Assembly: GCF_900105835.1 (NCBI RefSeq)
Contig: NZ_LT629783.1
Location: 4,114,501 to 4,178,500, forward strand
Source of the DNA: Pseudomonas fragi
GTDB lineage: Bacteria > Pseudomonadota > Gammaproteobacteria > Pseudomonadales > Pseudomonadaceae
DNA: 64,000 nt
Direction: 5' to 3'
Shown here in pieces: positions 1 to 64,000 of this stretch (position 1 is the stretch's first letter; every line of letters starts with the position of its first letter). The translations under genes were made by a program, and so were the position numbers. Below the pieces are notes generated by a model. That model saw nothing but the letters and a program-made list of their open reading frames with translations, did not search any database and was not told where the DNA came from.

Positions 1-15
1 ACACGCTTCAGAATC

Positions 16-117
16 TGTAGCCGCTGACGAGGCACGAGGCTGCGATGGGTTGCGCAGCGGCCCCCGTTGGCGCTCCTGCGGCCCGCATCGCAGCCTCGTG
101 CCTCGTCAGCGGCTACA
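16..117. repeat. REP-like inverted repeat, class A
   Basis: Two perfect 32-base inverted arms (16-47 and 86-117), beginning TGTAGCCGCTGACGAGG and ending CCTCGTCAGCGGCTACA, flank a 38-base GC-rich spacer. This is the paired-REP (REPIN-like) layout common in fluorescent pseudomonads. Related copies lie near 13685, 16525, 17091, 45179 and 48051. Confidence 0.85.
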
Positions 118-120
118 CAC

Positions 121-153
121 AAAAGCCCCGACCATCAGATGGGCGGGGCTTTT
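121..153 (-). terminator. Rho-independent terminator of the TonB receptor gene
   Basis: AAAAGCCCCG and CGGGGCTTTT form a 10-bp stem. Read on the minus strand it lies about 20 bases after the receptor stop codon and ends in a T-run. Confidence 0.8.
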
Positions 154-171
154 GTTCAGCTCAACTTCGAA

Positions 172-2472
172 TTAGAAGTGGAAGCTGGTGGTCAACAAGG
201 CGGTACGGCCTGCGGCCTGGCTGGCAAAGTGCGCAGCGTAGGCTTTGTCGTAGTAGGTCTTGTCGGTCAGGTTTTGTACGTTCAGTTGCAGGTCGATGTT
301 TTTGGTCAGCTTGTAGCTGGCCATTGCGTCGTAGCGAGTGTAAGCCGGGACGTAAACGGTGTTGGCCGTGTCGCCGTAGACTTCGTCAACATAGAACGCA
401 CCGCCGCCGATGGTCAGCTTTGGCATCACTTCATAGGTTGTCCACAGGCTGAAGCTGTTTTTCGGGGTGTTCGGCATTTCATTGCCTTTGTCCGAAACGG
501 CTGCGGTATTGATAGTGCCATTACGGTTGGCTTTCTGGCCCGGATCAACCAGCTCGCTTTTCAGGTAGCTGTAGCCTGCAAACACTTGCCACTTGTCAGT
601 GATCTTGCCACTGGCCGACAGTTCCAGGCCGTCAACGCGAGACTCACCGGCGTTTTCGTAGGTGAACGAGTCAGTCAGTACGCGAGTGTTCTTTTTCTCG
701 GTACGGAAGATGGCTGCAGTCAGCGACAGACGATCGTGGAACACGTCCCACTTGGTGCCCAGTTCGTAGTTAACGGTTTCTTCCGGCTTCAGGTCGCTGG
801 TGATGGTGCTGCCTGGAGCAACCAGGCCATTGCCTTCAACGCCTTCACCCACCACGCCGCCTGGCGGAGTAGCCGAGGTCGCGTAGGACAGGTAAACGCT
901 GCCGTTATCCAGTGGCTTCCAGACCAGGCCGGTCTGCCAGTTGAAGAAGTGGCTGTCGTTCGAGGCCTTGGTACGACCACTCGCCGCATTGGTGTTGGCG
1001 GTGGTGCTGAAGGCGTCGTAACGCAGGCCAGCGTTCAACAGCCACTTCGGATCCAGCTCGATGGTATCGAACACATAGGCGGCTTTGGTCACGCCCACGG
1101 TGTTGGTGCCGTAGTAGTTGCGCGCTTCAGTACCGGTCCACACATCGTTCGGGTTCGGGTTGGACAGCGAGGTGCACTGGCCGCCGCTGTTACCGACTTT
1201 GTCCGGCGTGCAGTTGGGGTTGCTGTTCGGGGTCACGGTGTAACCGCTGGCACGGGTTTCTTCACGAGTGAATTCAACACCGGTGGAGTAGTTGTTCTTG
1301 AAGCCCATAACCTGGAAGTTGCCGAACAGGTCAGTCTGGTTGGTGGTGGTTTCGGTGGTCGAAACACGGGTATTGGCACGACGCCATACGGTGCCGTACT
1401 GGTTGACGTTGTGCTGGCTGTCGTCCGGCTGGGTGAGGATGTAGTCCTGGCCGGTGTTGCCGTGGCGGAAGGTGTTTTTCAGGGTCATCGCATCGCTGAA
1501 GTCATGCTCGAACGAGATGGTGCTGATATCCACACGGGTCTTGCGGAAGTCACGGTCTTTGAGGCCGTAGAAGTTTTTGCTGTCGCCGCCATCGTCCGGT
1601 TTGTCGTGGACGTGAACTGCGGTCTTGGAACTGTTGCTGTAGCCGTATGGAATGCCCGAATCCGGCAGGTCGTTGCTTTCCAGGTGGTAGTAGCTGACGT
1701 TCAGACGGTTTTCAGTACCCAGGCCGAAGGTCAGCGATGGCGCTACGCCCCAGCGGTCGTAGTTGACCGATTCGCGGCCTGCGACGTTCTGTTCGTGGCT
1801 CATCAGGTTCAGACGGAACGCTGCGGTGTCCAGGAACTGACGGTTTACATCCAGGGTGTAGCGACGGGTCTGGTCGGAGCCGTAGGTGAAGCCGCCATTG
1901 AGGAAGTCACCCGCCTTGGCGGTCTTGCTCACCATGTTCAGGCTGCCGCCAGCCGAGCCACGACCACCGAAAGTGGAGTTCGGGCCTTTGCTGACTTCGA
2001 TCGATTCGATGTCGAAGATTTCGCGGGTCTGGCCGCCAGCATCGCGCACGCCGTCCAGGTACATGTCGGACTGTGCGTCAAAACCACGAATGAACGGACG
2101 GTCGCCCTGTGGGTTGCCGCCTTCGCCTGCGCCGAAGGTGATGCCTGGCACGGTGCGCAGGGCGTCTTGCAGCGAGGTGGCTGCGGTGTCCTGCAGCACT
2201 TGCTGCGGGATCACGGTGACAGAGCGCGGCGTATCAACCAGCGGTGCGGTGTACTTCTGGGAGCTGGCTTTCTCGGTCTGATAAGACTTGTCGGTCTGCT
2301 CGCCGGTAACCGTGGTCGCGCCAAGGGAAATACTGCTGCCCTGGGCCTTGCTGTCAGTGCTTTCGGCAGCCTGAACCAGAGGGCCTGCAGAGGTCGCAGT
2401 AATTGCGACACCGATGGCCGAAGCCAGTAAACGCGGTGAGCTGACGGGTATTTTTAATTGTTGGCGCGACAT
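172..2472 (-). CDS. piuA: TonB-dependent catecholate-type siderophore receptor (PiuA/Fiu family)
   Basis: Outer-membrane receptor of 766 residues that should import ferric catecholate-type siderophores using TonB/ExbBD energy. The start at 2472 gives MSRQQLKIPV with a GGAAGGGA ribosome site; an in-frame start 63 bases upstream would only add residues before the signal sequence. A signal peptide runs to about residue 35, then a TonB-box-like stretch, a plug domain (TPRSVTVIP, PGITFGAGEGG, DGVRDAGG) and a 22-strand-type barrel ending in the aromatic signature TTSFHF. It is divergent from piuC, the arrangement known for PA4514/PA4515, and a Fur-like site lies in the shared promoter region. Members of this family are known entry routes for catechol-bearing siderophore-antibiotic conjugates. 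The exact ligand cannot be read from sequence; the name fiu is equally used for such genes. Confidence 0.9.
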   Translation of the reverse strand: MSRQQLKIPVSSPRLLASAIGVAITATSAGPLVQAAESTDSKAQGSSISLGATTVTGEQTDKSYQTEKASSQKYTAPLVDTPRSVTVIPQQVLQDTAATSLQDALRTVPGITFGAGEGGNPQGDRPFIRGFDAQSDMYLDGVRDAGGQTREIFDIESIEVSKGPNSTFGGRGSAGGSLNMVSKTAKAGDFLNGGFTYGSDQTRRYTLDVNRQFLDTAAFRLNLMSHEQNVAGRESVNYDRWGVAPSLTFGLGTENRLNVSYYHLESNDLPDSGIPYGYSNSSKTAVHVHDKPDDGGDSKNFYGLKDRDFRKTRVDISTISFEHDFSDAMTLKNTFRHGNTGQDYILTQPDDSQHNVNQYGTVWRRANTRVSTTETTTNQTDLFGNFQVMGFKNNYSTGVEFTREETRASGYTVTPNSNPNCTPDKVGNSGGQCTSLSNPNPNDVWTGTEARNYYGTNTVGVTKAAYVFDTIELDPKWLLNAGLRYDAFSTTANTNAASGRTKASNDSHFFNWQTGLVWKPLDNGSVYLSYATSATPPGGVVGEGVEGNGLVAPGSTITSDLKPEETVNYELGTKWDVFHDRLSLTAAIFRTEKKNTRVLTDSFTYENAGESRVDGLELSASGKITDKWQVFAGYSYLKSELVDPGQKANRNGTINTAAVSDKGNEMPNTPKNSFSLWTTYEVMPKLTIGGGAFYVDEVYGDTANTVYVPAYTRYDAMASYKLTKNIDLQLNVQNLTDKTYYDKAYAAHFASQAAGRTALLTTSFHF

Positions 2473-2534
2473 TTGAAGATCCCTTCCCCCAGAATTTGAG
2501 CCGCGAAATATATGGCAAACAATTCTGACTATCA

Positions 2535-2553
2535 ATTGAGAGGCATTACTATT
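2535..2553. promoter_or_regulatory. Fur-box-like site, receptor side
   Basis: ATTGAGAGGCATTACTATT matches 14 of 19 positions of the common Pseudomonas Fur-box form AATGAGAATCATTATCATT by hand alignment. It lies about 60 bases upstream of the receptor start. Confidence 0.5.
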
Positions 2554-2642
2554 TGCGCTGAATTTACATTCTTTACAAATTGCCTTTACGGTTTTTTCAC
2601 ACTCGTTCGTCTACGGGCCTCTTAACAAAGTTTTACACAGAC

Positions 2643-2661
2643 AATAAGAATCAATACCATT
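2643..2661. promoter_or_regulatory. Fur-box-like site, piuC side
   Basis: AATAAGAATCAATACCATT matches 16 of 19 positions of AATGAGAATCATTATCATT by hand alignment. It ends 29 bases before the piuC start, where a bound repressor would block transcription or initiation. Confidence 0.6.
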
Positions 2662-2690
2662 GCCATCCCTTTGCTATCAGGTATTGCGTC

Positions 2691-3371
2691 ATGTTGCTGC
2701 ATATCCCCGGCTTGTTCTCCCGTGAAGAGGTGCAGCGCATCCGTGAGGCGCTGCAGCAGACCGAGTGGGCTGACGGCAAGATCACCGCAGGTTTTCAGTC
2801 GGCCAAGGCCAAGCACAATCTGCAATTGCCCGAAGACCATCCACTGGCCAAGGAAATCGGCGCGGCGATGATTGATCGGCTGTGGAAAAATCCGCTGTAT
2901 ATGTCAGCGGCCTTGCCACACAAGGTGTTTCCGCCGTTGGTGAACTGCTACACCGGGGGCGGCAGTTTCGACTTTCATATCGACAATGCCGTGCGCCAGC
3001 CCAAGGGCAGCCCCGAGCGGGTGCGCACCGATCTGTCGGCCACCCTGTTTTTCAGCGACCCCGAGGACTACGACGGCGGCGAGCTGGTGATTCAGGACAC
3101 TTACGGTGTGCAGCAGGTCAAGCTGCCTGCTGGCGACATGGTCTTGTACCCCGGCACCAGCTTGCACAAGGTCAACGCCGTTACCCGTGGTGCACGCTTT
3201 GCGTCGTTTTTCTGGACCCAGAGCCTGGTGCGCGAAGACAGCCAGCGCACGCTGCTGTTTGAAATGGATGGCGCGATTCAGCAACTGACCCGCGACGTTC
3301 CTGATCACCCCTCGCTGATCCAGCTCACCGGCACCTACCACAACCTGCTGCGTCGCTGGGCCGAGGTGTAA
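2691..3371 (+). CDS. piuC: Fe(II)/2-oxoglutarate-dependent PKHD-type hydroxylase PiuC
   Basis: Soluble dioxygenase of 226 residues, the normal length of the PiuC/YbiX family. The jelly-roll core shows the iron-binding HxD motif at His96 and Asp98 (FHIDN), a distal His159 (SLHKV) and Arg169 (RGARF) for 2-oxoglutarate. The start at 2691 (MLLHIPGLF) is chosen because family members begin this way; an upstream in-frame start would add 37 residues unlike the family. The gene faces the TonB receptor across a region with Fur-like sites and is followed after 3 bases by the Sel1 gene, so the pair is probably co-transcribed under iron limitation. The natural substrate of PiuC enzymes is not settled; action on siderophore or iron metabolism is inferred from context. 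Confidence 0.92.
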
Positions 3372-3374
3372 GTC

Positions 3375-4145
3375 ATGAGCTTTCAACTACGTCGTGAAGA
3401 AGTGCTCGACGGTGCGCAACTGAGCGCCATGCTGGCTGAAAACCCGGGCAAGGCGGCCCAGGCCATTTTAATCGCCGCCAAGCAGGGCATCGTCGATGGC
3501 CAGGCCTTGCTCGGGCAGATTCTGCTCGACGGCCAGGGCATTGAGCGCGATCCGGTGCTGGCCAAGCGCTGGTTTCAGATCGCCGCCAATTCTGGCCACC
3601 TGATGGCCCGCAATATGTTGGGGCGCTGCTGGGAACATGGCTGGGGCGGGCCTGTGGACTGCACCCTGGCCAGCCTGGAATACCGCCAGGCCGCCGAGGC
3701 GGGGCTGGACTGGGCGCTCTACAACTACGCCAACCTGCTGGCCACCGGCCGCGGCGTGGCGCCAGACCAGGGGGCGGCATTCAAGCTGTACCGGGTCGCG
3801 GCGCAGGCGGGCCATGCCAAGTCGATGAACCTGGTGGGGCGCTACCTCGAAGAGGGGGTGTATTGCCCGGGCGACAAGCAAGCGGCCTGGGTCTGGTATG
3901 AGCGCTCGGCCCGGGGCGGTGATTTTCGTGGCCAGTTCAGCCATGCCTCGGTCCTGGCCGAGGCCGGGCGTATTGATGAAGCGTTGACCTGGTTTGAGCG
4001 CGCCCTGGCCGGCGGCAACCTGAATTTTCTGCGGGTAAGCCTGGCGGCCCTGCTTGAAGCCCGCGACCTGCGTGTCAGGGCCATGAGCGAGGCCTGGCAA
4101 GCCCGTATCCATACGTTGCAGAGCAGCCCTGTGCAAAACAGATGA
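3375..4145 (+). CDS. Sel1-like tetratricopeptide-type repeat protein
   Basis: Protein of 256 residues made of about five Sel1-type alpha-alpha repeats, seen as recurring patterns such as GQALLGQILLDG, HLMARNMLGRCWE, WALYNYANLLATG and AKSMNLVGRYLEEG at roughly 36-residue spacing. There is no signal peptide, so it is probably cytoplasmic. It starts 3 bases after piuC with GAGGTG as ribosome site, so it belongs to the same operon; PAO1 has an equivalent gene (PA4516) in the same place. Sel1 proteins are usually protein-protein interaction adaptors. Its partner in iron uptake is unknown. Confidence 0.85.
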   Translation: MSFQLRREEVLDGAQLSAMLAENPGKAAQAILIAAKQGIVDGQALLGQILLDGQGIERDPVLAKRWFQIAANSGHLMARNMLGRCWEHGWGGPVDCTLASLEYRQAAEAGLDWALYNYANLLATGRGVAPDQGAAFKLYRVAAQAGHAKSMNLVGRYLEEGVYCPGDKQAAWVWYERSARGGDFRGQFSHASVLAEAGRIDEALTWFERALAGGNLNFLRVSLAALLEARDLRVRAMSEAWQARIHTLQSSPVQNR

Positions 4146-4329
4146 CAGCGCGGCGGTTAATACTCGTACGCTGTTGTTTATCGCGTCCGAGTACGCGCTG
4201 GTTAGTTGGGGTAACTATTCATTTTTATTTACGCTCTGGTCTTACACAGTTGCAGGCTACCCGGTAATTGTTTGATGCCCTTTAAAACATGATGCTGCAC
4301 AGCAGGATCATTGTTTAAAGGGAATTAAT

Positions 4330-5559
4330 ATGCAGGTTCAAAATGTTGCGCCCCCTGGCGGCGCTGAAGATACCCGCCCGCTTGAAGAGATGAGTGCACT
4401 TGAAGCGGCCATCTACTTGCCGTCGCAGTATATTCAAATGCTCGCGGGTGAAAAAACCGCTGCTGTTTCCAGGGACGAGTTGGGCTTTATTGTCCGGCGC
4501 AGTGATATCCAGAGTGTCCGTGCGTATGTGCGCGAGTCCAGGGCATTGCCCGTAGAGTACACCAAGGTCGTGGCCTGGCTCGGCGCCGACACGGCGAGTG
4601 TCGCGGGGCTGGAGCCGGCCAGTATCCAGTCGTTTCATCAGCGTGTGGTGCAACATGCCGCCAGTTGGGCCGTGCTGGAGCGCGATACCAAGGAACTCAG
4701 CCGACAACTCAACCGTTTCTCCGACGGGTTCATCACCACGGCCAACAGCATTATCGAGTTGATCAATAAAGTCGAACTGGACCGTTTCCTAAGTGGCACG
4801 CTTGACGAACTGACCCAGGCAGAAGAAGCCGAGCTTAAAAAGATTGTGCTCAGCGCAACCGAGCTGAGAGCTGTGGGTATCGTCAGGGACTATGTGCTGC
4901 TTATCAAGCAGGATACCGAGGCCTACATCAAAAAAACCCATGCCGTGGGCGCACTGGCGGCCGAGTTTGAGCGTGTGTTGTCGGATGAGCTGATTCACCA
5001 GGTAAATGCCAAGCTCGAAGCGTATGCCAAGGCGGGGCTATCGGCTGAGCGCAAGTTGCTGACTGCGCGCATCAAGGAACTGGACAGTGAAATCGAGCAG
5101 TTGATCAGGGACTACCGCTCGCATGTGCTGTACGGGCATTCGGGGATCTTTCTTGGGCCTATCGGGCTGGCGATTACCGGCGGGATTTTCGGGGTCAAGG
5201 CTGAGAGCATACGCGCGCGGAAAAACAAGCTGATCGCCGAGCGCGATCTTGCCAGGCAAGGCAGTCAGGAGCAGGAACGTCTGGCTGTAGCCCTGGACAC
5301 CACCCAGCAGCGTTTCACGGATTTGCGCAGCCGTATGCTCGGCGCCGAGCAGGGCGCCAGGCAACTGGCACAGGTCTGGGGTTATATCGCCAAATATCTG
5401 GATGAGGCAGCGTTTGAACTCAAAGGGGTCAATACCCTTGCCCGATTACACAAGTTCAAACTTGATTTTGCTCAGTTGTTGAACCCTTGGATGCGTGTCA
5501 AGGATTACAGTTTTTATATCGCACTGGTGTTTGATGACATGGTGGATGGGCGTCAGTAA
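4330..5559 (+). CDS. xaxA: Xenorhabdolysin-type binary toxin, subunit A (XaxA/YaxA-like)
   Basis: Protein of 409 residues resembling component A of the alpha-xenorhabdolysin family of two-part alpha-helical pore-forming toxins (XaxAB, YaxAB). Long amphipathic helices (residues 90-265 and 295-360) bracket one hydrophobic hairpin, about 269-289 (GHSGIFLGPIGLAITGGIFGV), the expected membrane-inserting 'foot'. Length and layout fit the family (about 400 residues). No signal peptide is present, as is usual for this group. The ribosome site AAAGGGAA precedes the ATG. The B-subunit gene follows 37 bases later. It sits between the piuC operon and speC, genes close together in PAO1, and therefore looks like a later insertion. 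Known relatives lyse insect or mammalian cells; the target here is inferred. Confidence 0.85.
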   Translation: MQVQNVAPPGGAEDTRPLEEMSALEAAIYLPSQYIQMLAGEKTAAVSRDELGFIVRRSDIQSVRAYVRESRALPVEYTKVVAWLGADTASVAGLEPASIQSFHQRVVQHAASWAVLERDTKELSRQLNRFSDGFITTANSIIELINKVELDRFLSGTLDELTQAEEAELKKIVLSATELRAVGIVRDYVLLIKQDTEAYIKKTHAVGALAAEFERVLSDELIHQVNAKLEAYAKAGLSAERKLLTARIKELDSEIEQLIRDYRSHVLYGHSGIFLGPIGLAITGGIFGVKAESIRARKNKLIAERDLARQGSQEQERLAVALDTTQQRFTDLRSRMLGAEQGARQLAQVWGYIAKYLDEAAFELKGVNTLARLHKFKLDFAQLLNPWMRVKDYSFYIALVFDDMVDGRQ

Positions 5560-5596
5560 ACAAGGAAGTGAATACTTGAACAGGGAGATTGATGTT

Positions 5597-6589
5597 ATGG
5601 GTTATGACAATCCCGATATGCCGGGTGTTATCGAAGGCTTGAAAAAATTCCATGCGGTGGCGGTCAATCATGAATACGATTTTATTCCGTCGCTCCAGGA
5701 GCGTTTGGGGCAGGCAGCCAGGTATTTGAGTCAAAGTGTGCGTGCTGTTGCTGATAAGGCCAGCAATCTTGAAGTGATGGTTGAAAGTGCCGGGCTCGAC
5801 GAGCTCCTCCAGCAGTGGATCATTGTTCAGGGCCATACCCGTCTGGCTGCCGGTATACAAGCATCGGCGATCAATACGTTAAGTGATACTTTTTTTCAGC
5901 GGGTCAGCCGTATTGCAAGTGCCGCCAGGGCGGCGAAAGAACAGATCGAAATGCGCGCAGTGGAAGGTGAAGGGTTGAACCTGGAGCATTATTCGGACCC
6001 GCTGCTGATTTATGACGCGGCCAGGCTCGAAGAACTGGAGCAGCAGGCCGTTGACCTGCAGGTCGAAGAAGATCGGCTGCGTGCAGACAAGCAGGTGATT
6101 GACGCAGCGGTAACGCTTTTGCAATCACGAACCTGGCTCGACCATGTGCGTGACTTGCTGCCCACACCGGAGCAAATCCAGGGATTGGTCAGCACCGCCC
6201 TGGTGGGAAGGGCGGATGCAGACACCGTGATTGCCGCCCTTGAGCGTTTGACCCAGTACCTGGGCGTTTATGACGGCGGGTTCAGGCTGTTTTCGCTGAC
6301 TGAAGCGCGCAACAAGATAAGCGACAGGTTGGTCGACCTGAGAACCTTGAGCAACAAGAACAAGACGGATGCGCGAGTGCTGCAGGAGCGCGCGCAAAAG
6401 ATCAGGCGCCACGCGGAGCTAGTTGAGGTGCGTGCCTGCTGGGTTGCCAATATAAGGCTGGTGGCCAAGGGGATGGGGGTGTTCATTGCCCGGGTGCGTG
6501 CGACCACTGAAGTCGATGAGCACTTGCTGCGTCAGACTTCGGCCGAGCTGGCGGGGTTTCTGGGCTTTTTGCGGCGCATCAGCCGCTAG
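5597..6589 (+). CDS. xaxB: Xenorhabdolysin-type binary toxin, subunit B (XaxB/YaxB-like)
   Basis: Protein of 330 residues, almost entirely helical, matching component B of the XaxAB family in size, in its position just after subunit A, and in its C-terminal region (LLRQTSAELAGFLGFLRRISR, with a short hydrophobic end). The start at 5597 (MGYDNPDMPG) is preceded by GGGAG; the open frame extends upstream into xaxA but has no better start. In the characterised toxins A and B form heterodimers that assemble into a large pore and neither alone is fully active. Co-transcription with xaxA is likely (37-base gap). No secretion gene lies nearby, so release may be by lysis or an unknown route. Confidence 0.82.
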   Translation: MGYDNPDMPGVIEGLKKFHAVAVNHEYDFIPSLQERLGQAARYLSQSVRAVADKASNLEVMVESAGLDELLQQWIIVQGHTRLAAGIQASAINTLSDTFFQRVSRIASAARAAKEQIEMRAVEGEGLNLEHYSDPLLIYDAARLEELEQQAVDLQVEEDRLRADKQVIDAAVTLLQSRTWLDHVRDLLPTPEQIQGLVSTALVGRADADTVIAALERLTQYLGVYDGGFRLFSLTEARNKISDRLVDLRTLSNKNKTDARVLQERAQKIRRHAELVEVRACWVANIRLVAKGMGVFIARVRATTEVDEHLLRQTSAELAGFLGFLRRISR

Positions 6590-6601
6590 ACGATATCGAC
6601 A

Positions 6602-6627
6602 GCCCCCCGCACGCGAGTGCGGGGGGC
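6602..6627. terminator. GC-rich hairpin between convergent xaxB and speC
   Basis: An 11-bp stem GCCCCCCGCAC/GTGCGGGGGGC closes a GCGA tetraloop exactly between the two convergent stop codons. It lacks a strong T-run on either side, so termination could be weaker than usual. Confidence 0.65.
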
Positions 6628-6633
6628 ATGTGC

Positions 6634-7797
6634 TTACAGGTAGAACGACTTCAGCGGCGGGAAACCGTTGAATTCGACGGCGCTGTAGCTGGTGGTGTAG
6701 GCACCGGTCGACAGCCAGTAGAGGCGGTCACCGATGGCCAGGTTCAGGGGCAGGCCGTACTTGTAGTTTTCATACATGATATCGGCGCTGTCGCAGGTTG
6801 GACCGGCGATCACCACTTCTTCCATTTCGCCTTTTTTCTCGGTCCAGATCGGGAACTTGATGGCTTCATCCATGGTTTCGATCAGGCCCGAGAATTTGCC
6901 CACATCGGTGTATACCCAACGCTCAACGGCAGTGCGCGATTTACGCGCAACCAGTACCACTTCGCTGACCAGGATCCCGGCGTTGGCAATCAGCGAGCGG
7001 CCCGGCTCCAGGATGATTTCCGGCAGGTCGTCACCGAAGTCTTCCTTGAGAAAGCGGATGATTTCTTCAGCGTAGGTTTCCAGGCTGTTGGTGCGGGTGA
7101 TGTAGTTGGCCGGGAAGCCGCCGCCCATGTTGATCAGCTTGAGGACGATGCCGTCTTCTTCTTTAAGACGCTCGAAGATCACCTTGACCTTGGCAATGGC
7201 CGCATCCCACACGCTGATATCGCGTTGCTGGGAGCCAACGTGGAACGAAATGCCGTAAGGCACCAGGCCCAGGTCGCGGGCCAGGATCAGCAGGTCCATG
7301 GCCATGTCGGTCTGGCAGCCGAATTTGCGCGACAGTGGCCAGTCAGCCGTGGTCGAGCCTTCGGTCAGGATGCGCACATAGATTTTCGAGCCCGGTGCTG
7401 CCTTGGCGATGTTGCGCAGGTCGGCTTCTGAGTCAGTGGAGAACAGGCGCACGCCTTTCTCGTAGAAGTAACGAATGTCCTTGGATTTCTTGATGGTGTT
7501 GCCGTAGCTGATGCGGTCCGGGCCAACGCCTTGGGCCATCACCTTGTCCAACTCGTAGATCGAGGCGATGTCGAAGTTCGAACCTTTGTCGCGCAGCAAG
7601 TCGATGATTTCGACCGCCGGGTTGGCTTTGACGGCGTAGTACACCTTGGCGAATTCGAAGCCTGCACGCAGGTCATCGTAGGCCTTGCTGATCATGGCGG
7701 TGTCGATCACCACGAACGGGGTTTCCTGGGTGTCAGCGAAGGCCTTCATTTTCTGGAAGGTATCGCGCGCGTAATAGTCTTCGACCTGAATCGACAT
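6634..7797 (-). CDS. speC: Ornithine decarboxylase (PLP fold type III)
   Basis: Enzyme of 387 residues converting ornithine to putrescine, first step of polyamine synthesis; some relatives also accept lysine. PLP-binding Lys57 (YYAVKANP), His186 (HVGSQ), the glycine loop GGG 225-227, EPGR 264-267 and the catalytic Cys335-Asp336 (GPTCDSAD) are all present. The eukaryotic-like short alanine-racemase-type fold and length match PA4519. The start at 7797 (MSIQVEDYY) has an AGGAGT ribosome site; an upstream in-frame start adds only seven residues. It is transcribed alone, convergent with the toxin genes. Confidence 0.93.
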   Translation of the reverse strand: MSIQVEDYYARDTFQKMKAFADTQETPFVVIDTAMISKAYDDLRAGFEFAKVYYAVKANPAVEIIDLLRDKGSNFDIASIYELDKVMAQGVGPDRISYGNTIKKSKDIRYFYEKGVRLFSTDSEADLRNIAKAAPGSKIYVRILTEGSTTADWPLSRKFGCQTDMAMDLLILARDLGLVPYGISFHVGSQQRDISVWDAAIAKVKVIFERLKEEDGIVLKLINMGGGFPANYITRTNSLETYAEEIIRFLKEDFGDDLPEIILEPGRSLIANAGILVSEVVLVARKSRTAVERWVYTDVGKFSGLIETMDEAIKFPIWTEKKGEMEEVVIAGPTCDSADIMYENYKYGLPLNLAIGDRLYWLSTGAYTTSYSAVEFNGFPPLKSFYL

Positions 7798-8240
7798 GCT
7801 GGGGGACTCCTGTGGCAAACGTCATAAATAAATGGGTGCAGCTGAACATCCTCCGTATCCCCACTTTGGTTCGCCTACTTCCCAAGGCATGTCCGCCGAA
7901 AGCAAAAAAGGTAAATGGACCTTGCTGTCTCGTCGTCAGTACTTGAGCCGGATGGATCGTTTCCAGCATGGATGTTCGGCGCGAACTTTAGGGCGTGAGT
8001 GCCCACAGATCAACAAAAAATGTCGCGTTTTTGCACGAGTTCGTCGTAGGGGGGAGAGACGGCTATTTATGTAACCGACTGTGATGACAGCGCAGAGTTC
8101 ACGCAGGAGAAAATCAAAGGCCCCTCACCCCAGCCCTCTCCCGGAGGGAGAGGGGGGTGATTGGCGGCGTTGCGCACATCTGCTTTTGCCTTTAGTCCCC
8201 TCTCCCTTTGGGAGAGGGTTAGGGTGAGGGCTGCGATTGA
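7798..8240. other. Intergenic region between speC and opuCA
   Basis: This region holds the speC promoter (not resolved by eye) and, in its distal half, the class C inverted repeat. No convincing gene is seen on either strand. Confidence 0.6.
8122..8230. repeat. Class C inverted repeat (CCCTCACCCC type)
   Basis: Arms CCCTCACCCCAGCCCTCTCC and GGAGAGGGTTAGGGTGAGGG face each other around an internal short hairpin (CTCCCGGAGGGAG). The element lies just after the opuCA stop codon. Similar copies occur at 34313 and 41469. Confidence 0.8.
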
Positions 8241-9398
8241 TCAGGCCAGCGCGATATCCGCCGGCGACACAATACTGGTCTTGGCCCCCCGGGAACGGCC
8301 CGAGCTCAGGTAGGCGGCAATCGATTCCTGGGTCACTTCACCCAGGAACACCCGCTCGGCATCCATCACCGGCAGCCACGAACGGTTGAACTCGTACATG
8401 CGCGACAGCAAGATGCGCAAGTGTTCGTCATACGCTGCCGTGGCGTTGAATTCACGCAGGTACTGGCCACAGGTGCCGCTCTGGCGATGCAGGTCGCGAC
8501 GACGCACATAGCCCAGTGCCTTGTTGTCGGCACAGGTGACCACCACATAGCGGCGGTCCAGTTCGTCCATCAGCTCCAGCGCTTCGGCCACCGGGGTTTC
8601 CGGGCTCACCGACGGTGCGTTGTCCGCAGCGTCTTCTGCTTTTACCAGCAGCAGACGTTTCAGGGTGCTGTCCTGGCCGACAAAGTTGCTCACGAAGTCG
8701 TCCGCCGGGTGGGCCAGCAGGGTGTCCGGGTGATCCATCTGCAGCAGCTTGCCGCCACGGAAGATGGCGATCTTGTCACCCAGCTTGATGGCTTCGTCGA
8801 TGTCGTGGCTGACCATGATCACGGTCTTGTTCAGCGCACGTTGCATCTCGAAGAATTCGTTCTGGATCATTTCACGGTTGATCGGGTCGACCGCGCCAAA
8901 GGGTTCATCCATCAACAGCAACGGCGCATCGGCGGCCAGGGCGCGAATCACGCCGATACGTTGTTGCTGGCCACCGGACAGCTCACGCGGGTAGCGATGC
9001 AGGTACTGCTTGGGTTCGAGTTTGATCATGCTCATCAGTTCGCGGGCACGCTCATGGCACTTTTGCTTGTCCCAGCCCAACAGGCGCGGCACCACGGTGA
9101 TGTTCTCCTCGATGGTCATATTGGGGAACAGACCGATCTGCTGGATCACATAACCGATATTGCGACGCAGGGTCACCGGGTCGAGGTCGGTGGTGTCTTC
9201 GCCGTTGATCAGGATCTTGCCCGAGGTGGGCTTGATCAGGCGGTTGATCATTTTCAACGTGGTGCTTTTGCCGCAACCCGAAGGCCCGAGGAACACGCAG
9301 ATTTCGCCTTCGTTGACGGTCAGGCTTACCGAGTCCACGGCTTTGACGTCTTTACCGTTGCTTTGGAAAGTTTTGCTGAGGTTTTGAAGTTCGATCAT
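8241..9398 (-). CDS. opuCA: Osmoprotectant ABC transporter ATP-binding protein with CBS domains
   Basis: ATPase of 385 residues of the glycine betaine/carnitine/choline (OpuC/OsmU) uptake family. Walker A GPSGCGKST is at 38-46, the Q-loop near IQQIGLFP, signature LSGGQ at 140-144, and Walker B LLLMDEP follows. After the nucleotide domain, residues from about 255 to 375 look like a pair of CBS modules, which in this family sense ionic strength. The start at 9398 overlaps the stop of the permease gene by 4 bases (ATGA), showing translational coupling. It is the last gene of a four-gene operon (permease, binding protein, permease, ATPase). Confidence 0.92.
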   Translation of the reverse strand: MIELQNLSKTFQSNGKDVKAVDSVSLTVNEGEICVFLGPSGCGKSTTLKMINRLIKPTSGKILINGEDTTDLDPVTLRRNIGYVIQQIGLFPNMTIEENITVVPRLLGWDKQKCHERARELMSMIKLEPKQYLHRYPRELSGGQQQRIGVIRALAADAPLLLMDEPFGAVDPINREMIQNEFFEMQRALNKTVIMVSHDIDEAIKLGDKIAIFRGGKLLQMDHPDTLLAHPADDFVSNFVGQDSTLKRLLLVKAEDAADNAPSVSPETPVAEALELMDELDRRYVVVTCADNKALGYVRRRDLHRQSGTCGQYLREFNATAAYDEHLRILLSRMYEFNRSWLPVMDAERVFLGEVTQESIAAYLSSGRSRGAKTSIVSPADIALA

Positions 9399-10048
9399 TT
9401 GAGCAGTCCTTTTGGAGTCAGCGAGCGTTGCAGCCATTGCAGAAGCAGGTCGGCGATGATGGCCAGAACACTGACCAACACGGCGCCGACGATCAGCATC
9501 GACATGTCGCTACGGCTGATTGCAGCAAGAATAAGTACACCCAGACCGCCAGCACCGATGGTGGCAGCGATGGTCATTACCCCGATGTTCATCACCACGG
9601 CGGTGCGCACACCGGCCAGGATCACCGGTACGGCAATCGGCAGTTCAACCATGCGCAGGCGCTGGCTGAAGGTCATGCCGATGCCGCGGGCCGCTTCGCG
9701 AATCCCCGGTTCCACGCCGGTGAGGGCGAGGAAGGTGTTGCGCATGATCGGCAGCAGCGAGTACAGGAACACGGCGGTAATGGCCGGCATCGGGCCCAGG
9801 CCCTGGCCGAACTTGGAGTAGAACGGCAGCAGCAGGCCGAACAGGGCGATCGACGGAATGGTCAACAGCACCGTGGCGCTGGCCTGCAGCGGGCCGGCCA
9901 GTGACGGGAAGCGCGTCATCAGCACGCCCAGCGGCACGCCGATGAGGATCGCGAGGATCACCGCGATGCCGACCAGGCTGATGTGCTGTAGGGTCAAATG
10001 CAGGACCTGCGACCAGTCCATGTGGGAAAAGGCGTTTAAAAATTCCAT
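9395..10048 (-). CDS. opuCB: Osmoprotectant ABC transporter permease
   Basis: Inner-membrane permease of 217 residues with five or six hydrophobic helices and the binding-protein-dependent transport signature (EAARGIGMTFSQRLRMVELPIAVP, around residue 119) that contacts the ATPase. It lies 14 bases after the binding-protein gene and overlaps the ATPase start by 4 bases. Together with the other permease it should form the heterodimeric channel. Which of the two is called B or D is a matter of convention. Confidence 0.88.
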   Translation of the reverse strand: MEFLNAFSHMDWSQVLHLTLQHISLVGIAVILAILIGVPLGVLMTRFPSLAGPLQASATVLLTIPSIALFGLLLPFYSKFGQGLGPMPAITAVFLYSLLPIMRNTFLALTGVEPGIREAARGIGMTFSQRLRMVELPIAVPVILAGVRTAVVMNIGVMTIAATIGAGGLGVLILAAISRSDMSMLIVGAVLVSVLAIIADLLLQWLQRSLTPKGLLK

Positions 10049-10062
10049 GTCTTCTCCTCTAT

Positions 10063-10956
10063 TCAGTTCAGTGGATGCTGGCGCAGGAAATCTGCGGCGA
10101 CTTTGGACGGGCTTTCGTGGTCAACGTCGACCCGGGCGTTGAGCTGGCGCATGGTTTCGTCGTCAAACAGGTCCGCCAGCGGCTTGAGCAGACCTTCGAG
10201 TTCCGGGTGGGCGTCCAGGTACTCTTTGCGTACCACCGGGGCGGCGGTGTAGTCCGGGAAGTAATGCAGGTCGTCGTCGAGCAGCTTCAGGTTGAAGGCG
10301 CTCAGGCGACCGTCCGTGGTGTAGACCAGGCCGGCAAACACCTGGCCGTTTTTCAGGGCGGTGTAGACCAGGCCTGCGTCCATCTGACGGATATTGCGAC
10401 GGGTCAGGTCCAGGTCATACAGCTTGACCATGCCCAGCAAACCGTCGGAGCGGTTGGCAAACTCGGTGTCCAGGGCCACCAGCGCTTTTTTGTTTTCCGG
10501 TTCGCGCAGGGCCTTGTTCAGGTCGCTGACGCTGTTGATGCCCGGGAACTCCTCAGCCACCTTTTGCGGCAGAGCCAGGGCATAGGTGTTGCTGAACTTG
10601 GACGGGTGCAGCCAGATCAGTCCCTTTTTTGCATCGACCTCTTTTACCCGGTCGTAGGATTGCTGGCTGTCCAGCTTGTCGGTGATGTGGTTGTAGGCCA
10701 CCAGCGAAACACCAGTGTATTCCCACACCATGTCCAGTTGCCCGGACTCATGGGCCGAGCGCGCCAGGCTGCTGCCCAGCCCGCCAGTCACCTGGGCGTT
10801 GTAGCCCTTGCTGTTGAGGTATTGCGAAGTGATTTCCGCGAGCAGGGTTTGCTCGGTAAACACCCGCGCCCCAATGCGAATCAAGGGTTTTTCGGCGGCC
10901 TGTGCAATTCCTGCACACAGCAGGATGCAGCCTAGTAAAAAGCTAATTTTTTTCAT
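10063..10956 (-). CDS. opuCC: Osmoprotectant substrate-binding protein (OpuCC/OsmX-like)
   Basis: Periplasmic quaternary-ammonium-binding protein of 297 residues. A signal peptide (MKKISFLLGCILLCAGIAQA) precedes the OpuAC-type fold: RIGARVFTEQTLLAEI at the ligand-binding start, WEYTGVSL and YALALP in the middle. It is encoded between the two permeases, 24 bases after the upstream permease, as in OpuC and OsmU systems. Whether glycine betaine, carnitine or choline is preferred cannot be told. Confidence 0.9.
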   Translation of the reverse strand: MKKISFLLGCILLCAGIAQAAEKPLIRIGARVFTEQTLLAEITSQYLNSKGYNAQVTGGLGSSLARSAHESGQLDMVWEYTGVSLVAYNHITDKLDSQQSYDRVKEVDAKKGLIWLHPSKFSNTYALALPQKVAEEFPGINSVSDLNKALREPENKKALVALDTEFANRSDGLLGMVKLYDLDLTRRNIRQMDAGLVYTALKNGQVFAGLVYTTDGRLSAFNLKLLDDDLHYFPDYTAAPVVRKEYLDAHPELEGLLKPLADLFDDETMRQLNARVDVDHESPSKVAADFLRQHPLN

Positions 10957-10980
10957 GGGTATTCCTTTCTCAGCCAGACC

Positions 10981-11697
10981 TTAAGCAGGTCGCAGACCGC
11001 GTTCCAACCACCGGCGGCTGACCAGTATCACCAGGCCGTCGAGCAGCAATGCCAGCAGCGCAGTACAGGCCGCGCCAAGGATCAGTTGCGGCTGATTGTT
11101 AAGGGCGATGCCGGGGAAAATCAGGCTGCCCAGGCTGTTGGCGCCGATCAGGAACGCCAGGGGGGCGGTACCGACGTTGATCGCCAGTGCCACGCGCACA
11201 CCGCCCATGATGATGGGCACGGCATTGGGTAGCTCGACCCGCCACAGCACCTGGCGCGGGGTCATGCCGATGCCGACGGCGGCTTCCTTGAGTGAGCCCT
11301 GGACGTTTTTCAGGCCTTCATAAGTGTTGCGCACAATGGGCAGCAACGAGGCGAGAAACAGGGCGAAGATGGCAGGCCCGCTGCCGATGCCGAGGAAGCC
11401 CAGGGCGATGGCCAGTACGGCCAGAGGAGGCACGGTGTTGCCGATGTTGAAGACTTGCATGAAGCGTTCCGCACGTCCGGCCATTGAAGGTCGGCTGAGG
11501 AAAATGCCGGCAGGTATCCCTACAAGGAGGGCCGCGAACATTGAAGCGAGTACCAGGTACAGGTGGGCTTGCAGGTAGAACAACAAATCATCTTGATAGT
11601 GTTCGATAGTGCTGATGCCGATCCAGTGGACCAACAGGGCCAGAAGCGCGATAACTACCGCACATCCTATAAGCCCTTTTCCATAGCGATTCGCCAT
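10981..11697 (-). CDS. opuCD: Osmoprotectant ABC transporter permease, promoter-proximal
   Basis: Second inner-membrane permease of the system, 238 residues, six predicted helices, with the ATPase-contact motif EAAVGIGMTPRQVLWRVELP. It is the first gene of the operon and therefore sets the transcript start. The ribosome site is AGGAGT within TTTTTTTCAGTC-flanked DNA just upstream. The order here (permease, binding protein, permease, ATPase) places the ATPase last. Confidence 0.88.
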   Translation of the reverse strand: MANRYGKGLIGCAVVIALLALLVHWIGISTIEHYQDDLLFYLQAHLYLVLASMFAALLVGIPAGIFLSRPSMAGRAERFMQVFNIGNTVPPLAVLAIALGFLGIGSGPAIFALFLASLLPIVRNTYEGLKNVQGSLKEAAVGIGMTPRQVLWRVELPNAVPIIMGGVRVALAINVGTAPLAFLIGANSLGSLIFPGIALNNQPQLILGAACTALLALLLDGLVILVSRRWLERGLRPA

Positions 11698-12036
11698 AGA
11701 CGGACTCCTTTTTTTTCAGTCGGCGAACACATCGTCGTGTGGCAAGGCCATTCCTGGCTGCCGGCAATATGTTCGCGAAGAGCAACAGGTGGTGGCGAAA
11801 ATGCGCCCTCAGCACCTGTCATTAGCGCAGCCTCGTCAGGCTAACTTGCTGATATTTCAGCCCCTGACGCTTTGTCGTATCAGGAGAGTGGACGCCTCCA
11901 CTGTTTAAAAGGTTCACATTTTTTACGGCACATTGCCACCCTTGTCCGACGAGCCACGGTTCCAACGGTGGCTGCACAGCCCGTATTTGGGCTATAATCC
12001 GCGCCCTTTTTTGAATCAATCGTCAGGCGATTTCCC
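11698..12036. other. Divergent intergenic region opuC/prfC
   Basis: This 339-base gap separates the divergent opuC operon and prfC and must hold both promoters. A TATAAT hexamer 38 bases before prfC is the only clear element. No gene is seen. Confidence 0.6.
11993..11998 (+). promoter_or_regulatory. Putative prfC -10 box
   Basis: Perfect TATAAT within GGGCTATAATCCGCGCCC, 38 bases before the prfC start. The -35 region is not recognisable at the usual spacing. Confidence 0.5.
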
Positions 12037-13620
12037 ATGACCAACCAGGCCGCCGAAGTCGCGAAACGCCGCACTTTCGCCATTATTTCCCACCCCGATG
12101 CGGGTAAGACCACCATCACCGAAAAGCTCTTGCTGATGGGTAAGGCGATTGCTGTCGCCGGTACGGTGAAATCGCGAAAGTCCGACCGCCATGCCACCTC
12201 CGACTGGATGGAAATGGAGAAGCAACGGGGTATTTCGATTACCACGTCGGTCATGCAATTCCCGTATCGCGACAACATGATCAACCTGCTCGACACCCCG
12301 GGCCACGAAGACTTCTCCGAAGACACCTACCGCACATTGACGGCGGTCGACTCGGCGCTGATGGTCCTCGACGGCGGTAAGGGTGTTGAGCCTCGTACCA
12401 TCGCCCTGATGGACGTTTGTCGTCTGCGTGACACGCCTATCGTCAGCTTTATCAACAAACTCGACCGCGACATTCGCGACCCGATCGAGTTGCTGGACGA
12501 GATCGAAGCAGTCCTGAAAATCAAGGCAGCGCCGATCACCTGGCCGATCGGCTGCTACCGTGATTTCAAGGGTGTTTACCACCTGGCGGACGACTACATC
12601 ATTGTCTACACCGCCGGTCACGGTCACGAACGCACCGAAACCAAGATCATCGAAAAACTCGATTCCGACGAAGCCCGCGCGCATCTGGGTGACGAGTACG
12701 ATCGTTTTGTTGACCAGTTGGAGCTGGTTCAGGGCGCTTGCCATGAATTCAACCAGCAGGAGTTCCTGGATGGTCAGTTGACCCCGGTGTTCTTCGGTAC
12801 GGCACTGGGCAACTTTGGTGTTGACCACGTGCTCGACGCGGTAGTGGACTGGGCGCCGAAGCCGTTGGCCCGTGTTGCCAACGAGCGCACGGTCGAGCCG
12901 GTAGAAGAGAAATTCACCGGTTTTGTGTTCAAGATCCAGGCGAACATGGACCCAAAACACCGCGACCGCATCGCCTTTATGCGCATTTGCTCGGGCAAGT
13001 ACGAAAAGGGCATGAAAATGCGCCATGTGCGCACCGGCAAGGACGTGCGTATCGGCGATGCCCTGACGTTCTTCTCCTCCGAGCGTGAACAGCTCGAAGA
13101 GGCCTTTGCGGGCGATATCATCGGTTTGCACAACCACGGCACCATCCAGATCGGTGATACCTTCACCGAGGGTGAGAGCCTGAGCTTTACCGGTATCCCG
13201 CACTTTGCCCCGGAACTGTTCCGTCGCGTGCGCCTGCGCGACCCGCTCAAGTCCAAGCAATTGCGCCAGGGCTTGCAGCAACTGGCCGAAGAGGGCGCCA
13301 CCCAGGTGTTCTTCCCGGAGCGCAGCAACGACATCATTCTGGGCGCCGTGGGTGTGCTGCAGTTCGACGTGGTCGCCAGCCGCTTGAAGGAAGAATACAA
13401 AGTGGAATGCTCCTACGAGCCGATCACCGTGTACTCGGCGCGCTGGATTGATTGCGACGATAAGAAGAAGCTTGAAGAGTTCAGCGTCAAGGCGGTGGAA
13501 AACCTGGCTGTGGACGGTGGTGGTCACCTGACCTACCTGGCCCCGACTCGCGTTAACCTGGCGTTGATGGAAGAACGCTGGCCGGATGTGAAATTCCGCG
13601 CAACCCGCGAGCATCACTAA
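12037..13620 (+). CDS. prfC: Peptide chain release factor 3
   Basis: Translational GTPase of 527 residues (family length 527-530) that recycles RF1/RF2 from the ribosome after peptide release. G-motifs are intact: P-loop SHPDAGKTT (18-26), switch region with the RF3-type [24 protein letters not shown], and NKLD. A beta-barrel domain II and the RF3-specific C-terminal domain follow. It stands alone, with its own promoter and a strong terminator after the stop. Confidence 0.97.
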
Positions 13621-13639
13621 ACACTCCGGTGTCTGGTTG

Positions 13640-13674
13640 AAAAAAGCGAAGCCCTTGGGCTTCGCTTTTTTTTT
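13640..13674 (+). terminator. prfC terminator
   Basis: Stem AGCGAAGCCC/GGGCTTCGCT with a two-base apex is followed by nine T residues, 25 bases after the prfC stop. Confidence 0.9.
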
Positions 13675-13684
13675 GCGCAAATTT

Positions 13685-13769
13685 TGTAGTCACTGCCGAA
13701 GGCTGCGATCGCGGCCTGAGTAGCGCGAAGGCCCTGTAGTCCTAATCGCAGCCTCCGGCAGCGGCTACA
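13685..13769. repeat. REP-like inverted repeat, class A
   Basis: Arms TGTAGTCACTGCCGAAGGCTGCGA and TCGCAGCCTCCGGCAGCGGCTACA face each other. It lies between the prfC terminator and the pyocin gene, at the edge of the accessory island. Confidence 0.8.
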
Positions 13770-13907
13770 AAATTATGGGAACTTTCTCTCGTTATTTATA
13801 GATACTTGCTTGGCTGTTGAGGTGTATTTCATAAATTAATGTGCGTAACGCGCGTTATTAAATTCATTGGTCGTATCGAGATCGGGTAATGAAAGGAGTG
13901 CAGCTCA

Positions 13908-16157
13908 ATGCCTAATGATGTAGACAAGTATTTGGGGCCTCACAGGAAAATTGGTCCTGACTCATATGAGTTGGCGCCATATCCCATTGTAGGGAAATGG
14001 GAGTCAGATATTAAGTTTGGTGGCGGATACAACTCATGGGGGCTGAATGAAGGGCCGCGCAGAGGAGAGGGCGGGCCGAGCAATATTCATGAAGTTGCAA
14101 AGCCAAATGTTGTTGCGGAATTCATGAATGAACAAATCCACAATCAGGCAGATATTGATGGCGACTATATTGCCCGATTCAAAAATCTCTTGGGTGATAT
14201 TGGTCGGGAGCTGCAAGAAAGAAAATTGCTTGCCCAGGGCGCCAAGACACACGGAGCTGCGGACTCAGCGGTAATAGATCAACAGGTTGCTTTGGAGCTT
14301 ATTGAGTCGAAAAGGCAACAGTACACATCCATTGCGCCTGATATATATGGGCTTTATGGGCAAAGTCCCTATTTTTTGATGACGTTGCTGTCGAGCCAGA
14401 AAATAAACGATTTTTTTAACAGGGATAATGGAAGTAATCCTCGCGAAAGTTTTATGGCGTTGTTCGCCCAGTTTGATCATGTGTATAAATCGGCAATGGC
14501 TCTCAAGGTGCTTGCTCTTTCCACGGATATGCTTGCGGGCAAGCTTGCCGAATTGGCGCAGCAAGTAGAGCGCATGCAAGGTGCTGCCAATGACGCAGCT
14601 GCTTATCAGCGTTTGGGCATTATCAACCAGGAGCAGGCTATACACGCTCAGCAACTGCCGCAGTTCCTCCATACCGAGTTCGTCACTGCGGCGGGTTCAG
14701 TGGCAGGTATGACGGCCTCTGAAGCGTTGAGCCACTTCAAGGAGACGCTGACAAGCATGGCCGCGTCTAAAACTGCTGAAATCAAACCTGTTTCCGCGGC
14801 CCCGCCGCTCAGCAGGGGCGGGATTACAATCAACTTTCCAGCAGAGAATCCGAAAATCAAGGCTCCTTTGAGCAAGCCTGAGCTGGAGGCGCTCAACGAG
14901 TTGGTTTACTTGCAAACTCATACGAACTTGGGAACCAAGTGGTTGAGTTATCACGATGCCTTATTGAAGGCTGAGTCGGCCAGGCATCTTGCGATAACCG
15001 GTAATTCATTTGGGGGGCTGGCTGAGCGGGCAAAGCGAATTGAACACACTATTCGTAAAGCCAATACGTTTAGTGCACCGGGTCCATCATCAGCGACAAG
15101 CCCCCTGCTTGTCACTTCGGCGGGGACTGTAGCGGTTATTGATGCAGCGGCGGTTACTCTGCAAGCGGCTGTACGTTCTGCCATTAGCGCCTTGTCCGGT
15201 TTGGTCGCGGGTACTGCTTCGGGGCTTTTGGTGGGTGTGTCTGCCTTGGTGTATTCGCCCAAGCTGGCAAATGGCGAATTGCCTGAGCGCTATGCATTTA
15301 GTACGCCGCTCTCGGATTTGGCGCCTGGGCTCAAGGATGATCTATCAACTATTGCTGCCGCCAATGGCAATGTTGATCTGCCAGTGCGTATCAGTTCTAA
15401 GACAGCTGCAGATGGGCAGTCTGAAGTTTTTGTCGCTTTGGCGGATGGCATAACTGTGCCGTCGAAAGTCAGGGTTGTAGCTGCAACGTTCAACGCCCAG
15501 CAGAATGTTTACAGCGTAACCACCGAAGATGTACCACCAAGGACGTTGACCTGGACACCCATCGTCGATCCGGGGAGTAGCTCGACTACTTCCCCTGCCG
15601 AGCAACCAGTGCCAACGGTCTACACTGGCGCCACTGTCACGCCGGTGACGGGAAGAATTGATGCCTTCCCGGGACTTGCTGAAGCGGGTTTTAATGATTT
15701 TATTACGGTATTCCCGGCGAGTTCCGGTTTACCGCCGCTGTATGTGATGTTCAGAGACCCCCGTGAGGATGCAGGGGTTGCAACGGGGATGGGGCAGCCA
15801 GTGACAGGCATTTGGTTGGGGACTGCGGCGCAGGGTGAGGGGGCTCCTGTACCGTCACAGATTGCTGATCAGCTTCGGGGGAGGGAGTTCAAGAATTTCA
15901 AGGCGTTTCGAGAGGCGTTTTGGGTAGAGGTAACGAAAGATCCGGTGCTGTCACAGCAGTTTATAGCTCCAAATAGAGCTCGAATGAGCATTGGTAAAGC
16001 AGCTAAGACCAGAAAAACTGATGCCGTGGGCAAGCGGTCCACATTTGAAATTCATCATGTCCATGAAGTCGCTAAGGGGGGAGATATTTATAATGTTGAG
16101 AATATGTTGATCTTGACCCCCAAGCGTCACTTGGATATTCATAAAGGAGCTAAATAA
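13908..16157 (+). CDS. S-type pyocin with colicin-E9-type HNH DNase domain
   Basis: Bacteriocin of 749 residues that should kill related pseudomonads by degrading their DNA. The N-terminal 400 residues are mostly helical and not recognisable as a known receptor-binding domain. A hydrophobic Ala/Gly/Val-rich segment spans about 405-448, followed by a Pyocin_S-type translocation domain (about 490-560, LPVRISSKTAADG...) and a Ser/Thr/Pro linker. Residues 617-749 are the DNase: PVPSQIADQLRGREFKNF, an Arg six residues before His716, and the HH...N...HxxxH core at His716, His717, Asn732, His741 and His745. This is the same length as the colicin E9 nuclease (about 134 residues). Start at 13908 has the ribosome site AAAGGAG. 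The gene is AT-richer than its neighbours. The immunity gene overlaps the stop by one base. Confidence 0.93.
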   Translation: MPNDVDKYLGPHRKIGPDSYELAPYPIVGKWESDIKFGGGYNSWGLNEGPRRGEGGPSNIHEVAKPNVVAEFMNEQIHNQADIDGDYIARFKNLLGDIGRELQERKLLAQGAKTHGAADSAVIDQQVALELIESKRQQYTSIAPDIYGLYGQSPYFLMTLLSSQKINDFFNRDNGSNPRESFMALFAQFDHVYKSAMALKVLALSTDMLAGKLAELAQQVERMQGAANDAAAYQRLGIINQEQAIHAQQLPQFLHTEFVTAAGSVAGMTASEALSHFKETLTSMAASKTAEIKPVSAAPPLSRGGITINFPAENPKIKAPLSKPELEALNELVYLQTHTNLGTKWLSYHDALLKAESARHLAITGNSFGGLAERAKRIEHTIRKANTFSAPGPSSATSPLLVTSAGTVAVIDAAAVTLQAAVRSAISALSGLVAGTASGLLVGVSALVYSPKLANGELPERYAFSTPLSDLAPGLKDDLSTIAAANGNVDLPVRISSKTAADGQSEVFVALADGITVPSKVRVVAATFNAQQNVYSVTTEDVPPRTLTWTPIVDPGSSSTTSPAEQPVPTVYTGATVTPVTGRIDAFPGLAEAGFNDFITVFPASSGLPPLYVMFRDPREDAGVATGMGQPVTGIWLGTAAQGEGAPVPSQIADQLRGREFKNFKAFREAFWVEVTKDPVLSQQFIAPNRARMSIGKAAKTRKTDAVGKRSTFEIHHVHEVAKGGDIYNVENMLILTPKRHLDIHKGAK

Positions 16158-16420
16158 TGGAGCTGAAAAGCAGTTTCTCAGAGTATACGGAAGCCGAGTT
16201 CTTGGTGTTTATGAAAGAAATATTCCAGGAGAACGTTGCTGAAACTGATGAGCACCTTGACAAACTTCTGGAGCATTTTGAAAAGATCACTGAGCATCCT
16301 GAAGGGACAGATCTTATCTACTATGCCGCATCTGATTTGGACAGCACGCCAGAAGCTATAACCAAGAAAGTCAGTGAGTGGCGAGCCGCCAACGGTAAGC
16401 CTGGCTTCAAACCGGCTTAA
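16157..16420 (+). CDS. Colicin/pyocin DNase immunity protein (Im9 family)
   Basis: Acidic protein of 87 residues, the standard Im2/Im7/Im8/Im9 length. The conserved helix III motif HPEGTDLIYYA (the DLIYYP-type element that contacts the nuclease) and the C-terminal WRAANGKPGFKPA are present. The more variable helix II (NVAETDEHLDKLLEHF) sets specificity in this family. The ATG shares its A with the pyocin TAA stop, and its ribosome site AAGGAGC lies inside the pyocin gene, so translation is coupled and the toxin is neutralised as it is made. A terminator follows. Confidence 0.95.
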   Translation: MELKSSFSEYTEAEFLVFMKEIFQENVAETDEHLDKLLEHFEKITEHPEGTDLIYYAASDLDSTPEAITKKVSEWRAANGKPGFKPA

Positions 16421-16433
16421 TTGTTGCTTGTTC

Positions 16434-16472
16434 AGCCCAGCCATCCAGTGATCATGAGTGGCTGGGCTTTTT
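16434..16472 (+). terminator. Pyocin operon terminator
   Basis: Stem AGCCCAGCCA/TGGCTGGGCT with a 15-base loop is followed by TTTTTATT, 14 bases after the immunity stop. Confidence 0.85.
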
Positions 16473-16524
16473 ATTGGCTCAACAACTGTGGTTATCAACT
16501 CAACTATCTAATGCATATGTTTCC

Positions 16525-16617
16525 TGTAGGCGCTGCCGAAGGCTGCGATCGCGCCCGAAGCAGTTTACGACTGCTACGCAGCCGGACGTAGCCTCGCGCT
16601 GCTCGTCAACTGCTACA
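16525..16617. repeat. REP-like inverted repeat, class A (imperfect)
   Basis: It starts TGTAGGCGCTGCCGAAGGCTGCGA and ends in GCTCGTCAACTGCTACA, with an inner second hairpin (AGCAGTTTACGACTGCT). The outer arms are diverged, suggesting an older copy. Confidence 0.65.
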
Positions 16618-16763
16618 AGGGAGCGTATGCCCCGCCATACAGTATCGACAAAAGCGGCTGTGTTACTCCGAATGGGTATATCGCAACCTGCGTGTTTCTG
16701 GAAAAGCTAAAGGGGGCGAACTAGGTTTAAAGGGTATTTCTCACACACAGGATGGAAATCTCC

Positions 16764-17075
16764 ATGAAGCTTTTTCAACGCATTGTGCTGTTGCTCAAGG
16801 TGCTGGTGCTGCTGACGGTGAGTGCTTCGGCCGCTTGGGCCAGCAACCCGCTGAGCAGTGCCGGGGCAGGGTTCTCGGCTATGGGCGTGCCGGGGCCGAC
16901 GATTCATGCCATCTACAAGTCGGATTCGGAACCGGGTGATCAGGGCCAGGGCGGCAGTTCGGGGGATGATGACCAGACCGACGGTGACGGCGGCGCAGAT
17001 GGTGGTGGTAGCGGTGACGGTGGGGATAACGGCGATGATGGTGACGCGGGGGACGAAGGCGATAGCCAGACGTAG
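16764..17075 (+). CDS. Small secreted Gly/Asp-rich acidic protein, function unknown
   Basis: Short protein of 103 residues from the ATG at 16764 (MKLFQRIVLLLKVLVLL); an ATG 12 bases upstream is also possible. A hydrophobic signal peptide ending near ASAAWA is followed by about 30 ordinary residues and then a 50-residue tail made nearly only of Gly, Asp, Ser, Glu and Gln. The tail is strongly acidic and likely disordered; such Asp/Gly-rich tracts can bind calcium, but the nonapeptide of RTX proteins is absent. The gene is flanked by class A repeats and shows no operon partner. The coding call rests on the signal peptide and on the frame staying open through biased composition. Confidence 0.6.
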   Translation: MKLFQRIVLLLKVLVLLTVSASAAWASNPLSSAGAGFSAMGVPGPTIHAIYKSDSEPGDQGQGGSSGDDDQTDGDGGADGGGSGDGGDNGDDGDAGDEGDSQT

Positions 17076-17090
17076 TGGTGTGCACATATG

Positions 17091-17230
17091 TGTAGCAGCT
17101 GCCGAAGGCTGCGTTCGGTTACGAAGCAATCGTAAAACCTGAGCGTGCGGTGTGTCTGTTACTCCGCGGGCCTCGATTTTACGACGGCTGCGCCGCCGAA
17201 CGCAGCCTTCGTTCCTCGGCAGCTGCTACG
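17091..17230. repeat. REP-like inverted repeat, class A
   Basis: Outer arms TGTAGCAGCTGCCGAAGGCTGCGTTCGG and CCGAACGCAGCC...GGCAGCTGCTACG surround a second inner pair (CGTAAAACCT / ATTTTACG). It separates the small secreted protein from the end of dppF. Confidence 0.85.
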
Positions 17231-17238
17231 GGTCGTGT

Positions 17239-18213
17239 TTAGCTCTGTAAAAACTGCTCCGCGTGATGGCACGCAACCTGGCGGTTATCGAGCACCCGCA
17301 ACGCCGGCTCGACTGTGCTGCACAGCTCCGTGGCATACGGGCAGCGCTTGTGGAAGGCGCAACCCGATGGCGGGTTCAGCGGGTTGGGCAGCTCGCCGAC
17401 GATCTTGATCTTCGGCTTGAGCGGGTCCGGGTGGATGGTCGGGGTGGCCGACAGCAGTGCCTGGGTGTAGGGGTGCAGCGGCCGGGTGTAGATCTCTTCC
17501 TTGGGGCCCATTTCTACCGGGCGGCCCAGGTACATCACCAGTACCGTGTCAGCCACATGCCGCACCACCGCCAGGTTGTGCGAGATAAACACGTAGGCAG
17601 TGTTGAACTCTTGCTGCAAATCCATAAACAGGTTGAGCACCTGCGCCTGGATCGATACGTCCAGCGCCGAGGTCGGTTCATCCGCCACCAGCACCTTGGG
17701 TTGCAGCATCATGGCCCGGGCCAGGGCGATACGCTGGCGCTGGCCGCCCGAGAACATATGCGGGTAGCGCTGGTAATGCTCGGGGCGCAAGCCAACCTGT
17801 TTCATCATGGCCTGGACTTTTTCGCGACGTTCGCTGGCGTTCAGTTTGGTGTTGATCAATAGCGGTTCAGCCAACTGGTCGCCGATTTTCTGCCGTGGGT
17901 TGAGCGAGGCGTAGGGGCTCTGGAACACCATCTGTACGTCTTTGCGCAGTTGCTTGCGCTCGGCTTTGTTGGCCCCGGCGACTTCTTGCCCGGCAATTTT
18001 CAACGAGCCCGAGGACGGTTCTTCAATCAGGGTCAAGGCGCGGGCCAGGGTGGACTTGCCACAACCGGACTCGCCCACCACGGCCAGGGTTTTGCCGGCT
18101 TCCAGTTCAAATGACACGCCGTTAAGTGCGCGCACCAGGGCATGGCCTTTGAACATGCCACGGGACACTTCGTAGTGACGGGTTAGGTCGCGGGCGGTAA
18201 GAACAACAGTCAT
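17239..18213 (-). CDS. dppF: Dipeptide ABC transporter ATP-binding protein DppF
   Basis: ATPase of 324 residues powering dipeptide import. Walker A GESGCGKST is at 47-55, the Q-loop in VFQSPYASLNP, signature FSGGQRQRIALARAMML, Walker B VLVADEPTSALD. The oligopeptide-transporter C-terminal extension with its Cys-rich signature (CAFHKRCPYATELC) is present and in relatives binds an iron-sulfur cluster. The start at 18213 shares one base with the dppD stop, showing tight coupling. It is the last gene of the dpp operon. Confidence 0.93.
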   Translation of the reverse strand: MTVVLTARDLTRHYEVSRGMFKGHALVRALNGVSFELEAGKTLAVVGESGCGKSTLARALTLIEEPSSGSLKIAGQEVAGANKAERKQLRKDVQMVFQSPYASLNPRQKIGDQLAEPLLINTKLNASERREKVQAMMKQVGLRPEHYQRYPHMFSGGQRQRIALARAMMLQPKVLVADEPTSALDVSIQAQVLNLFMDLQQEFNTAYVFISHNLAVVRHVADTVLVMYLGRPVEMGPKEEIYTRPLHPYTQALLSATPTIHPDPLKPKIKIVGELPNPLNPPSGCAFHKRCPYATELCSTVEPALRVLDNRQVACHHAEQFLQS

Positions 18214-19181
18214 TACGCCACCTCCTGATTCAAGGGGAAGAAGCAGCGCACCTGGCTGTGAGCCTGTTGCTCCAGCGCAGGACGTTGTTGACGGCATTGT
18301 TCTTGTACATACGGGCAGCGCGGTGACAGCAGGCAGCCTTTGGGCCGGTCATAGCGGCCGGGCACGATGCCGGGCAAGGTCGACAGACGGGCAGCGCCCA
18401 TGCTGTGTTCCGGGATCGCGGCCAGCAGCGCCTCGCTGTACGGGTGCGCCGGTACATCAAACAGCCCCGGCACGTTGCCCACTTCCACGGCCTGGCCGGC
18501 GTACATCACGCATACCCGCTGGGCGGTTTCGGCTACCACGGCGAGGTCGTGGGTGATCAGCACCAGGCCCATGTTCTGCTCCCGTTGCAGGCTGAGCAGC
18601 AGGTCCATGATCTGCGCCTGGATGGTCACGTCCAGGGCGGTGGTCGGTTCGTCGGCAATCAGCAGTTTGGGTTCTCCGGCGATGGCCATGGCAATTGCCA
18701 CGCGCTGGCTCATACCGCCCGACAATTGGTGCGGGTAGGCATCCATACGGCTGGCGGCTCCCGGGATTTCAACTTTTTCCAGCAGCTCGATCGCACGTTT
18801 GCGCGCCGCCTTACCGGACATTTTCAGGTGCAGGCGCAGCACTTCTTCGATCTGGAAGCCCACGGTGTAGCTGGGGTTCAGCGCGGTCATGGGGTCCTGG
18901 AAGACCATCGCCATGTCTTTGCCGACGATCTGCCGACGTTGACGGGCGCTGAGGGTCAGCATGTTCTTGCCATCGAAGGTCAGGGCGTCGGCGGTGACGA
19001 TACCGGGGTGCTCGATCAGGCCCATCAACGCCATCATGGTCACGGACTTGCCCGACCCCGACTCGCCGACAATCGCCAGGACTTCGCCTTTATCCACCGA
19101 CAGGCTCAGGCCGTCGACTACGGGGACGGCGCTGGCGTCGCCAAAGCGCACGTTGAGATTCTTGATTTCTAACAGTGACAT
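18213..19181 (-). CDS. dppD: Dipeptide ABC transporter ATP-binding protein DppD
   Basis: Partner ATPase of DppF, 322 residues. Walker A GESGSGKS is at 39-46, signature [15 protein letters not shown], Walker [13 protein letters not shown], and the C-terminal Cys motif [14 protein letters not shown] matches the oligo/dipeptide ATPase tail. The start at 19181 (MSLLEIKNL) has a GAGGGGA ribosome site 8 bases upstream. Ten bases separate it from dppC and it overlaps dppF by one base. Confidence 0.93.
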
Positions 19182-19191
19182 GGGAATCCCC

Positions 19192-20103
19192 TCAGGCGGC
19201 GTTTTTGAGTTTCGGGTCCAGCGCATCGCGCAGACCGTCGCCCATCAGGTTGATTGCCAGCACGCTGAGCAAAATGGTCAAGCCGGGCAGGCTCACGACC
19301 CACCACGCACGTTCGATATAGTCGCGGGCCGAGGCCAGCATGGTGCCCCACTCCGGGGTTGGCGGTTGCACGCCAAGGCCGAGGAAGCCCAGGGCTGCAG
19401 CGTCGAGGATCGCCGAGGAGAAACTCAGGGTGGCCTGCACGATCAGCGGTGCCATGCAGTTGGGCAGCACGGTGATAAACATCAGGCGCGGCAGGCTGGC
19501 ACCGGCCAGGCGGGCAGCGGTTACATAGTCGCGGTTCAGTTCACCCATCACGGCGGCACGGGTCAGACGTACATAGGACGGCAGCGAGACCACGGCAATG
19601 GCGATCACGGTGTTGATCAGGCCAGGGCCGAGGATGGCGACAATCGCCACAGCCAGCAGCAGGGACGGCAGGGCCAGCATGATGTCCATCAACCGCATGA
19701 TGCCCGGGCCCATAAAACGCGGGAAAAACCCGGCAATCAGGCCCAGGATCACGCCCGGAATCAGCGAGATCACTACCGACGACAAACCGATCAGCAGCGA
19801 CAGGCGCGAGCCTTCGATCAGTCGTGACAGCAGGTCACGACCTAACTCGTCGGTGCCCAGCAAAAATTGCCACTGGCCGCCCTCCAGCCACACCGGCGGG
19901 GTCAGCAGGAAGTCGCGGTATTGCTCGCTCGGGCTATGGGGGGCGACCCACGGCGCGAAGATCGCGCAGAACACAATGATGCACATGAAAATCAGGCCCG
20001 CGACGGCGCCCTTGTTGCGGGAGAAGGCGTGCCAGAACTCTTTGTAAGGCGATGGATAAAGCAGGCTTTGATCCACTTCGGTCGTGCTTGGGGAGTTACT
20101 CAT
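19192..20103 (-). CDS. dppC: Dipeptide ABC transporter permease DppC
   Basis: Inner-membrane permease of 303 residues. An N-terminal cytoplasmic stretch precedes helix 1 ([21 protein letters not shown]), the OppC-type loop [17 protein letters not shown] follows, and the transport signature [20 protein letters not shown] contacts the ATPases. The start at 20103 ([10 protein letters not shown]) lies 10 bases downstream of the dppB stop. Confidence 0.92.
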
Positions 20104-20113
20104 GGTCAGGATC

Positions 20114-21124
20114 TCAGCGCTGGTGACGGATGCGTGGGTTGGCAAAGCCGTAGAGGATGTCGACTACGAAGTTGACCAGAATCACCAGGCAGGCGATTAG
20201 CAGGATGCCGTTTTGCACCACGGGATAGTCCCGGGCGCCGATGGCTTCGATCAGCCATTTGCCGATACCCGGCCACGAAAAGATGGTTTCGGTCAGTACG
20301 GCACCGGCCAGCAGGGTGCCCACTTGCAGACCGACCACGGTCAGTACCGGGATCAGGGCGTTGCGCAGGCCATGCACAAACACCACGCGGGCGGGCGACA
20401 GGCCCTTGGCGCGGGCAGTACGGATGTAGTCTTCGCGCAGCACTTCGAGCATCGATGAGCGGGTCATCCGCGCGATCACGGCCAGCGGGATGGTGCCCAG
20501 CACAATGGCGGGCAGGATCAAGTGGTGCAGCGCGTCCCAGAAGGCTTCGGGCTCGTCGCTGAGCAGGGTGTCGATCAACATGAAGCCGGTCTTTGGTTCG
20601 ATGTCGTACAACAGGTCGATACGCCCGGACACCGGGGTCCAGCCCAGGCCCACGGAGAAGAACATGATCAGGATCAGGCCCCACCAGAAGATCGGCATCG
20701 AATAACCCGCCAGGGAGATACCCATCACCCCGTGGTCAAACAATGAACCACGCTTGAGTGCTGCGATCACTCCCGCCAGTAGCCCGAGGATACCGGCGAA
20801 CAACAGTGCGGCGCTGGCCAGTTCCAGTGTGGCGGGGAACAGCGCGGAAAATTCGCTCCATACGCTTTCACGGGTACGCAATGACTCGCCCAGATCACCA
20901 TGTGCCAGCTTGGTGATGTAGTCGATGTACTGCTCGTGCAGCGGCTTGTTCAGACCCAGGCGCTCCATGGCCTGGGCGTGCATTTCGGGGTCGACCCTGC
21001 GTTCACCCATCATGACTTCGACCGGATCACCCGGAATCATGCGAATCAGGGCAAAGGTGAGCAAGGTGATGCCGAAGAACGTGGGGATCAACAACCCCAC
21101 TCGGCGGGCAATAAAACTAAACAT
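20114..21124 (-). CDS. dppB: Dipeptide ABC transporter permease DppB
   Basis: Inner-membrane permease of 336 residues, the usual DppB length. It begins MFSFIARRVGLLIPTFFGITLLTF, has the long periplasmic loop typical of OppB/DppB (about residues 30-100), and the signature RTARAKGLSPARVVFVHGLRNA. The gene follows the adjacent binding protein by 74 bases and leads dppBCDF. Confidence 0.93.
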   Translation of the reverse strand: MFSFIARRVGLLIPTFFGITLLTFALIRMIPGDPVEVMMGERRVDPEMHAQAMERLGLNKPLHEQYIDYITKLAHGDLGESLRTRESVWSEFSALFPATLELASAALLFAGILGLLAGVIAALKRGSLFDHGVMGISLAGYSMPIFWWGLILIMFFSVGLGWTPVSGRIDLLYDIEPKTGFMLIDTLLSDEPEAFWDALHHLILPAIVLGTIPLAVIARMTRSSMLEVLREDYIRTARAKGLSPARVVFVHGLRNALIPVLTVVGLQVGTLLAGAVLTETIFSWPGIGKWLIEAIGARDYPVVQNGILLIACLVILVNFVVDILYGFANPRIRHQR

Positions 21125-21198
21125 CGTTTGGTGTTCCTTATCAGCCGGTCAGGCAGGTCCGCCAGGGTTCAGGTAAACCCCGGCGGGTTTTTATTGTT

Positions 21199-22794
21199 CT
21201 ACTTCACCTGGGTTGTGGCGAAGTTGTTGTTGGTCAGGGGGCTAAGGGTATAGCCCTCGACATTTTTACGCATCGCAGTAAACAGCATAGGATGGGTTAC
21301 GTTGATCCAGGGTTGGTCCTGATTAAAAATCACCTGTGCCTGTTGATAGAGCCCGGCCCGCTGGGAGGGTTCAGTGATACCGCGGGCTTTGGTGATCAGG
21401 GCTTCGAAGTCCTTGTTGCACCAGCGCGCGTAGTTCTCGCCGTTTTTCGCCGCCTCGCAGCTGAGCATCGGGGTGAGGAAGTTGTCCGGGTCGCCGTTGT
21501 CGCCCCCCCATCCGGTCGACACCAGGTCATGTTCGCCATTTTTGGCGCGCTTGAGCATTTCGCCCCATTCCATGACCCGGATATCCAGCTTGAGGCCGAT
21601 TTGCGCCAGGTCGGACTGCAGCAATTGCGCACCCAGCATCGGGTTGGGGTTGGTCGGGCCGCCGCCATTACGGGTGAACAGGGTCAGTACTGTGCCTTCG
21701 GGCACTCCGGCTTCCTTGAGCAGGGCCCGGGCCTTGTCCAGGTCGCGGGGCGGCCGCGCAATGCTGGTGTTATAGCCCAGCATGGTCGGCGGGTAGGGGT
21801 TGATGGCCAGCAGGGCATTGCCTTCACCGTGTACGGAGTTCAGGTAGGTCTGCTTGTCAAAGGCCATGTCGATGGCTTTGCGCACGCGCACATCGCTCAA
21901 GTACTTGTGGCTGGTGTTCATGGCGATGTAGCTGGTCATCAGGGCGGCCAGCTCATCGACCTTGAGGTTGGAGTCCTTGCGGATGTTCTTGACGTCATCG
22001 GGCTTGGGGTACAGCGCGATCTGGCATTCGTTGGCCTTGAGTTTTTGCAGGCGCACATTGCTGTCGGTGGCGATGGCGAAGATCAGGTTATCGCTGGGCG
22101 GCTTGCCGCGAAAATAATCCGGGTTGGCCTTGAAGCGTACCTGGGCATCCTTGTTATAGCGCACGAAGATAAACGGGCCGGTGCCGATGGGCTTGTTGTT
22201 GAGGTCGGCGGTTTTGCCGGACTTGAGCAACTGGTCGGCGTATTCGGCGGAATAGATGGAGTTGAACGGCATGGCCACGTCGCGCAGGAATGGCGCTTCA
22301 GGGTGGTTGAGGGTGATTTTCACCGTCATGTCGTCCACTTTCTCGACGCTTTTGAGCAGATTCTTGAAGCCCATGCTTTCAAAGTAGGGGTAACCGACCA
22401 ACGACAGTTTGTGCCACGGGTGATTCGGGTCCAGCTGGCGCTGAAAACTCCAGATCACATCGTCGGCGTTCAGGTTTCGGGTCGGTTTGAAATAATCGGT
22501 GGAGTGGAACTTCACGCCGGGGCGCAGGTAGAAGGTGTATTCAAGGCCGTCGGGGCTGATGTCCCAACGCTCGGCCAGGGCCGGTTCCACATCGGTACTG
22601 CCGGGGGCGAAGTCGGCCAGGCGGTTGAGGATGGTTTCAGCCGAGGCGTCGGCGGTAACGGCGGTGGTGAACTGGACGATGTCGAACCCTTCAGGGCTGG
22701 CTTCAGTGCAGACCACCAGGTTTTTCGCGCTCACACTGACAGCGGTGCTGAGCAGTGCCGCGGCCAGGGCGGTGCGTAGCGGAAGTCTCTTCAT
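21199..22794 (-). CDS. dppA: Dipeptide/peptide-binding protein, DppA paralogue nearest dppB
   Basis: Periplasmic binding protein of 531 residues (SBP class 5). Signal peptide MKRLPLRTALAAALLSTAVSVSA is followed by LVVCTEASPEGFD, the family start. The peptide amino-terminus is bound by an Asp within GGDNGDPDNF in relatives, and this motif is present. Start at 22794 is chosen for the signal peptide; the open frame continues 183 bases upstream without one. In PAO1 this position is held by PA4502. It is the most diverged of the three paralogues in this window. Confidence 0.92.
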   Translation of the reverse strand: MKRLPLRTALAAALLSTAVSVSAKNLVVCTEASPEGFDIVQFTTAVTADASAETILNRLADFAPGSTDVEPALAERWDISPDGLEYTFYLRPGVKFHSTDYFKPTRNLNADDVIWSFQRQLDPNHPWHKLSLVGYPYFESMGFKNLLKSVEKVDDMTVKITLNHPEAPFLRDVAMPFNSIYSAEYADQLLKSGKTADLNNKPIGTGPFIFVRYNKDAQVRFKANPDYFRGKPPSDNLIFAIATDSNVRLQKLKANECQIALYPKPDDVKNIRKDSNLKVDELAALMTSYIAMNTSHKYLSDVRVRKAIDMAFDKQTYLNSVHGEGNALLAINPYPPTMLGYNTSIARPPRDLDKARALLKEAGVPEGTVLTLFTRNGGGPTNPNPMLGAQLLQSDLAQIGLKLDIRVMEWGEMLKRAKNGEHDLVSTGWGGDNGDPDNFLTPMLSCEAAKNGENYARWCNKDFEALITKARGITEPSQRAGLYQQAQVIFNQDQPWINVTHPMLFTAMRKNVEGYTLSPLTNNNFATTQVK

Positions 22795-22879
22795 AGCAAC
22801 CCTCTCCAAATCGGGTGAGCCAGCGTAACGACTACGGCTGATTCGTCGAATCAGCCGCGATCTTTGGGTTGTAAGCTTT

Positions 22880-24244
22880 TTACAAAATGTTGAACGGGAT
22901 GGTCGTGACCAGGCGGAATTCGTTGATGTTGCCGTCAGACTGGTTTTTGCTGGCACGGTGCGTGGTGTAGGTGGCACGAATCGCGGTGGCTTTCAGCGGG
23001 CCACTTTGAATTGCATAGGACGTGCCAACGCTGTACTCGTAATGGGTTTCGCCGTCCATGTTCTTCACGTCGTAGGCGGTGCCTGTGTACTTGGTGCCGT
23101 CGATATCCCAGCCACGAGCGTGGTAGGCGTTGAACTTGAGGCCCGGAATGCCGTACTGCGCCATGTTGATGCTGTAGGCCAGTTGCAGGGATTTCTCGTT
23201 CGGGCCGTTGAAGTCCGACAGCAGTGAGTTGGCCAGGTAGATGCCGTTGGTTTCGTGCAGGTAGTCGAAGTACTCGTCACCGACGATTTGCTGGAACGAC
23301 AGGCTGACCGTGTGAGCCTGATGGTTCAGGGCGAAGGCCAGGCTGTAGGCATCGTTGTTGATGTTGCCCAGGGCCTTGCTGCCGGTATCCAGGGTCTTGT
23401 AGTAGTTGAAGTTGGTGTTCAGGGCCAGTGTGGCGCTGTCGCCCATGTCGTGGACGGCGCCGAAGTAGTACTGGTTCCAGAAGTCTTCAACGTGGGTGGC
23501 GTACAGCGTGGTCTTCAGGCTTTTGAGCGGCTGGTAGTTGAGCCCGGCAACGCTGGCGCGATCGGTCTCGATCGTGGAAGGGCCGTATTCGCTGCGAAAC
23601 TTGCTCAGGCTCGACTCGGTTCGCGGGGATACGCGGTCAAAGGAGCCGGCATCGAACGACAGGTTGTTGAACTCTTCGCTATGCAGGCCCACCCCTTGAA
23701 AGCTGGAAGGCAGTGCCCGGTTACCGATCACATCGATGGTCGGGCTGCTGAAGTTCTGTCGGCCGACGGTCAGCGTGGTGTTGGAGATGCGCGCGCTGAG
23801 GTTGGCCAGGCCCAGTTTGCTCCACTGGCCGACTGCGTCGCCGTCGCTGTGGGTCAGGGTGCGGTTGTTTGGCCCGGCGATGTCCTTGGCGTCGCGGTCC
23901 AGTGCTACGGCGTTGTACGCCGCTACCTGGGTGCTGAAACCGACGGTGCCTTCGGTGAAGCCCGAGGTGTAGTTGAGGATGGTGCCCTGCACCCAGTTGA
24001 TCCGGCGCGGGGTGGACTCACGGGTACCGTGGTTGTTGTAGCTGAAGCGGTCATCGCGACGGCGAAGCTCGTTGGCGTACCAGTTGCGGGTAGTGCCGCC
24101 CAGGGTCTGGTCTTCGATAAAGCCCTTGGTCTCGCTTTGAGCGCTGGTGGCTTTCAATTCGGTGGGCATAAATTCATCGGCATTGGCCATCGCCGTGATG
24201 CTGCTGATGGACAAGGCCAATAACGCGCTGCTGGTGAGTTTCAT
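22880..24244 (-). CDS. opdP: OprD-family outer-membrane porin for dipeptides (OpdP/OpdD-like)
   Basis: Outer-membrane channel of 454 residues. Signal peptide MKLTSSALLALSISSITAMANA, then the OprD start with FIEDQTLGGTTRNWYANELRRRDD and an 18-strand barrel pattern ending FRLVTTIPFNIL with a polar/aromatic terminus. Basic residues cluster along the presumed pore ladder, as in anionic-carboxylate-selective OprD porins. It is embedded between dppA paralogues, just where PAO1 has opdP (PA4501), whose product takes up Gly-Glu dipeptide and some carbapenems. Substrate here is inferred from position. Confidence 0.9.
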   Translation of the reverse strand: MKLTSSALLALSISSITAMANADEFMPTELKATSAQSETKGFIEDQTLGGTTRNWYANELRRRDDRFSYNNHGTRESTPRRINWVQGTILNYTSGFTEGTVGFSTQVAAYNAVALDRDAKDIAGPNNRTLTHSDGDAVGQWSKLGLANLSARISNTTLTVGRQNFSSPTIDVIGNRALPSSFQGVGLHSEEFNNLSFDAGSFDRVSPRTESSLSKFRSEYGPSTIETDRASVAGLNYQPLKSLKTTLYATHVEDFWNQYYFGAVHDMGDSATLALNTNFNYYKTLDTGSKALGNINNDAYSLAFALNHQAHTVSLSFQQIVGDEYFDYLHETNGIYLANSLLSDFNGPNEKSLQLAYSINMAQYGIPGLKFNAYHARGWDIDGTKYTGTAYDVKNMDGETHYEYSVGTSYAIQSGPLKATAIRATYTTHRASKNQSDGNINEFRLVTTIPFNIL

Positions 24245-24572
24245 GGTTGAGGCTCCTCTTTGGTTTCTTCTTTTTATGGCCGGTCTTTTTTTGTGTTGAC
24301 TCGGCTGTTGTGAAACGCTTTAAAGCATTGCAAACGTTTGCCAGCTACCCGATAGGCGAAGTTTGAGCGGGCCATCAGAAGAGTGGCCTGCTGATACCGC
24401 ACTGTTGTTCACTGAACCGGCTTCTGCCTCTGTGGGAGCGGGCTTGCTCGCGATGGTCGTTAACGATGACGCGTATTTACTGAGTAAATGCCGCGCCCTG
24501 AAGACCATCGCGAGCAAGCCCGCTCCCACACTTGACCAGCGTCACTGCTGATACCGGGGGTTGTCGGGCAAG
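24245..24572. other. Intergenic region upstream of opdP
   Basis: It holds the opdP promoter region in the first 120 bases and a class B REP pair at 24431-24530. No gene is seen. Confidence 0.55.
24431..24530. repeat. REP pair, class B (GTGGGAGCGGGCTTGCTCGCGA type)
   Basis: Arms TGTGGGAGCGGGCTTGCTCG and CGAGCAAGCCCGCTCCCACA face each other around a 55-base spacer that itself holds ATTTACTGAGTAAAT, a short palindrome. Typical Pseudomonas REPIN. Confidence 0.9.
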
Positions 24573-26171
24573 TTAGTCCTTGAGGCTCACACCCGAGAAG
24601 GCGTTACGCCCAAAGGGGCTGACCGTGAAACCTTCGACCTTGGCGCTCAGCGGCTGGTTGACCGTAGAGTGCGCAATGGGGGTGATCGGCACCTGTTGCT
24701 TGAGCAACTGCTGGGCCTGTTTGTAGAGCACCGTGCGCTGGTCGCGATCGGTCACGACCTTGGCGTTCTTGACCAGGGTGTCGTATTCCTTGTTGCACCA
24801 CATGGAGTAGTTGTTGCCGCCAATCGCGTCGCAGCTGTACAGGGTGCCGAGCCAGTTGTCCGGGTCACCGTTGTCGCCGGTCCAGCCGATCAGGCTGATA
24901 TCGTGCTCGCCGTTTTTGGTGCGCTTGATGTACTCGCCCCATTCATAGCTGACGATCTTGACCTTGAGGCCGATCTTGGCCCAGTCCGACTGCAGCATCT
25001 CGGCCATAAGCTTGGCGTTCGGGTTGTAAGGGCGCTGTACGGGCATGGCCCACAGGGTAATCTCGGTACCGTCCTTGACCCCGGCGGCCTTGAGCAGCTC
25101 CTTGGCTTTTTCCGGGTTGTAGGCGGCGTCGGTAATGGTCTCGTCGTAGGACCACTGGGTCGGCGGCATGGCGTTGACGGCTTTCTGGCCTGCGCCCTGG
25201 TAGACGGCTTTGAGGATCTCGTCCTTGTTGACCGCCATGTCCAGTGCCTGACGCACTTGCAACTGGTCAAACGGTTTGTGCTGCACGTTGTAGGCGATGT
25301 AACCGAGGTTGAAACCGGGTTTTTCGATGACCTGCAGCTTAGGGTCGGCCTTGAGCCCGGCAACGTCGGCAGGGCGTGGGTTAAGCGAGACCTGGCACTC
25401 GTTTTTACGCAGCTTTTGCATGCGCGCCGAGGCATCGACACTGATCGAGAAAATCAGGTTGTCGAGTTTGACCTGGCTCGGGTCCCAGTAGTCCTTGTTG
25501 GCGGCATAGCGAATGTTGGAGTCTTTTTGGTAACGCTGGAACACGTACGGGCCGGTGCCCACAGGCTTCTGGTTAATGTCGCTGGGCTTGCCGGACTTGA
25601 GCAACTGGTCGGCATACTCGGCCGACAGGATCGCGGCAAAGCTCATGGCCAGGTTCTGGATAAAGGCGGCGTCCACCGTGTTGAGCTTCATGACCACGGT
25701 CATCGGGTCGGTTTTCTCGACGCTGGCGATGTTCTTGTCCAGGCTCATCCCGGTGAAGTACGGGAACTCGGTCGGGTAGGCCTTGCGGAACGGATGCTCG
25801 GGGTTGAGCATGCGGTTGAAGGTGAAGAGCACGTCATCGGCGTTGAAGTTGCGGGTCGGGGTAAACCACTTGGTAGTGTGGAACTTGACCCCGTCACGCA
25901 GATGGAACGTCCAGGTCAGGCCGTCTTCGGAAACATCCCAGCTCGTCGCCAGGGCCGGGATCGCGGCGGTGCCACCCTTTTCAAATTCGGCGAGGCGGTT
26001 GTAAATCGGCTCGGACGCGTCGTTGTCGGTGGCGGTGGTGTATTGCGCAGTATCAAAACCGGCCGGGCTGCCTTCGGAGCAAAATACCAGGCTGTTGGCG
26101 GCACTGGCGAGCGGGCTGCCGGCAAGTACGCCGGCGCTGATAAGTACAGATAAAACCAGAGGGTTGCGCAT
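24573..26171 (-). CDS. dppA: Dipeptide-binding protein, DppA paralogue (middle copy)
   Basis: Periplasmic SBP class 5 protein of 532 residues. Signal peptide MRNPLVLSVLISAGVLAGSPLASA, then LVFCSEGSPAGFDTAQYTTA. The peptide-binding motif WTGDNGDPDNW and the conserved Cys pair (YSCDAIGGNNYSMWC) are present. It is close to the neighbouring copy at 26470-28095 throughout its length, pointing to a tandem duplication. Equivalent genes in PAO1 (PA4496, PA4497, PA4500) bind different dipeptide sets. Confidence 0.93.
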   Translation of the reverse strand: MRNPLVLSVLISAGVLAGSPLASAANSLVFCSEGSPAGFDTAQYTTATDNDASEPIYNRLAEFEKGGTAAIPALATSWDVSEDGLTWTFHLRDGVKFHTTKWFTPTRNFNADDVLFTFNRMLNPEHPFRKAYPTEFPYFTGMSLDKNIASVEKTDPMTVVMKLNTVDAAFIQNLAMSFAAILSAEYADQLLKSGKPSDINQKPVGTGPYVFQRYQKDSNIRYAANKDYWDPSQVKLDNLIFSISVDASARMQKLRKNECQVSLNPRPADVAGLKADPKLQVIEKPGFNLGYIAYNVQHKPFDQLQVRQALDMAVNKDEILKAVYQGAGQKAVNAMPPTQWSYDETITDAAYNPEKAKELLKAAGVKDGTEITLWAMPVQRPYNPNAKLMAEMLQSDWAKIGLKVKIVSYEWGEYIKRTKNGEHDISLIGWTGDNGDPDNWLGTLYSCDAIGGNNYSMWCNKEYDTLVKNAKVVTDRDQRTVLYKQAQQLLKQQVPITPIAHSTVNQPLSAKVEGFTVSPFGRNAFSGVSLKD

Positions 26172-26469
26172 GGCGTTCCCTATCCTTCTTCTTGTTTTTG
26201 AGTCCTGAGCGCGCCTTGATCGAAGGCGTACGGTTCAGGGCGTCGATTTCATCATCTACGCAACCGCACCCTTGCAATGGACTGGCTGTTTGTCGACGTT
26301 AAGCAGTCGGCATTCACCGGTAAATGCATGGGGTCTGACAAAACTGTAGGAATTGTCTCTGCGTCCTATAGCCTCTGATGTAGTCAGAAGTGGCTTTAGG
26401 CTGTAGGTGATTTCCACCGTCCTGGTAGATAAGTGAATGCAGCCTTATAGCCGCATTCACCGGTCCTTG
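26172..26469. other. Intergenic region between two dppA copies
   Basis: Nearly 300 bases without a recognisable gene or hairpin terminator. It may hold a separate promoter for the middle copy; none is clear by eye. Confidence 0.5.
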
Positions 26470-28095
26470 TTATTTGCCGACGCTGACTCCGTAGAAGGAG
26501 TTCAGGCCAAACGGACTGATCTTGAAATCTTCTACGTTTTTGCGCATGGGTTGATACACCGTCGAGTGTGCGATAGGTGTCATCGGGACCTGGCTTTTGA
26601 GTCGTTGCTGCGCCTGTTGGTACAGTTTTGTGCGCTCTGCAATATCGGTGGTGGCCTTGGCGGCCTTGACCAGTTTGTCGAACTCCGGGTCGCACCATTT
26701 GGAGAAGTTGTTGCCTTCCAGCGAGTCGCAGCCAAACAGGGTGCCGAGCCAGTTGTCCGGGTCACCGTTGTCGCCGCTCCAGCCAATCAGCATCGCGCCG
26801 TTTTCGCCGCCTTTGGAACGTTTGATGTACTCGCCCCATTCGTAGCTGGTGATCTTGGCCTTGATGCCGATTTTGCTCCAGTCCGACTGCAGCATTTCAG
26901 CCATCAGCTTGGCATTGGGGTTGTAAGGGCGTTGCACCGGCATGGCCCACAGCACGATCTCGGTGCCCTCCTTGACGCCGGCTTCCTTGAGCAGTTGCTT
27001 GGCTTTTTCCGGGTCGAAAGGCGCGTCCTTGATGCTGGTGTCATACGACCACTGGGTCGGCGGCATGGCGCCAACGGCCAGTTGGCCTGCACCCTGGTAC
27101 ACCGAGTCGATGATCTGCTGCTTGTTCACCGACATGTCCAGGGCCTGGCGAACCTTGAGCTGGGCCATCGGGTTGGGTTCGTTGCTGCCCTTGATCTTGT
27201 CCATCACGTTGTAGGCGATGTAACCGAGGTTGAAGCCCGCTTGATGGGGCATCTTCAGATTCGGGTCTTCACTCAGGGCCTTGAGGTCGGCCGGACGCGG
27301 GAAAAGCGTGACCTGACACTCGTTCTTCTTGAGCTTCTGGACGCGTACCGAGGGGTCGGTGGTGATGGCGAAGATCAGGTTGTCGATCTTGACGTCTTCT
27401 GGCTTCCAGTAGTCCTTGTTGCCGGTATAGCGGATGTTCGAGTCTTTCTGGTAGCTCTTGAACACAAACGGGCCGGTGCCGATCGGTTTCTGGTTGATGT
27501 CGGCAGGCTTGCCTTCCTTGAGCAGCTTGTCGGCGTACTCGGCGGACTGGATGGAGGCAAAGTGCATCGCCATGTTCTGGATAAACGCGGCATCGACCGA
27601 GTTCAGGGTGAACTTGACGGTCTTGTCATCGATCTTTTCCACCTTGGCGATGTTTTTATCCATGCCCATGTCGGTGAAATAAGGGAATTCGGTGGGGTAG
27701 GCCTTACGGAACGGCATGTCCTTGTCGAGCATGCGGTTGAACGTGAAGAGCACGTCGTCGGCATTGAAATCACGGGTCGGCTTGAAGTACGGCGTGGTGT
27801 GGAACTTGACGCCATCGCGCAGGTGGAAGGTCCATGTCAGGTTATCCGGCGAGACATCCCAGCTGGTAGCCAGGCCGGGCTCCACCTTGGTGCCGCCACG
27901 TTCGAACTGGCTCAGACGGTTAAAGATGGTCTCGGCCGATGCATCGAAGTCAGTACCAGTGGTGTACTGGCCCGGGTCAAAACCTGCCGGGCTGCCTTCA
28001 GAGCAAAACACCAGGTTGGAAGCCGCGTGGGCGAAAGGTGCACTTGCCAACAGGCTGGCGCCTACTAAAAACGGAATGACCGCGTGTTTGAACAT
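26470..28095 (-). CDS. dppA: Dipeptide-binding protein, DppA paralogue (promoter-proximal copy)
   Basis: Periplasmic SBP class 5 protein of 541 residues, first gene of the dpp cluster. Signal peptide MFKHAVIPFLVGASLLASAPFAHA, then NLVFCSEGSPAGFDPGQYTTG and the motif WSGDNGDPDNW. The start at 28095 is preceded by GAGGCC; the frame stays open 135 bases further upstream but without a signal peptide. Compared with the middle copy it has a short insertion near DKIKGSNEPNP. A palindrome 160-180 bases upstream may be its operator. Confidence 0.93.
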   Translation of the reverse strand: MFKHAVIPFLVGASLLASAPFAHAASNLVFCSEGSPAGFDPGQYTTGTDFDASAETIFNRLSQFERGGTKVEPGLATSWDVSPDNLTWTFHLRDGVKFHTTPYFKPTRDFNADDVLFTFNRMLDKDMPFRKAYPTEFPYFTDMGMDKNIAKVEKIDDKTVKFTLNSVDAAFIQNMAMHFASIQSAEYADKLLKEGKPADINQKPIGTGPFVFKSYQKDSNIRYTGNKDYWKPEDVKIDNLIFAITTDPSVRVQKLKKNECQVTLFPRPADLKALSEDPNLKMPHQAGFNLGYIAYNVMDKIKGSNEPNPMAQLKVRQALDMSVNKQQIIDSVYQGAGQLAVGAMPPTQWSYDTSIKDAPFDPEKAKQLLKEAGVKEGTEIVLWAMPVQRPYNPNAKLMAEMLQSDWSKIGIKAKITSYEWGEYIKRSKGGENGAMLIGWSGDNGDPDNWLGTLFGCDSLEGNNFSKWCDPEFDKLVKAAKATTDIAERTKLYQQAQQRLKSQVPMTPIAHSTVYQPMRKNVEDFKISPFGLNSFYGVSVGK

Positions 28096-28453
28096 GGTGG
28101 CCTCATGATTTTTATCATTTTTGGTTTGAGGGCGACCTTGTGAGTCGACCCGGCGATACTTATGCACAGCCCATACCCAATGCAATATCCGAAAGCGGTT
28201 GCTGATTAAAAACGTGGAACGATCGTACAAGAATGTCGCTTTTATATAAGTTATGACGCATTTGATCGTTTGCGTCGGTGTTTTTGACGCATTTGCTTAC
28301 ACGTTTTGCGACTTCTGCCACGGTGGCTGCACTGTTTCAGGTCAGCGTTGTTACTTATTCAGACTACCGTTCAGGAAAGTGCCGATTAGTGACATCGAGC
28401 TTGGGGGCGCGTTGTTTAATACTAGGACGGTCTGCCGGGTTTTTCCCGCGGGC
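28096..28453. other. Promoter region of the dpp cluster
   Basis: About 360 bases with AT-rich stretches (ACTTATATAAAAGCG on the minus strand) suited to a promoter, and the palindrome described separately. No coding frame is convincing. Confidence 0.5.
28255..28295. promoter_or_regulatory. Candidate operator upstream of dppA
   Basis: GACGCA-N10-TGCGTC forms an inverted repeat at 28255-28276, and GACGCATTTG is repeated directly at 28255 and 28286, 31 bases (three helical turns) apart. The position, 160-200 bases upstream of the first dppA, suits binding of a regulator. Confidence 0.4.
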
Positions 28454-28490
28454 ATAAAAAAGCCCCTGGCGCGCGGGGGCGTCAGGGGCT
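28454..28490 (-). terminator. Terminator of the SIMPL-domain gene
   Basis: Stem AGCCCCTGGCG/CGTCAGGGGCT with a GC-rich loop. On the minus strand it is followed by TTTTTTATG, 19 bases after the stop. Confidence 0.85.
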
Positions 28491-28508
28491 TGTGCGGTGG
28501 AGCCAGGT

Positions 28509-29225
28509 TTACTGCATCTGGACTTCGATCACGCCGTCGGCGCTCATGCTGACTTCGCTGGTGCCGGCTTCGACTTCAGGCGTGGGCGCTGAGTCCATTG
28601 CCGGGGCGGCGGCTTTCATCATCATTGCGCTACGCAGGTAAGGTTGCGGATAGCCGTTGGTGTTGAGGTTCAGGTTGACGATCTTGTAACCCTTGCCACC
28701 CAGTGCGTCGGTGGCCAGTTGGGCGCGGGCCTTGAACGCATTGACGGCATCCTTGAGCAGCGCATCTTCGCTGGTTTTGCGCGTGGCATTGGCGACAGTG
28801 AACTGCATGCTGCCCATTTTCAGGGTTTGCATCAGATCGCCGGTAAGCTTGGACAGGGCTGCAAAGTCGGTGCTTTCCAGGCGCAGCTCTGCACGTTCAC
28901 GCCAGCCGGTGATCTTCTGGGTTTTATTGTCGTAAATCGGGTAACTGTTGCGATTGCCCTGGCGCAGGGTGACTTCCTTGACCGATTTGGCCTGGCCGAT
29001 GGCTTTGTTCATCGCGGTGGTGATTTCTGCGGCCAGCTTGGCGGCGTCGGTGTTTTGCGCTTCGGTGTAGAGCGTCACGATCATCAAGTCGCGAGGCACT
29101 TCCTGGCTGGCTTCGGCACGCAGGGAAATCTGGTTGTAGTGAATGTCGTCAGCCAGGGCCGGCAGGCTGGCAAGCGCGCCGATGCTCAGGGTCAAAAGGG
29201 CAGCGGTGCGTTGGAAATTGGACAT
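28509..29225 (-). CDS. Periplasmic SIMPL (DUF541) domain protein
   Basis: Protein of 238 residues with a signal peptide (MSNFQRTAALLTLSIGALASLPALA) and one SIMPL domain (about 40-215), recognisable from the start ISLRAEASQEVPRDLMIVTLYTEAQ and the repeated beta-alpha units. E. coli YggE is the best known relative and is tied to oxidative-stress tolerance; the molecular role is not known. Start at 29225 has an AAGGAG ribosome site. The C-terminal 25 residues are an Ala/Pro/Ser-rich tail. It is transcribed alone between the dpp cluster and roxSR. Confidence 0.85.
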   Translation of the reverse strand: MSNFQRTAALLTLSIGALASLPALADDIHYNQISLRAEASQEVPRDLMIVTLYTEAQNTDAAKLAAEITTAMNKAIGQAKSVKEVTLRQGNRNSYPIYDNKTQKITGWRERAELRLESTDFAALSKLTGDLMQTLKMGSMQFTVANATRKTSEDALLKDAVNAFKARAQLATDALGGKGYKIVNLNLNTNGYPQPYLRSAMMMKAAAPAMDSAPTPEVEAGTSEVSMSADGVIEVQMQ

Positions 29226-29553
29226 GGAAGCTCCTTGAGTGAGGACAGTAATGGCCATATGACTCTAATTAACGGCTATCAGTTCGCCCAATTACATTTT
29301 TGATACATATGGCGGCTATTTCTTTGTCCACTGTGGGAGCGGGCTTGCTCGCGAAGCAGGCACCGGTGTCTGTCAGCCAGACCGCGTCGAAGCCATCGCG
29401 AGCAAGCCCGCTCCCACACAGTTTGCCCAGATGCAGGCCATTAGCCGCTTTTTCATAAAAAACACTGTGGCTCTTTGCCGCACTTTTGCCTGTCAGGCCG
29501 CCTGCTTGGTTATACTCCCGGTGATCCGCCTGGAGCGCTCATCAGGAGAGCTC
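29226..29553. other. Divergent region between the SIMPL gene and roxS
   Basis: It holds a class B REP pair at 29332-29418 and presumably both divergent promoters; a -10-like box cannot be assigned with confidence. Confidence 0.5.
29332..29418. repeat. REP pair, class B
   Basis: Arms TGTGGGAGCGGGCTTGCTCG and CGAGCAAGCCCGCTCCCACA are identical to those of the copy at 24431, with a different 47-base spacer. Being between divergent promoters, it is placed unusually for a REP pair. Confidence 0.9.
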
Positions 29554-30816
29554 ATGCTCGCCCCCGTTCAGTTATTGTCCGCAACTCGCCAGAACCTCTG
29601 GCGTCTTACGTTTATCCGCATGTTGGTGCTGGCCGCGCAAGCGGGTTCAGTGGGCTTTGCCTATCTGTTCAACCTGCTGCCGCTGCCGTGGTTCCAACTG
29701 AGTATCACCCTCGGCTTTTCCATGCTGTTGTGCGCGTTTACCGCAATCCGGTTACGCACCACCTGGCCGGTCACCGAGCTGGAATACGCCCTGCAACTGA
29801 CCTGTGACCTGTTTATCCACAGTGCCCTGCTGTACTTTTCGGGTGGCTCGGCCAACCCGTTTGTATCGTATTACCTGGTGCCGCTGACCATCGCCGCAGT
29901 GACGCTGCCGTGGCGCTATTCGTTGGTGTTGACCGGGATTGCGCTGGCGCTCTACACCTTGTTGCTGTCGCAGTCTTTTCCGATAGACACGGTGCCGTTC
30001 TTCCGCGAAAAGCTGCAGATTTATGGTATGTGGTTGAGTTTTGCCCTGTCTGCGGCCGTGATTACGTTCTTTGCCGCCAAGATGGGCGAAGAGCTGCGCC
30101 GCCAGGAAGAGCTGCGTGCCCTGCGCCGTGAAGAGGGCCTGCGCGACCAGCAATTGCTGGCCGTGGCCACGCAGGCGGCCGGTGCGGCCCATGAACTGGG
30201 CACGCCGTTGTCGACCATGAGCGTGCTGCTCAAGGAGATGCGCCGCGATCACCTTGATCCCGAATTGCAGGACGATCTGAGCGTGCTGCAGGATCAGGTC
30301 AAGATGTGCAAGGAAACCCTGCAGCAACTGGTGCGTGCCGCCGAGGCCAACCGTCGGCTGGCGATTGAAGTTCAGGACGTTACGCAATGGCTGGATGAAG
30401 CCCTGAACCGCTGGCACTTGATGCGCCCCGAAGCCACCTATCGCTTCCAGTGCCTGGGCCATGCTCCGGTGCCGCGCCTGGCGCCGCCACCGGATTTGAC
30501 CCAGGCGCTGCTCAACCTGCTCAACAATGCCGCCGATGCGTGCCCGGAAGGGCTTGAAGTGACGGTGGACTGGGATGCGGTTGATCTGACCATCAGTATC
30601 CGTGACCACGGTCCGGGTGTACCGTTGGCCATCGCCGAGCAAATCGGCAAACCCTTTTTTACTACCAAGGGCAAAGGCTTCGGTCTGGGCCTATTCTTGA
30701 GCAAGGCCAGCGTGACCCGCGCTGGCGGCTCGGTAAAACTCTACAGTCATGAGGATGGCGGTACGCTCACTGAGCTGCGCCTGCCACGTGTCGCCCGAGG
30801 AAATGAAAATGAGTGA
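29554..30816 (+). CDS. roxS: Redox-sensing sensor histidine kinase RoxS (RegB/PrrB family)
   Basis: Inner-membrane kinase of 420 residues. Six hydrophobic helices (about 20-175) carry the RegB-type quinone-site motif GGSANPF at 97-103. The H-box holds His213 (GAAHELGTPLS), and Cys252 (MCKETLQQL) lies where RegB has its redox-active cysteine. N-box NLLNNAADAC, G1 RDHGPGV and G2 GKGFGLGLF complete the ATPase. Start at 29554 is preceded by CAGGAGAG; the open frame reaches further upstream without a good site. It overlaps the response-regulator gene by 8 bases. RoxSR controls respiratory oxidases, including the cyanide-insensitive one, in Pseudomonas. Confidence 0.93.
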   Translation: MLAPVQLLSATRQNLWRLTFIRMLVLAAQAGSVGFAYLFNLLPLPWFQLSITLGFSMLLCAFTAIRLRTTWPVTELEYALQLTCDLFIHSALLYFSGGSANPFVSYYLVPLTIAAVTLPWRYSLVLTGIALALYTLLLSQSFPIDTVPFFREKLQIYGMWLSFALSAAVITFFAAKMGEELRRQEELRALRREEGLRDQQLLAVATQAAGAAHELGTPLSTMSVLLKEMRRDHLDPELQDDLSVLQDQVKMCKETLQQLVRAAEANRRLAIEVQDVTQWLDEALNRWHLMRPEATYRFQCLGHAPVPRLAPPPDLTQALLNLLNNAADACPEGLEVTVDWDAVDLTISIRDHGPGVPLAIAEQIGKPFFTTKGKGFGLGLFLSKASVTRAGGSVKLYSHEDGGTLTELRLPRVARGNENE

Positions 30817-31369
30817 AGAAATTCAGGTCGAAGGCGAAGAGCTGCCGCATTTGTTGTTGGTAGATGACGACGCCACTTTTACCCGCGTGATGGCCCGCGC
30901 CATGAGCCGCCGCGGTTTTCGCGTCAGCACCGCCGGCTCCGCCGAAGAAGGGCTGATCCTAGCACAACAGGACCTGCCCGATTTCGCGGCGCTGGATCTG
31001 AAAATGGACGGTGACTCCGGCCTGGTCCTGCTGCCCAAGCTGCTGGAACTCGACCCGGAAATGCGTGTGGTGATCCTCACCGGTTATTCGAGCATCGCCA
31101 CCGCTGTCGAAGCTATCAAGCGCGGGGCCTGCAACTACCTGTGCAAACCTGCCGATGCCGATGACGTGCTCGCCGCCTTGCTGTCCCAGCATGCCGATCT
31201 GGAAACCCTGGTGCCGGACAACCCGATGTCGGTTGACCGCCTGCAGTGGGAACATATCCAGCGCGTGCTGGGTGAGCATGAAGGCAATATTTCGGCCACT
31301 GCCCGCGCCCTGGGCATGCATCGGCGTACCTTGCAGCGCAAATTGCAGAAGCGTCCGGTGCGACGCTGA
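30809..31369 (+). CDS. roxR: Response regulator RoxR (RegA/PrrA/ActR family)
   Basis: Regulator of 186 residues. Receiver domain with acidic pair Asp19-Asp20-Asp21, phosphorylated Asp63 (ALDLKM), Thr91 and Lys113 (CKPAD). A Pro-rich linker leads to a Fis-type helix-turn-helix (about 150-183, GNISATARALGMHRRTLQRKLQKR), nearly invariant in the RegA family. The start at 30809 lies 8 bases after GAGG and overlaps roxS; an ATG two codons earlier is less well spaced. Confidence 0.95.
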   Translation: MSEEIQVEGEELPHLLLVDDDATFTRVMARAMSRRGFRVSTAGSAEEGLILAQQDLPDFAALDLKMDGDSGLVLLPKLLELDPEMRVVILTGYSSIATAVEAIKRGACNYLCKPADADDVLAALLSQHADLETLVPDNPMSVDRLQWEHIQRVLGEHEGNISATARALGMHRRTLQRKLQKRPVRR

Positions 31370-31374
31370 ACGGG

Positions 31375-31420
31375 AGCTGTAGGCGCGTGCAATGCACCTT
31401 GCATGCTGACGGCTACAGCT
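31375..31420. repeat. Short inverted repeat after roxR
   Basis: AGCTGTAG/CTACAGCT arms with an inner TGCAA/TTGCA pair. It may be a reduced class A element and could act as a 3' end for roxR, though it lacks a T-run. Confidence 0.5.
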
Positions 31421-31510
31421 TCTAACCTGTAACAAGACGTGTCCCAGCGTCGTGGGCCGGTCGTCCTGACCGGCTTGCAGGTTGCTCTTTACTCCCAACG
31501 AGCCTGAACG

Positions 31511-33226
31511 ATGAATCAGAACGCTGAGCCTTCTGTCGTGAATGATGCTGTGCGTGGGAATTTCATCCCTCGGGTCTGGCGCCTCATAACCCCTTACTGG
31601 CGCAGTGAAGAACGTACCAAGGCGTGGTTGCTGTTGATCGCCGTGGTCGCCCTGTCGCTGGTCAGCGTGGGCATCTCGGTGTGGATCAACCACTGGTACA
31701 AGGACTTCTACAACGCGCTGGAAAACAAGGATGCCAAGGCGTTCTGGAGCTTGATCGGCTACTTCGGGATCATTGCTGCGGCAGGTATTGTCGGTGCGGT
31801 GTACAGGCTCTATTTGACCCAGATGCTGACCATTCGCTGGCGTCGCTGGCTGACCGAGCAGCACTTCTCACGCTGGCTGGCGCACAAGAACTACTACCAG
31901 CTGGAGCAGGGCGGTTATACCGACAACCCTGACCAGCGCATCAGTGAAGATATCAATTCGTTCACCGACAGCACGCTCACCCTGGGCCTGGGGTTGATCC
32001 GCAACGTAGTCAGTCTGGTGTCGTTTTCGATCATCCTGTGGGGTGTATCGGGCAGCATTGAGGTTTTTGGCATCACCATTCCCGGTTACATGTTCTGGTG
32101 CGCACTGTTGTACGCCGCCGTGGGCAGCTGGCTGGCGCATCTGATCGGTCGACGGCTGATCGGCCTGAGCAACCAGCAACAGCGCTTCGAAGCTGACTTG
32201 CGTTTCTCGATGGTGCGGGTGCGCGAAAATGCCGAAAGCATTGCCTTGTACAACGGCGAGGCCAATGAGCATGAGCGCCTGAGTACCCGATTCAACAAGG
32301 TCTGGAAAAACTTCTGGACGCAAATGAAGGTGCAAAAACGCCTGACGTTTTTCACTGCCGGTTACTCGCAGATCGCCATTATCTTTCCGTTTGTCGTGGC
32401 CGCGCCGCGCTACTTTGCCGGCAAGATCGAGCTGGGCGAGCTGATGCAAATCAACTCGGCCTTCAGCAATGTGCAAGAAAACTTCAGCTGGTTTATCGAT
32501 GCCTATGTGACTCTGGCGGCATGGCGTGCCACCTGCGATCGTCTGCTGAGCTTTCGTCAGGCCATGACCGACAATGAGCAGCGCTTGCCGGCGATTGATG
32601 TACAGCACCAGGGCGAAGAGTTGCAGATCAAAGACCTGAGTCTCGATCTGGCCGATGGTCGGCCGCTGTTGCATGGCGCCAGCCTGCAGGTGCAGGACGG
32701 TGAGCGGCTGATGCTCAGCGGGCGCTCCGGCAGCGGTAAAAGCACCTTGCTGCGGGCGATGGGCGGGCTGTGGCCGCGGGGTGGCGGGGCGATCCGTTTA
32801 CCGCGTGAGCGGGCGCTGTTTTTGCCGCAAAAACCCTACTTGCCCATCGGCACCTTGCGCGATGCCCTGAGTTATCCACAGACCGGCGAGACCTACAGCA
32901 ACGAGTGTTATGAACAGGTGCTGCGCACGTGCCGCCTGGAGCATCTGATCTCCAAGCTCGACGAGGTTAACCACTGGCAGCGGCTGCTGTCGGGTGGTGA
33001 GCAGCAGCGCCTGGCCTTTGCCCGGGCGCTGCTGTATCGCCCGCAATGGCTGTATATGGACGAATCGACCTCGGCAATGGATGAGGAGGACGAAGCCATG
33101 GTGTACCAGGCCCTGATCGATCAACTGCCGGGCTTGAGCATTATCAGTGTCGGCCATCGCAGCAGCCTTGCGCGCTTTCATCCACAGCATGTGCGGATCG
33201 TCGAAGGGCAACTGGTTGCGCAGTAG
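31511..33226 (+). CDS. ABC transporter with fused permease and ATPase (SbmA/BacA-YddA type)
   Basis: Membrane protein of 571 residues. The N-terminal half (about 35-330) is the SbmA/BacA-like transmembrane domain with the motif WRRWLTEQHFSRWLAHKNYYQLE and NPDQRISEDINSFT. The C-terminal ATPase has Walker A GRSGSGKST near 403-411, signature LSGGEQQRLAFARALL near 493, and Walker B WLYMDESTSAMDEED. This combination marks the YddA/ABCD-type family, often described as vitamin B12 or peptide transporters. The ATG at 31511 follows AACGAGCC. It is transcribed with, but not tied to, roxSR. Substrate unknown. Confidence 0.85.
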   Translation: MNQNAEPSVVNDAVRGNFIPRVWRLITPYWRSEERTKAWLLLIAVVALSLVSVGISVWINHWYKDFYNALENKDAKAFWSLIGYFGIIAAAGIVGAVYRLYLTQMLTIRWRRWLTEQHFSRWLAHKNYYQLEQGGYTDNPDQRISEDINSFTDSTLTLGLGLIRNVVSLVSFSIILWGVSGSIEVFGITIPGYMFWCALLYAAVGSWLAHLIGRRLIGLSNQQQRFEADLRFSMVRVRENAESIALYNGEANEHERLSTRFNKVWKNFWTQMKVQKRLTFFTAGYSQIAIIFPFVVAAPRYFAGKIELGELMQINSAFSNVQENFSWFIDAYVTLAAWRATCDRLLSFRQAMTDNEQRLPAIDVQHQGEELQIKDLSLDLADGRPLLHGASLQVQDGERLMLSGRSGSGKSTLLRAMGGLWPRGGGAIRLPRERALFLPQKPYLPIGTLRDALSYPQTGETYSNECYEQVLRTCRLEHLISKLDEVNHWQRLLSGGEQQRLAFARALLYRPQWLYMDESTSAMDEEDEAMVYQALIDQLPGLSIISVGHRSSLARFHPQHVRIVEGQLVAQ

Positions 33227-33281
33227 AAGGGGCGGGCGGGCAACATGCTAGAGTGCTGCTTCCCGCTTTCTGGATCCTGAC

Positions 33282-33776
33282 ATGAGCCTTCTATTTCGCA
33301 GTGCGGCCGTGAGCCTGCTGCTGGCCAGCCTGCCTCTGGCGGCGGCACCTGTTGCTACGCCGTTGTTGCATGGGCAGTTTCTGCCTGCCGACGACCTGCA
33401 GTTGCGCAGCGAGGTGCCCGAGCAGCAACAACTGATGCTGGTTACCTCGTACTCGGTGGTGGTGGGCAGCCAGCGCCAGTCCAACCAACAGCCGATCCCG
33501 GTCACTTCGCCCTTGCTGGTGCGCTTGAAGGGCAAGCCCATGAGCCAGGGTGCGACCGTGCGCCAGGTGCTGATTTCGTTCGATGGTGAAAGCAAAAGCC
33601 TTAAAAAGCCTGTGTTCGACAGCAAGACCCGAACCCTGAGCCTTTCCTACCCGCAGAGCCAGTACCGCGTGGTGATTGACCTGCTGCGCAACGACACGCT
33701 CTATGTACAATTTTTGACCTATGCCAATGGCCATATTTGGGCCGACTTGCACACCGGCAGCGTGCGCGCACGATAA
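33282..33776 (+). CDS. Conserved secreted protein, function unknown
   Basis: Protein of 164 residues with a clear signal peptide (MSLLFRSAAVSLLLASLPLAAA) and a compact domain rich in beta strands (LMLVTSYSVVV, LLVRLKG, VRQVLISFDG, RTLSLSYPQSQYRVVIDLL). I do not recognise a named family. It lies 55 bases after the ABC transporter and 51 bases before the PA4642-type gene on the same strand, so a common transcript is possible. Location periplasmic. Confidence 0.7.
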   Translation: MSLLFRSAAVSLLLASLPLAAAPVATPLLHGQFLPADDLQLRSEVPEQQQLMLVTSYSVVVGSQRQSNQQPIPVTSPLLVRLKGKPMSQGATVRQVLISFDGESKSLKKPVFDSKTRTLSLSYPQSQYRVVIDLLRNDTLYVQFLTYANGHIWADLHTGSVRAR

Positions 33777-33827
33777 GCCTTGGGTAAACTGCGGGCCCCG
33801 TGAAGTATCAGCAGGCTGGAGCCGGAT

Positions 33828-34115
33828 ATGCGTAAAGACAAAAAGCAGTTGATTGGTGACGAGATCGGCGACGAGCAGATCAAGTTGTTCCTGGACTTTG
33901 AGCCCGTGGACGCCACTTCGCCGTCGCTGCACAAACTGATCAAGGCTTACCGCGGCCTGCGCATCGATGACTTTGGGCGCTTCCTGACTTTCTTCAAGGA
34001 AGCCGGCTACGACCTGGATGGCAAAGACGAACAGGGTCAGACGTTCGTGGACATCATCAAGGACCAGCGCAATGCAGACGAGTACATCGAGCTGATCGAC
34101 CAGGCTCGCGGTTGA
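33828..34115 (+). CDS. PA4642-family small cytoplasmic protein
   Basis: Acidic protein of 95 residues starting MRKDKKQLIGDEIGDEQIKLFLDFEP, matching the conserved Pseudomonas family named after PA4642 as I remember it. No signal peptide or membrane segment; the second half (FLTFFKEAGYDLDGKDEQGQTFVDIIKDQ) resembles an ankyrin-like helix pair. It lies next to mqo in PAO1 as here, but on the opposite strand. Function unknown. Confidence 0.8.
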   Translation: MRKDKKQLIGDEIGDEQIKLFLDFEPVDATSPSLHKLIKAYRGLRIDDFGRFLTFFKEAGYDLDGKDEQGQTFVDIIKDQRNADEYIELIDQARG

Positions 34116-34155
34116 CCCACCCCCTGTAGATACTCTGTTGCAGATCAAGCCCTAT

Positions 34156-34208
34156 TGTGGGAGCGAGCCTGCTCGCGAACGACCTTCGCGAGCAGGCTCG
34201 CTCCCACA
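34156..34208. repeat. REP pair, class B (compact)
   Basis: TGTGGGAGCGAGCCTGCTCG and its complement are separated by only 13 bases. The arms carry GAGCCTG in place of GGGCTTG, so this is a variant subclass of the copies at 24431 and 29332. Confidence 0.9.
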
Positions 34209-34312
34209 GTTGCAGTGTTCCTGCAGCTGCTACGGATCTTGTTTCGTGTTCTGATTCATGAGTTACCTTGCATTGGGCTTACGCCTTTGCAGCGGCCCGA
34301 TACAGGGCAACA

Positions 34313-34431
34313 AAAAAGCCCCTCACCCCAACCCTCTCCCGGAGGGAGAGGGGGCTGATCTGTGGAGATATTGAGGCCACGGGTGGTCAGTTCCCTCTCC
34401 CTCCGGGAGAGGGCTAGGGTGAGGGGCTTTT
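34313..34431. repeat. Class C inverted repeat (CCCTCACCCC type)
   Basis: AAAAGCCCCTCACCCCAACC opens the element and GAGGGGCTTTT closes it; each arm contains its own small hairpin (CTCCCGGAGGGAG). The flanking A- and T-runs could make the whole a bidirectional terminator. Confidence 0.8.
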
Positions 34432-34507
34432 GATTGGGCTCGACCTGCTACAGAGTATCCACAGAGTAAAGAGTTACACACGCTTTACAGTGCCCCGAAT
34501 CAGGGCA

Positions 34508-34551
34508 ACAAAAAAGCCCCTCGCCCTGAAACAGGGCGAGGGGCTTTTTTT
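34508..34551 (-). terminator. mqo terminator (bidirectional)
   Basis: Stem AGCCCCTCGCCCT/AGGGCGAGGGGCT with A-run on one side and T-run on the other, so it can end transcripts from both directions. Confidence 0.9.
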
Positions 34552-34575
34552 GACGTGTGAAACGTCAGTGTGGCA

Positions 34576-36084
34576 TTACGCGATGCTGGTATTGGCGCTC
34601 TGTGGTGCAACCAGTTCCAGCAACTCGGAGTTGCGGGTGCTGATTTCACGGTACAGGTCGGCGTCGGTTTCGAGGACCTTTTCCCGTGCCGGGAAGATTT
34701 CCTTGAGCTTGGCCGCCCACTCGCCGGTGGCTTTTTGCGCAAAGCAGCGTTCGATCAGGTCGAGCATGATCGAAACGGTGACCGAAGCGCCTGGCGAAGC
34801 GCCCAGCAGAGCGGCCAGCGAGCCGTCCTTGGCCGCAACCAGTTCGGTACCGAACTGCAGGACGCCGCCCTTTTTCGGGTCTTTCTTGATGATCTGCACC
34901 CGTTGCCCGGCAATCTCAAGACGCCAGTCTTCAGCCTTGGCCTGCGGATAGAAACGACGCAGTGACTCCAGGCGTTGCTCCATCGACTGGCGCACTTCGC
35001 TGACCAGGTACTTGGTCAGGTCCATGTTGTCGCGAGCCACGGCCAGCATCGGCCCGATATTGCCCAGGCGGATCGACATCGGCAGGTCAAGGAACGAACC
35101 GTGCTTGAGGAACTTGGTGGTGAAACCGGCATAAGGCCCGAACAGCAGCGACTTTTTGCCATCCACTACACGGGTGTCCAGGTGCGGTACCGACATCGGT
35201 GGCGAACCCACTGCGGCCTGGCTGTAAACCTTGGCCTGGTGCAGCTTGACCACTTCCGGGTTGTCGCAACGCAGCCATTGGCCGCTGACCGGGAAGCCGC
35301 CATAGCCTTTGCTTTCTTCGATGCCCGAAGCTTGCAGCAGCGGCAAAGCCGCGCCACCGGCACCGAGGAACACGAATTTGGCATCAACGTGGCGGGTGTT
35401 GCCGCTGTTGGTGTCCTTGATGCTCACCGTCCAGCCGCTGCCGTTGCGCTTGAGGCCGGTGACTTTTTTGCTGTACTTGATCTGGGTGTCCGGTGCGCTG
35501 GCCAGATGCTTGAGCAGTTGCTGGGTCAGGGCGCCGAAGTTGACGTCGGTGCCATGCTCCACACGGGTGGCCGAGATGTGCTGGTCCGCAGGGCGGCCCG
35601 GCATCATCAGGGGCATCCACTCGGTCATCCTGGCTTTGTCTTCGGTGTATTCCATGTCGGCAAACGCATGGTGCTTGCTCAGCACTTCAAAGCGTTTTTT
35701 CAGGAAGGACACGCCTTTTTCGCCTTCAACGTAGCTCAGGTGAGGAACCGGGCTGATGAAGGACTTGCATGAACCGAAGGTGCCTTTTTGTGCCAGGTAG
35801 GCCCAAAACTGTTTCGACACTTCGAACTGGGCATTGATATGCACAGCCTTCTTGATGTCGATCGAACCGTCAGCCGCCTGCGGCGTGTAGTTCAGCTCAC
35901 AAAGACCAGCGTGACCGGTACCTGCGTTGTTCCACGGGTTGGAACTCTCCGCGGCACCCGAGTCCATCTGCTCAACAACTTCCAGCTTAATGCCGGGGTC
36001 GAGCTCTTTGAGCAGTACGGCGAGGGTGGCACTCATGATGCCCGCTCCAACCAGTACTACGTCGACTGCTTCGTTATGCGCCAT
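34576..36084 (-). CDS. mqo: Malate:quinone oxidoreductase
   Basis: FAD-dependent peripheral membrane enzyme of 502 residues oxidising malate to oxaloacetate and passing electrons to ubiquinone. The dinucleotide motif [16 protein letters not shown] starts at residue 11, and the family signatures [20 protein letters not shown] and [21 protein letters not shown] are present. Start at 36084 (MAHNEAVDV) has a TGGAGA ribosome site; the longer open frame upstream is not used. Transcribed alone. Confidence 0.95.
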
Positions 36085-36778
36085 TAACGCGTCTCCAAAA
36101 TCTACGGCACCAAATTGACGGCATAGCTGCCAGGAGTCCGGGGCGTGTGTCTGATTAGCCCCGGGCCACTCGTGGCCAGGATCGCCATGTCCGATTCTTC
36201 GCAATTTCTTGCAGCTTCAGCGGACGCCACCAACCGGGCCTTCAAGGTTCATATGAACGCATTTCAGTCCCCGGGAGGCAATTCGACTTAATGTCTAGAG
36301 CGTCCGTTCGTGCAACCAAATCCGTGAGCGGACAGGCTTCAGTCTTGTGCTGTGGAGCCGACTTCGATCCTGCTTGGTGAAGCAATTTCAGACGCTAATG
36401 GTGCATGTTCAGACGCAAAACTTTTCATTTGCTCGCCACACTCTTGTGAAGTTGTGAAACCCGTTTTTTTTTCACGCTCTTTTGGATACGTGAACCTCAA
36501 AAAAGGGCTGTCGCAAGCCAGGCACCGAACCAGGGGCCGAGCGTGATGACAGCTCTGGCAGATCATGTAAAAAGTGGGGGTTACGCCATGAAATTCAAGC
36601 GCACCAGCTTCACATGATCTGTGTGGGCGGCTCTCTGTGGGCGGTTTTGGGGTGCCAATACAAGCGCATTAGCGATGCTGCGGGGCCCGATCAGGAGACG
36701 TCCTTATAATCGGGGGGAGATTGTAGCGAAGAAACGTGGGCAATTGATCCTGTTAAATGAGTTTTATTGGTGCGTCGG
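36085..36778. other. Long gene-poor region upstream of mqo
   Basis: Nearly 700 bases with no convincing gene. The segment 36290-36560 is AT-richer with a T-run after CACACTCTTGTGAAGTTGTG, and no REP element is present. Open frames here (36339-36566 minus, 36352-36546 plus) lack ribosome sites and recognisable motifs. It probably carries the mqo promoter and leader. Confidence 0.5.
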
Positions 36779-37012
36779 TCAGAGGCCCAGCAGCGGTTGC
36801 ACCGCCGAACGCCGTGCGGGTGAGGCAATACGGGCGTTGGCGGGTAGCACCTGGTGCAACCAGATAAGGCGGATTTCTTCGATTTCGACCCAGCTGTCGC
36901 CGACCGGCGGCTGTTTGCATTGCTTGAAAGCCTGGCAGCGGCCTGCCGGATCAAGGCGGGCGAAGCAGCGGTTGGGGCGGTTGAAGCCGAGCAGGGTCAA
37001 GAGCATATTCAT
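36779..37012 (-). CDS. Small conserved Pseudomonas protein, function unknown
   Basis: Protein of 77 residues from the ATG at 37012 (MNMLLTLLGFNRPNRCFARLD). It is basic, with three Cys residues in RCFARLDPAGRCQAFKQC, then WVEIEEIRLIWLHQVLP. The ribosome site is CAGGTG. I recall a similar small protein next to mqo in other pseudomonads, which supports the call, but no function is known. It lies divergent from the YajG-type lipoprotein gene. Confidence 0.65.
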   Translation of the reverse strand: MNMLLTLLGFNRPNRCFARLDPAGRCQAFKQCKQPPVGDSWVEIEEIRLIWLHQVLPANARIASPARRSAVQPLLGL

Positions 37013-37168
37013 GGCGGCACCTGTTGAGTCAGTCGTTGCGACTATGCCCTGAGCAGGTGACATCAGGATGAATTGGGCATGACAGGAGGGTGACAGCTTG
37101 CAGCTAGTTCGCAGGCGCCCGGCACCCTATACTGACGGCCTGTTATACCCAGTCCTGGAGAGATGAGC

Positions 37169-37753
37169 ATGTTGCAACGCCTGTTGTTCGGTTTGATTAC
37201 TGTGACCAGTTTGACCCTCGTCGGCTGCGCCCACAGCCCGCAACAACTCAGCCCGCAACCCAAGCTGACGACTCAGCTTGCGCCCGTGGGTCGTGGCCAG
37301 CCGGTGGTGGTGCGGGTGGTGGACGGTCGTCCTTCGCCAACCCTGGGCACCCGCGGTGGCATGTACCCGGAAACCAGCGCCATCAGCGTCAGCAGTGCCG
37401 ACCTGATTCCCAAGCTGCAAGCCCAGGCTGAAGCGGCCGTGCGCCTGCTGGGTTTCACCCCGACAGCCAATGCGATGAACGCACCCACGCTGACCGTGAC
37501 CCTGGCCGAACTCAAGTACCAGTCGCCCAAGGACACCATGTACGTGACTGAGGCCACCATCGGCGCGACCTTCCGCTCGGATGTGAAGAACGGTGGTCGT
37601 ACCTACAGCGGCCGCTATGGTGCGTCCCTGGACCAGCGCTTCGGCATGGCGCCGAATCAGGAAACCAACACCAAACTGGTGAGCGACGTGCTCAGCGACG
37701 CCCTGACACGGGTGTTCAAGGACCCGACCATCGGTCGTTTGCTCAGCGAGTAA
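37169..37753 (+). CDS. YajG-family lipoprotein
   Basis: Lipoprotein of 194 residues with lipobox LVGC (Cys20) after MLQRLLFGLITVTSLT. The YajG domain covers the rest (VVVRVVDGRPSPTLGTRGG, LTVTLAELKYQSPKDT, SDALTRVFKDPTIGRLLSE). The ATG at 37169 is chosen over 37163 because GGAG at 37157-37160 is then 8 bases away. Residue 21 is Ala, so outer-membrane sorting is expected. Function unknown; a strong terminator follows. Confidence 0.85.
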   Translation: MLQRLLFGLITVTSLTLVGCAHSPQQLSPQPKLTTQLAPVGRGQPVVVRVVDGRPSPTLGTRGGMYPETSAISVSSADLIPKLQAQAEAAVRLLGFTPTANAMNAPTLTVTLAELKYQSPKDTMYVTEATIGATFRSDVKNGGRTYSGRYGASLDQRFGMAPNQETNTKLVSDVLSDALTRVFKDPTIGRLLSE

Positions 37754-37765
37754 TCGCAGGCAAAA

Positions 37766-37801
37766 CAAAAAGCCCGAACTCGGTGAGTTCGGGCTTTTTT
37801 A
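37766..37801. terminator. Terminator between convergent genes
   Basis: Stem AGCCCGAACTC/GAGTTCGGGCT flanked by A-run and T-run, serving the lipoprotein gene and probably also the convergent 68-residue gene. Confidence 0.9.
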
Positions 37802-37813
37802 TGTTCGAAGGTT

Positions 37814-38020
37814 TCAGGCCGCTTCGGCGTACAGCTCCAGGCGGCTGACGCCGGTGAGCAAGTCTGTCTCGGGCAGGTCGGCATGGGCGTGGCCGCTCAG
37901 GGCGCAGTAAACCAGCCAGTGGCGGTCTTGTACGTTAAAGGCCAAGCCCTCGATCAATGCCTGCTGTTCGTCGCTGGGGGCGATCAGGTAAAGGCGGTCC
38001 TGGTTTTCTGCGTGCAACAT
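37814..38020 (-). CDS. Small hypothetical protein (68 residues)
   Basis: From the ATG at 38020: MLHAENQDRLYLIAPSDEQQ, then a beta-rich LVYCALSGHAHADLP and an acidic end. A CGGAG ribosome site lies 7 bases upstream. The open frame runs on upstream through the REP element, which is clearly not coding. No family recognised. It lies between the terminator and a REP pair. Confidence 0.6.
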   Translation of the reverse strand: MLHAENQDRLYLIAPSDEQQALIEGLAFNVQDRHWLVYCALSGHAHADLPETDLLTGVSRLELYAEAA

Positions 38021-38098
38021 GACAAGCTCCGTGTCGGTGTCGAGGGGCCACAGAGTGGCCTCTCTACATGACGATACGGTGACAGCAGAAATTACCCC

Positions 38099-38185
38099 TG
38101 TGGGAGCGGGCTTGCTCGCGATGCTGACGACTCGGTCGTTCTGCTTGACCTTGTTGATGCCATCGCGAGCAAGCCCGCTCCCACA
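38099..38185. repeat. REP pair, class B
   Basis: TGTGGGAGCGGGCTTGCTCG and its complement surround a 47-base spacer, between the 68-residue gene and the acyltransferase. Confidence 0.9.
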
Positions 38186-38198
38186 AGGGTGGATGGGG

Positions 38199-39362
38199 TT
38201 ACAGGGGCAACCCCGCCTTGATCCGGTACTGGTTACGCACCGGCATCGCATACTGCAGCACCAGATACGGGCGATGCTCGGCCGGGCAGGCGTCCAGGCG
38301 GCGTTGCCATTCCTGTTGGGCCTTGGCCAGCTCTTCGGCACCGAATACCTCGGCGGCGGTAGGCACTTGCAGCTCAGCCTCGGCCTCAGCCCACTGTGCA
38401 TACGCCAGGTAGTGCACCGGAAACAGGCGATAGCCGCTGAGAATATGACGATCCATTTCCGCGGCAAGCAATTTGCTGTCCTCGAAAGGTTCGGTCACCG
38501 GGGCGGCAAAGTTCACATGCACGCGGCCTTTATAGCCGGTAATGCCGTTGGCGATGCTGGTGTCGTCTTCGCCCGGGGCCTTGCTGTAGGTGCCCGTGGT
38601 GGCGCGGATATACAGCTCGCGGGCCTTGGCCTGGTCACAGGGATCATATTCATAGCTGATCGAAACCGGCGTCAGGTTCAGCGACTGGATGACCTCGGCA
38701 AACGGCTCGTCCTTGCGGCTCATATGAAACATTTTCAGGATCGCCGAGTCGGTACGGTCATCACCGTCCTTGGCCCGGCCTTCTGCCTGGGCAATCCAGA
38801 TCGACTGGCAGTCGTTACGGATCGAGTGGTTGATATAGGCCGACAACAGTTGATAGGCCGCGAGCTTTTCCCTGCGCCCGGTGATCGAACGGTGCACGAT
38901 AAAGCTTTTGTTCAGGCGCATCAGGTCGCTGACAAACGGCTTTTGCAGCAGGTTATCGCCAATGGCGATGCGCGGCGTCGGCAGGCCGGCGTGGTACACG
39001 GCGTAATTGACGAAGGCCGGGTCCATCACGATATCGCGGTGGTTGGCCAGAAACAGGTAGGCGCTGCCGGATTTCAGTTGCTCGACGCCGGTATAGGTCA
39101 CGCCGTCGGTGGCATGCTCAATGGTGCGGTCGACGTAAACCTCGACCTTGTCCTGCAAGGACGCAACTGAATTGACGCTGGCGAACTCTTTGCGCAGGCG
39201 ATGAGCTATAAGTGGTTTTAACAGCCAGCCGAAAGCGCCAGCCAGGCGCGGAAAGCGAAAGTGGGTCAGGATATCCAGAAACGCCTTGTCGCTGAGCAGC
39301 CGGGCCAGCACTGCTGGTACTTCGGCGTCGTCGTAAGGTCGGATGCTATCGAATTGGCCCAT
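38199..39362 (-). CDS. 1-acyl-glycerol-3-phosphate acyltransferase-like protein
   Basis: Protein of 387 residues with the PlsC-type acyltransferase block I NHRDIVMDP (about residues 107-115), followed by FIVHRSITGRREKLAAY and the region IWIAQAEGRAKDGDD, equivalent to the glycerophosphate-binding block. Length and a C-terminal 150-residue extension differ from PlsC proper (about 240 residues), so the acyl acceptor may differ. No strong transmembrane helix. The second of two adjacent ATGs (39362) is better spaced from AAGAGAG. Confidence 0.8.
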   Translation of the reverse strand: MGQFDSIRPYDDAEVPAVLARLLSDKAFLDILTHFRFPRLAGAFGWLLKPLIAHRLRKEFASVNSVASLQDKVEVYVDRTIEHATDGVTYTGVEQLKSGSAYLFLANHRDIVMDPAFVNYAVYHAGLPTPRIAIGDNLLQKPFVSDLMRLNKSFIVHRSITGRREKLAAYQLLSAYINHSIRNDCQSIWIAQAEGRAKDGDDRTDSAILKMFHMSRKDEPFAEVIQSLNLTPVSISYEYDPCDQAKARELYIRATTGTYSKAPGEDDTSIANGITGYKGRVHVNFAAPVTEPFEDSKLLAAEMDRHILSGYRLFPVHYLAYAQWAEAEAELQVPTAAEVFGAEELAKAQQEWQRRLDACPAEHRPYLVLQYAMPVRNQYRIKAGLPL

Positions 39363-39470
39363 CATGCTCTCTTGTTGGAAACGGCTAGGGTTGGTACGCA
39401 GGGCAGGGCAAAAATAATAGCCCTGCTAATAGACCGGCGATTATACGCACAAGTCACTCTGGAGACCGCG

Positions 39471-39653
39471 ATGCTTGAAACTGAACGCTATGAATGCCCC
39501 TATTGTGGCGAGCCGGCAGAAGCGGTACTGGATCTTTCGGGGGGCGATCAAAGCTACATTGAGGATTGCCCGGTGTGTTGCCGACCGATCCTTTTCCATC
39601 TTCAGACCGATGGTCATGAATGGATGCTCGATGTGCATGCCGAGAATGAGTAG
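39471..39653 (+). CDS. CPXCG-motif Cys-rich small protein
   Basis: Protein of 60 residues with CPYCG at 9-13 and CPVCC at 33-37, a four-Cys zinc-ribbon arrangement. The ATG at 39471 follows GGAGACCGCG. It is followed by the DUF2007 gene after 12 bases, so the two form a small operon; this pair is seen in many pseudomonads. Role unknown. Confidence 0.85.
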   Translation: MLETERYECPYCGEPAEAVLDLSGGDQSYIEDCPVCCRPILFHLQTDGHEWMLDVHAENE

Positions 39654-39665
39654 TGAGTGAAGACC

Positions 39666-39926
39666 ATGCAACGCATCTACGAGCCGGAAAACCTGATGGA
39701 AGCCGAATTGTTGCTGGGCATGCTGGCCAGTGAAGGCATTGCGGCAACCCTGCAGGGTCGCGATTTGATTGGCGGTACCGGGGAGTTGCCGGCCTTGGGG
39801 TTGTTGGGGCTGGCGGTAGCCGATGATCAGGCGCGCTGCGCACGCGCGTTGATCGATGCGTACAATGCGGCCACGCCGGTGGCGGGCGATGAGCCCGAAA
39901 GCGTTGCAGATGTACTGATCTGCTGA
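39666..39926 (+). CDS. DUF2007 family protein (putative signal-transducing)
   Basis: Protein of 86 residues: MQRIYEPENLMEAELLLGMLASEGIAATLQG is the typical DUF2007 start, with a ferredoxin-like alpha-beta fold and GLAVADDQARCARALID. The ATG at 39666 is preferred; a GTG at 39657 is an alternative. It lies in a small operon with the Cys-rich gene upstream. The family is sometimes described as PII-like, without firm proof. Confidence 0.8.
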   Translation: MQRIYEPENLMEAELLLGMLASEGIAATLQGRDLIGGTGELPALGLLGLAVADDQARCARALIDAYNAATPVAGDEPESVADVLIC

Positions 39927-39977
39927 CGCCTGCAGCGGTTTTTTCACTGCCATATAAAAGAAGAGTTGTGCTGCCCC

Positions 39978-40604
39978 ATGTGTGGACGTTTTGCCCTGTT
40001 TCGCTGGAACCCCGCGTTTGCAGCCTTGCCCGGTTTTCCGGCGGATCAGCAGGCCCAGTGGAACATTTCGCCCAATGATTCGGTATTGATCCTGCGTGCC
40101 GGTGCTGAGCCAGGTCAGCGAGAACTGGCGCGGGCGCGCTGGGGCCTGACTCCTGCATGGCTCACCGACCTGTCGCGTACCCCGGCCCATGCCCGTGCCG
40201 AAACCGTGGTCGAGCAGCCCATGTTTCGCGATGCCTTGCGCGAGCGTCGCTGCCTGATTCCGGCCAACGGTTTTTACGAGTGGCGTGGCACCACCCGCAA
40301 GCGCCCCTATTGGCTGACCCCGGGGGAGGGCTCCTCGCTGTTTTTTGCCGGTATCTGGGAGGCCTACCCGGTGGCTGGGCATGTGTGGCTCAGTACTGCG
40401 GTGATCACCCAGGCTGCCGCCAGCCAGCGCCGCCCGCTGATTCTGGATGAGGCCGGCCAGCAGGCCTGGCTTGACCCGCAAACCCCGCTGCATGTGCTGC
40501 AGGCACTGCTGGCCAGCCCGCAGATGGCGTTGCGCGAACGGCCTTTGGCCAATCTGGTCAATGATCCCAAACTCAATGCCCCCGAGTGCCTGACGCCGGG
40601 TTGA
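39978..40604 (+). CDS. SRAP-family (YedK/HMCES-like) protein with altered active site
   Basis: Protein of 208 residues. The SRAP fold starts MCGRFALF, so processing would expose Cys2, the residue that crosslinks to abasic DNA. Glu101 in ANGFYEWR is present. However, the usual Asn of NARAET is His71 (AHARAET), and the HDRMPVIL motif that supplies the conserved His is SQRRPLIL, with Ser149 in its place. The C-terminal VNNVRND element is also changed. The gene may encode a SRAP paralogue with changed chemistry. ATG at 39978; an in-frame TTG four codons earlier would hide Cys2. Monocistronic. Confidence 0.88.
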   Translation: MCGRFALFRWNPAFAALPGFPADQQAQWNISPNDSVLILRAGAEPGQRELARARWGLTPAWLTDLSRTPAHARAETVVEQPMFRDALRERRCLIPANGFYEWRGTTRKRPYWLTPGEGSSLFFAGIWEAYPVAGHVWLSTAVITQAAASQRRPLILDEAGQQAWLDPQTPLHVLQALLASPQMALRERPLANLVNDPKLNAPECLTPG

Positions 40605-40638
40605 GATACGATGCGCAGCATCTTTATGGAGAGCTTCG

Positions 40639-41460
40639 ATGGGTAAGTTAGCGGTAGTGTGCGCCGTGGGCGCCGGGTTGTTGCTGGGCGGCTGTCAGGC
40701 GGTGAATACCACCAATGGCGGCGCCGTGGGCGTAGAGCGCAAGCAGTACATGTTCAGCATGCTGTCGAGCCAGCAGGTTGACCAGATGTATGCTCAGTCA
40801 TACCAGCAGACGGTCAGCGAGGCCAGTACCAAGGGCGCCCTGGACAAGACCAGCGCCAACGCCAAGCGCCTGCAGGCAATCGCCAACCGGCTGATTGCCC
40901 AGGCCCCGGCCTTTCGCCCGGATGCCGCGCAATGGAACTGGGAAGTGAACCTGATCAAGAGTGACGAGCTCAACGCCAACTGCGGCCCTGGCGGCAAGAT
41001 CATTTTTTACAGCGGGATCATCGAACAGCTGAAGCTGAGCGACGATGAAATTGCCGCGATCATGGGCCATGAAATTGCCCACGCCTTGCGTGAGCACGGG
41101 CGTGAATCCATGTCCAAGGCCTACGGTATCGAGATCGCCAAGCAGGGTGCTGGCGCCTTGTTGGGGCTGGGCCAGGACAGCTTGGGGCTGGCCGACACGG
41201 TGGTGAACTACAGCCTGACCTTGCCCAACAGCCGCAGCAATGAAAACGAAGCGGACCTGATCGGCCTGGAGCTGGCAGCCCGTGCGGGCTACAACCCGAA
41301 TGCGGCGATCACCCTGTGGCAGAAAATGGCCCAGCAATCACAGAATGCGCCACCGGAATTCATGAGCACCCACCCGGCTTCCAGCAGCCGGATCGCAGCG
41401 CTGCAAGCGGCCATTCCAAAGGTCATGCCGCTGTATCAGCAAGCGCCGAAAACCCAGTAA
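40639..41460 (+). CDS. M48-family metalloprotease lipoprotein (LoiP-like)
   Basis: Lipoprotein of 273 residues, lipobox LGGC with Cys19. Zinc motif HEIAH at His144-Glu145-His148 and the third ligand Glu204 in NENEAD are intact. The C-terminal repeat HPASSSRIAALQAAIP is typical of periplasmic M48 peptidases that degrade misfolded outer-membrane proteins. ATG preceded by TGGAGAG. 35 bases after the SRAP gene. Confidence 0.9.
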   Translation: MGKLAVVCAVGAGLLLGGCQAVNTTNGGAVGVERKQYMFSMLSSQQVDQMYAQSYQQTVSEASTKGALDKTSANAKRLQAIANRLIAQAPAFRPDAAQWNWEVNLIKSDELNANCGPGGKIIFYSGIIEQLKLSDDEIAAIMGHEIAHALREHGRESMSKAYGIEIAKQGAGALLGLGQDSLGLADTVVNYSLTLPNSRSNENEADLIGLELAARAGYNPNAAITLWQKMAQQSQNAPPEFMSTHPASSSRIAALQAAIPKVMPLYQQAPKTQ

Positions 41461-41468
41461 CGGCCTGG

Positions 41469-41615
41469 CCCTCACCCCAACCCTCTCCCAAAGGGAGAGG
41501 GGGCTTGACCGAGTTGTTTCAAGGTTCAGTACAAGTTTTTCTGCTGTGTATTGCTCTGGAGCATCCCCCAATCGGTTCCCTCTCCCTCTGGGAGAGGGTT
41601 AGGGTGAGGGGCTTT
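41469..41615. repeat. Class C inverted repeat (CCCTCACCCC type)
   Basis: CCTCACCCCAACCCTCTCCC and the complementary GGAGAGGGTTAGGGTGAGGG flank a 75-base spacer, between two convergent genes. The end touches the stop codon of the GDT1-like gene. Confidence 0.85.
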
Positions 41616-42202
41616 TAAACCCAGCCGCTGATCTGCATCGCCTTGTACACCGCCACGACGGCCAGTACCACGAACGCAGTGGCAGCCAGGCGGCGGATCA
41701 GGGGCAGCGGCAGTTTGTCGGCGGCAAAGTTGCCCGCCAATACCACCGGCACGTTGGCAATCAACATGCCCAGGGTGGTGCCGATAATCACCAGCCACAA
41801 GTCCGGGTACTGCGCGGCGAGCATGACGGTCGCCACCTGGGTCTTGTCCCCGATTTCGGCAATGAAGAAGGTGATCAACGTGGTCACGAACGGTCCGTAC
41901 TTGCGTGCGGTGCTGGCTTCGTCGTCGTCCATCTTGTCCGGCACCAGGGTCCACAACGCGGTGGCGGTAAAGCTCGCGGCAAGGATCCAGTGCAGCATGG
42001 CATCGCTGAAGAAGGTACTGAACCAGGCGCCTACGGCACCGGCTGCAGCATGGTTGGCCAGGGTCGCGACCACGATACCGGCGATTATCGGCCAGGGTTT
42101 GCGAAAGCGTGCGGCCAGAATAAGGGCGAGCAGTTGCGTCTTGTCGCCGATTTCGGCCAAGGCAACGATTGCAGTAGGGACAAGCAGGGAATCGAGCATC
42201 AT
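41615..42202 (-). CDS. TMEM165/GDT1 (UPF0016) family membrane protein, probable Mn2+ exporter
   Basis: Inner-membrane protein of 195 residues with six helices in two homologous halves, each holding the signature E-x-G-D-K-T (Glu17-Thr22, AEIGDKTQLLAL; and AEIGDKTQVATV near 114). Bacterial members export manganese. This fits the manganese riboswitch found in the leader. MMLD start at 42202 or MLDS at 42199; no strong ribosome site is visible, consistent with riboswitch control of translation. Confidence 0.9.
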   Translation of the reverse strand: MMLDSLLVPTAIVALAEIGDKTQLLALILAARFRKPWPIIAGIVVATLANHAAAGAVGAWFSTFFSDAMLHWILAASFTATALWTLVPDKMDDDEASTARKYGPFVTTLITFFIAEIGDKTQVATVMLAAQYPDLWLVIIGTTLGMLIANVPVVLAGNFAADKLPLPLIRRLAATAFVVLAVVAVYKAMQISGWV

Positions 42203-42309
42203 CAGGTGGTTTCCAGGGGCGGGTCGACACGGCTATGACACGTACAGCCTCCCCGCCCCGGGTAAGGTGTTCGTGTCATAGGTCTTGTCAAACCCCGGTC
42301 CGTCTGTGC

Positions 42310-42410
42310 GGACACCTGGGTCGCATACGCCATGGTCTGTTGACCAAGTATGTTGACGTATGCCGGACGAGCTTGACGCTCGTGGGAGACTACTCCCCTA
42401 GGACGGAGCG
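42310..42410 (-). promoter_or_regulatory. yybP-ykoY (manganese) riboswitch aptamer
   Basis: On the minus strand the leader reads CCTAGGGGAGTAG (L1, GGGGAGTAG at 42390-42398) and, further on, ACGTCAACATACTTGG (GTCAACATAC at 42348-42357), then GCGACCCAGG. GGGGAGTAG and GTCAACATAC are the two conserved loops of the yybP-ykoY class. The leader of about 200 bases precedes a GDT1-family gene, a usual target. Downstream hairpins (GACACG/CGTGTC, 42230-42280) can form the expression platform. Confidence 0.85.
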
Positions 42411-42460
42411 GATTCTGCCTAGGCAAATCCGATCCGGCAAGCTCTTATTTTCCGGCAGGC

Positions 42461-43459
42461 TCAACGACGCTTGGCGCTGTAAATCCGGAAACCCTGGCCC
42501 TCGGCCTTGACCGAACAAGCGCCGAAATGCTCTTCGATCAGCGGCTGGTAGCGCAGGAAGCTGTTGGCGACAATCCGCAGTTCCCCACCTGATTTCAGAT
42601 GTTTGACTGCTTTTTGCAGCAAGTTCTCGGTGGCGTGGTAATCGGTGTGCACTCCGACATGGAACGGCGGGTTGCTCAGGATCGTGTTCAAACCCATCGG
42701 CGCGGCGTCGATGCCGTTGCCGGTAATCACTTCGCCTTCCAGGCCGTTGGCGGCCAGGGTCAGGCGGCTGCTGGCAGTGGCGAAGGCATCCACGTCGAGC
42801 AAGGTGACGTTGTTGTGCGGGTAGCGACGTTTGACCGCAGCTCCGAGCACGCCCGCACCGCAACCAAAGTCCAGCACATGGCCGCTGGGCAGCTTGTCCA
42901 GATGCTCAAGCAGCAGGGCGCTGCCGCGATCCAGGCGGCCGTGGCTGAACACGCCGGGCAGGCTCACGACCTTGAGCGGGCCTTCGGCCAGCGGCAGTTC
43001 GTAATGTTGCGCCAGCTCATGCAGCACCGGTGCCGCTGGCGCGTTTTCCACGGTCACTTGCCACAGCTGGCAATGCCGCGCGCTGTCGAGCTTGCGCGGT
43101 TTGCCAAACGGGATCAGTTGCTTGGAGGCGCCTTCGATGCCGCCCTTTTTTTCACCGACCAGGAACACGTCGGCACCCGGCAGGCGGGCGGCCACGGCCT
43201 TGAGCACGTAGTCGCTCAGTTCCTTGGACTTGGGCAGAAACACCACGGCGGTGTCGAACGCCCGCTCAGGGATATCGACACCGAACTGCACGCGCCCGGC
43301 AAAACGGGCGTCGAGCACGGCCTGGTCACCGGCATGCCAGCACCAGCCGTGGGCATCGGGCAATTCGTTCAGCAACTCGTCAGCCGGCAAGCCGACCAAC
43401 AGCACCGAGCCTTGAAAGTATTCAGGCTGACGAAGCAGTACTTCACTGCGCGGATCCAT
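42461..43459 (-). CDS. rsmC: 16S rRNA (guanine-1207-N2)-methyltransferase
   Basis: Methyltransferase of 332 residues. The N-terminal half is the degenerate RsmC domain ([16 protein letters not shown]); the C-terminal half binds S-adenosylmethionine ([20 protein letters not shown]) and carries the [10 protein letters not shown] catalytic motif. [13 protein letters not shown] is family-typical. The match to E. coli RsmC is better than to RlmG. Start at 43459 has GAGCAG upstream. It lies upstream of the riboswitch leader, transcribed in the same direction. Confidence 0.92.
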
Positions 43460-43489
43460 AATCTGCTCCTCAAAAAGGGGCGCAGTCTA

Positions 43490-44455
43490 TCAACTGACGA
43501 CCCGCAGCGCTGTACCTGTGAAGAACGCTTCGGCGTTTTGCGCCAGTTGGCCGACGATCCGCTGCCGGGCTTCACGACTGCCCCAGGCACTGTGCGGGGT
43601 GATGATCAGGCGTGGAATATCGGCGGCCAGCAGCGGGTTGCCGTCGCGGGGCGGTTCGACGCTCAGCACATCGGTGGCGGCGCCGCCCAGGTGACCGCTG
43701 CGCAGGGCGTCGGCCAGTGCCTGTTCGTCAATCATGCCGCCGCGTGCGGTGTTGACCACGAAGGCACCGGGCTTGAGCAGGGCCAACTCGCGGGCGCCGA
43801 TAAAATTGCGCGTGTGCTCGGTAAGCGGGCAGTGAAATGTCAGGGCGTCGACCTGGGGCAGCAGTTCGTCGAGCGCAAGGCGCCCGGCGCGGGCCGGGCG
43901 CCCGGGGATCTGGCCGATCAGCACGCGCATGCCGAAGGCTTCGGCCAGTTTCGCCACCGCGCTGCCCAGCTCGCCGTGACCGAACAGGCCCAGGGTCTTG
44001 CCTTCCAGCTCGACAATCGGAAAGTCCAGCAGGCAGAACTGTTTCGACTGCTGCCACTGGCCATCGGCCACCGCCTTGTTGTAGTCCACCAGGCGCGTGG
44101 CCAGTGCCAGCAGCAGGCCCAGGGTGTGTTGCGCCACCGACGGCGTGCCATAGCCCTGGCAGTTGGCCACGGTGATGCCCTGGGCGCGGGCGGCCTCAAG
44201 GTCGACGTTGTTGGTGCCGGTGGCCGCCACCAGAATCAGCTTCAGGTCCGGGCAGGCAGCCAGGGTTTGGGCGTTGAGCACGACTTTATTGCTGATGGCC
44301 ACACGGGCGCCTTGCAGACGCTCGATCACATTGGCTGGCGTGGTGTCTGCGCACAGCTGCACGTCGCCGAAGGCGCGACGCAGCGGGTCGAGGTCGAGAT
44401 CGCCCAGGTCCAGTGAGGTGTAATCAAGGAATACGGCGCGCTGAGTGTTAGTCAT
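43490..44455 (-). CDS. D-2-hydroxyacid dehydrogenase (glycerate/hydroxypyruvate reductase type)
   Basis: NAD(P)-dependent enzyme of 321 residues. Rossmann motif GHGELG (TLGLFGHGELGSAVA), catalytic Arg in VNTARGGMID, Glu in LSVEPPRDG and His in ITPHSAWGS are all present. Closest familiar types are HprA-like reductases. The start is the ATG at 44455; a TTG one codon earlier adds nothing. 30 bases precede rsmC on the same strand. Confidence 0.88.
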   Translation of the reverse strand: MTNTQRAVFLDYTSLDLGDLDLDPLRRAFGDVQLCADTTPANVIERLQGARVAISNKVVLNAQTLAACPDLKLILVAATGTNNVDLEAARAQGITVANCQGYGTPSVAQHTLGLLLALATRLVDYNKAVADGQWQQSKQFCLLDFPIVELEGKTLGLFGHGELGSAVAKLAEAFGMRVLIGQIPGRPARAGRLALDELLPQVDALTFHCPLTEHTRNFIGARELALLKPGAFVVNTARGGMIDEQALADALRSGHLGGAATDVLSVEPPRDGNPLLAADIPRLIITPHSAWGSREARQRIVGQLAQNAEAFFTGTALRVVS

Positions 44456-44535
44456 CAACTGTACCTTTTGTGCTGTGAAATGAAGGCGTAATGTGGCGAG
44501 CCTAACAGAAGAAACAATTTGTAATGGAGCGGCGC

Positions 44536-45165
44536 ATGTACTGGACAGAATTTTTGACTGTTGCCCTGATTCACCTGCTGGCTGTGGCCAGCCCCGGGCC
44601 TGATTTTGCCGTGGTGGTGCGCGAGAGCGTGACCCATGGTCGCCGCGCGGGGATGTTTACCGCCTTTGGTGTGGGCACGGCGATTTTCGTCCATGTCGGT
44701 TATTCGTTGCTGGGTATCGGCATTATCGTGTCGCAATCGATTGTGCTGTTTAACGCCCTGAAATGGCTGGCGGCGGCTTACCTGCTGTATATCGGTATCA
44801 AGGCCTTGCGGGCCAAGCCGGCCGATCCTGCGGCGCTGGCGGCCAGCTTGCCGGTGGGCGAACGCACGGCGCGCGGTGCTTTCACCTCGGGCTTCGTGAC
44901 CAACGGCCTGAACCCCAAGGCGACGCTGTTTTTCCTGTCGCTGTTTACCGTGGTGATCAACCCGCATACACCGCTGTCGATCCAGGCCGGTTATGGCGTG
45001 TACCTGGCGGTGGCCACCGGGGTGTGGTTCTGCATGGTCGCGATGTTGTTCAGCCATCAGCGCGTGCGTACCGGTTTTGCCCGCATGGGCCACTGGTTTG
45101 ACCGCACGATGGGCGCGGTGCTGGTGGCGCTGGGCGTGAAACTGGCGTTTACCGAGATGCATTGA
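44536..45165 (+). CDS. LysE/RhtB-family amino acid exporter
   Basis: Inner-membrane exporter of 209 residues, six helices. The family signature ASPGPDFAVVVRESVTHGRRAGMFTAFGVG is at 18-48, and FVTNGLNPKATLFFLSLF follows in the middle. The ATG at 44536 is preferred to 44524 because GGAG at 44526 is then 6 bases upstream. Divergent from the dehydrogenase gene. The amino acid exported is unknown. Confidence 0.9.
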   Translation: MYWTEFLTVALIHLLAVASPGPDFAVVVRESVTHGRRAGMFTAFGVGTAIFVHVGYSLLGIGIIVSQSIVLFNALKWLAAAYLLYIGIKALRAKPADPAALAASLPVGERTARGAFTSGFVTNGLNPKATLFFLSLFTVVINPHTPLSIQAGYGVYLAVATGVWFCMVAMLFSHQRVRTGFARMGHWFDRTMGAVLVALGVKLAFTEMH

Positions 45166-45178
45166 TCGCCAAATATCC

Positions 45179-45325
45179 CGTAGCAGCTGCCGAGGAACGA
45201 AGGCTGCGTCCGATTGCGAAGCGATCGTAAAACCTTTGTCTGCGGCTTAACAGGTAGGCAGCGAACTCAGGTTTTACGACGACTGCGTCGCCGGACGCAG
45301 CCTTCGTTCCTCGGCAGCTTCTACG
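45179..45325. repeat. REP-like inverted repeat, class A (147 bp)
   Basis: Outer arms CGTAGCAGCTGCCGAGGAAC and CGTTCCTCGGCAGCTTCTACG; inner arms GCGATCGTAAAACCT / GGTTTTACGACG. It lies 80 bases upstream of the DUF1302 gene, so it could fall in the leader region. Confidence 0.85.
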
Positions 45326-45405
45326 AGGGTAGGAGTGTTCTTGTCAAAATCCAGATTTGCTTCATCCTTGCGGGCCTATCGCAGTGTGCCCACGGAGAAG
45401 TATCG

Positions 45406-47163
45406 ATGTCCTCAGTCCACCGGTCCTGGCGCCACGCCAAGCTGGCGCTGGCAGTCAGCCTCGCGTCGACGTCCGCCTGGGGCGTGAGCTTCAATGTCGG
45501 CCCGGTCGAGGGGCAGATCGATTCCGAGTTGTCCATTGGCGCCAGCTGGTCCACCGCCAGGGCCGACAGCAAGCTGATCGGCGCCAATAACGGCGGAACG
45601 GGCCAGTCGCAGATTTCCGATGATGGCCGTCTCAATTTCAAGCGCGGCGAGACCTTCTCGAAAATCTTCACCGGCATGCACGCCCTGGAGCTCAAGTACG
45701 GCGACAGCGGCCTGTATGTGCGCGGCAAATACTGGTACGACTTCGAGCTGCAGGACGACAGCCGCCCCTTCAAGGCCATCAGTGACAGTGGTCGCCGGGC
45801 CAGTGCGCAATCGGCCGGCGCGCAACTGCTCGATGCATTCGTGTATCACAACTACGCCATTGCCGATCAACCCGGCGCGGTACGCCTGGGCAAGCAGGTG
45901 GTCAGCTGGGGTGAGGGTGTGTTTATCGGCGGCGGCATCAATGCCATCAATCCCACCGACCCCGCGGCCTATCGTCGGCCGGGCACGGAATACAAAGACG
46001 GTCTGGTGCCGGTCAATCTGTTCTATGTGTCGCAAAACCTCACCGACAACCTCTCGGCCGACGCCTTCTACCAGCTGGACTGGGAACCTTCCGAGGCGGA
46101 CAACTGCGGCACATTCTTCTCTCAGTCTGACGTGATTGCCGACGGCTGCAGCGGCAACTACCGGGTGATGAGCAAGCGCTCGGCCCTGGATGTTGCCGAC
46201 CTGGCGGCGCTCACCTCGGCGGGTGCAGAGGTGAACGAGGAGGGCGTGCTGGTGCGCCGTGGCGCCAACCGCAATGCGCGCAACAGCGGGCAATTTGGCG
46301 TGGCCATGCACTATATGTTCGAGCCGCTGGACACCGAGTTCGGCGCCTATTTCATGAATTACCACAGCCGCGACCCGATCCTCAGCGCCGGCGCCGCAGC
46401 GCAATCGGCCTACAACGCGGCGGCAGGCGCGGGTGGGCTGGCGCCGATGATCGTCGCCGGCAACTCCAGCTATTACGTCGAGTACCCCGAAGATATCCGC
46501 CTGTACGGTGTGAGTTTTGCCACCACGTTATCCACAGGCACGGCCTGGAAGGGCGAGTTGAGCTACCGGCCCAATGCCCCGGTACAACTCAACAGCAACG
46601 ACCTGTTGTACGCCAATGTCACGTTGTTGCCCGGCCTTGCCGATGCATCGCCACTGACCGTTACGCCTGGCGCGGATGTGCAGGGTTATCGGCGCAAGGA
46701 AGTCACTCAGTTTCAGACCTCCCTGAGTCATGTGTTCGATAACGCGATGGGTGCCGATCGTCTGACGGTCACCGGCGAAGTGGGGGTGACACATGTGGCT
46801 GGCCTGGATAGCCCGTCCGGGCTGCGCTACGGGCGTGACCCGGTGTTTGGCTCCGCAGGCACTGACGGCTTCACCACGGCCACTTCCTGGGGCTACCGTG
46901 GCCGGGCGGTGTGGCAATACAACAGCGTGCTGCCCGGGGTGAACCTCAAGCCCAACCTGGGCTGGTCCCATGACGTCAGCGGCTACTCGCCGGGGCCTGA
47001 CGCCAGCTTCGAGGAGGGCCGCAAGGCCATCAGCCTGGGCCTGGACGGTGAGTACCAAAATACTTACACCGCCAGCCTGTCATACACCAACTTTTTTGGC
47101 GGGCGCTATAACACCCTCAGTGATCGCGATTTCATGGCGCTGACGGCGGGGGTGAAGTTCTGA
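45406..47163 (+). CDS. DUF1302 outer-membrane protein
   Basis: Protein of 585 residues. Signal peptide (SSVHRSWRHAKLALAVSL to about residue 26), then long beta-rich repeats (FNVGPVEGQIDSELSIGASW, RLGKQVVSWGEGVFIGGGINAINPTD) typical of DUF1302, and a C-terminal MALTAGVKF aromatic end as in barrel proteins. Members are often encoded with a DUF1329 partner and lipid or sterol transport functions are suspected; no partner is encoded here. The start at 45406 has GGAGAAG upstream, just after the class A repeat. Confidence 0.85.
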   Translation: MSSVHRSWRHAKLALAVSLASTSAWGVSFNVGPVEGQIDSELSIGASWSTARADSKLIGANNGGTGQSQISDDGRLNFKRGETFSKIFTGMHALELKYGDSGLYVRGKYWYDFELQDDSRPFKAISDSGRRASAQSAGAQLLDAFVYHNYAIADQPGAVRLGKQVVSWGEGVFIGGGINAINPTDPAAYRRPGTEYKDGLVPVNLFYVSQNLTDNLSADAFYQLDWEPSEADNCGTFFSQSDVIADGCSGNYRVMSKRSALDVADLAALTSAGAEVNEEGVLVRRGANRNARNSGQFGVAMHYMFEPLDTEFGAYFMNYHSRDPILSAGAAAQSAYNAAAGAGGLAPMIVAGNSSYYVEYPEDIRLYGVSFATTLSTGTAWKGELSYRPNAPVQLNSNDLLYANVTLLPGLADASPLTVTPGADVQGYRRKEVTQFQTSLSHVFDNAMGADRLTVTGEVGVTHVAGLDSPSGLRYGRDPVFGSAGTDGFTTATSWGYRGRAVWQYNSVLPGVNLKPNLGWSHDVSGYSPGPDASFEEGRKAISLGLDGEYQNTYTASLSYTNFFGGRYNTLSDRDFMALTAGVKF

Positions 47164-47318
47164 ATCAGGATTTGTGGGCAGACGATCGGGCGACTATTGT
47201 TGGTGCAGTGCAAATGTTATCGATCAAAGGAATTTTTACCGTTGGTCGTGTTCCAACGCCTATAAAGGTCTAATGCCTATGGCCTTTGCCCCCAGAAAGA
47301 TTGATCAGGAGCTTCACC

Positions 47319-48041
47319 ATGTTCATTTCGCGTCGTTTGATTGTTGCTGCAAGTGCGGTTGCCTTGCTGGCCGGCTGCGCTACGCCCAACCCGTATGACA
47401 ACCAGGGCCAGGCGTCTTCCGGCACGGGCTTGAGCAAGACCGCCACCTACGGTGGCCTGGGGGCTCTGGCTGGTGCTGTGGCGGGTGCTGCCATCGACCA
47501 TAACAACCGTGGCAAAGGCGCGTTGATCGGCGCTGCTGTAGCGGGCCTGGGGGCTGCGGGTTATGGCTATTACGCCGACAAGCAGGAAGCAGCCCTGCGT
47601 GCGAGCATGGCCAACACGGGCGTTGAAGTTCAGCGCCAGGGCGACAACATCACCCTGGTGATGCCGGGCAACATTACCTTCGCCACCAACTCGGCCAACA
47701 TTGCCCCAAGCTTCTATCAGCCGCTGAACAACCTGGCCAACTCGTTGAAGCAGTTCAACAACCAGAACCTGATCCAGATCGTGGGTTACACCGACAGCAC
47801 CGGTAACTACAACTACAACATGCAGCTCTCGCAGCAGCGTGCGCAAAGCGTAGCGACCTACCTGACGTCTCAAGGGGTCAGCGGCCAGTACCTGTCGGTC
47901 AAAGGCATGGGCCCGGCTGATCCGATTGCCAGCAACGCCACCGCAGATGGTCGCGCGCAGAACCGTCGCGTGCAGGTGACCCTGGCACCAATCCCGGGCA
48001 TGCAGTACCAGCAGCCGGGTCAGGTGCAGCAGTACCCTTGA
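47319..48041 (+). CDS. OmpA-family lipoprotein (YiaD-like)
   Basis: Lipoprotein of 240 residues, lipobox LAGC (Cys20). A Gly/Ala-rich glycine-zipper segment (about 45-88, GGLGALAGAVAGAAIDHNNRGKGALIGAAVAGLGAAGYGYY) precedes an OmpA-type peptidoglycan-binding domain (VGYTDSTGNYNYNMQLSQQRAQSVATYL, NRRVQVTLAP). ATG with CAGGAG upstream. Tethers the outer membrane to the peptidoglycan. Confidence 0.92.
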   Translation: MFISRRLIVAASAVALLAGCATPNPYDNQGQASSGTGLSKTATYGGLGALAGAVAGAAIDHNNRGKGALIGAAVAGLGAAGYGYYADKQEAALRASMANTGVEVQRQGDNITLVMPGNITFATNSANIAPSFYQPLNNLANSLKQFNNQNLIQIVGYTDSTGNYNYNMQLSQQRAQSVATYLTSQGVSGQYLSVKGMGPADPIASNATADGRAQNRRVQVTLAPIPGMQYQQPGQVQQYP

Positions 48042-48050
48042 TCAGTACCT

Positions 48051-48183
48051 CGTAGCAGCTGCCGAAGGCTGCGTCCGGCTGCGCAGCAGTCGCAAACCCT
48101 GGGTGCGGGGTTTGCCTGATACACGGTGACGGCTGATCTTGCGACGACTTTGTCGTCGAACGCAGCCTGCGGCAGCTGCTACG
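48051..48183. repeat. REP-like inverted repeat, class A
   Basis: CGTAGCAGCTGCCGAAGGCTGCG at the left and CGCAGCCTGCGGCAGCTGCTACG at the right, with GCAAACCC/GGGTTTGC-like inner elements. It follows the OmpA-type gene directly. Confidence 0.85.
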
Positions 48184-48199
48184 GGTGGGCGCAAGACAC

Positions 48200-48247
48200 A
48201 CAACAAAAAGCCCCGCGATCCTTGCAGATAGCGGGGCTTTTTGTTGT
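48200..48247. terminator. Bidirectional terminator
   Basis: ACAACAAAAAGCCCCGC and GCGGGGCTTTTTGTTGT form a 17-bp stem with a T-run on either strand. It closes the yhcB transcript (minus) and possibly the OmpA-type one. Confidence 0.9.
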
Positions 48248-48256
48248 GCGCAGTTT

Positions 48257-48691
48257 TTACTTCTTCAGGCCGTAATGCTCATCGAGCATGCCCGGGCCGT
48301 TGGGGCTCTTTGGCGCGTAGTCCAAAGGCGGCTCGGTGCTGTGCGGCGGGGTGATGCGCTCGCGATGCGGTTGTGGCACATCCGGGTGCAGGGCTGCCAG
48401 CAGGCGTTGGCGAGTCTGCTCGTCCAGGGCCAAACGGTTGGCGCCCTCGGCGAGGTGTTCTTGCACGTCCTGATAGCTCTGAGTGAGTTTCTTCACCAGG
48501 TTGGCGGTGGTATTGAAGTGGGTAACCACTTCACTTTGGTAACTGTCAAAACGTTCCTGGATGTCGTCCAGCTGACGCTGCGTGCGGTTAGGCACGGCAT
48601 TGGGCAGCAGACGAGCAACCAGAAAACCAATGGCGACACCGGCAACCAGGGCGAGAGTCGGCAACAACCAAATCAAGAGCGAGTGTTCCAC
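48257..48691 (-). CDS. zapG: YhcB/ZapG family envelope and division protein (DUF1043)
   Basis: Protein of 144 residues. One N-terminal membrane helix (about 6-29, LIWLLPTLALVAGVAIGFLVARLL) precedes a coiled coil (RTQRQLDDIQERFDSYQSEVVTHF). The C-terminal third is Pro-rich. Family members interact with divisome and elongasome proteins. Divergent from the hydrolase gene, as in PAO1. Confidence 0.88.
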   Translation of the reverse strand: MEHSLLIWLLPTLALVAGVAIGFLVARLLPNAVPNRTQRQLDDIQERFDSYQSEVVTHFNTTANLVKKLTQSYQDVQEHLAEGANRLALDEQTRQRLLAALHPDVPQPHRERITPPHSTEPPLDYAPKSPNGPGMLDEHYGLKK

Positions 48692-48830
48692 GAGTCCTTC
48701 CTCTATAAACGGCTTTGCTTTACGTTAACGGCTCGGACCTGCGCTGTATACCGCGATGCACTCGCAAATATGTCAGACAGAATCTATCAGCTAGACGAGT
48801 CGACCCAATCTGAGGTCACGGAGTTCCCTC

Positions 48831-49466
48831 TTGCTTACCCGCGAAACCCCCGTAGTAATTGCTGGCCCGGTCGGCCAGCTCGAAGCCCTCTACCTTGATT
48901 CTGCTGAGCCAAAGGGCCTTGCGCTGCTGTGCCACCCCAATCCGGTACAGGGCGGCACCATGATGAATAAAGTGGTTTCGACCCTGCAGCGCACTGCCCG
49001 TGATGCTGGCCTGGTTACCTTGCGATTTAATTACCGTGGCACCGGCGCCAGTGAAGGCAGCCACGACATGGGCAGCGGTGAAGTGGACGATGCGTTGGCC
49101 GCCGCTCGCTGGTTGCGTGGCAAACACCCTGACTTGCCGATCACCCTGCTCGGTTTTTCGTTCGGCGGTTTTGTTGCTGCCAGCCTGGGTGGCCGGCTCG
49201 AAGCTGAAGGCGAGCAGCTGTCGCGGCTGTTTATGGTGGCGCCGGCAGTGATGCGCTTGCGTGACGAAGACCCTTTGCCCCACAACTGCCCGATCACGGT
49301 TATCCAGCCCGAAACCGACGAAGTGATCGACCCGCAGCTGGTCTATAACTGGTCAAACGAGCTGTCGCGCCCCCATGAGCTGCTGAAAGTGGCAGAATGC
49401 GGACACTTTTTTCACGGCAAGCTGCCCGAGCTCAAAGAGTTGGTAGCGCCACGCCTTTCGAATTGA
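48831..49466 (+). CDS. Alpha/beta hydrolase (TTG start)
   Basis: Serine hydrolase of 211 residues. Nucleophile elbow GFSFGG near 103-108, Asp in QPETDEVIDP, and His in ECGHFFHG complete the triad; RFNYRGTGASEG forms the oxyanion-side segment. The start is a TTG at 48831, 8 bases after GGAG; no ATG gives an equivalent N-terminus. It lies just upstream of trpS. Substrate unknown. Confidence 0.88.
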   Translation: MLTRETPVVIAGPVGQLEALYLDSAEPKGLALLCHPNPVQGGTMMNKVVSTLQRTARDAGLVTLRFNYRGTGASEGSHDMGSGEVDDALAAARWLRGKHPDLPITLLGFSFGGFVAASLGGRLEAEGEQLSRLFMVAPAVMRLRDEDPLPHNCPITVIQPETDEVIDPQLVYNWSNELSRPHELLKVAECGHFFHGKLPELKELVAPRLSN

Positions 49467-49490
49467 TTGCAGCCTGATAAGCGATTACCC

Positions 49491-50846
49491 ATGACCTCTC
49501 GTACTCGTATCCTCACCGGCATCACCACCACCGGTACGCCGCACCTGGGCAACTACGCCGGGGCCATCCGCCCTGCGATCGTGGCCAGCCGCGACCCCAA
49601 TGCCGATTCGTTTTACTTCCTGGCCGACTACCATGCCCTGATCAAGTGCGATGACCCGCTGCGCATTCAGCGCTCGCGTCAGGAAATCGCCGCGACCTGG
49701 CTGGCCGCCGGCCTGGATGTGGAGCGTGTGACCTTCTACCGCCAGTCCGATATCCCGGAAATCCCCGAGCTGACCTGGCTGCTGACCTGCGTGGCGGCCA
49801 AGGGCCTGCTTAACCGCGCCCATGCCTACAAGGCTTCGGTGGACAAGAACCTGGAAAACGGCGAAGACCCGGATGCAGGTATCACCATGGGCCTGTACAG
49901 CTACCCGGTGCTGATGGCCGCGGACATCCTGATGTTCAACGCCAACAAGGTGCCGGTGGGTCGTGACCAGATCCAGCACGTTGAAATGGCCCGCGACATT
50001 GGCCAGCGCTTCAACCACCTGTTCGGCAATGGCAAAGAGTTTTTCGCCATGCCCGAAGCGCTGATCGAAGAAAGCGTGGCCACCTTGCCGGGCCTCGACG
50101 GTCGCAAGATGTCCAAGAGCTATGACAACACCATCCCGTTGTTCAGCAGCGCCAAGGACATGAAAAGCGCGATTTCGCGCATCGTCACCGACTCCCGTGC
50201 GCCGGGCGAAGCCAAAGACCCGGACAACTCGCACCTGTTCACCCTCTATCAGGCGTTCTCGACGCCCGTGCAGGCGGCCGAGTTCCGCAGCGAACTGCTG
50301 CAGGGCCTGGGCTGGGGTGAGGCCAAGGAGCGTCTGTTCAAGTTGCTGGACGCCGAGCTGGGCGAGTCCCGCGAGCGTTACCACAACTTGATGTCGCGTC
50401 CTGATGATATGGAAGACATCCTGCTGGCAGGCGCGCAAAAAGCCCGCAAGATCGCGGCACCTTTCCTTACCCAGTTGTGCGAAGCGGTTGGCCTGCGTTC
50501 GTTTGTCAGCGCTGCGCAAACTGCCTCCACCAGCAAGAAAAAAGCCGTGAAGGGCCCGCGTTTTGTCAGCTTCCGTGACGAAGACGGCAGTTTCCGCTTC
50601 CGCCTGCTGGCGGCCGATGGCGAGCAATTGCTGTTGTCGCGCAGTTTTGCCGATGGCAAGACGGCGGGGCAGGTGACCAAGCAGCTGCAAGCCGGTGAGC
50701 CGCTGGATGTGCGCAGCGACGCGCTGAGCTTCAGCGTCTGGCTGGGCGACGCCTGTGTGGCCGACAGCCCGGCTTTTGCCGACAGTGCGGCGCGTGATGC
50801 GGCGATCGAAGCCTTGCGCCTGGCCCTGGTGCCAGTGCAAGACTGA
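49491..50846 (+). CDS. trpS: Tryptophanyl-tRNA synthetase with C-terminal DUF1508 domain
   Basis: Class Ic synthetase of 451 residues charging tRNA-Trp. HIGH-type motif TGTPHLG (14-20) and KMSKS at 206-210 are intact. Beyond the normal end (about 335-340 residues) there is a 100-residue extension with a YegP/DUF1508-like unit, [27 protein letters not shown] (about 365-420). This extension is standard in pseudomonads but absent from E. coli TrpS. ATG at 49491. Confidence 0.95.
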
Positions 50847-50937
50847 GAAACTGCGACGTTTCGTCTCAGGTTTGATTGCCATTCCCAAGGGTCGTCGCTA
50901 CAGTGTCGGCCCGTTTTTGTTGCCTTGCTAACGAATT

Positions 50938-52032
50938 ATGACGCCTCTAGAACGATATCAAGCAGATCTGAAACGCCCGGACTTCTTCCACGATGCCGCG
51001 CAGGAAAACGCTGTGCGCCATTTGCAGCGTCTGTACGACGACCTGGTCGCTTCCTCGCAGAGCAAGCCCGGCCTGTTTGGCAAGCTGTTCGGCAAAAAGG
51101 AGCTGACCCCGGTCAAGGGCCTTTACTTCTGGGGCGGCGTAGGCCGTGGCAAGACTTATCTGGTCGATACGTTCTTTGACGCCCTGCCGTTCAAGGAAAA
51201 GGTGCGTACCCACTTCCACCGCTTCATGAAGCGCGTGCACGAAGAAATGCGCACCCTCAATGGCGAAAAGAACCCGCTGACCATCATCGCCAAGCGCTTC
51301 TCCGATGAAGCGCGGGTGATCTGCTTTGACGAATTCTTTGTGTCGGATATTACCGACGCCATGATTCTCGGCACCCTGATGGAAGAGCTGTTCAAAAACG
51401 GCGTCACCCTGGTGGCCACGTCGAACATCGTGCCGGACGGTCTGTACAAGGACGGCCTGCAGCGTGCGCGCTTCTTGCCCGCCATTGCCCTGATCAAGCA
51501 GAACACCGAAATCGTCAACGTCGACAGCGGCGTCGACTATCGCTTGCGTCACCTCGAGCAGGCCGAACTGTTTCACTTCCCGCTCAACGAAGAGTCCGAG
51601 AAGAGCCTGCGTGAGAGCTTCAAGGCGCTGACGCATAACTCCAACAGGGCGATCGAAAACGATGATCTGATCATCGAAAACCGCACCATCCGCGCCTTGC
51701 GCACCTGTGATGATGTGGCCTGGTTCGAGTTCCGCGAGTTGTGCGACGGCCCGCGCAGCCAGAATGACTACATCGAGCTTGGCAAGATCTTCAACGCCGT
51801 GATCCTTAGCGGTGTCGAGCAGATGGAAGTGAAAACGGACGATATCGCCCGGCGCTTTATCAACATGGTCGATGAGTTTTACGACCGCAACGTCAAGCTG
51901 ATCATCTCGGCTGAAGTTGAGCTTAAAGACCTGTACAAGGGCGGGCGCTTGAACTTCGAGTTCCAGCGTACCCTCAGCCGTTTGCTGGAAATGCAGTCTC
52001 ACGAATACCTGACGCGGGCGCACAAACCCTAG
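50938..52032 (+). CDS. zapE: Cell division ATPase ZapE (AFG1 family)
   Basis: AAA-like ATPase of 364 residues acting at the Z-ring. Walker A WGGVGRGKT is at 65-73 and Walker B ICFDEFFVSDITDA follows. The conserved SNIVPDGLYKDGLQRARFLPAI is the AFG1 signature. 91 bases after trpS, in the same direction; followed by a strong terminator. Confidence 0.94.
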   Translation: MTPLERYQADLKRPDFFHDAAQENAVRHLQRLYDDLVASSQSKPGLFGKLFGKKELTPVKGLYFWGGVGRGKTYLVDTFFDALPFKEKVRTHFHRFMKRVHEEMRTLNGEKNPLTIIAKRFSDEARVICFDEFFVSDITDAMILGTLMEELFKNGVTLVATSNIVPDGLYKDGLQRARFLPAIALIKQNTEIVNVDSGVDYRLRHLEQAELFHFPLNEESEKSLRESFKALTHNSNRAIENDDLIIENRTIRALRTCDDVAWFEFRELCDGPRSQNDYIELGKIFNAVILSGVEQMEVKTDDIARRFINMVDEFYDRNVKLIISAEVELKDLYKGGRLNFEFQRTLSRLLEMQSHEYLTRAHKP

Positions 52033-52036
52033 TCGA

Positions 52037-52068
52037 GAAAAAGGCCTGCACTGCAGGCCTTTTTTTTG
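52037..52068 (+). terminator. zapE terminator
   Basis: AAGGCCTGCA/TGCAGGCCTT stem, followed by eight T residues, lying between convergent genes. Confidence 0.9.
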
Positions 52069-52079
52069 CGCGCTCGCTT

Positions 52080-53102
52080 CTAGGCTTCGGCAGCCTTGAA
52101 CCCCAGGCGCTGCACATGTTTGGCAACTTCGCGGCCCATGCCTGCGCCGATCAACAGCCATATCAGGATGCGCGCCTTGTACGGGCACAGAAACCCGCAC
52201 ATCACCGCCCCGCGGTCGATCAGGTCCATCTCGCTGCCGATAAACCCGTAGCACGCTTCGGCGGTTGGGCCTGAGCCTGTGCGGCTTGCCACCAGTACCG
52301 GAATTTCGGTGGTGATCTGGTCGATCAGGTCCACCCAGTCGACACTGACATGGCCACCGCCGAAAGCGCTGACCACCAATGCGTCATATCCCAAGGCCAG
52401 TATGTGCTCCAGCAACACCGTGTCGGCTGCCAGGGTGGTGGGCAGCAGGGCCACCCGGTGATGAATGGAGCGGGGCATGGGCAGAACGGTGCGTGCGCCA
52501 GTTTTTCGCAGATAGCAGACCCGGTTTTCGATCATCAGCCCCACGGGGCCGAACAGGGGTGAGCTGAAGGCTTCCAGAGCCATCGATGAGGTTTTACGCA
52601 CATGCAGGGCCTGGTGAATCTGCTCGTTCATGACCACCAGAACGCCGCGCTTGCGGCTTTGTGTATCCAGGGCCACCCTGGCGGCATCGAGCAGATTGGC
52701 GGGGCCGTCAGCACTGGGTCGATCGCTGGGGCGCATGGCCCCGGTCAACACCAGTGACACATCGATATTCCACAGCAGATCAAGGAAAAACGCGGTTTCC
52801 TCCAGGGTATCGGTGCCTTGGGTAATGACGACGCCTTGCACCCCCAGCTTCACTTGCTCCTGGGCCCAGATCAGCACTTCAAGCATCAGGTTGAAGTCCA
52901 GGGATGCGCTCGGTATCAGGCACAGGGTGTCGACGCGCACGTCCAGCCCTTCATGCAGTTGCGAAATGCCCTCAAGCAGCGCTTCGCCAGTGAGTGCAGG
53001 GGTGGCCCCCGTGCCGGATTGTGTTGCACGCATACTCACGGTGCCCCCCAGGGCGCCGATGGAGAGTATGGGCAGGGTGTGGTGGTTGAGTTTGTGCGCC
53101 AT
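52080..53102 (-). CDS. Asparaginase-family amidohydrolase
   Basis: Protein of 340 residues of the L-asparaginase/glutaminase fold. Catalytic Thr21 (GALGGTVSM, usually TGGTI) and Thr97-Asp98 (TQGTDTLEETA) are present; the family element SADGPANLLDA follows. The first Thr of the usual ATGGT is Leu (LGGT). No signal peptide, so cytoplasmic. It lies after the GlxA-type regulator on the same strand. Asparagine specificity is probable but not proven. Confidence 0.85.
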   Translation of the reverse strand: MAHKLNHHTLPILSIGALGGTVSMRATQSGTGATPALTGEALLEGISQLHEGLDVRVDTLCLIPSASLDFNLMLEVLIWAQEQVKLGVQGVVITQGTDTLEETAFFLDLLWNIDVSLVLTGAMRPSDRPSADGPANLLDAARVALDTQSRKRGVLVVMNEQIHQALHVRKTSSMALEAFSSPLFGPVGLMIENRVCYLRKTGARTVLPMPRSIHHRVALLPTTLAADTVLLEHILALGYDALVVSAFGGGHVSVDWVDLIDQITTEIPVLVASRTGSGPTAEACYGFIGSEMDLIDRGAVMCGFLCPYKARILIWLLIGAGMGREVAKHVQRLGFKAAEA

Positions 53103-53240
53103 GCTGTGTACCTCCGCCGCAGGGCCGGTAAAGCCTCTTCTTGTGGGGGCCCCCTGTTGAGGGCGTTTTTTATCAGAGGCTTTTCGGGCGAGCGGAGAAA
53201 TCAGACTGTTCTGCTTGGTGTGTAGTCCATCGCTTAGTTT

Positions 53241-54257
53241 TTAAGCGACCTGATTTACACCTGCGTGCAGGAACTGTTGACGATACTGGTTTGGCGACAG
53301 CTCGGTATGTTGGCGAAACAGTCGCGCGAAGAAGCTGGCGTCGTCATAGCCTACGTCGTAGCTGATGGTCTTGATGCTTTTGCGGGTGGCCGAGAGCAGG
53401 CCTTTGGCGGTTTCTATGCGCAGGCGCTGCAGGTAGTGCAGGGGCTTGTCGCCGGTGGCCAGTTGAAAGCGGCGCATAAAGTTGCGGATGCTCATGCCGT
53501 GATCGCGGGCGACGTCTTCGAAGCGGAACTTGTCGGCGAAGTGCTCTTCGAGCCAGTGCTGGATTTGCAGGATGATCACGTCCTGGTGCAGCTTCTGGCC
53601 GCCAAAGCCGATGCGCCCCGGGGTGTAGTTGCGCTGCACCTCGTAAAGGATGTCGCGGGCCACGGCCTGGGCGATGTTGGCGCCGCAAAAACGCTCGATC
53701 ATGTAGATATAGAGGTCGCAGGCCGAGGTCGGCCCGCCGGCGCAGTAGAGGTTGTCGGCGTCGGTGAGGTGCTTGTCCTGGTTGAGGTGTACCTGGGGGT
53801 AGCGACGGGCGAAGGTATCGAAAAAACGCCAGTAGGTTGTGGCCTCCTTGCCGTCGAGCAGCCCGGCTTCGGCGAGCCAGAATACCCCGGTGGCCTCGGC
53901 GCACAGCACGGCACCGCGGGCATGTTGTTCGCGCAGCCAGGGCACTACTTGCGGGTAGCGCTGGCAGAGGGTGTCGAAGTCATCACCGAAGGCCGGGAGG
54001 ATGATGATGTCAGTGTCCTCCAGGGCGCCGTCCACGGGGAGAACCACGTCGCTGAAGCTGGTGGCCGACTTGCCGTCGGGGCTCACCAGGCGGGTTTCGA
54101 AGGTGGGGGTCAGGCCTTGGCCCAGTTGCTTGCCGTGACGCAGGCTGGCGAGGTGAAAGAAGTCCTTGGCATGCATCAGGGTCGAGGCGAACACCCGATC
54201 GATGGCCAAAATACTGACACGCCGCAGGGGCGTGGAGAGTTGATTAGACATAGACAT
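53241..54257 (-). CDS. GlxA-family AraC-type transcriptional regulator
   Basis: Regulator of 338 residues. N-terminal DJ-1/PfpI-like domain (about 10-200, VSILAIDRVFASTLMHAKDFFHLAS, GAVLCAEATGVFWLAEAGLLDG) and C-terminal AraC helix-turn-helix pair (DVARDHGMSIRNFMRRFQLATGDKPLHYLQRLRIE, SIKTISYDVGYDDASFFARLFRQ). The presumed start is ATG 54257 or 54251; neither has a good ribosome site. Target genes unknown; the neighbouring asparaginase or aldo-keto reductase are candidates. Confidence 0.88.
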   Translation of the reverse strand: MSMSNQLSTPLRRVSILAIDRVFASTLMHAKDFFHLASLRHGKQLGQGLTPTFETRLVSPDGKSATSFSDVVLPVDGALEDTDIIILPAFGDDFDTLCQRYPQVVPWLREQHARGAVLCAEATGVFWLAEAGLLDGKEATTYWRFFDTFARRYPQVHLNQDKHLTDADNLYCAGGPTSACDLYIYMIERFCGANIAQAVARDILYEVQRNYTPGRIGFGGQKLHQDVIILQIQHWLEEHFADKFRFEDVARDHGMSIRNFMRRFQLATGDKPLHYLQRLRIETAKGLLSATRKSIKTISYDVGYDDASFFARLFRQHTELSPNQYRQQFLHAGVNQVA

Positions 54258-54359
54258 ATTTTGATTATTCTTATAGGTGAAATTGGTCAACTTGCGGCTG
54301 GATCGTCTTATGTTTTTTCCTGTGTGTCCAGAGGTTGCTGCTTTTGTGGGGGCGGTGGG

Positions 54360-55400
54360 TCAAGGTGCCGGGTTTGGCTGGTCCTTGTGGATCGCTTCAA
54401 TGCCCGCCAGCACGTCATCCGACAGCTTCAGGTCGTGGCTGGCAATATTGCTTTTGAGTTGCTCCATCGTCGTGGCGCCAATGATATTGCTGGTAACGAA
54501 CGGTTGGCGGGTAACGAAAGCCAGGGCCATTTGCGCCGGGTCCAGGCCATGTTCGCGGGCCAGGGCCACATAGCGCTCGCTGGCAGCCACGGCCTGCGGG
54601 TTTGAATAGCGCGAGAAGCGGCTGTAGAGGCTCAGGCGGCCTTTTGGCGGTTGGGCGCCGCCACTGTACTTGCCAGTGAGCATGCCGAACGCCAGGGGCG
54701 AGTAGGCGAGCAGGCCGCATTGTTCGCGAATGGCGATCTCCGCCAGGCCCACTTCAAAGCTGCGGTTGAGCAGGCTGTAGGGGTTCTGGATCGATACGGC
54801 GCGTGGCCAGCCGCGGCTTTCGGCCAGTTGCAGGAACTTCATGGTGGCCCACGGCGTTTCGTTGGACAGGCCGATATGGCGGATCTTGCCGGCCCTGACC
54901 TGCTCGTCGAGCGCTTCGAGGGTGTCTTCCAGCGGGGTAAAGGCTTCGTCGGCGTTGTGGCTGTAGCCCAATTGGCCGAAGAAGTTGGTGCTGCGCTCCG
55001 GCCAGTGCAACTGGTAGAGGTCGATCCAGTCGGTTTGCAGGCGCTTGAGGCTGGCGTCCAGGGCTTGCACGATATGGGTGCGGTTGTGCTTGAGGTTGCC
55101 GTCACGGATGTAGTCGATACCGTTGCCGGGGCCGGCGATCTTGCTGGCCAGGATCCAGTCGGCGCGATCACCGCGCTCCTTGAACCAGTTGCCGATATAG
55201 CGCTCGGTAGTGGCGTAGGTTTCGGCCTTGGGCGGTACCGGGTACATTTCGGCAGTATCGATAAAATTGATGCCGGCATCTTTGGCGTAAGCGATCTGCT
55301 CGAAGGCTTCAGCCTGGGTGTTCTGCTCGCCCCAGGTCATGGTCCCGAGGGCGATTGCGCTTACGTTCAGGTCGGTGCGGCCAAGCTTTCGGTAGTCCAT
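54360..55400 (-). CDS. NADP(H)-dependent aldo-keto reductase (Tas-type)
   Basis: Aldo-keto reductase of 346 residues. Catalytic Asp-Tyr in FIDTAEMYPVPP, Lys in ILASKIAGPG and His in DLYQLHWPERSTNFFG are present. The insertion after LHWPERSTNFFGQLGY identifies the Tas/YajO subgroup. Start at 55400 (MDYRKLGRTDL) has AAGGAG 8 bases upstream; the longer open frame is not used. Substrate unknown. Confidence 0.9.
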   Translation of the reverse strand: MDYRKLGRTDLNVSAIALGTMTWGEQNTQAEAFEQIAYAKDAGINFIDTAEMYPVPPKAETYATTERYIGNWFKERGDRADWILASKIAGPGNGIDYIRDGNLKHNRTHIVQALDASLKRLQTDWIDLYQLHWPERSTNFFGQLGYSHNADEAFTPLEDTLEALDEQVRAGKIRHIGLSNETPWATMKFLQLAESRGWPRAVSIQNPYSLLNRSFEVGLAEIAIREQCGLLAYSPLAFGMLTGKYSGGAQPPKGRLSLYSRFSRYSNPQAVAASERYVALAREHGLDPAQMALAFVTRQPFVTSNIIGATTMEQLKSNIASHDLKLSDDVLAGIEAIHKDQPNPAP

Positions 55401-55646
55401 CGGGTGCTCCTTCGGGTAAACAAACATAAAAGCAGGTTGTAATTTTTTGCGCAATCTGGATAATTGCCCACCTCTTTCTGCAGTGGAAGTGATGCGCCGC
55501 CTGCCGAAGAATCTTGCCGTTGAACGGACGCGCTGACCCGAGCCCCCGATAGCGTCTGTATCCGGCTGCCTTTGACTTGTCAAAGTACGCACTATTCAGT
55601 AAGATCCGCCGTCTAATTTACAGGGCGGCCCCTGAGGCTATAAAGA

Positions 55647-56075
55647 ATGAAAACTTTTACTGCTAAACCAGAAACAGTAAAGCGCGACTGGTTTGTCGTC
55701 GACGCTGCTGGTCAGACCCTGGGTCGTCTGGCCACCGAGATCGCGAGCCGTCTGCGTGGCAAGCACAAGCCGGAATACACTCCGCACGTTGACACCGGTG
55801 ACTACATCGTTGTTATCAACGCTGAGCAAATCCGTGTTACTGGTGCTAAAACCACTGACAAGATGTACTACTCTCACTCCGGTTTCCCGGGCGGGATTAA
55901 GTCGATCAACTTCGAAAAGCTGATCGCCAAAGCTCCTGAGCGCGTGATCGAGACCGCGGTTAAAGGCATGCTGCCTAAAAACCCACTGGGTCGCGACATG
56001 TACCGTAAGCTGAAAGTCTATGCGGGCGCTGCTCACCCTCATACTGCTCAGCAGCCCCAAGAACTGAAGTTTTAA
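55647..56075 (+). CDS. rplM: 50S ribosomal protein L13
   Basis: 142 residues, the exact family length. [20 protein letters not shown], the L13 signature [15 protein letters not shown] and [11 protein letters not shown] are all present. It leads the rplM-rpsI operon, 14 bases before rpsI. Confidence 0.98.
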
Positions 56076-56089
56076 CGGAATAGTTCATT

Positions 56090-56482
56090 ATGTCGGCGAC
56101 TCAAAACTACGGCACTGGCCGTCGTAAAACCGCAACCGCTCGCGTTTTCCTGCGTCCGGGTACCGGTAACATCTCCATCAACAACCGCACTCTGGAGAAT
56201 TTCTTCGGTCGCGAAACTGCCCGCATGGTAGTTCGTCAGCCGTTGGAACTGACTGAGACTGTCGAGAAATTCGACATCTACGTCACCGTGATCGGTGGTG
56301 GTGTAAGTGGTCAAGCTGGCGCAATCCGCCACGGTATCACTCGCGCACTGATGCAGTATGACGAAACCCTGCGTGGCGCTCTGCGCAAAGCTGGCTTCGT
56401 TACTCGCGATGCTCGTGAAGTTGAACGTAAGAAAGTCGGTCTGCGTAAAGCGCGTAAGCGTCCGCAGTACTCGAAGCGTTAA
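56090..56482 (+). CDS. rpsI: 30S ribosomal protein S9
   Basis: 130 residues with the C-terminal [17 protein letters not shown] tail that reaches the P-site t[20 protein letters not shown] and [15 protein letters not shown] are diagnostic. Partner of rplM; a terminator follows. Confidence 0.98.
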
Positions 56483-56497
56483 TTCGCAGCTTCGTTC

Positions 56498-56535
56498 AAA
56501 AAAGCCCAGTCTCCTTCGGAGCTGGGCTTTTTTTA
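56498..56535 (+). terminator. rpsI terminator
   Basis: AGCCCAGTCTCC / GGAGCTGGGCT stem with a TTCG loop, then TTTTTTT. Confidence 0.92.
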
Positions 56536-56562
56536 TGGGCGATGATTTAACGGTGTGACAAC

Positions 56563-56589
56563 TTGCCACATCCAGCAAACGCCTATACT
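56563..56589 (+). promoter_or_regulatory. Candidate petABC promoter
   Basis: TTGCCA (56563-56568) and TATACT (56584-56589) are separated by 15 bases, slightly short. It lies about 150 bases before petA, directly after the rpsI terminator. Confidence 0.4.
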
Positions 56590-56736
56590 ACAAGGCCTGT
56601 AGCCGCCCCAGAGCGGTAATTACCTTGTAAGACTAGGGGCTTTTCATTACCATTCTGCAAAATTTTTATAAGTAATAGATGCATATTTAGTAGATGCCTG
56701 ATTTAACAGGCCACAAAGCTGATGGGAGAGGACTGA

Positions 56737-57330
56737 ATGAGCAATGACGGCGTAAATGTCGGCCGGCGTCGCTTCCTCGTAGCAGCCACATCCGTGGTGG
56801 GTGCTGCAGGAGCGGTGGGGGCGGCGGTCCCGTTCGTGGGGTCGTGGTTTCCCAGTGCCAAGGCGAAAGCCGCTGGCGCACCGGTGAAAGTGAATATTGC
56901 AAAGGTTGAGCCAGGTCAGCAAATGATTGCTGAGTGGCGTGGTCAGCCGGTATTCATCGTACGTCGCACCGAGGAGATCCTGGCAAACCTGAAGAAGATT
57001 GAAGGGCAGCTCGCTGACCCGGACTCCAAGCAATCTGATCAGCCAGCTTATGTGAACCCCGAGTTGCGGTCGATCAAGCCAGAGATTCTGTTGTTGATCG
57101 GTATTTGCACCCACTTGGGTTGCTCGCCTACATTCCGTCCCGAGGTCGCGCCTGTAGATCTTGGCAAGGACTGGGTCGGTGGCTATTTCTGCCCTTGTCA
57201 TGGTTCGCACTATGATCTGGCCGGCCGCGTCTACAAGGCCCAACCAGCCCCGCTGAACCTGCCAGTACCGCCCTACTACTATGAGACGGACAACATTGTT
57301 GTCGTTGGCCTCGATGGGGAGAACGCGTAA
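56737..57330 (+). CDS. petA: Ubiquinol-cytochrome c reductase Rieske iron-sulfur subunit
   Basis: 197 residues. Tat-type signal (GRRRFLVAATS) with one membrane anchor at 17-38, then the Rieske domain. 2Fe-2S ligands are Cys124-His126 (CTHLGC) and Cys152-His155 (CPCHGSHYD); Cys129 and Cys154 form the disulfide. First gene of petABC, each overlapping the next by one base. Confidence 0.97.
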   Translation: MSNDGVNVGRRRFLVAATSVVGAAGAVGAAVPFVGSWFPSAKAKAAGAPVKVNIAKVEPGQQMIAEWRGQPVFIVRRTEEILANLKKIEGQLADPDSKQSDQPAYVNPELRSIKPEILLLIGICTHLGCSPTFRPEVAPVDLGKDWVGGYFCPCHGSHYDLAGRVYKAQPAPLNLPVPPYYYETDNIVVVGLDGENA

Positions 57331-58541
57331 TGAGCAAGTTCATGGATTGGGTAGATGCCCGCTTCCCCGCCACCAAGATGTGGGAAGACCACCTCAGCAA
57401 GTACTACGCCCCGAAGAACTTCAACTTCTTCTATTTCTTTGGTTCTCTCGCATTGCTCGTTCTGGTTAACCAGATCGTGACCGGTGTGTGGCTGACCATG
57501 AGCTACACGCCGTCGGCTGAAGAAGCCTTTGCTTCTGTCGAATACATCATGCGTGACGTCGAATACGGCTCAATTCTGCGCTTGCTGCACTCTACCGGTG
57601 CATCGGCGTTCTTTATCGTCGTTTACCTGCACATGTTCCGTGGCCTGCTCTATGGCTCGTACCAGAAGCCCCGCGAGCTGGTCTGGCTGTTCGGCATGAT
57701 GATCTACCTGGCCCTGATGGCTGAAGCCTTTATGGGTTACCTGCTGCCTTGGGGGCAAATGTCCTACTGGGGCGCCCAGGTGATCATTTCGCTGTTCGGT
57801 GCAATTCCGGTGATCGGTAACGATCTGACCCAGTGGATTCGCGGTGACTACCTGATCTCCGGGATTACCCTGAACCGCTTCTTTGCCCTTCACGTCGTGG
57901 CCTTGCCTATCGTGATCCTGGGTCTGGTGGTGCTGCACATTCTGGCCCTGCACGAAGTCGGCTCCAACAACCCTGACGGCGTGGACATCAAGAAGCACAA
58001 GGACGAAAACGGCATACCGCTGGACGGCATTCCGTTCCACCCGTACTACACCGTCAAAGACATTGTCGGCGTGGTGGTGTTCCTGTTTATCTTCTGCTCG
58101 ATTGTGTTCTTCTTCCCGGAAATGGGTGGTTACTTCCTGGAAAAACCGAACTTTGAACAGGCTAACGCCTTCAAGACGCCGGAGCACATTGCCCCTGTCT
58201 GGTACTTCACGCCGTTCTACGCGATCCTGCGGGCCATCCCGGACAAGCTGCTTGGCGTCATTGCCATGGGCGCCGCGATTGCCGTGCTGTTCGTGTTGCC
58301 GTGGCTTGACCGCAGCCCGGTCAAATCCATGCGCTACAAGGGCTGGATGAGCAAGGTATGGCTGTGGGTGTTCTGCATCTCCTTCGTGATCCTGGGCGTG
58401 TTGGGTGTATTGGCACCGACCCCGGGCCGCACGCTGCTGTCGCAGGTGTGTACGTTCCTGTACTTCGCCTACTTCATTCTGATGCCGTTCTACACCAGGC
58501 TTGAGAAGACCAAACCGGTTCCGGAAAGGGTGACTGGCTGA
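57330..58541 (+). CDS. petB: Cytochrome b of the bc1 complex
   Basis: 403 residues, eight-helix full-length cytochrome b. The four haem-ligand His lie in helices B and D: HSTGASAFFIVVYLHMFRG and HVVALPIVILGLVVLHI. The Qo motif PEWY is replaced in spelling by PVWYFTPFYAILRAIPDK, normal for pseudomonads. The ATG shares one base with the petA stop. Confidence 0.96.
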   Translation: MSKFMDWVDARFPATKMWEDHLSKYYAPKNFNFFYFFGSLALLVLVNQIVTGVWLTMSYTPSAEEAFASVEYIMRDVEYGSILRLLHSTGASAFFIVVYLHMFRGLLYGSYQKPRELVWLFGMMIYLALMAEAFMGYLLPWGQMSYWGAQVIISLFGAIPVIGNDLTQWIRGDYLISGITLNRFFALHVVALPIVILGLVVLHILALHEVGSNNPDGVDIKKHKDENGIPLDGIPFHPYYTVKDIVGVVVFLFIFCSIVFFFPEMGGYFLEKPNFEQANAFKTPEHIAPVWYFTPFYAILRAIPDKLLGVIAMGAAIAVLFVLPWLDRSPVKSMRYKGWMSKVWLWVFCISFVILGVLGVLAPTPGRTLLSQVCTFLYFAYFILMPFYTRLEKTKPVPERVTG

Positions 58542-59320
58542 TGAAAAAGCTATTTGCTGTATTGATGCTCGCGGTAATGCCTGTGTTCTCCTTTGCGGCA
58601 GAACAGGGTGTGCAGCTCGACAAGGTCGACATCGATGTTTCTGACAAGGCGGCCCTGCAGGACGGCGCGCGTACATTCGCCAACTACTGCATGGGCTGTC
58701 ACAGTGCCAAGTTCCAGCGTTACGAGCGCGTAGCCGACGACCTGGGCATCCCCCATGAAGTCATGCTTGATAACCTGGTGTTCACCGGTGCCAAGATTGG
58801 CGATCACATGAAGATCGGCATGCAGCCCAACGATGCCAAGGCCTGGTTCGGTGCAGCACCGCCGGACCTGACCCTGGTAGCCCGTGTGCGCGGCACCGAC
58901 TGGCTGTACAGCTACCTGCGTGCCTTCTACGAAGACCCGTCGCGCCCCTGGGGTGTGAACAACAAGGTCTTCCCGAACGTAGGCATGCCTAACGTGCTGG
59001 CACCGTTGCAAGGTCGTCAGGTCATCGGTTGCAAGCAAGTTCAGATCGTCGAAGACGGCAAGAAGCAGTATGATCCGCTCACCGGCACGCCTTTGACCCA
59101 TGAAGCGTGCGACCAGCTGACAGTGCTGCCAAAAACCGGCGCCCTGACAGAAGAGCAGTTCGATGAGAAGATCAAGAACCTTGTGACCTTCCTGGCCTAC
59201 TCGGCCAACCCGGTGAAGCTGGAGCATCAGCGCATCGGTACTTACGTGCTGATCTACCTGGCCTTCCTCTTTGTATTCGCTTATCTGCTCAAGCGCGAAT
59301 ACTGGAAAGATGTGCACTGA
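58541..59320 (+). CDS. petC: Cytochrome c1 of the bc1 complex
   Basis: 259 residues: signal peptide (MKKLFAVLMLAVMPVFSFA), haem site Cys50-Cys53-His54 (CMGCH), and a C-terminal anchor (YVLIYLAFLFVFAYLLKREYW). The methionine ligand is in the IGMQPND/VGMPN region. The ATG shares one base with the petB stop. Confidence 0.96.
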   Translation: MKKLFAVLMLAVMPVFSFAAEQGVQLDKVDIDVSDKAALQDGARTFANYCMGCHSAKFQRYERVADDLGIPHEVMLDNLVFTGAKIGDHMKIGMQPNDAKAWFGAAPPDLTLVARVRGTDWLYSYLRAFYEDPSRPWGVNNKVFPNVGMPNVLAPLQGRQVIGCKQVQIVEDGKKQYDPLTGTPLTHEACDQLTVLPKTGALTEEQFDEKIKNLVTFLAYSANPVKLEHQRIGTYVLIYLAFLFVFAYLLKREYWKDVH

Positions 59321-59506
59321 TATAGTTACACGCAATGCTGTTAATCGTGCGCGCCCAAGGGTGTCTCTGAAAAGGTAACAGTGCAGGTCGGGTGGCAGGT
59401 GGGGTCAATGACCTTGCCTGCCACCCGGGTTGCGGTTATCAGAGGCGTTCCTTGGGCGCGTTCGTTTTTCTGCTCCCGATAATTTCAACAAGCGAGGAGG
59501 ACCGCC

Positions 59507-60124
59507 ATGGGCGTGACCAATCGGTTGGCCTGTTACTCCGACCCCGCCGACCACTATTCCCACCGAGTGCGCATTGTGCTCGCAGAGAAAGGTGTCAGCG
59601 CCGAGATCATCAGTGTGGAGGCGGGCCGTCAGCCGCCGAAGCTGATCGAAGTGAACCCCTACGGCAGCCTGCCAACCCTGGTCGATCGTGACCTGGCGTT
59701 GTGGGAGTCGACCGTGGTGATGGAATATCTGGATGAGCGCTACCCGCATCCGCCGTTGCTGCCGGTTTACCCGGTCGCGCGGGCCAATAGCCGCCTGCTG
59801 ATCCATCGCATCCAGCGCGACTGGTGTGCGCTGGTTGACCTGATCCTTGATTCGCGGACCAAGGAGCCGGCGCGTGTGCAGGCCCGCAAGGAGCTGCGCG
59901 AAAGCCTGACGGGTGTTTCTGCATTATTTGCCGACAAACCTTTTTTCCTCAGTGATGAGCAAAGTCTGGTCGACTGCTGCCTATTGCCGATACTCTGGCG
60001 CTTGCCTGTTTTGGGTATTGAATTGCCGCGGCCAGCCAAGCCGTTGCTCGACTATATGGAGCGCCAATTTGCGCGTGAGGCTTTCCAGGCGAGTCTGTCT
60101 GGTGTCGAACGCGACATGCGCTAA
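59507..60124 (+). CDS. sspA: Stringent starvation protein A (GST-fold)
   Basis: 205 residues of the SspA branch of the glutathione-transferase fold, which binds RNA polymerase and shapes transcription under stress. [24 protein letters not shown] and [17 protein letters not shown] are the family marks. A strong GAGGAGG ribosome site precedes the ATG. 186 bases after petC, 16 bases before sspB. Confidence 0.94.
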
Positions 60125-60140
60125 GGCTTAGGAGCCCTCG

Positions 60141-60554
60141 ATGAATTCAAGTCGACCTTATCTGGTGCGTGCGCTCTATGAGTGGATCGTTGATAACGAC
60201 TGCACTCCGCACATGCTGGTTAACTCTGACTACCCCAAGGTGCAAGTGCCTGCGGGTTTTGCCAGTGACGGGCAGATTGTCCTGAATGTTTCGCCAACCG
60301 CCGTGCGTCAATTGCACATGGACAACGAAGCAGTAAGCTTTGAAGGGCGTTTTGGTGGTGTGCCACACACGTTGTACGTGCCTATTGCCGCAATCCTGGG
60401 CGTTTACGCCCGTGAGAATGGCCAGGGCATGGTGTTCGACCTGGAAGAGCCTCTGGAGGCTGATGACGAGGTTGAGCCGGATGATGACGGTCCGCCGCCA
60501 GGCTCAGAGCCGCCGCGCCCTACAGGCCGACCAAGCCTGAAAGTGGTGAAGTAA
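60141..60554 (+). CDS. sspB: ClpXP adaptor SspB
   Basis: 137 residues: dimeric substrate-binding domain (SSRPYLVRALYEWIVDNDCTPH, YVPIAAILGVYARENGQGM), acidic linker, and the C-terminal ClpX-binding tail RPSLKVVK. Delivers ssrA-tagged proteins to ClpXP. Encoded with sspA. Confidence 0.95.
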   Translation: MNSSRPYLVRALYEWIVDNDCTPHMLVNSDYPKVQVPAGFASDGQIVLNVSPTAVRQLHMDNEAVSFEGRFGGVPHTLYVPIAAILGVYARENGQGMVFDLEEPLEADDEVEPDDDGPPPGSEPPRPTGRPSLKVVK

Positions 60555-60556
60555 TA

Positions 60557-60589
60557 AAAAAGGCGACCTGAAAAGGTCGCCTTTTTTGT
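60557..60589. terminator. sspB terminator (bidirectional)
   Basis: AAGGCGACCT/AGGTCGCCTT stem with GAAA loop, A-run before and T-run after. It closes sspAB and the convergent lipoprotein gene. Confidence 0.92.
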
Positions 60590-60608
60590 GCCTGGCAGTT
60601 GGGGGCTG

Positions 60609-61780
<1,172 letters not shown>

Positions 61781-61914
61781 CTATGTGACCTTAAGTAGGG
61801 CGGCTGGTCGGGCGTGATCCAGGTGTTGCTGGGTGACTTCCCGGCACAAGAATGTGCAGCCCGCAAAGCAAAGCAAAATCGTTAAAAAAGGGTGCTGGAA
61901 TCGGCCTGGCAGCG

Positions 61915-62280
61915 CTACTGGCTGTCAAAGGCATTCCGTAGCCAGTTCAATCGGGGTGTTGTGCTGTCCATTGTCACTACGTCAAAGCGGCACGGGTGAT
62001 TGGCCCAGCGCGCTTGTTGCTGCAAAAAGTGCTGGGCGGCCAGTACCAGCTTTTGACGCTTGCGTGCATCAATGCTGGCCAGTGCGCCACCCCATTGCGC
62101 GTGTTGGCGGTAACGAACTTCGACGAATACTACTGTATCGCCGTCAAGCATGACCAGATCCAGCTCGCCACGCTTGCATGACCAGTTCTGCGCCAGCAGG
62201 CGCAAACCCTGTTGCTCAAGATGCCGCAGCGCCAGGCGCTCGGCATCCTTGCCAGCTTGCTGGCTTGAGCGTTCGTGCAT
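61915..62280 (-). CDS. YraN family (UPF0102) nuclease-fold protein
   Basis: 121 residues with the restriction-endonuclease-like core GELDLVMLDGDTVVFVEVRYR (Glu, Asp, ExR). Function unsettled. Start at 62280 shares one base with the stop of lpoA, so the two are coupled. Confidence 0.9.
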   Translation of the reverse strand: MHERSSQQAGKDAERLALRHLEQQGLRLLAQNWSCKRGELDLVMLDGDTVVFVEVRYRQHAQWGGALASIDARKRQKLVLAAQHFLQQQARWANHPCRFDVVTMDSTTPRLNWLRNAFDSQ

Positions 62281-64000
62281 CAGTTGATCGTAGCCGGCAA
62301 GCGTTGGGGCTGGCCATTGGTGAATTCGGCCCACGGCAGCTGGCGTTCCACGCGCTGTGTCGGGCTCATGCTCAGGCTGCCGGACATACCGTCAATCCGG
62401 CTGTCGGGCAGGGCCTTGAGCTGGCCCAGGCTCGGTGCCAGGCGGTAGGCGTCAATGCCCATCGCGTACAGGCGCCCCAGGCTGCCACCGGCTTGTGGCC
62501 ATTGTGCGGTCACTTGCTGGCGCAGCGGGTTGCTCGGATCGAGCAGCCAGGGGGTTTCGCAGAAACGGATGCCGTTCATGTCGTTGTACTGGTTCTGGTC
62601 GCCGCTGGCGCTGAACACATGGGACGTCGCGTAAACCGGCAGGTCGCCAGCGTACTGGTAGTTCAGGGTCGGTTTGATCTGCTGAGCCTGCTGCGGGGTG
62701 GCGGCGAGGAACAGGAACTGCATGTCCTGGCGCCGTGTTGGCTCGGCCGAACCGCCGTTTTTGCGCAGTTGCACCAGATCGGCGACTTGCTGGGCCAGGG
62801 CCACAGGCTTGTCGATATGCTCCACGCCGACAAGGGTGCCGCCGTGGGCTTCCCATTCCTGGCGGAAGGCCTTGAGTACGCGGTCGCCCCATTCGCCGAC
62901 CGGCACCATCGCGCCGGCGCGGGTCAGGCCGTCGGCCCGGGCGCGACGCGCCACTTCACGGGCTTCGTCTTCAGCCGCCAGACCGAACTGGAACAGTTGC
63001 GCCGGGCCTTGTGTGCCTTCGCTGTAGTTCAGGGCCAGGGTGGTGATCGGCAATTGCTGGCGGGTGCTGAGTTGCTTGACCAGGGATTTCTCCAGCGGGC
63101 CCACCACCAGTTGCACGCCGTCGGCCTGGGCCTGACGGTAGAAGTCGTCCAGGGAGGTCAGGCGTGAGCTGTCATAGAACTGAATGCTTGGCGGGTTTTG
63201 CCCGGCTTGTTGGGCCTGGTAGTGCGCAGCCATGAAACCATCACGCAGGGCCTTGCTCACCGAGGCCAACTGGCCGTCCTGTGGCAGCAGCAGGGCGATT
63301 TTGGTCAGGGGCTGGCTGGCCAGTTCCTTGAGCTTGATCAGCGGTGTCGGCAGCTGGAGGGCGGCCGGATGAGCCGGGTTCTGCGCGCGCCACTGGTCAA
63401 TGGCGTTCTGTTGGTCTTGCAGGGTGCCGGCGCTCTTTACGGCCAGGGCCAGGGATATCCAGCCGCCCAACACATCATTGCTCTGGCTGTGCAGTTGCTC
63501 GACCGGCAAGCTGGCCACCAGCGCCCAGATAGCGTCGTTGTTGCTGGTGGCGGCTTCGCCGGTCAGGTTCGGGCTCAGCGCTGCGCGTTCGCGGGCGGCG
63601 GCCAGGGCCTGGCCGTCAGCCTCCAGGGCGCGGGCATGGACAGTGCGGGTGCGCACTTGCAGGTCCACTGGCAGCTCGGCCAGGATCGCCGTGCTTGGAT
63701 GGTTCAGGGCAGCGACTGCGGCCTTGGGGTCATTGCGGCTCATCGCCAGCTCGGCTGCCAGGGTGTTGGCAAAGACCTGTTGGGCGGGCTTGAGTGAGTC
63801 CAGCGGGACCATGGCCAGGATCTGCGCGGCGCGAGCATTGTTTTGCTGGCGCTGGGCAAGATCGGCTGCCGACAGGCGGAGCAGGGCGGCTTTTTCCGGG
63901 TTGGTGCTCTCGGCGGCCTGCTGGAGCAATTGCTCGAGGCTGGCATCCGGGGTCCGTGGAAGTTCGCCAAGGCTGGACGAGGGCGAGCTGGCGCAAGCCG
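62280..64000 (-). CDS. lpoA: Penicillin-binding protein activator LpoA (5' end beyond the window)
   Basis: Outer-membrane lipoprotein activating PBP1A. The frame stays open to the window end: at 63990-63996 it reads Ala-Cys-Ala, followed by SSPSSSLGELPRTPD, so the lipobox cysteine lies about six bases inside the window edge and only the signal peptide is missing. A TPR-like N-terminal region is followed by a periplasmic-binding-type domain (ALLLPQDGQLASVSKALRDGFM, YATSHVF). The C-terminus is complete and overlaps yraN. Confidence 0.93.
   Translation of the reverse strand, partial: ACASSPSSSLGELPRTPDASLEQLLQQAAESTNPEKAALLRLSAADLAQRQQNNARAAQILAMVPLDSLKPAQQVFANTLAAELAMSRNDPKAAVAALNHPSTAILAELPVDLQVRTRTVHARALEADGQALAAARERAALSPNLTGEAATSNNDAIWALVASLPVEQLHSQSNDVLGGWISLALAVKSAGTLQDQQNAIDQWRAQNPAHPAALQLPTPLIKLKELASQPLTKIALLLPQDGQLASVSKALRDGFMAAHYQAQQAGQNPPSIQFYDSSRLTSLDDFYRQAQADGVQLVVGPLEKSLVKQLSTRQQLPITTLALNYSEGTQGPAQLFQFGLAAEDEAREVARRARADGLTRAGAMVPVGEWGDRVLKAFRQEWEAHGGTLVGVEHIDKPVALAQQVADLVQLRKNGGSAEPTRRQDMQFLFLAATPQQAQQIKPTLNYQYAGDLPVYATSHVFSASGDQNQYNDMNGIRFCETPWLLDPSNPLRQQVTAQWPQAGGSLGRLYAMGIDAYRLAPSLGQLKALPDSRIDGMSGSLSMSPTQRVERQLPWAEFTNGQPQRLPATIN

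What the first reader, a model, noticed from the sequence alone, without database searches (positions are those of the whole stretch)
13908..16420. S-type pyocin with E9-class DNase and an unrecognised N-terminal receptor domain
The nuclease and translocation parts and the immunity protein are classical, but residues 1-400 match no receptor-binding domain I know from pyocins S1-S5 or AP41. The receptor, and thus target range, may be new. The gene is AT-richer than its neighbours, sits between prfC and the dpp block and is flanked by class A repeats, so it looks acquired.
Basis: partly seen in the sequence, partly recalled or inferred. Interest (0 to 1): 0.75.

Follow-up and report, generated by a model that had tools for sequence, protein, structure and literature searches.

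The report
DNase pyocin with uncharacterised targeting module
A Pseudomonas gene for a DNA-cutting protein that kills related bacteria carries a targeting region that belongs to a large, little-studied family; it is a variation on known pyocins, but its surface target on the victim cell is unknown.

Summary
ORF 13908-16157 (749 aa) is an S-type pyocin with a Pyocin_S/IMT domain (481-614) and an intact HNH DNase motif; an immunity gene (16157-16420) overlaps its stop. Residues 1-395 have no credible BLASTP match to pyocins S2, SX1 or my putative S4, S5 and SX2. They are not unique: the module occurs in 35 of 398 genus genomes (own included), and relatives carry DNase, pore-forming, colicin-D or E5-type toxin domains.

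Predicted structure and profile comparison make residues 65-225 a divergent kinked three-helix bundle, like the transporter-binding domains of S2 and S5 (remote, moderate evidence). Residues 226-386 form a better-conserved second helical domain, not similar in sequence to that of S2/S5. A conserved WGLxxGPxRG motif lies in the disordered tail.

Best explanation: a TonB-dependent DNase bacteriocin; domain 1 binds an unidentified TonB-dependent transporter, domain 2 a commoner surface component (inferred).

Acquisition is plausible: lowest GC of 44 window ORFs, and no module downstream of prfC in 18 of 18 same-genus genomes examined. The site is occupied in G265, G137 and P. psychrophila. The flanking repeats are genome-wide and uninformative. 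New variant of a known kind.

The parts
13866..13874 (+). single P-box-like repeat (ATTGnnnGT), 42 bp upstream of the start codon; weak
   Evidence: consensus from passages of PMC4905994; the usual four repeats are not there
13892..13898 (+). probable ribosome binding site (aaaggag)
   Evidence: sequence
13908..16157 (+). S-type pyocin (DNase bacteriocin), 749 aa
13941..13991 (+). residues 12-28: predicted weak beta-hairpin (12-22) followed by part of YELAPYPIV, candidate TonB box
   Evidence: models (mean pLDDT about 70 for residues 11-20, 45-47 for 21-30); family pattern about E[IL]xPxxI seen by eye; inference
14019..14072 (+). residues 38-55: conserved Gly-rich WGLxxGPxRG motif in a region predicted disordered
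14100..14582 (+). residues 65-225: domain 1, kinked three-helix-bundle-like, inferred TonB-dependent-transporter binding
14583..15065 (+). residues 226-386: domain 2, helical, conserved in the family, inferred surface-polysaccharide or other common-receptor domain
14847..14990 (+). residues 314-361: most conserved stretch of the module (NPxIxxPLSKPELEALxxLVxLQ...GxxWxxYHxALLxxESxRxL)
15066..15347 (+). residues 387-480: linker with hydrophobic stretches (400-418, 426-450), low model confidence
15348..15749 (+). residues 481-614: Pyocin_S (inner-membrane translocation) domain with DPY motif at residue 597
   Evidence: PMC9040868 section 5, PMC5536347 passages
15774..16145 (+). residues 623-746: HNH DNase domain; ExHHx14Nx8Hx3H motif from residue 714
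16157..16420 (+). immunity protein, 87 aa, PF01320, start overlapping the pyocin stop
13692..13762 (.). inverted REP-like pair upstream; not part of the bacteriocin
16532..16547 (+). REP-like element downstream; not part of the bacteriocin

Best explanation
The two genes are a bacteriocin operon. The 749-aa protein leaves the cell bound to its immunity protein and kills related Pseudomonas by cutting their DNA. Its N-terminal module (1-386) does the targeting. A disordered tail carries a TonB-box-like strand and a conserved WGLxxGPxRG motif. Domain 1 (65-225), a divergent kinked three-helix bundle as in pyocins S2 and S5, binds one particular TonB-dependent transporter. Domain 2 (226-386), conserved across the family, binds a commoner surface component. 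The Pyocin_S/IMT domain then carries the DNase across the inner membrane. Shown here: architecture, motifs, conservation pattern, modular reuse, site history. Supported but not proven: the fold and kinship of domain 1 (prediction and weak profile similarity). Inferred: release, killing, transporter and TonB use, the ligand of domain 2. The transporter is unidentified.
Confidence: 0.78

Rival explanations
1. The targeting module enters by a route other than TonB: the conserved Gly-rich WGLxxGPxRG stretch of the disordered tail is a Tol-type or channel-binding epitope, as in E-group colicins (recalled comparison), and the helical domains only bind the surface.
For: The motif is short, in a region predicted disordered, Gly-rich with a conserved Trp, and kept while its surroundings vary: the pattern P.?RG is in the first 110 residues of 70 of 77 homologs and absent from the remaining 29,982 residues of the 50 proteins checked. 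I see no such stretch in the seven P. aeruginosa rows.
Against: Domain 1 resembles S2/S5 domains that use transporters and TonB. [quoted passage not shown] A TonB-box-like strand precedes the motif.
Confidence: 0.1
2. The gene is an effector of a type VI or other contact-dependent system, not a diffusible bacteriocin.
For: The best NCBIfam hit is a T6SS DNase effector model (190.8 bits), matching only residues 488-745; Pyocin_S domains also occur in T6SS effectors (PMC9040868 section 5).
Against: The score is far below the model's cut-off of 900. Pfam lists only Pyocin_S and the DNase domain, no PAAR, Hcp, VgrG or Rhs. The N-terminal module is shared with pore-forming colicin-like proteins and resembles S2/S5.
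Confidence: 0.05
3. The gene is an old, vertically inherited or silent locus of its species group rather than an acquired active bacteriocin.
For: The same prfC-dpp site is occupied in G265, G137 and P. psychrophila DSM 17535, so it is not an insertion in this genome alone.
Against: The frame and catalytic motifs are intact and the immunity gene is kept. The module is absent downstream of prfC in 18 of 18 same-genus genomes examined, 12 of which show dppF in the stretch. Between two occupied sites the DNase end differs while the rest is kept.
Confidence: 0.07

Closest known systems
Pyocin S2 (P. aeruginosa; FpvAI transporter)
   Different: No credible plain sequence match at residues 1-371; second domain not similar to S2's; WGLxxGPxRG tail motif not seen in S2
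Pyocin S5 (FptA transporter, pore-forming)
   Same: Two helical N-terminal parts joined by a long continuous helix, domain 1 matching S5 40-200; relatives of this module carry pore-forming domains, and the profile of A1 matches S5's pore domain
   Different: 6-7% identity over the aligned part; S5 scores low with the module profile; different toxin domain; domain 2 longer, with a small hairpin
Pyocins SX1 and SX2 (CrtA transporter)
   Same: Same order of parts: disordered tail, transporter-binding, polysaccharide-binding, IMT, toxin (PMC10422930 section 5); 15-17 bits with the module profile
   Different: N-terminal domains not matched by plain BLASTP
PmnH and PseuM bacteriocins (ferrichrome transporter)
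   Same: Modular Pseudomonas bacteriocins outside P. aeruginosa that enter through a siderophore transporter (PMC5358913 abstract and section 6)
   Different: ColM and pore-forming parts, much shorter; no sequence comparison was made here
Uncharacterised S-type pyocin and colicin-like pore-forming proteins of P. psychrophila, P. helleri, P. fluorescens and others
   Same: Same N-terminal module, 24-81% identical in the listed hits
   Different: Different toxin domains in many; prfC seen in the held flank of 1 of the 33 named loci

Membership tests
S-type pyocin / nuclease bacteriocin | HNH active site HHx14Nx8Hx3H in a colicin-type DNase domain | tested here: met
   Motif from residue 714; PF21431 E 4.5e-49
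S-type pyocin / nuclease bacteriocin | Pyocin_S/IMT domain with DPY motif (D-x4-FP-x8-Y) | tested here: met
   PF06958 E 3.9e-42; DFITVFPASSGLPPLY at residue 597
S-type pyocin / nuclease bacteriocin | Adjacent immunity gene | tested here: met
   PF01320 E 8.6e-31, overlapping stop and start
S-type pyocin / nuclease bacteriocin | N-terminal kinked three-helix-bundle transporter-binding domain | tested here: inconclusive
S-type pyocin / nuclease bacteriocin | N-terminal TonB box | tested here: inconclusive
   Residues 12-28 look right by pattern and weak hairpin, low confidence
S-type pyocin / nuclease bacteriocin | P-box of four repeats and PrtN control | tested here: inconclusive
   One P-box-like repeat, PrtN-type gene in the genome; S5 is not under PrtR-PrtN control either (passage of PMC4905994)
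S-type pyocin / nuclease bacteriocin | Killing of related strains with protection by the immunity protein | not testable with these tools
   No experiment possible
CPA-binding second kTHB domain of S2/S5/SX pyocins | Sequence similarity to the S2/S5/SX second domain | tested here: not met
   Profile-profile P 0.25, reversed control 0.45
CPA-binding second kTHB domain of S2/S5/SX pyocins | kTHB fold of residues 226-386 | tested here: inconclusive
   The S2 and S5 structural alignments end near residue 230; Foldseek spans 318 columns of S5 but at E 0.19
T6SS DNase effector (NF047924) | Whole-protein score over the model's cut-off | tested here: not met
   190.8 bits against 900, residues 488-745 only

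The most novel reading that the evidence does not exclude
The N-terminal module defines a second, separate targeting platform of Pseudomonas bacteriocins outside P. aeruginosa: a divergent transporter-binding bundle coupled to a new family-wide surface-binding domain (226-386) and a new linear WGLxxGPxRG entry motif in the disordered tail. It would recognise a surface component shared by many environmental Pseudomonas and be reused with DNase, tRNase and pore-forming toxins.
Probability: 0.4. Interest if true: 0.55.

Novelty: new variant of a known kind. Interest (0 to 1): 0.36.

Why it matters
In what I read, transporters are named for P. aeruginosa pyocins (FpvAI, FptA, Hur, CrtA) and, outside that species, only for PmnH and PseuM (ferrichrome transporter; PMC5358913 abstract). 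Domain 2 and the tail motif found here have no Pfam match over its cut-off in the rows scanned and no solved relative by sequence. They give a defined module for asking which transporter and which surface component many environmental and food-spoilage Pseudomonas bacteriocins use. The contrast between the two domains makes a clear prediction: domain 1 sets strain range, domain 2 binds something common.

Tried and rejected
Rejected: flanking repeats as a mark of insertion (82 copies genome-wide). Rejected: T6SS effector. No sign of phage or plasmid carriage of the module (no match for residues 1-400 in the plasmid and phage collections; of 42 pattern matches in viral contigs none confirmed). 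ORF 16752-17075 as a pyocin gene: it is also matched beside dppF in relatives without a pyocin (G005, G017). Led nowhere: finding a P. aeruginosa genome through the S2 receptor domain (0 of 398 family genomes; no positive control). The PDB profile searches with A1 and A2 gave no significant match at residues 1-370; the only pyocin was S2 at E 0.44. DUF6753 matched 2 of 29 module rows below its cut-off (22.1 and 18.3 of 27 bits) and was not pursued. Rows that VIA did not list are not counted as evidence. S4 and P0194 were left out of the S2-family profile. Literature: in the listings I recognised no paper on this module; this covers only the open-licence library and the listed rows.

Full report
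WHAT IS THERE. The window lies in a single-contig genome of 5.07 Mb (G000:C1:4114501-4178500), Pseudomonas by its closest hits. ORF 13908-16157 (+, 749 aa) is preceded by aaaggag and followed, with overlapping stop and start, by an 87-aa ORF to 16420. Pfam gives Pyocin_S at 481-614 and colicin/pyocin DNase at 623-746 for the first, and Colicin_Pyocin immunity for the second. The HNH motif (residue 714) and the DPY motif of nuclease bacteriocins (residue 597; definition from passages of PMC5536347) are intact. It gives the only Pyocin_S match in the genome.

THE N-TERMINUS IS A FAMILY. A search with residues 1-480 gave 198 proteins at E 1e-3 or better among 7995 candidates scored (a capped set), 120 listed. 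All 120 were compared with the query: the shared module is about residues 38-386, with a variable start. By the precomputed Pfam domains it is followed by DNase, pore-forming (PF01024), colicin D (PF11429) or E5 (PF12106) domains. In the genus, 35 of 398 genomes match, the window's own included. In the species-level collection 33 loci were confirmed, all Pseudomonas, none titled aeruginosa; that scan used a single peptide pattern, so it undercounts. By tblastn these 33 carry pore-forming domains in 6, colicin-D-like in 2, E5-like in 1, another domain in 1, and DNase in 23. No Pfam family reached its cut-off in the module rows looked at one by one: 0 families for the window's row at E 0.1, and only sub-threshold DUF6753 matches in 2 of 20 further rows.

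SEQUENCE LINK. BLASTP of residues 1-395 found nothing credible in seven P. aeruginosa proteins; the listed scraps have E 0.44 or worse. Of these, P0122 is named pyocin S2 and P0184 pyocin SX1 by their sources. The labels S4 (P0180), SX2 (P0185) and S5 (P0188) are mine, from length and domains. Profile against profile (26 of the 29 A2 rows were kept in the whole-module run; five S2-family rows), domain 1 matches domain 1 of the S2 family with P 9.4e-5 and probability 59%, against P 0.13 for the reversed control. The whole module aligns over 198 columns at P 2.6e-4 and probability 42%, control 0.37. Against the reading: domain 1 also matches S2-family domain 2 (P 5.4e-4, control 0.13), and domain 2 has a faint match to S2-family domain 1 (P 0.013, control 0.88) but none to domain 2 (P 0.25, control 0.45). 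The module profile scores 38 bits on the N-terminus of a P. ficuserectae plasmid pyocin (L138), 24 on that of a P. aeruginosa plasmid pyocin (L137), 17 on SX2, 16 on SX1, 14 on P0121 and 13 on S2, but only 4.6 on S5, 2.7 on S4 and -7.3 on P0194. All nine reversed sequences score below 0, and 100 shuffles of the L137 and L138 N-termini reach at most 9.6, 99 of them reported. L138 and SX1 share 26% in the domain 1 region (E 0.003). I take domain 1 as a remote relative of the S2/SX type; this is moderate, not strong, evidence.

CONSERVATION AND FUNCTION. Over 401 of the 406 pairs of the 29-row alignment A2 (five pairs dropped for coverage), mean identity is 28.8% in domain 1, 41.0% in domain 2 and 55.0% in residues 312-362; domain 2 exceeds domain 1 in 387. 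A2 holds the window plus 28 of the 30 loci: L021 is the window itself and L043 was left out for its in-frame stop. In the S2/S5/SX comparison domain 2 is 70-95% and domain 1 15-64% identical in 9 of 10 pairs, leaving out the near-identical pair S2-P0121; the contrast there is sharper than in this family. In S5, domain 1 binds the transporter and domain 2 the common polysaccharide (PMC7064778 section 7; see also PMC10422930 sections 3, 5 and 9). By analogy I infer the same division of labour; this is not shown.

THE TAIL. In the first 110 residues of 77 homologs, 70 match P.?RG. The 77 are 50 of the 62 dereplicated proteins plus 27 of the 33 loci; the others were left out by me as truncated, similar, or with unclear starts. 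One of the 70, L107, matches at another place, probably because its start is called too far upstream. The pattern does not occur in the remaining 29,982 residues of the 50 proteins. A common fuller form is GGGY..GWGLxEGPRRGEGG. Before it stands a hydrophobic strand, about E[IL]xPxxI, that could be a TonB box. In pyocin S2 the TonB1 box sits in a beta-hairpin associated with the helical bundle (PMC10994204, passages), and both models here put a weak hairpin at residues 12-22. The role of WGLxxGPxRG is unknown.

ORIGIN AND EVOLUTION. The gene has the lowest GC of 44 window ORFs. Of 18 same-genus genomes whose stretch downstream of prfC was fetched (about 9 to 10 kb each; prfC 90-98% identical), 12 show prfC and dppF 0.66-5.5 kb apart, 6 show no dppF at 60% identity or more, and 0 of 18 show a module match. 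Two of the gaps hold a low-GC cassette with an MFS transporter and a DUF6002 protein. The module is at this site in G265 and G137, fetched because they carry it, and in P. psychrophila DSM 17535. Between G265 and P. psychrophila the protein is 95-100% identical up to residue 614, then 71% in the DNase: the toxin end turns over at a fixed site. On a quick tree of 55 modules the toxin type changes 7 times (4 is the least possible for five types), against 19.6 in shuffles; fewer changes are forced by well-supported branches, and two long branches were flagged. So toxin types are mostly inherited with the module but have been exchanged.

VERDICT. A real, intact-looking S-type DNase bacteriocin operon, new variant of a known kind. 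Papers were seen as outlines plus named sections (PMC7064778, PMC10422930, PMC9040868, PMC5358913) or as passages only (PMC5536347, PMC5909648, PMC4219678, PMC4905994, PMC12927319, PMC10994204); no paper was read whole.

Noticed in passing
L110, L111, L119; P0025, P0058, P0068, P0071, P0073: Colicin-D-like and E5-like (tRNase-type) domains follow the same module in P. batumici, P. gingeri, P. chlororaphis and other Pseudomonas; a 2017 survey reported no tRNase bacteriocins outside P. aeruginosa (PMC5536347 passages).
   Followed up: partly
L099 and L101: Two genomes with near-identical pyocins at the prfC-dpp site differ mainly in the DNase end; their immunity genes also differ in similarity to the window's (47% and 61%).
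   Followed up: yes
L103, L104, L113, L115, L117, L118, L122-L125, L129, L130, L132, L133: Extra immunity-like genes and/or partial DNase-like sequences lie downstream of the pyocin, as if older toxin ends had been left behind.
   Followed up: no
L081 5634-9245 and L087 1792-5516: In two relatives the prfC-dppF gap holds a low-GC cassette with an MFS transporter and a DUF6002 protein, so the gap is a variable site.
   Followed up: partly
16752-17075: Small Gly/Asp-rich ORF with a signal-peptide-like start (by eye), matched beside dppF in relatives with and without the pyocin.
   Followed up: partly
L138 (NZ_CP085686.1 plasmid): A conjugative plasmid of P. ficuserectae carries a pyocin whose residues 291-666 are 73% identical to residues 374-749 here but whose N-terminus is different.
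   Followed up: partly
L135 (NZ_CP131792.1 plasmid): A 711-aa pyocin frame with the S2 receptor domain is present on an 847-kb P. aeruginosa plasmid without a listed gene in the PLSDB table.
   Followed up: no
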